From contig MU858408.1 in NCBI GenBank assembly GCA_033297075.1, positions 1-12,687 on the forward strand: a stretch of 12,687 nt of DNA, written 5' to 3'. The notes beneath the pieces were generated by a model. It saw only the letters and a program-made list of their open reading frames with translations. It ran no database searches and was not told the origin of the DNA. This document shows, piece by piece, positions 1 to 12,687 of this stretch (the first letter of the stretch is position 1; each line of letters begins with the position of its first letter). Both the position numbers and the translations under genes were made by a program. The stretch comes from Rhypophila decipiens (lineage: Eukaryota; Ascomycota; Sordariomycetes; Sordariales; Naviculisporaceae).

Positions 1-134
1 GCGTTGTTGTAGTAGGTACCGAAGGCGGTGAATACGGCAGAAAGTGGTGCCCACATTGCCGAGCCGGCCAGCCGCCAGCCACTTGCCGTCACTAGGACTA
101 GTTTTATCACAAATGAATAGAACTTGGGTCCCAT
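1..134 (-). CDS. Partial N-terminus of a possible small secreted or membrane protein
   Basis: An open frame starts at an ATG at 134-132 and runs off the left edge after 44 full codons. The N-terminus begins MGPKFYSF, followed by a hydrophobic stretch (about residues 8-20) and then a small-residue segment LAGSA (about 22-26). This resembles a signal peptide with cleavage near residue 26, although a membrane segment is also possible. The last visible residues are FGTYYNN. GTYYN-type motifs occur near the start of barwin/expansin-like double-psi beta-barrel domains, but too little is visible to assign the family. The last 15 codons use mostly C- or G-ending codons, as expected of coding DNA. An in-frame stop lies about 24 nt upstream, but a consensus-like acceptor (TTACCAG) between it and the ATG leaves room for an upstream exon. 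The product is not recognised; the call rests on composition alone. Confidence 0.38.
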   Translation of the reverse strand, partial: MGPKFYSFVIKLVLVTASGWRLAGSAMWAPLSAVFTAFGTYYNN

Positions 135-978
135 TTGCACCAGTATACTGGTAACGGCTTACCAACAATTATCGCATATCCGCATTGGACGAGTAATAAC
201 TGCCCTTTTAGGCTAGTCCCGGCTGCGGTACACCCCTCATCCACTTTCCATCTGCGTTTATGAGTGCCTTCTTTATGGAGTATGTGAGTTCGGTAGGGTC
301 ACTCGACATATGAGGAATTTCTCCGGCCAAAAGACCCATCACCCTATTGCCCAACGGTGCGAAAGATCGCACTTCATTGTTTGTTTGTTATATGAGACGG
401 AATATGGAACGGCGTGAGTATAACAAGTCATGGGCAACTGAACGGACACTTGGGGGAGAGCAACGCGGCAACTTCCGATCTCTTTGGAGTAATGATACTT
501 TGTCCGTGGAACAGCCGGATATCTTGCAATGGAACCGGTGTTCAGCTGATGCTGCAACTGCAGCAGAACTGAGGGGTCGCAGCCTATTAAGCTCGGGCCC
601 GACCCTCCATAGATGATGCATAATGTAATGTCCATGGTATGAGTAAAATGAGATAACATGCTGCAGCATTCCGGTTCAGTGGCGCGCTACTATTGGCCAC
701 CTCCCTACAAAATATGTCGGGCGGAAGGTATCGTATCGCTTGTGAGTTGGAAGACTGATGAGCTCCTACTCGTGGGGCTCTTGTGATGTTGGTGGTCGTG
801 GCGGTCGCGCTTCGGGTCGCTTTTTGTAACTGGATAAGGTAACTTGGATTTCCTTCGTCATGTGCTCTACAATGCTTCCCACACCCTAGGTGCTGTTCCC
901 CCCAAAGTCACCTTTCCGGTCTCATTCATAGTTGTCCATCAAGCCTCAAACTATTTCACGATACCTACGATACCTACG
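135..978. other. Intergenic region upstream of the gasdermin-like gene
   Basis: This stretch of 844 bases holds no convincing gene. Short open frames exist on both strands (for example around 347-616) but lack ATG starts and show no recognisable family. It should contain the promoters of the leftward partial gene and of the rightward gasdermin-like gene. No clear TATA box, repeat or RNA gene was recognised. The gasdermin frame stays open upstream to 844, but there is no ATG in that extension, so it is treated as 5' leader. Confidence 0.5.
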
Positions 979-980
979 AT
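959..980 (+). repeat. 9-bp direct repeat abutting the gasdermin start codon
   Basis: The unit CGATACCTA occurs twice in tandem (959-967 and 968-976), followed by a partial third copy, CGAT. The A and T of this partial copy are the first two bases of the start codon at 979. The duplication sits in the 5' leader and gives the start a favourable context, with A at -3 and G at +4. Function is unknown; it may simply be replication slippage. Confidence 0.6.
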
Positions 981-1842
981 GGCTACTCCAGTCGTCCCAA
1001 AATACCATCTGGCACCTAACCTTTCCATACCTCCCGTTGAAGCAGGGGGGATTTTGGAACTGGGCTCTATAATTGCCGACATCCCCAGTGCAGATGAGCC
1101 GATCAACAAGCACTCCGTAGACCCTATCCCCCAGTCCAGCCTTTTTTGCGGACATCAGAGAGGCTTCACGACCACCTATTCGCGCATGAGAAGTGGAGAA
1201 TATGGTCTTTGGGCCAAGTCCAAGCTATTCGGCATGGAGGGTGTTGGCGGGAAGCTAAGCCGGGCCAGCAAGCGGTCGGCTGAAGATGTTTACCACTTTC
1301 GCAGCATTGATACAATCTACTTTACGCCGTCGGCCGAGTACCTCGAGAGGAGCATGGCAAATCCTGACGTGCGTGCCTATATTAGTGGCTCTGGTTATGC
1401 CCCCGTTTATATTGTGACGGGCCTCAAGACAGCCAGGGGCCCATCTGTCAAGATGTCGGACGCTACAAAGCTGAGCATCACAGCCGAGCTGGGACTTCAG
1501 AACCGGGGAGGGGTGATCGATGTTGAATTTGGTCCCAAACTCGATACGTCCAAAAAGTTGAGGCAGGAGATGGGGTTTGAGGATTCGACCGATTTCATAA
1601 TCGGTATCCGTTTGAGGAAAGTCGCATATGCGAAGTACTGGTGGAACCGAACCCCTGGCGGTCTACGATCTGAGGAGTTTAACAAGGGCGCTACCATGGC
1701 AGACGAAACTGTGTTCAAAATGGACCATGAAAAGGTCGTTGATTTGGGTGACGGATCAGAAGGAGCTGTCCATGTGGTAGAAGAAGAAGAAGAACCAGTA
1801 GATGGACAAGTAGTCGTGACAGCTTGGGTATTGGGATCGTAG
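979..1842 (+). CDS. Gasdermin-like pore-forming cell-death protein (HET-Q1/RCD-1 type)
   Basis: The product has 287 aa and no visible intron. The ATG at 979 is the first in frame and has a good context (A at -3, G at +4); the open extension upstream begins only with non-ATG codons. The length is close to that of Podospora HET-Q1 (about 280 aa). Family-like features in order are: an N-terminal segment with IPPVEAGGILELGSII (17-32); the segment YAPVYIVTGLKTARG (140-154), which matches the conserved gasdermin strand that in animals reads like LVT..L.T; and DFIIGIRLRKVAYAKYW (205-221) at the end of the core. A short polar tail follows (222-287) with Phe234 and Phe246 and an acidic run Glu268-272. 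Fungal gasdermins are two-part proteins in which a small C-terminal tail holds the pore-forming core inactive until a protease removes it. The gene is convergent with a subtilisin-like protease gene 230 bp away, the expected partner. Family assignment is from motif recognition without a search; fold-level similarity should be tested. Confidence 0.83.
   Translation: MATPVVPKYHLAPNLSIPPVEAGGILELGSIIADIPSADEPINKHSVDPIPQSSLFCGHQRGFTTTYSRMRSGEYGLWAKSKLFGMEGVGGKLSRASKRSAEDVYHFRSIDTIYFTPSAEYLERSMANPDVRAYISGSGYAPVYIVTGLKTARGPSVKMSDATKLSITAELGLQNRGGVIDVEFGPKLDTSKKLRQEMGFEDSTDFIIGIRLRKVAYAKYWWNRTPGGLRSEEFNKGATMADETVFKMDHEKVVDLGDGSEGAVHVVEEEEEPVDGQVVVTAWVLGS
1780..1795 (+). repeat. GAA microsatellite encoding an acidic run in the gasdermin tail
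   Basis: Five tandem GAA codons encode Glu268-272 in the C-terminal tail of the gasdermin-like protein. Trinucleotide repeats of this kind can change length in frame. The tail is the part expected to keep the protein inactive, so length change here could affect regulation; that effect is inference. Confidence 0.6.
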
Positions 1843-2072
1843 TCTTGTGTGATATATAGGCTCAAAATGGAAGAGCTGAACACTGTGTGATGGGCCCCTC
1901 TCGGCCTTTACTTATGTAACATGTGAACATTTATCAGGAGTGCTAAAATACCAATAGTGACTTGATGTAAGTGTTTGGTTCGGGTCAGTCTGTTATGGAG
2001 TTGCTGACTTGACTTTTGTGTCAGATAACAGCCCCCTTCTCATATTAGGATCTTCTCCTAGAAAGAACCGAT
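1843..2072. other. Convergent 3' intergenic region between gasdermin and protease genes
   Basis: These 230 bases separate the stop codons of two tail-to-tail genes and must contain both 3' untranslated regions and polyadenylation sites. The opposing transcripts probably come close or overlap. No gene or repeat is seen here. Confidence 0.6.
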
Positions 2073-5000
2073 CTATAAGGCTCTCACGATTTCCTGTATT
2101 TCTTTCGCGATTTCCTCCGGGTCCTTCCCACCCCAAAACAGTTCTGGCTGTACATAGTCGTAGCCGTCTCGTTCTGTAGACATTCTCCTAAATATCTCTG
2201 TCATTCCATCACATCTAAACAATTTAGCCCTTTGGTTCGCCGAGAGATCACAGTGAAAGTTGGCGAACTCTAGGATATTGGCGGCGATGGCGGCAGCTAT
2301 GGGCGTTGCGAAGGATGTGCCCGACTTGTAAACTGGCTTCTTCTTCCATTCCGATCTGACCTTGACACCCAAAAAGGCGAAATTGTCGCCCTTTTTGATT
2401 GGGTTCGGATTCATGTCGCCCTTGTTGCCCATTCCATCACAAGCGTGCACGCATATGACGTTTGCTTTTAGAGCAGGCTTTGAGCGTTTTTGGTTCCCGC
2501 CTTTGTTAGATGCAGCAGCAAACATTAGCTTGTCTACCTTAACTCTGTCGATTGCAGTATCAAGTCTATCAGCACCACTTGACTCGTCATGGAAGCCCCA
2601 TGACATGGATATGATGTCGACTTTCCATTCGTTAACCGCCCAATCAATGGCCTAGTAGCAATATACCGGCAGGTGTATGTCAGCGAGGTACAAGACCGTG
2701 GTGGGCTCCAGGTTGGTTCAAATAGACTCAGGCTACTTACGTCAGCTATTCGCCCAAAATCTCGCTCATCGACATGCATTCCTTCAGCAATCTTGGCGAC
2801 ATAGAGCTCGGCGGAGGGAGCCAAGGTTAGGAATAGACGAGCGACATGTGTCCCATGGCCGGATGTGTCATGGTAATCTTCCTCCCGTCCAACCCAGCTA
2901 CGCTTTCCACGTATTCTTGACGCAGCTCCACGGAAAAACATATCACTACCATCAAGTCCCGTGTCAAGAATCGCGACTCTAATCTTCTCAGGGTTTTCTC
3001 GGATCCTCCCACATTGTATATCAGCTAATCCTAAACAGCGAGGATCTGCAGTTTGTCGCAATGCTATGATGTCGCAGAGAAAGAAATTGCTCAGCCTCTG
3101 GATCCACTGGTCCGCGAAACCCGATCTGAAAAGATTGTATCGTGTTAGCGCGGATACATGTAGCCTTGAAAGGTGTCGTTCGAAAATGTCTGGCTAATAC
3201 CTGGGGAGGTGATAGGAGTATAGAAACCGGATTAATCCACTTACATTCGATCAGCATCGTCTGTTGTATCGTCATCAAAAAATGCCACCCGGCGTTTCAA
3301 TACCACAGGTCTAGTTCCACCTCTCCGAACATTTGGGACTGAGAGACCAGGTATTCCGTCAAACAATTGGCGGGTTGGTGGAAACTTTGTCACCAGGTGA
3401 CGGTACAATGGGTTTACGATGCATTTATATAAGATGGCCAGTTCTTTCAATCGACGCTCATGCATGTGTGGGTGGTGAACATCCTCAGTCCACCTTTGGA
3501 AGTTCATGCATGCCAAGCCGATTTCTCTGTAGGGTTCTCCCAAGTCGTCCAGCCATTCTATGTCTTTGAGCATTCTGGAAAGGCGCTGTATATTGGATCG
3601 TTCATTTGTATCCCAATCAACATCTCCGTCCGTCCACCCAGCTGGACGATTTGCCTCAAGTTCTAGAATCAGTACACCAAGAGATGCCACCAGTTCTGCA
3701 AGGTGCTCGGACTCGGAGTCAGAAATATGGTTGCTTTCGCAGCCAAGCCTGCATTCGATATGCGGTCTCCAGTAATCTGAGTCGATACGCGAAGTCTGGC
3801 CGGTGAATATAAGGATGTTGGATCGATCGAATTCTGTTTGGATCCATGAGCTTCCAAATAAGTGGTACAAGGAGCAGGCAAGGAGGGCTCCAATAGTCGC
3901 ACTTGCACGCCTCCTCCCAGCAAGCGTATCGAGAAACTGTTCCAAGTTCCGCGGCAGTTCAAGTGCCAAACTGGACATTGAGTGATGGGCATCCGGATTG
4001 CCTATCCAGATCGCGCTATCGTCGAAGTACGCTCTTATCGTACTACTATCATCGCTGTTAAATATCGTGTGCGCGCAGAGCCTATGCAGTAAACTGCCGC
4101 GATCAGAGTTCGGTGCATTCGTGGACCTAGAAATTGCATATTTAGTCAAATCCAGAGCATAAAAGGTGAAAGTTAGAGACAAAGGAACGTCAGGCTGGGA
4201 TGCGGATATGCATGATCGATATGTACGTAGGATTGAGAGGTACTGTACTTACGCGATGAAGTTCACAGCAACCCAAGTGTCCGGATCTTTCTCCAAGAGC
4301 ATTTCCATTTCACGCCTGAGAAAACCAGAAAGATGGAGTCTTGCCATATGGTCTTCGTGGGGGCACGGAGTGAGAGCTAGTGATGCAAACAGCATCTCAG
4401 AATTCTTACAAAACTCCCGAGCGTGTGTTATCGATGCAATCTCATTGTCCTTGAAATCTAGCAGCACGCTCTTGACTGTTTGTTCCATGCTGGAGGGGAA
4501 AATGGCCTGGACGGAATTTGTGAAGTTCTCGATGATTCTCGAGCAATCTTGTAAGCTGTTCCGTGGCGTTGGGAAGCGGAAACATTGCCGCGGAGGAGCA
4601 GAATATGGTGCAATATTTGTCGATGCGCCTGCTTCCATGTCTCCGATCACCTTGATCAACTGCGTCTTATGTTCGCTTTGGGCGTTTGGGTTTGTAATAC
4701 CGTAAACGTCCGAGGTGTCTGCGACCTGAAGGTCATGGATATGGTTGAGTTTTGGAAAAAGACAAGCCAACTCCGATGTCTGTGTATGTCCTTGGGGGTC
4801 AGTCTGAGTCACTATGTTAGGAGTCTAGGACGGCGGAGAATTATTTTGTTCGGGATGATGCCAGGAGCCATGCGTTGAACCATGAATAGTTCGTCCCGGA
4901 CGGATAATTTTCCTGCCCGGGGGCTCTGCTTACCTGATTGACTTGGTTGTCGAGAAGGGCCTCCTCTTCTTCAACTGGGATGAGCGCAGCGTCCTCAAAA

Positions 5001-5329
5001 AGCCTGAGAAGGCGGTCCAATGCGGCAATTAACCGACCGATGGTTTCGCATTTTGTGAGTTCATAGACGTCGATCTGGTCTAACTTCGTGGGAATGGTAA
5101 TAATTTCGAATCTCAAAGTGGTGATCTCGTTGTCGTGATTGAGCTCATCGTCGTTGCTGGAGTCCAGTGGGGCTCCTTGCCGAAGTCTTCGACTCAAGCT
5201 AACGATGCTTGGTGGTTTCGGAGGTATAGAGCGATGGATGAGGGGATATATCCGCCGAATGAGACTGAATCGGCTCAATGCGTCGTCCAGCGTGTGCGAG
5301 CGAGGCATATGGAGCTGCTCTCTCGCCAT
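2073..5329 (-). CDS. DUF7580-like / subtilisin-like serine protease (HET-Q2-type gasdermin activator)
   Basis: Five exons: 5329-4934, 4803-4253, 4126-3245, 3125-2741 and 2651-2073. They join without stops into 930 aa. Introns are 130, 126, 119 and 89 nt with GTAAGC or GTAAGT donors, and a CTAAC branch site is visible in introns 1 and 3. The C-terminal half is an S8 protease: AILDTG gives Asp664, SGHGTHVA gives His700, AAASNKGGN gives oxyanion Asn787 and SGTSFATP gives Ser851. The N-terminal half resembles fungal DUF7580: a Cys/His segment PCPHEDHMARLHLSGF (about 278-293), ALLACSLYHLFGSSW (about 396-410), LGVLILELEANRP (about 465-477) and a segment around 515-530. There is no signal peptide, so an intracellular location is likely. 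HET-Q2 of Podospora is a subtilisin-like enzyme that cleaves the gasdermin HET-Q1; the tail-to-tail gasdermin gene makes this the likely role. The N-terminus is the least certain part: the ATG is in a weak context, a stop lies directly before it, and Met8 is an alternative start. Confidence 0.88.
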
Positions 5330-5356
5330 TTACGAAGCCGTTTGTATGACCAACAT
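5330..5356 (-). promoter_or_regulatory. Upstream ORF directly abutting the protease start codon
   Basis: On the minus strand an ATG at 5356-5354 opens an 8-codon frame whose TAA (5332-5330) touches the protease ATG at 5329, in the same frame. A second minimal start-stop (ATGTAA) lies at 5405-5400. If both are in the transcript they could limit translation of the protease. The transcription start is not known, so this is conditional. Confidence 0.35.
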
Positions 5357-6304
5357 AAGGCAGAGCAGAAGACTTCGTGATGGCAGTTTCCGAACTTTGT
5401 TACATTGCGTCGCCGGAGCGTCACTCTATCAGAGGCTGTGGCAGTCTGCGTCTAAATAAGCATCGGGAAAGTCAATTCGGTGTCACTCCAGGTGGCTGCT
5501 GTGTTGTGTAACTTGTATGTAGTTAAAACGGGACTCGCAGGAGAAAAGGCATGATGGGAAGGGCTTGGCTTCATGGGCAAATCAATCTACAAAAAAGAGA
5601 CATGTTCATGTATTGTGCCCAGCCACCGCAATATCAGCATTTATGAGCGAAGCTGCGAAAGCTTCCATACTTGCCAATCGAGCGCAGCCATCCACCCTCC
5701 AAGCGGGGTCAAAATCCGGGCATCCCAATATTTGGATAACTTGAACACGGTGGATTGGTTAGCAGCAGCAGGGGGGGGAGACGGCGATATGCAGGCGCCT
5801 GCGTCCTTGTGCATTTCATTCCGGGACCCCCCACTCCCGTACGTATTGTACCTCGTTAAGTTCATGTTCTCAATCAAGTAGCCCCTTTCGAATGTATAAA
5901 TACAAGTACCTTATTCAACTGACATATTGTGCAATGAATAAAGTATTTTAATGGCAACACCACCAGGGGTGCAGTGATGATCTTGAGGTTGTCTGCCTGG
6001 AGACCACGCACACCGCCATCCGAGTTTGAAGGGAGTATACCTGGGAGTGGGTAGTTCCGTCTAATGCAGTCACAAGTGGAAATCCAGTCGTCTCTCATTC
6101 CACATATCGACGGATCAAGGGTGAATCTACATCATCCACTACTGGAAGGCATAAACGAGTTTGGTTGAGTCAGCAAACAACCGTGATTATTTGTCGAGAG
6201 GTTCTCTTCAATGTTAGATGCATTCGGTCGGCCTTTGTCAAACTCAGAAAAGAATCTCGAATAGGACAGCTTCATAGGCCTCATCCCCGGTTTAATGCGG
6301 TAAT
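5357..6304. other. Divergent intergenic region between protease and zinc-finger/kinase genes
   Basis: About 950 bases lie between two genes pointing away from each other and must carry both promoters. A run of eight G lies near 5770-5778. The ATG-started frame at 5573-5881 has low-complexity, unfamilial content and is not believed to be a gene. No RNA gene or mobile element is recognised. Confidence 0.5.
5895..5902 (+). promoter_or_regulatory. TATA-like box upstream of the zinc-finger/kinase gene
   Basis: TATAAATA lies about 400 bases upstream of the ATG at 6305. It could set a start site with a leader of roughly 370 bases. Matches of this length also arise by chance in intergenic DNA. Confidence 0.2.
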
Positions 6305-9300
6305 ATGGAGCTCCCAAACTCGAGCGGTGCTGGACCTCCAAGTGAGCCACCTCCAGCCGATGACGAGACAATCTATGAGATCACCGACGCCTGCCTTGAG
6401 GCATTTGAGCGACTCATACCCTTGGTTCCTGATGACCGTTTGTCATCGCAATCAAGACCTAATCTCCGCGGCCTTCGTGACGACTTCTCCTTCTGGATAG
6501 ACTACAGCGGAGCGTTAGCATCTGCGGGGGCATCCTTGGACGACAGGCTACATGGCCTTGATGAGATAAAGGGCATGGTCCTGGAACTTCTCCAGATGCT
6601 AGGCAGGAATCTACTACGTCGTAAGTGTTGACTTCTCAAAAGCCCTCAGCTCGTGGTGCTCCACGAGTCTACCTCAGAATTCTCTGTCACCATGCTGATG
6701 TAGTCTATGTCTAGTCGCGCACATCTCCAAAAAGGGCGAGACTTCAGGGGATGACTTCGACCGCTATCATTCTGCAACTGTGTCCACCCTGGATAGGCTT
6801 CATTTCCTGGCTAAGGCGATACGGAAGAGCTCTTCCAAACAACCTGATGCTAAACCATTCGAGTTCACCGAGTTCACTAATCAAGATGACGTCTACTTTC
6901 GCAACATCGCAGTCACGTATGTCAAGTTGAACTGTCCTCGAGCACGGCCTAGTCTGAGAGAGCATCTCGGCGACACCATTGCTAGGCGTAGAAGGGCCTT
7001 ATTGGTAAAAGGACGACATGCCGGGAAGCTCAAATCGAAGCGGAGAGGTCGCTCATCAGCCAGGACGGACACGCAAGGTCAATCTGAGCCCGCCGGCGTT
7101 AGCCATGGCTATCCCAGAAGCGCCTTCCAACCCTCCATTACGGGAAGCAAAGCGACAGAAGCATCTAAACCAGATGCTCGGGCATTGAGAAGAATTATGA
7201 AGCGTGGTGCTTTCTCTATTCAGAGCTCCGGTATATTGCAACGCGATGTGCTACTTACAATTCAATATCCAACTCCTCCACCACTCCCGCATGATGATAT
7301 CAAGCACGTGCAATGCTTCTACTGCTTGGAACCATTACCAGCAGTTGAAATCCGTAAAGGGATATCCGACGATAACAAATATTGGAGGTATGGATATCCG
7401 TGGGATGTCGAAATATCACCCTATCGTTTGAGACTATGCTGATTGACAGCTTTATGTTACTTCTAGGCACCATCTCGACAGAGATCTTCAACCATATGCC
7501 TGTCTTTTCCCCGCATGCGCCAACTATTGGTTTTCCAACATGAAAGATTGGAGCGATCATATGGACAAGTTCCACACCCCAGATTGGCCTCGATTTGTTC
7601 ATGGTACAACGTGGTTCTGTGACACGGATCATGACAAGCCAGAAGAGTTCGATAATGAGAGCGAATGGGCAAAGCATATGATGGAAACAGATCTTCACCC
7701 CAGTCATGAAGCAGAGCCAAGTGAGGAGCAGTTGAAGGTCCTTGCTGGTAAAAAGCAGCAAATTGCCCTCCGTGACCCCGACACTTGCCCTTTTTGCGAG
7801 AGCAAACCATACTCAATCGCTGTCCTTGGCGACAAGGGAAACCCGGCAGATAAAGCTATTTCCTTGACTCAACACATTGGAGCTCACGTCAAGGCGCTTT
7901 CGATGCTAGCATTTCCTAGTTTAGCATGTGCGGCCGACCCAGCTAGTCAAGAGGAACCGGGCTCAACTGGCAATTTGGATGAAAGCAAGAAGAGTACTGT
8001 ATACTCTGGTTTTCCAACACAACCAATCAGCCATGGAGGAGACTTAGAAAGCACATCTCTTGTGTTTTTTGATGACGAGCAAGAGGCTAGAACGGAGGAC
8101 GGTATCTCTGCTAATCCTGCCGGTGCTCCAAGCCACATGATCGCCGAACATAATGACATAACAGTCCCGGATACCGGGGAGGAATTCTCTTGGCATGAGG
8201 TTCCGTTGCCCGAGCTTTCCCAAGATCCCCCATGGGAGCCTCTCCCATCGACAGGTCAGTGGACGGCGCAGTCTGGAGGTCAGACACTTAGCACCATTCA
8301 CGACCAGGGATACGACGCCTGGTTGAAGCAGCAGGCAGAGGATCAAGAGGATGAGTCTGCATCGCGCCAGTCGCCTCGAAGCCCGACTCACGCGCGATCA
8401 CCCAGCGAATCCCGCCAGTCGACCGCAGTGCTGGTAGCGCAGACGGGCGCATTTTTTGACGCACCATGGCCATCACCACCTGCACAGCCACCACCCAGTC
8501 CTCAGGATTTCGAGACGGAGATTAGAGCAGCTCTCAAAGTCTCGGCAAGTAGGGACAAGGGCGAATATCTGCCCAATGACGCCTTCAATCGAATCGTCAC
8601 TCGTGACCGTGTTCGCCAGGAGCTGGCACGCTTGGTGCCCGAAAGGATTGCCGCTGACAAATTGGATTGGTATACCGATCAGGTCTGGCACACGACCCCG
8701 CCTGTCAACTCGAAATCGCATGACCCGCGACCTACCACTAGGAGAAAGATCTTCGCTATTCTCGCCCTGATCCAAATGGTGCCCGGCATCGTCCGCTTCA
8801 TCGATGACTCGGACGAGAACGTGCATGACAATGACCTCCCCTTTCTCCTATCTGACGGACCAGACCCAGGAACTCGCCAGCTGCAACGAAGGGGCAGGGA
8901 CGGTAACCTGTCCCCCATCACAATTGTGTCCTCATGGCCACCCTTCATGCACGAAGTGTTCAACGACTACCAATGGAAGCTGCTCCCTCCATACTTTGTG
9001 CTGAGTACCACAACAAGGCCAGAGGTCCCCCACTACAGCTTTGAGTATGGCACCGTCCTGCCGCTGATTGAGGACGAGAAAATTGCTTCGGGCAATACGG
9101 GCGGCTTTGGTGACGTATGGAAGGTCAAGATACATCCGGCGCACCACAACCGTTGTCACAATGCGTCTTCGGACAAGGATAACCCTTGGTATGCCATCAA
9201 GCGTCTCCGGCATAGCAACCGAGAGGCCTTCAGGGTTGAAGTGTCTAATCTGAAGAGATTTAGCACCAAGGACCATCTCCATATCATCAAGCTGCTCGGG

Positions 9301-10761
9301 ACATTCGAGTGGCGCAGGGAATTTTATCTCCTTTTCCCCTGTGCCGACGGCAATCTTTTCGACTTCTGGAAACTCTATCCGACCGTAACCGAGCTTCCGA
9401 GGGACCATGGCTTTGCCCTGTGGTTCTCATCCCAGTGTCTGGGTCTCGCCAAGGGTCTCAAGTCGATTCACAGCTTTGAGGTCACGCAGGGTGAGTACTT
9501 GGACATACCCCAGCATGAGCAGGACAAGACCCTCGGTCGACATGGGGATCTCATACCCGAAAACATATTATGGTTCCGTCCCGTGGGCCCCTATCTACTA
9601 CACGAGACGGACAAGGGGAACATGGGCGTGCTGAAGATTTCCGACTTTGCACTGAGTAAGTTTCACCGCCCCGCATCCGTGCGTTCGGGACAGGACGGCA
9701 ACGGCAAGTCTACGCCAGTTTCACCCCGTTACCGTGCTCCTGAGTTCGATATAGGTCAAGGCGTTGACCAGAGCTACGACATATGGACGCTGGGCTGTGT
9801 GCTGCTCGAGTTCGTTGCTTGGTATGTCCTCGGCTGGGACGAAGTTGAGCGGTTCTCTAGGAGTCGAGTGGAAGACGATTACGGAGAAATCAAGGAGGAT
9901 GTGTTCTTCAACAATGTTGAGATCATACATGAAGAGGACGAGAAGAAGGAGACGTGGACCGAGCCCGGCGCACAGGCAAAACGAGCAGTTTATGATGTGA
10001 GTGGACACATGTATGCCTAACGATCTTCAACAACATGAACTAATGACGCTGTGATGTAGGAATTCCAACTGCTATATAAACATGAACGCTGCTCCGACTT
10101 TATTCTTGACCTGTTAGACTTCATCGAAGACAGGCTTCTGCGAATAAGGCCATACAAGCGAGCCAAGTGCGACGAAATCGTGGACAAGCTGACTTCCTTG
10201 CACAAGACATGCCAAGAAAACAACAGATACTGCACAGAGCGGCAGAAGTTAGACTTGCGCCGTTCGCGAACCGATCTTTCTCTGGTTGCGTCTTCCGCAT
10301 TACCGTATTCCGACAAGCAGAAGAAGCGGATCCATCAGAACGCCGTACCCAACATCCATCCCCAGCCTATCTTTCCAAGCGTAGCATCCCAGCTCGCCGC
10401 AGCGGGTCTGGTTCCTTCTACATCGCGCACTGAAAGATACAAGGAGGGTATAAACAGCATATTTAGTGATAGGAAGGACGAGCACAACACCCCATATGAA
10501 TCTTTCGGGGAGCTGGCGACGTCGTCGGCAGCATCAATCCCGGTCCCCAGCTTCACCATTACAGTATCACCCCCTCCATCCAAGTTCACCACTACAACAT
10601 CAACAACCCCTCCACGGAGCTCTTGTACCGAGGACACCAGCAATGACACCGGCAACGACACCGCAGTTCCCTTCGCGCAGGCATCTACAGAAGCTACACC
10701 AAGTAGTTCACAGCAGAAACCAGCGAGACGGGAGCGATGGTATAAGAGGATTCTGCGGTGA
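6305..10761 (+). CDS. C2H2-like zinc-finger array protein with atypical C-terminal protein kinase domain
   Basis: Four exons: 6305-6620, 6715-7387, 7467-9996 and 10060-10761, giving 1406 aa. Introns are 94, 79 and 63 nt with GTAAGT, GTATGG and GTGAGT donors. Residues 1-300 are an acidic N-terminal region followed by a basic segment (about 200-220). A Cys/His array follows: Cys306/309 with His331/332; Cys342/347 with His361/366; Cys381 with His400/407; Cys437/440 with His466/470. This pattern, including LQPYACLFPAC, is common in N-terminal regions of fungal NLR-like and kinase proteins. A Ser/Pro-rich linker (about 625-645) precedes a helical segment (about 678-790) often found before fungal kinase domains. 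The kinase spans about 865-1230: G-loop ASGNTGGFGDVW (870-881), Lys908, probable helix-C Glu921, HGDLIPEN (1022-1029), DFA (1056-1058), APE (1087-1089) and DIWTLG. The catalytic Asp1024, Asn1029 and Asp1056 remain, but HRD is HGD, the catalytic-loop Lys is Ile1026 and the DFG Gly is Ala1058. A Ser/Thr/Pro-rich tail ends in a basic KRILR. Substrate unknown. Confidence 0.88.
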
Positions 10762-10959
10762 AAATTGTCACTTATACGAGGGATTATCTAGTGGTTGCCA
10801 GCTAGAGGGCCAGCATAGAGGCCTGGTGATGCATGTACGCGATTACCAGGGTCTAGATAGAGTGGAGATCAGTCAAATCTCAACGAGGTGATATTTACCC
10901 AAGTATGGTTGCTACTTATAGTTACCTATTACTATTCCTACCCCTACCCTTAATGCCGT
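10762..10959. other. 3' flank of the kinase gene
   Basis: This short stretch holds the 3' untranslated region of the kinase gene. A 141-codon frame overlapping the gene end is a shadow of it. Nothing else is recognised. Confidence 0.5.
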
Positions 10960-10980
10960 GATGGATGGATGGATGGATGG
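10960..10980. repeat. (GATG)5 tetranucleotide repeat, possible LINE 3' tail
   Basis: Five tandem GATG units plus one G. On the minus strand this reads as CCAT/CATC repeats directly after GGCGAAATAAATT. Simple-repeat tails of this sort are found at the 3' ends of some LINEs, so it may mark the end of the element rather than being an independent microsatellite. Confidence 0.65.
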
Positions 10981-11897
10981 AATTTATTTCGCCCGGAGGC
11001 ACTAAGCCTAAAGGGCCTATGCGCGCTAACTACATTCGGTTCATATGCTTCTGCCATAATCTCGTCCAAGCCCTCTACTCTTTCACCTTTAGACCACCCG
11101 ATGCCTCTTGTCATGTTATTAGCAGATCACCTTGGAGGTTGCCTTCTCCAAGTGTTCAGCGTCCTATCTTCAGCAGCTAAAGCAGGATCTGCTGGTTGAG
11201 GCTGCGTGGGACTCCTTGGTCCAGTTCCGTTACTGCGATGGATCTATTCTCTGCATGTCCAAATCCAATCTTCCCGTTGACATGGCATACTTGATCGTTG
11301 CCCGCACCGCGTTCATATCTGGCGACCATTTCTTGGGGTCCGATAGCGCTTTTCCTCCTAGAAAGAACGAGAGACTCCCCCGTCTTGTCGTTGTACATTG
11401 CAGCATACCTTCTCGTAAAGCCGTCCACCTTGCGCATCGTAGCAGAAAGTGATCTACAGTCTCCCTTGCGTGACCGCAATCGCATAGGTCGGATTCAGTT
11501 GCCCCGATTTTATATAGAAATCCATTCAACCTTGCCATCCCTGTCCGGAGTTGTGCAAGTATACAAGCCTCTTTTCGCTTCAGCTTGTCGTACAGGTCGT
11601 ACGTGTGTCTGCCCGGGAGCGCCACATCAATGGACTTTGATTTGTCCTCTGTAACCGTACCGTCATTTCGTGTCAGCGGAGGTATTTTGTCGCCCATCAC
11701 ACTGCTGCCAGTTTGAAGATATTTTGTTGCTTGCCAGATGTTAGTATCGTCAGCTAGGAAATCGTTCCAATGCGAGCTCTTCTGTTTGCGGATAGCATCG
11801 TGATACTCTTTCGCGGCAGTCTTTGCTCGCTGTTCTAGGTCTGGTGCTGTTTGGCCCTTCCTGCGTCGAGCTCTTGACTGGTTTCTCCAGAACGTGT
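10960..11897 (-). mobile_element. 5'-truncated, internally deleted Tad-like LINE retrotransposon remnant
   Basis: On the minus strand one frame is open from 11919 to a TAA at 11232-11230. Its first part (TFWRNQ at about 11895, then EQRAKTAAKEYHDAI, SSHWNDFLADDTNIWQATKY, DKIPPLTR) matches the linker just before the reverse transcriptase in fungal Tad-like LINE proteins. Its second part (LPGRHTYDLYDKLKRKEA, AQLRTGMARLNGFLYKIG, then a zinc knuckle CDCGHARETVDHFLLRC, SFFLGG and AVRATIKYAMSTGRLDLD) matches the extreme C-terminus after RNase H. The two are joined at about 11620-11640, so the RT and RNase H domains, normally many hundreds of residues, are absent. The right boundary (5' truncation near 11897) is inferred from loss of LINE similarity. 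The left boundary is inferred from an AATAAA on the minus strand (10988-10983) followed by a (CCAT)n tail. It cannot encode a functional retrotransposon. The frame is intact and not AT-rich, so strong RIP mutation is not evident. Confidence 0.7.
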
Positions 11898-12215
11898 CAT
11901 CATGATCGCCTCGATCGCCTCACACTGTACGCTCCGGAATCTAGCCTGCTCTCCGTACAGATAAGTGAGTTCCCGGTCCATGTCAATCCGGCGGCGCAGC
12001 TTCCATCTCCTCGACTGAAACTCTTGGAGTGCCTCGTGGTATACGGATGTATTCTTCCGTTTGCGGCCCGGAAAGAGAACCTCGCTGATCCTCCCGCAGC
12101 CGATGCTACTCTTCACTGATGGATCAAAAGTGGACACGGTACTTGTTGGTCTCAAAAGCTCTAACCCTAACCCGTGGATCAACCGTGCGGTCTTGGACCC
12201 GTGAGCAGCTTGCAC
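11835..12215 (-). pseudogene. Broken unidentified reading frame interrupted near the LINE 5' junction
   Basis: On the minus strand this frame is open without an ATG start. Its middle part looks protein-like: VLFPGRKRKNTSVYHEALQE (about 12064-12005) and, after a few residues, a charged helix-like stretch containing RRRIDMDRELTYLYGEQARF (about 11999-11940). The Arg/Glu-rich pattern suggests a coiled helix. The family is not recognised. Downstream it enters the presumed LINE sequence in the wrong frame near 11897 and stops at 11835. It may be the remains of a host or transposon gene into which the LINE inserted, or unrelated DNA joined by rearrangement. Confidence 0.3.
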
Positions 12216-12687
12216 ATCATACGGACTATCCCCGTTATTATTTTCTTTTCCCGTATGTCATTTTTCTTTCCTGGGTTTTTTTTCTTTTGCTTTTCCTGTT
12301 TCTGACTTTCTGTTCCTGTTTCTGACCTTCTGTTCCTGTTTCTGACTTTCTGTTCCTATTCCTGGTTTTCTTTTCCTGTCTCTCATTTCTCATTTTTGTT
12401 TCTTTTTTCATTTCCCGTTTATCATTTTCTTATTTGTTTAACGTTATCGTTGTTTTCTTCCATATCTAAGTTTCTTCTCATAATATAATTTTCCATTTTT
12501 GTACTTATTCCAAAAGTCAATATCCCCTTGACAATATGGATATTATTCATTCGTAAATATACTTATGTTCTTGTAACCTGATTATACTCCCATTATAGTA
12601 ATTCGTTAATTTCTTCTGTCTTTACTCTTTTTTCTGTGTTACAACCTGCACCATAACACTGTTTTTCCTTTTCTTTCTTGTCTTCAT
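12216..12687. other. T-rich low-complexity intergenic region
   Basis: From about 12230 the plus strand becomes strongly T- and pyrimidine-rich, unlike the roughly balanced composition of the gene region. No gene is supported; hydrophobic Phe/Leu translations from this stretch only reflect the T-rich composition. It may be the edge of an AT-rich, repeat-derived block. Confidence 0.6.
12299..12378 (+). repeat. 20-nt pyrimidine-rich tandem repeat, about four copies
   Basis: The unit TTTCTGACTTTCTGTTCCTG occurs at 12299-12318, with one change at 12319-12338, one change at 12339-12358 and a degenerate copy at 12359-12378. Weaker copies may extend upstream. It is a minisatellite within T-rich DNA. 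Confidence 0.75.

What the first reader, a model, noticed from the sequence alone, without database searches (positions are those of the whole stretch)
979..5329. Convergent gasdermin-like / subtilisin-like protease pair: a probable HET-Q-type regulated cell-death module
Seen: a 287-aa protein with gasdermin-like segments lies 230 bp, tail to tail, from a gene with a complete subtilisin triad. Known: in Podospora anserina HET-Q2 (subtilisin-like) cleaves and activates HET-Q1 (gasdermin-like), causing cell death, and fungal gasdermin genes are often beside protease genes. Inferred: the two products form an effector/activator pair used in allorecognition or defence.
Basis: partly seen in the sequence, partly recalled or inferred. 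Interest (0 to 1): 0.92.

Follow-up and report, generated by a model that had tools for sequence, protein, structure and literature searches.

The report
Fungal gasdermin with matching activator protease
A fungus carries, side by side, a gene for a pore-forming 'gasdermin' cell-suicide protein and a gene for a protease that probably switches it on, a good and apparently intact new example of a pair already known from many fungi.

The parts
979..1842 (+). Fungal gasdermin (fGSDM), 287 aa, single exon
979..1698 (+). Predicted pore-forming part (residues 1-240) up to the candidate cleavage residue Met240
   Evidence: model residues 7-236 align with RCD-1-2; in 42 aligned proteins (the window's and 41 of 45 relatives) position 240 is M in 35 and L in 7, position 238 Ala in 42; the Phe of the HET-Q1 orthologue C347 aligns to residue 241 and a Met of C163 to 240, C345 does not align there; cleavage itself is inferred
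1699..1839 (+). Acidic C-terminal tail (47 residues, net charge -11), presumed inhibitory
   Evidence: tail net charge -6 to -18 in the 42 aligned proteins; W283 in 38 of 42
2073..5329 (-). DUF7580-subtilase (Q2L-type) protease gene; exons 5329-4934, 4803-4253, 4126-3245, 3125-2741, 2651-2073; 930 aa in my model, 915 aa in the deposited one
3391..4398 (-). DUF7580 domain, PF24476 (interrupted by the second intron)
   Evidence: E 1.6e-22; listed for 102 of the 116 proteins; kinase-like fold only weakly suggested
3271..3282 (-). Conserved [LF]-[FY]-D-D linker motif between DUF7580 and protease domain
   Evidence: D585 in 53 and F/Y584 in 54 of 58 aligned proteins; role unknown
2259..2986 (-). 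Peptidase_S8 (subtilase) catalytic domain, with the fourth intron 2740-2652
1843..2072 (.). 230-bp spacer between the two facing stop codons
   Evidence: the HET-Q1-like pair on C347 has the same convergent layout, 285 bp by my gene model

Best explanation
A cis-encoded two-gene cell-death module of the fGSDM-Q2L kind. The gasdermin is made as an inactive 287-aa protein whose acidic C-terminal tail keeps the pore-forming part off membranes. The neighbouring protein is a cytosolic sensor protease: its N-terminal helical and DUF7580 part holds the C-terminal subtilase off until an unknown trigger acts. When triggered, the subtilase cuts the gasdermin at about Met240 (Met240 or Ala241), the ~47-residue tail leaves, and the N-terminal part oligomerises into plasma-membrane pores that kill the hyphal compartment. 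Shown here: homology and predicted fold of both proteins, intact catalytic residues, recurrent pairing with agreeing trees, and an acidic tail behind a conserved hydrophobic residue near the HET-Q1 cleavage position. Inferred: autoinhibition, trigger, cleavage, pores, death.
For: Gasdermin: (ranks 1-19 all gasdermins). Protease. Pairing across species: of 25 gasdermin relatives on contigs of 15 kb or more, 11 share a contig of identical length with an S8 protein listed, 5 of the 11 with neighbouring locus tags; a lower bound, since only the 116 listed proteases could be matched. Trees of 12 pairs: r 0.89, 0 of 5000 permutations reach it (one partner chosen post hoc, see Tried and rejected). 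Same genome: DUF7580-S8 genes at C363, C347, C163 and C208; the first three have a gasdermin gene as neighbour. Tail. Mechanism by analogy to HET-Q1 (P1 F238, ~5 kDa tail lost, reconstitution in yeast; PMC10989679, passages). No signal-peptide-like segment: mean hydropathy near the protease's N-terminus at most 0.40.
Against: No cleavage or death data. The gasdermin model is modest (mean pLDDT 63.7; the tail and two central stretches under 50), so tail docking cannot be judged. The cleavage residue is uncertain by one position against C347, and C345's proposed site does not align. C208 has a DUF7580-S8 gene without a gasdermin in the 7.9 kb held, and gasdermin C345 has no S8 or DUF7580 match on its contig, so partnership is not absolute. 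RCD-1 works without cleavage, so cleavage cannot be assumed for every fGSDM. 14 of 25 relatives showed no partner by the contig-length test.
Confidence: 0.82

Rival explanations
1. It is a het-Q-like allorecognition (heterokaryon incompatibility) pair: the two products meet only after fusion of unlike strains.
For: The known S8-gasdermin pair of Podospora acts this way (passages). Allorecognition genes are said to be recruited from this family.
Against: Both genes have open frames on one contig of one assembly. The protease keeps a large N-terminal part that a 388-aa HET-Q2 cannot hold in full. The HET-Q1 orthologue is another gene. Eleven other fungi have both relatives on contigs of identical length.
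Confidence: 0.07
2. The gasdermin works like RCD-1, without proteolysis (partner allele or conformational trigger), and the protease has another substrate.
For: The closest solved structures are RCD-1-1 and RCD-1-2, described as not controlled by cleavage (PMC12881547, passages).
Against: An acidic tail of 25-66 residues follows residue 240 in all 42 aligned proteins, and the tree matches that of the neighbouring protease.
Confidence: 0.08
3. The genes are neighbours by accident, without a joint function.
For: C208 and C345 show that each gene type can occur without an identified partner.
Against: Repeated pairing and tree agreement, and open frames with intact catalytic residues.
Confidence: 0.03

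Closest known systems
fGSDM-Q2L two-gene clusters (general class; PMC10197012, PMC12881547, PMC10989679, all citing Clave et al. 2022, which I could not read)
   Same: Gasdermin gene beside an S8 protease gene whose product has an extra domain; ~80% of fGSDM genes are reported clustered with proteases, ~60-63% with S8.
   Different: The added domain here is DUF7580; the passages I saw name WD40, TPR, ANK, NLR and unnamed 'kinase-like' domains. My one search for DUF7580 together with 'fungal' found no paper.
HET-Q1/HET-Q2 of Podospora anserina
   Same: Gasdermin plus subtilisin-like protease; a C-terminal tail of about 5 kDa; a hydrophobic residue at about the same place.
   Different: Not the HET-Q1 orthologue (that is C347); genes in cis instead of idiomorphs; protease 915-930 aa against 388 aa.
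RCD-1-1/RCD-1-2 of Neurospora crassa
   Same: Nearest solved structures and sequences of the pore-forming part.
   Different: RCD-1 is described as acting by two allelic variants without cleavage; this protein has a conserved acidic tail and a protease neighbour.
Bacterial gasdermin-protease operons (e.g. Runella 7n52, Bradyrhizobium 7n50)
   Same: Gasdermin fold (ranks 15-19); clustering with proteases reported for bacteria too.
   Different: Very distant in sequence (7n50 E 0.28). Lipidation and the protease types of the bacterial systems are recalled and were not examined.

Membership tests
Fungal gasdermin (fGSDM) | Gasdermin pore-forming fold | tested here: met
Fungal gasdermin (fGSDM) | Sequence homology to RCD-1 and HET-Q1 | tested here: met
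Fungal gasdermin (fGSDM) | Short C-terminal tail instead of a large inhibitory domain | tested here: met
   47 residues after position 240; 25-66 in the 42 aligned proteins
Fungal gasdermin (fGSDM) | Membrane pores and cell death | not testable with these tools
   needs expression
Q2L protease clustered with fGSDM | S8 domain with complete catalytic residues | tested here: met
Q2L protease clustered with fGSDM | Within 10 kb of an fGSDM gene | tested here: met
   230 bp
Q2L protease clustered with fGSDM | Additional domain beside the protease | tested here: met
   DUF7580; its sensor role is inferred
Q2L protease clustered with fGSDM | Cleaves the adjacent gasdermin | not testable with these tools
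   needs co-expression
HET-Q1/HET-Q2 allorecognition pair | Gasdermin is the HET-Q1 orthologue | tested here: not met
   C347 gene E 1.7e-55 to the HET-Q1 chain, window gene 3.2e-5
HET-Q1/HET-Q2 allorecognition pair | Idiomorphs: one gene or the other at the locus | tested here: not met
   both on one contig of one assembly; other strains were not examined
HET-Q1/HET-Q2 allorecognition pair | 388-aa protease | tested here: not met
   915-930 aa; 388 aa from PMC10989679
Protein kinase-like fold (DUF7580 part) | Kinase fold and catalytic motifs | tested here: inconclusive
   BFVD search of the whole protease model: 13 of ranks 18-37 are named kinases, best E 1.7e-3, but the answer does not say which part of the model they align to; hhalign to the window's own kinase aligns 30 columns, probability 5.7; phmmer of one paralogue against PDB finds no kinase

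The most novel reading that the evidence does not exclude
DUF7580 is the sensor and brake of a whole class of gasdermin-activating proteases. Full-length DUF7580-S8 proteins sit beside gasdermins, including beside the HET-Q1 orthologue of this same genome. HET-Q2 (388 aa) would then be a truncated, brake-less descendant of such a protein, so that an allorecognition system arose by loss of DUF7580.
Probability: 0.3. Interest if true: 0.62.

Novelty: new member of a known kind. Interest (0 to 1): 0.42.

Why it matters
How the proteases that activate fungal gasdermins are themselves regulated is named as work for future research (PMC12881547, passages). This genome offers three gasdermin/DUF7580-subtilase pairs, one of them with the HET-Q1 orthologue, in a fungus of the same order as Podospora (Podospora's order recalled). 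That makes the sensor part directly testable: remove DUF7580 and ask whether the protease becomes constitutively active, as one review proposes for HET-Q2.

Tried and rejected
DUF7580 part against PDB: phmmer of the C347 paralogue gave 7 matches up to E 10 (best RBL4, 1.3e-5; collagenase ColH and others) and no kinase. Pfam scan of the 58 aligned proteins gave no kinase model among its 19 families. The VIA second look with the whole protease was filled by subtilisin-like chains and spans residues 580-910, so absence of kinases there says nothing. A search with the C347 protease, hoping for HET-Q2, returned 6 proteins at E 1e-30 or better, none named as Podospora; only the 7990 best candidates were scored. 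The three paralogous gasdermins searched against the own genome gave no fifth gene (counts there are lower bounds). CHAT proteases: 9 matches, none on the four gasdermin contigs. A shared cleavage motif in C345 was not supported by alignment. phmmer of the C345 gasdermin against PDB found nothing up to E 1; for C163 the only gasdermin was RCD-1-2, at E 0.005.

Selections that I made: alignment A1 holds 42 of the 46 proteins (P0018, P0036, P0037, P0039 left out); alignment A2 holds 58 of the 116, taken from the top and leaving out P0089, P0092, P0100 and P0104, three of which have no DUF7580 in the listing. So 'DUF7580 in 58 of 58' is partly my selection; over all 116 listed, 102 carry it in the precomputed column (the query itself contains DUF7580, so the list leans to it).

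Trees: my first partner for the F. oxysporum gasdermin (P0048) gave r 0.85 (0 of 5000), and 0.66 without the outgroup (6 of 5000 permutations reach it). I changed to P0056, on a contig of the same length, after seeing the tree: r 0.89, and 0.80 without the outgroup (0 of 5000 both). Remaining disagreements: the order within the Xylaria group and the place of F. piperis (57/30 support in the protease tree). None of this removes shared species history.

Full report
WHERE IT IS. The window is a whole contig (C363, 12,687 bp) of a 45.7-Mb assembly in 408 contigs. A deposited protein 99% identical to the window protease is named Rhypophila decipiens, on a contig of the same length (P0047).

PAIRING IN OTHER FUNGI. 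Of 25 gasdermin relatives on contigs of 15 kb or more, 11 have a protease from the list on a contig of exactly the same length. In 5 of these the locus tags are neighbours: F. piperis N0V84_001223/001224, T. guizhouense A0O28_0032040/0032030, T. atroviride TrAtP1_003781/003782, X. multiplex GQX73_g10400/g10399, P. subalpina PAC_08354/08353. The misses (14 of 25) include cases where the partner may simply not be among the 116 listed. Trees of 12 pairs agree: distance correlation 0.89, 0 of 5000 permutations. The Fusarium oxysporum contig has two DUF7580-S8 genes, and the one that fits the tree (P0056) was chosen after the fact; with the other (P0048) r is 0.85. In both trees Colletotrichum kahawae groups with Ilyonectria, so the pair may travel together whatever the species tree.

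PAIRING IN THIS GENOME. Protein searches found four gasdermin genes: the window's, C347:13341-14204(-), C163:20159-21217(-) and C345:12168-13100(-) (ranges as queried, so the start codons of C347 and C345 lie one codon further out). DUF7580 (19 matches) and S8 (38 matches) coincide in four genes: C363, C347, C163 and C208. The first three neighbour a gasdermin. On C347 the layout is again convergent, with 285 bp between stops; on C163 both genes lie on the same strand. C208 has no gasdermin in 7.9 kb; C345 has no S8 or DUF7580 match on its contig, whose end lies about 2 kb away. Ten further S8 loci read as stretches of 8.6-9.9 kb (L034-L043) gave no gasdermin match up to E 10 except one (C248), a fragment at E 0.05 that by eye resembles RCD-1. 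The remaining S8 loci were seen only with 1.5-kb flanks.

WHICH ONE IS HET-Q1? The C347 gasdermin matches the HET-Q1 chain at E 1.7e-55. The match runs to the chain's last residue, a Phe, which aligns with a Phe at query position 238 (239 counting the start Met). The reported P1 residue of HET-Q1 is F238 (PMC10989679, passages). So the narrow HET-Q1 orthologue is C347, and the window gene is a different subfamily. The protease beside C347 is also a full-length DUF7580-S8 protein (deposited as P0163, 1081 aa). HET-Q2 is described as 388 aa, and the iScience review proposes for het-Q1/het-Q2 a rearrangement leaving a constitutively active sensor (PMC10197012, passages). A DUF7580 brake that was lost would fit, but I could not examine HET-Q2.

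THE TAIL. In the 42 aligned proteins residue 238 is always Ala, residue 240 Met (35) or Leu (7), followed mostly by an acidic run; the tail after 240 is 25-66 residues with net charge -6 to -18. Aligned with three MAFFT modes, the HET-Q1-orthologue Phe falls on residue 241 and the C163 Met on 240; C345 does not align there. I predict cleavage after 240 or 241, releasing 46-47 residues, close in size to the ~5 kDa HET-Q1 tail. Masking of the membrane-binding surface by the acidic tail is inference.

DUF7580. My one search found no paper that holds DUF7580 with 'fungal'. A kinase-like fold is suggested by viral kinases that follow the subtilases in the BFVD list (13 of ranks 18-37, best E 1.7e-3; which part of the model they match is not shown) and by an 'LG-LLLELE' stretch (likeness to kinases recalled). 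Sequence tests were negative or weak. The Cell Death Differ. review says fungal gasdermin proteases can be fused to 'predicted kinase-like domains', so this architecture may already have been seen under another name.

VERDICT. It belongs to a widespread, published kind of gene cluster (~80% of fGSDM genes near proteases, ~63% near S8; PMC10197012, section 15 read). Clave et al. 2022, the primary source, is not held, so its list of architectures could not be checked.

Noticed in passing
G000 C347:13341-14204 (L046:5742-6605, -): The genome's HET-Q1 orthologue (E 1.7e-55), convergent with its own DUF7580-S8 gene 285 bp away.
   Followed up: yes
L037:6133-6417 (C248, about 44.6-44.9 kb): Fragment that by eye resembles the N-terminus of RCD-1 (profile E 0.05), perhaps split between two reading frames, downstream of an S8 gene on the same strand; possibly a decayed RCD-1-like gene.
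   Followed up: partly
L048:2759-5809 (C208, -): DUF7580-S8 gene without a gasdermin in the 7.9 kb held; a reading frame downstream (543-1768, -) looks by eye like a trypsin-like protease (not searched).
   Followed up: partly
L049:4169-5101 (C345, -): Divergent gasdermin (312 aa, acidic end) with no S8 or DUF7580 match on its contig, about 2 kb from the contig end.
   Followed up: partly
6305-10760 +: Neighbouring gene(s) with a protein kinase domain (E 1.1e-14); its frame keeps Lys, HGD and DFA-like motifs by eye. Whether it belongs to the module was not examined.
   Followed up: no
11230-11700 -: Reading frame resembling the C-terminal part of a fungal non-LTR retrotransposon (recalled resemblance, no Pfam match), followed by a T-rich contig end.
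   Followed up: no
P0008/P0054 (Colletotrichum kahawae): Both members of the pair group with Ilyonectria among Hypocreales relatives (taxonomy recalled), hinting at horizontal transfer or old paralogy of the pair as a unit.
   Followed up: partly
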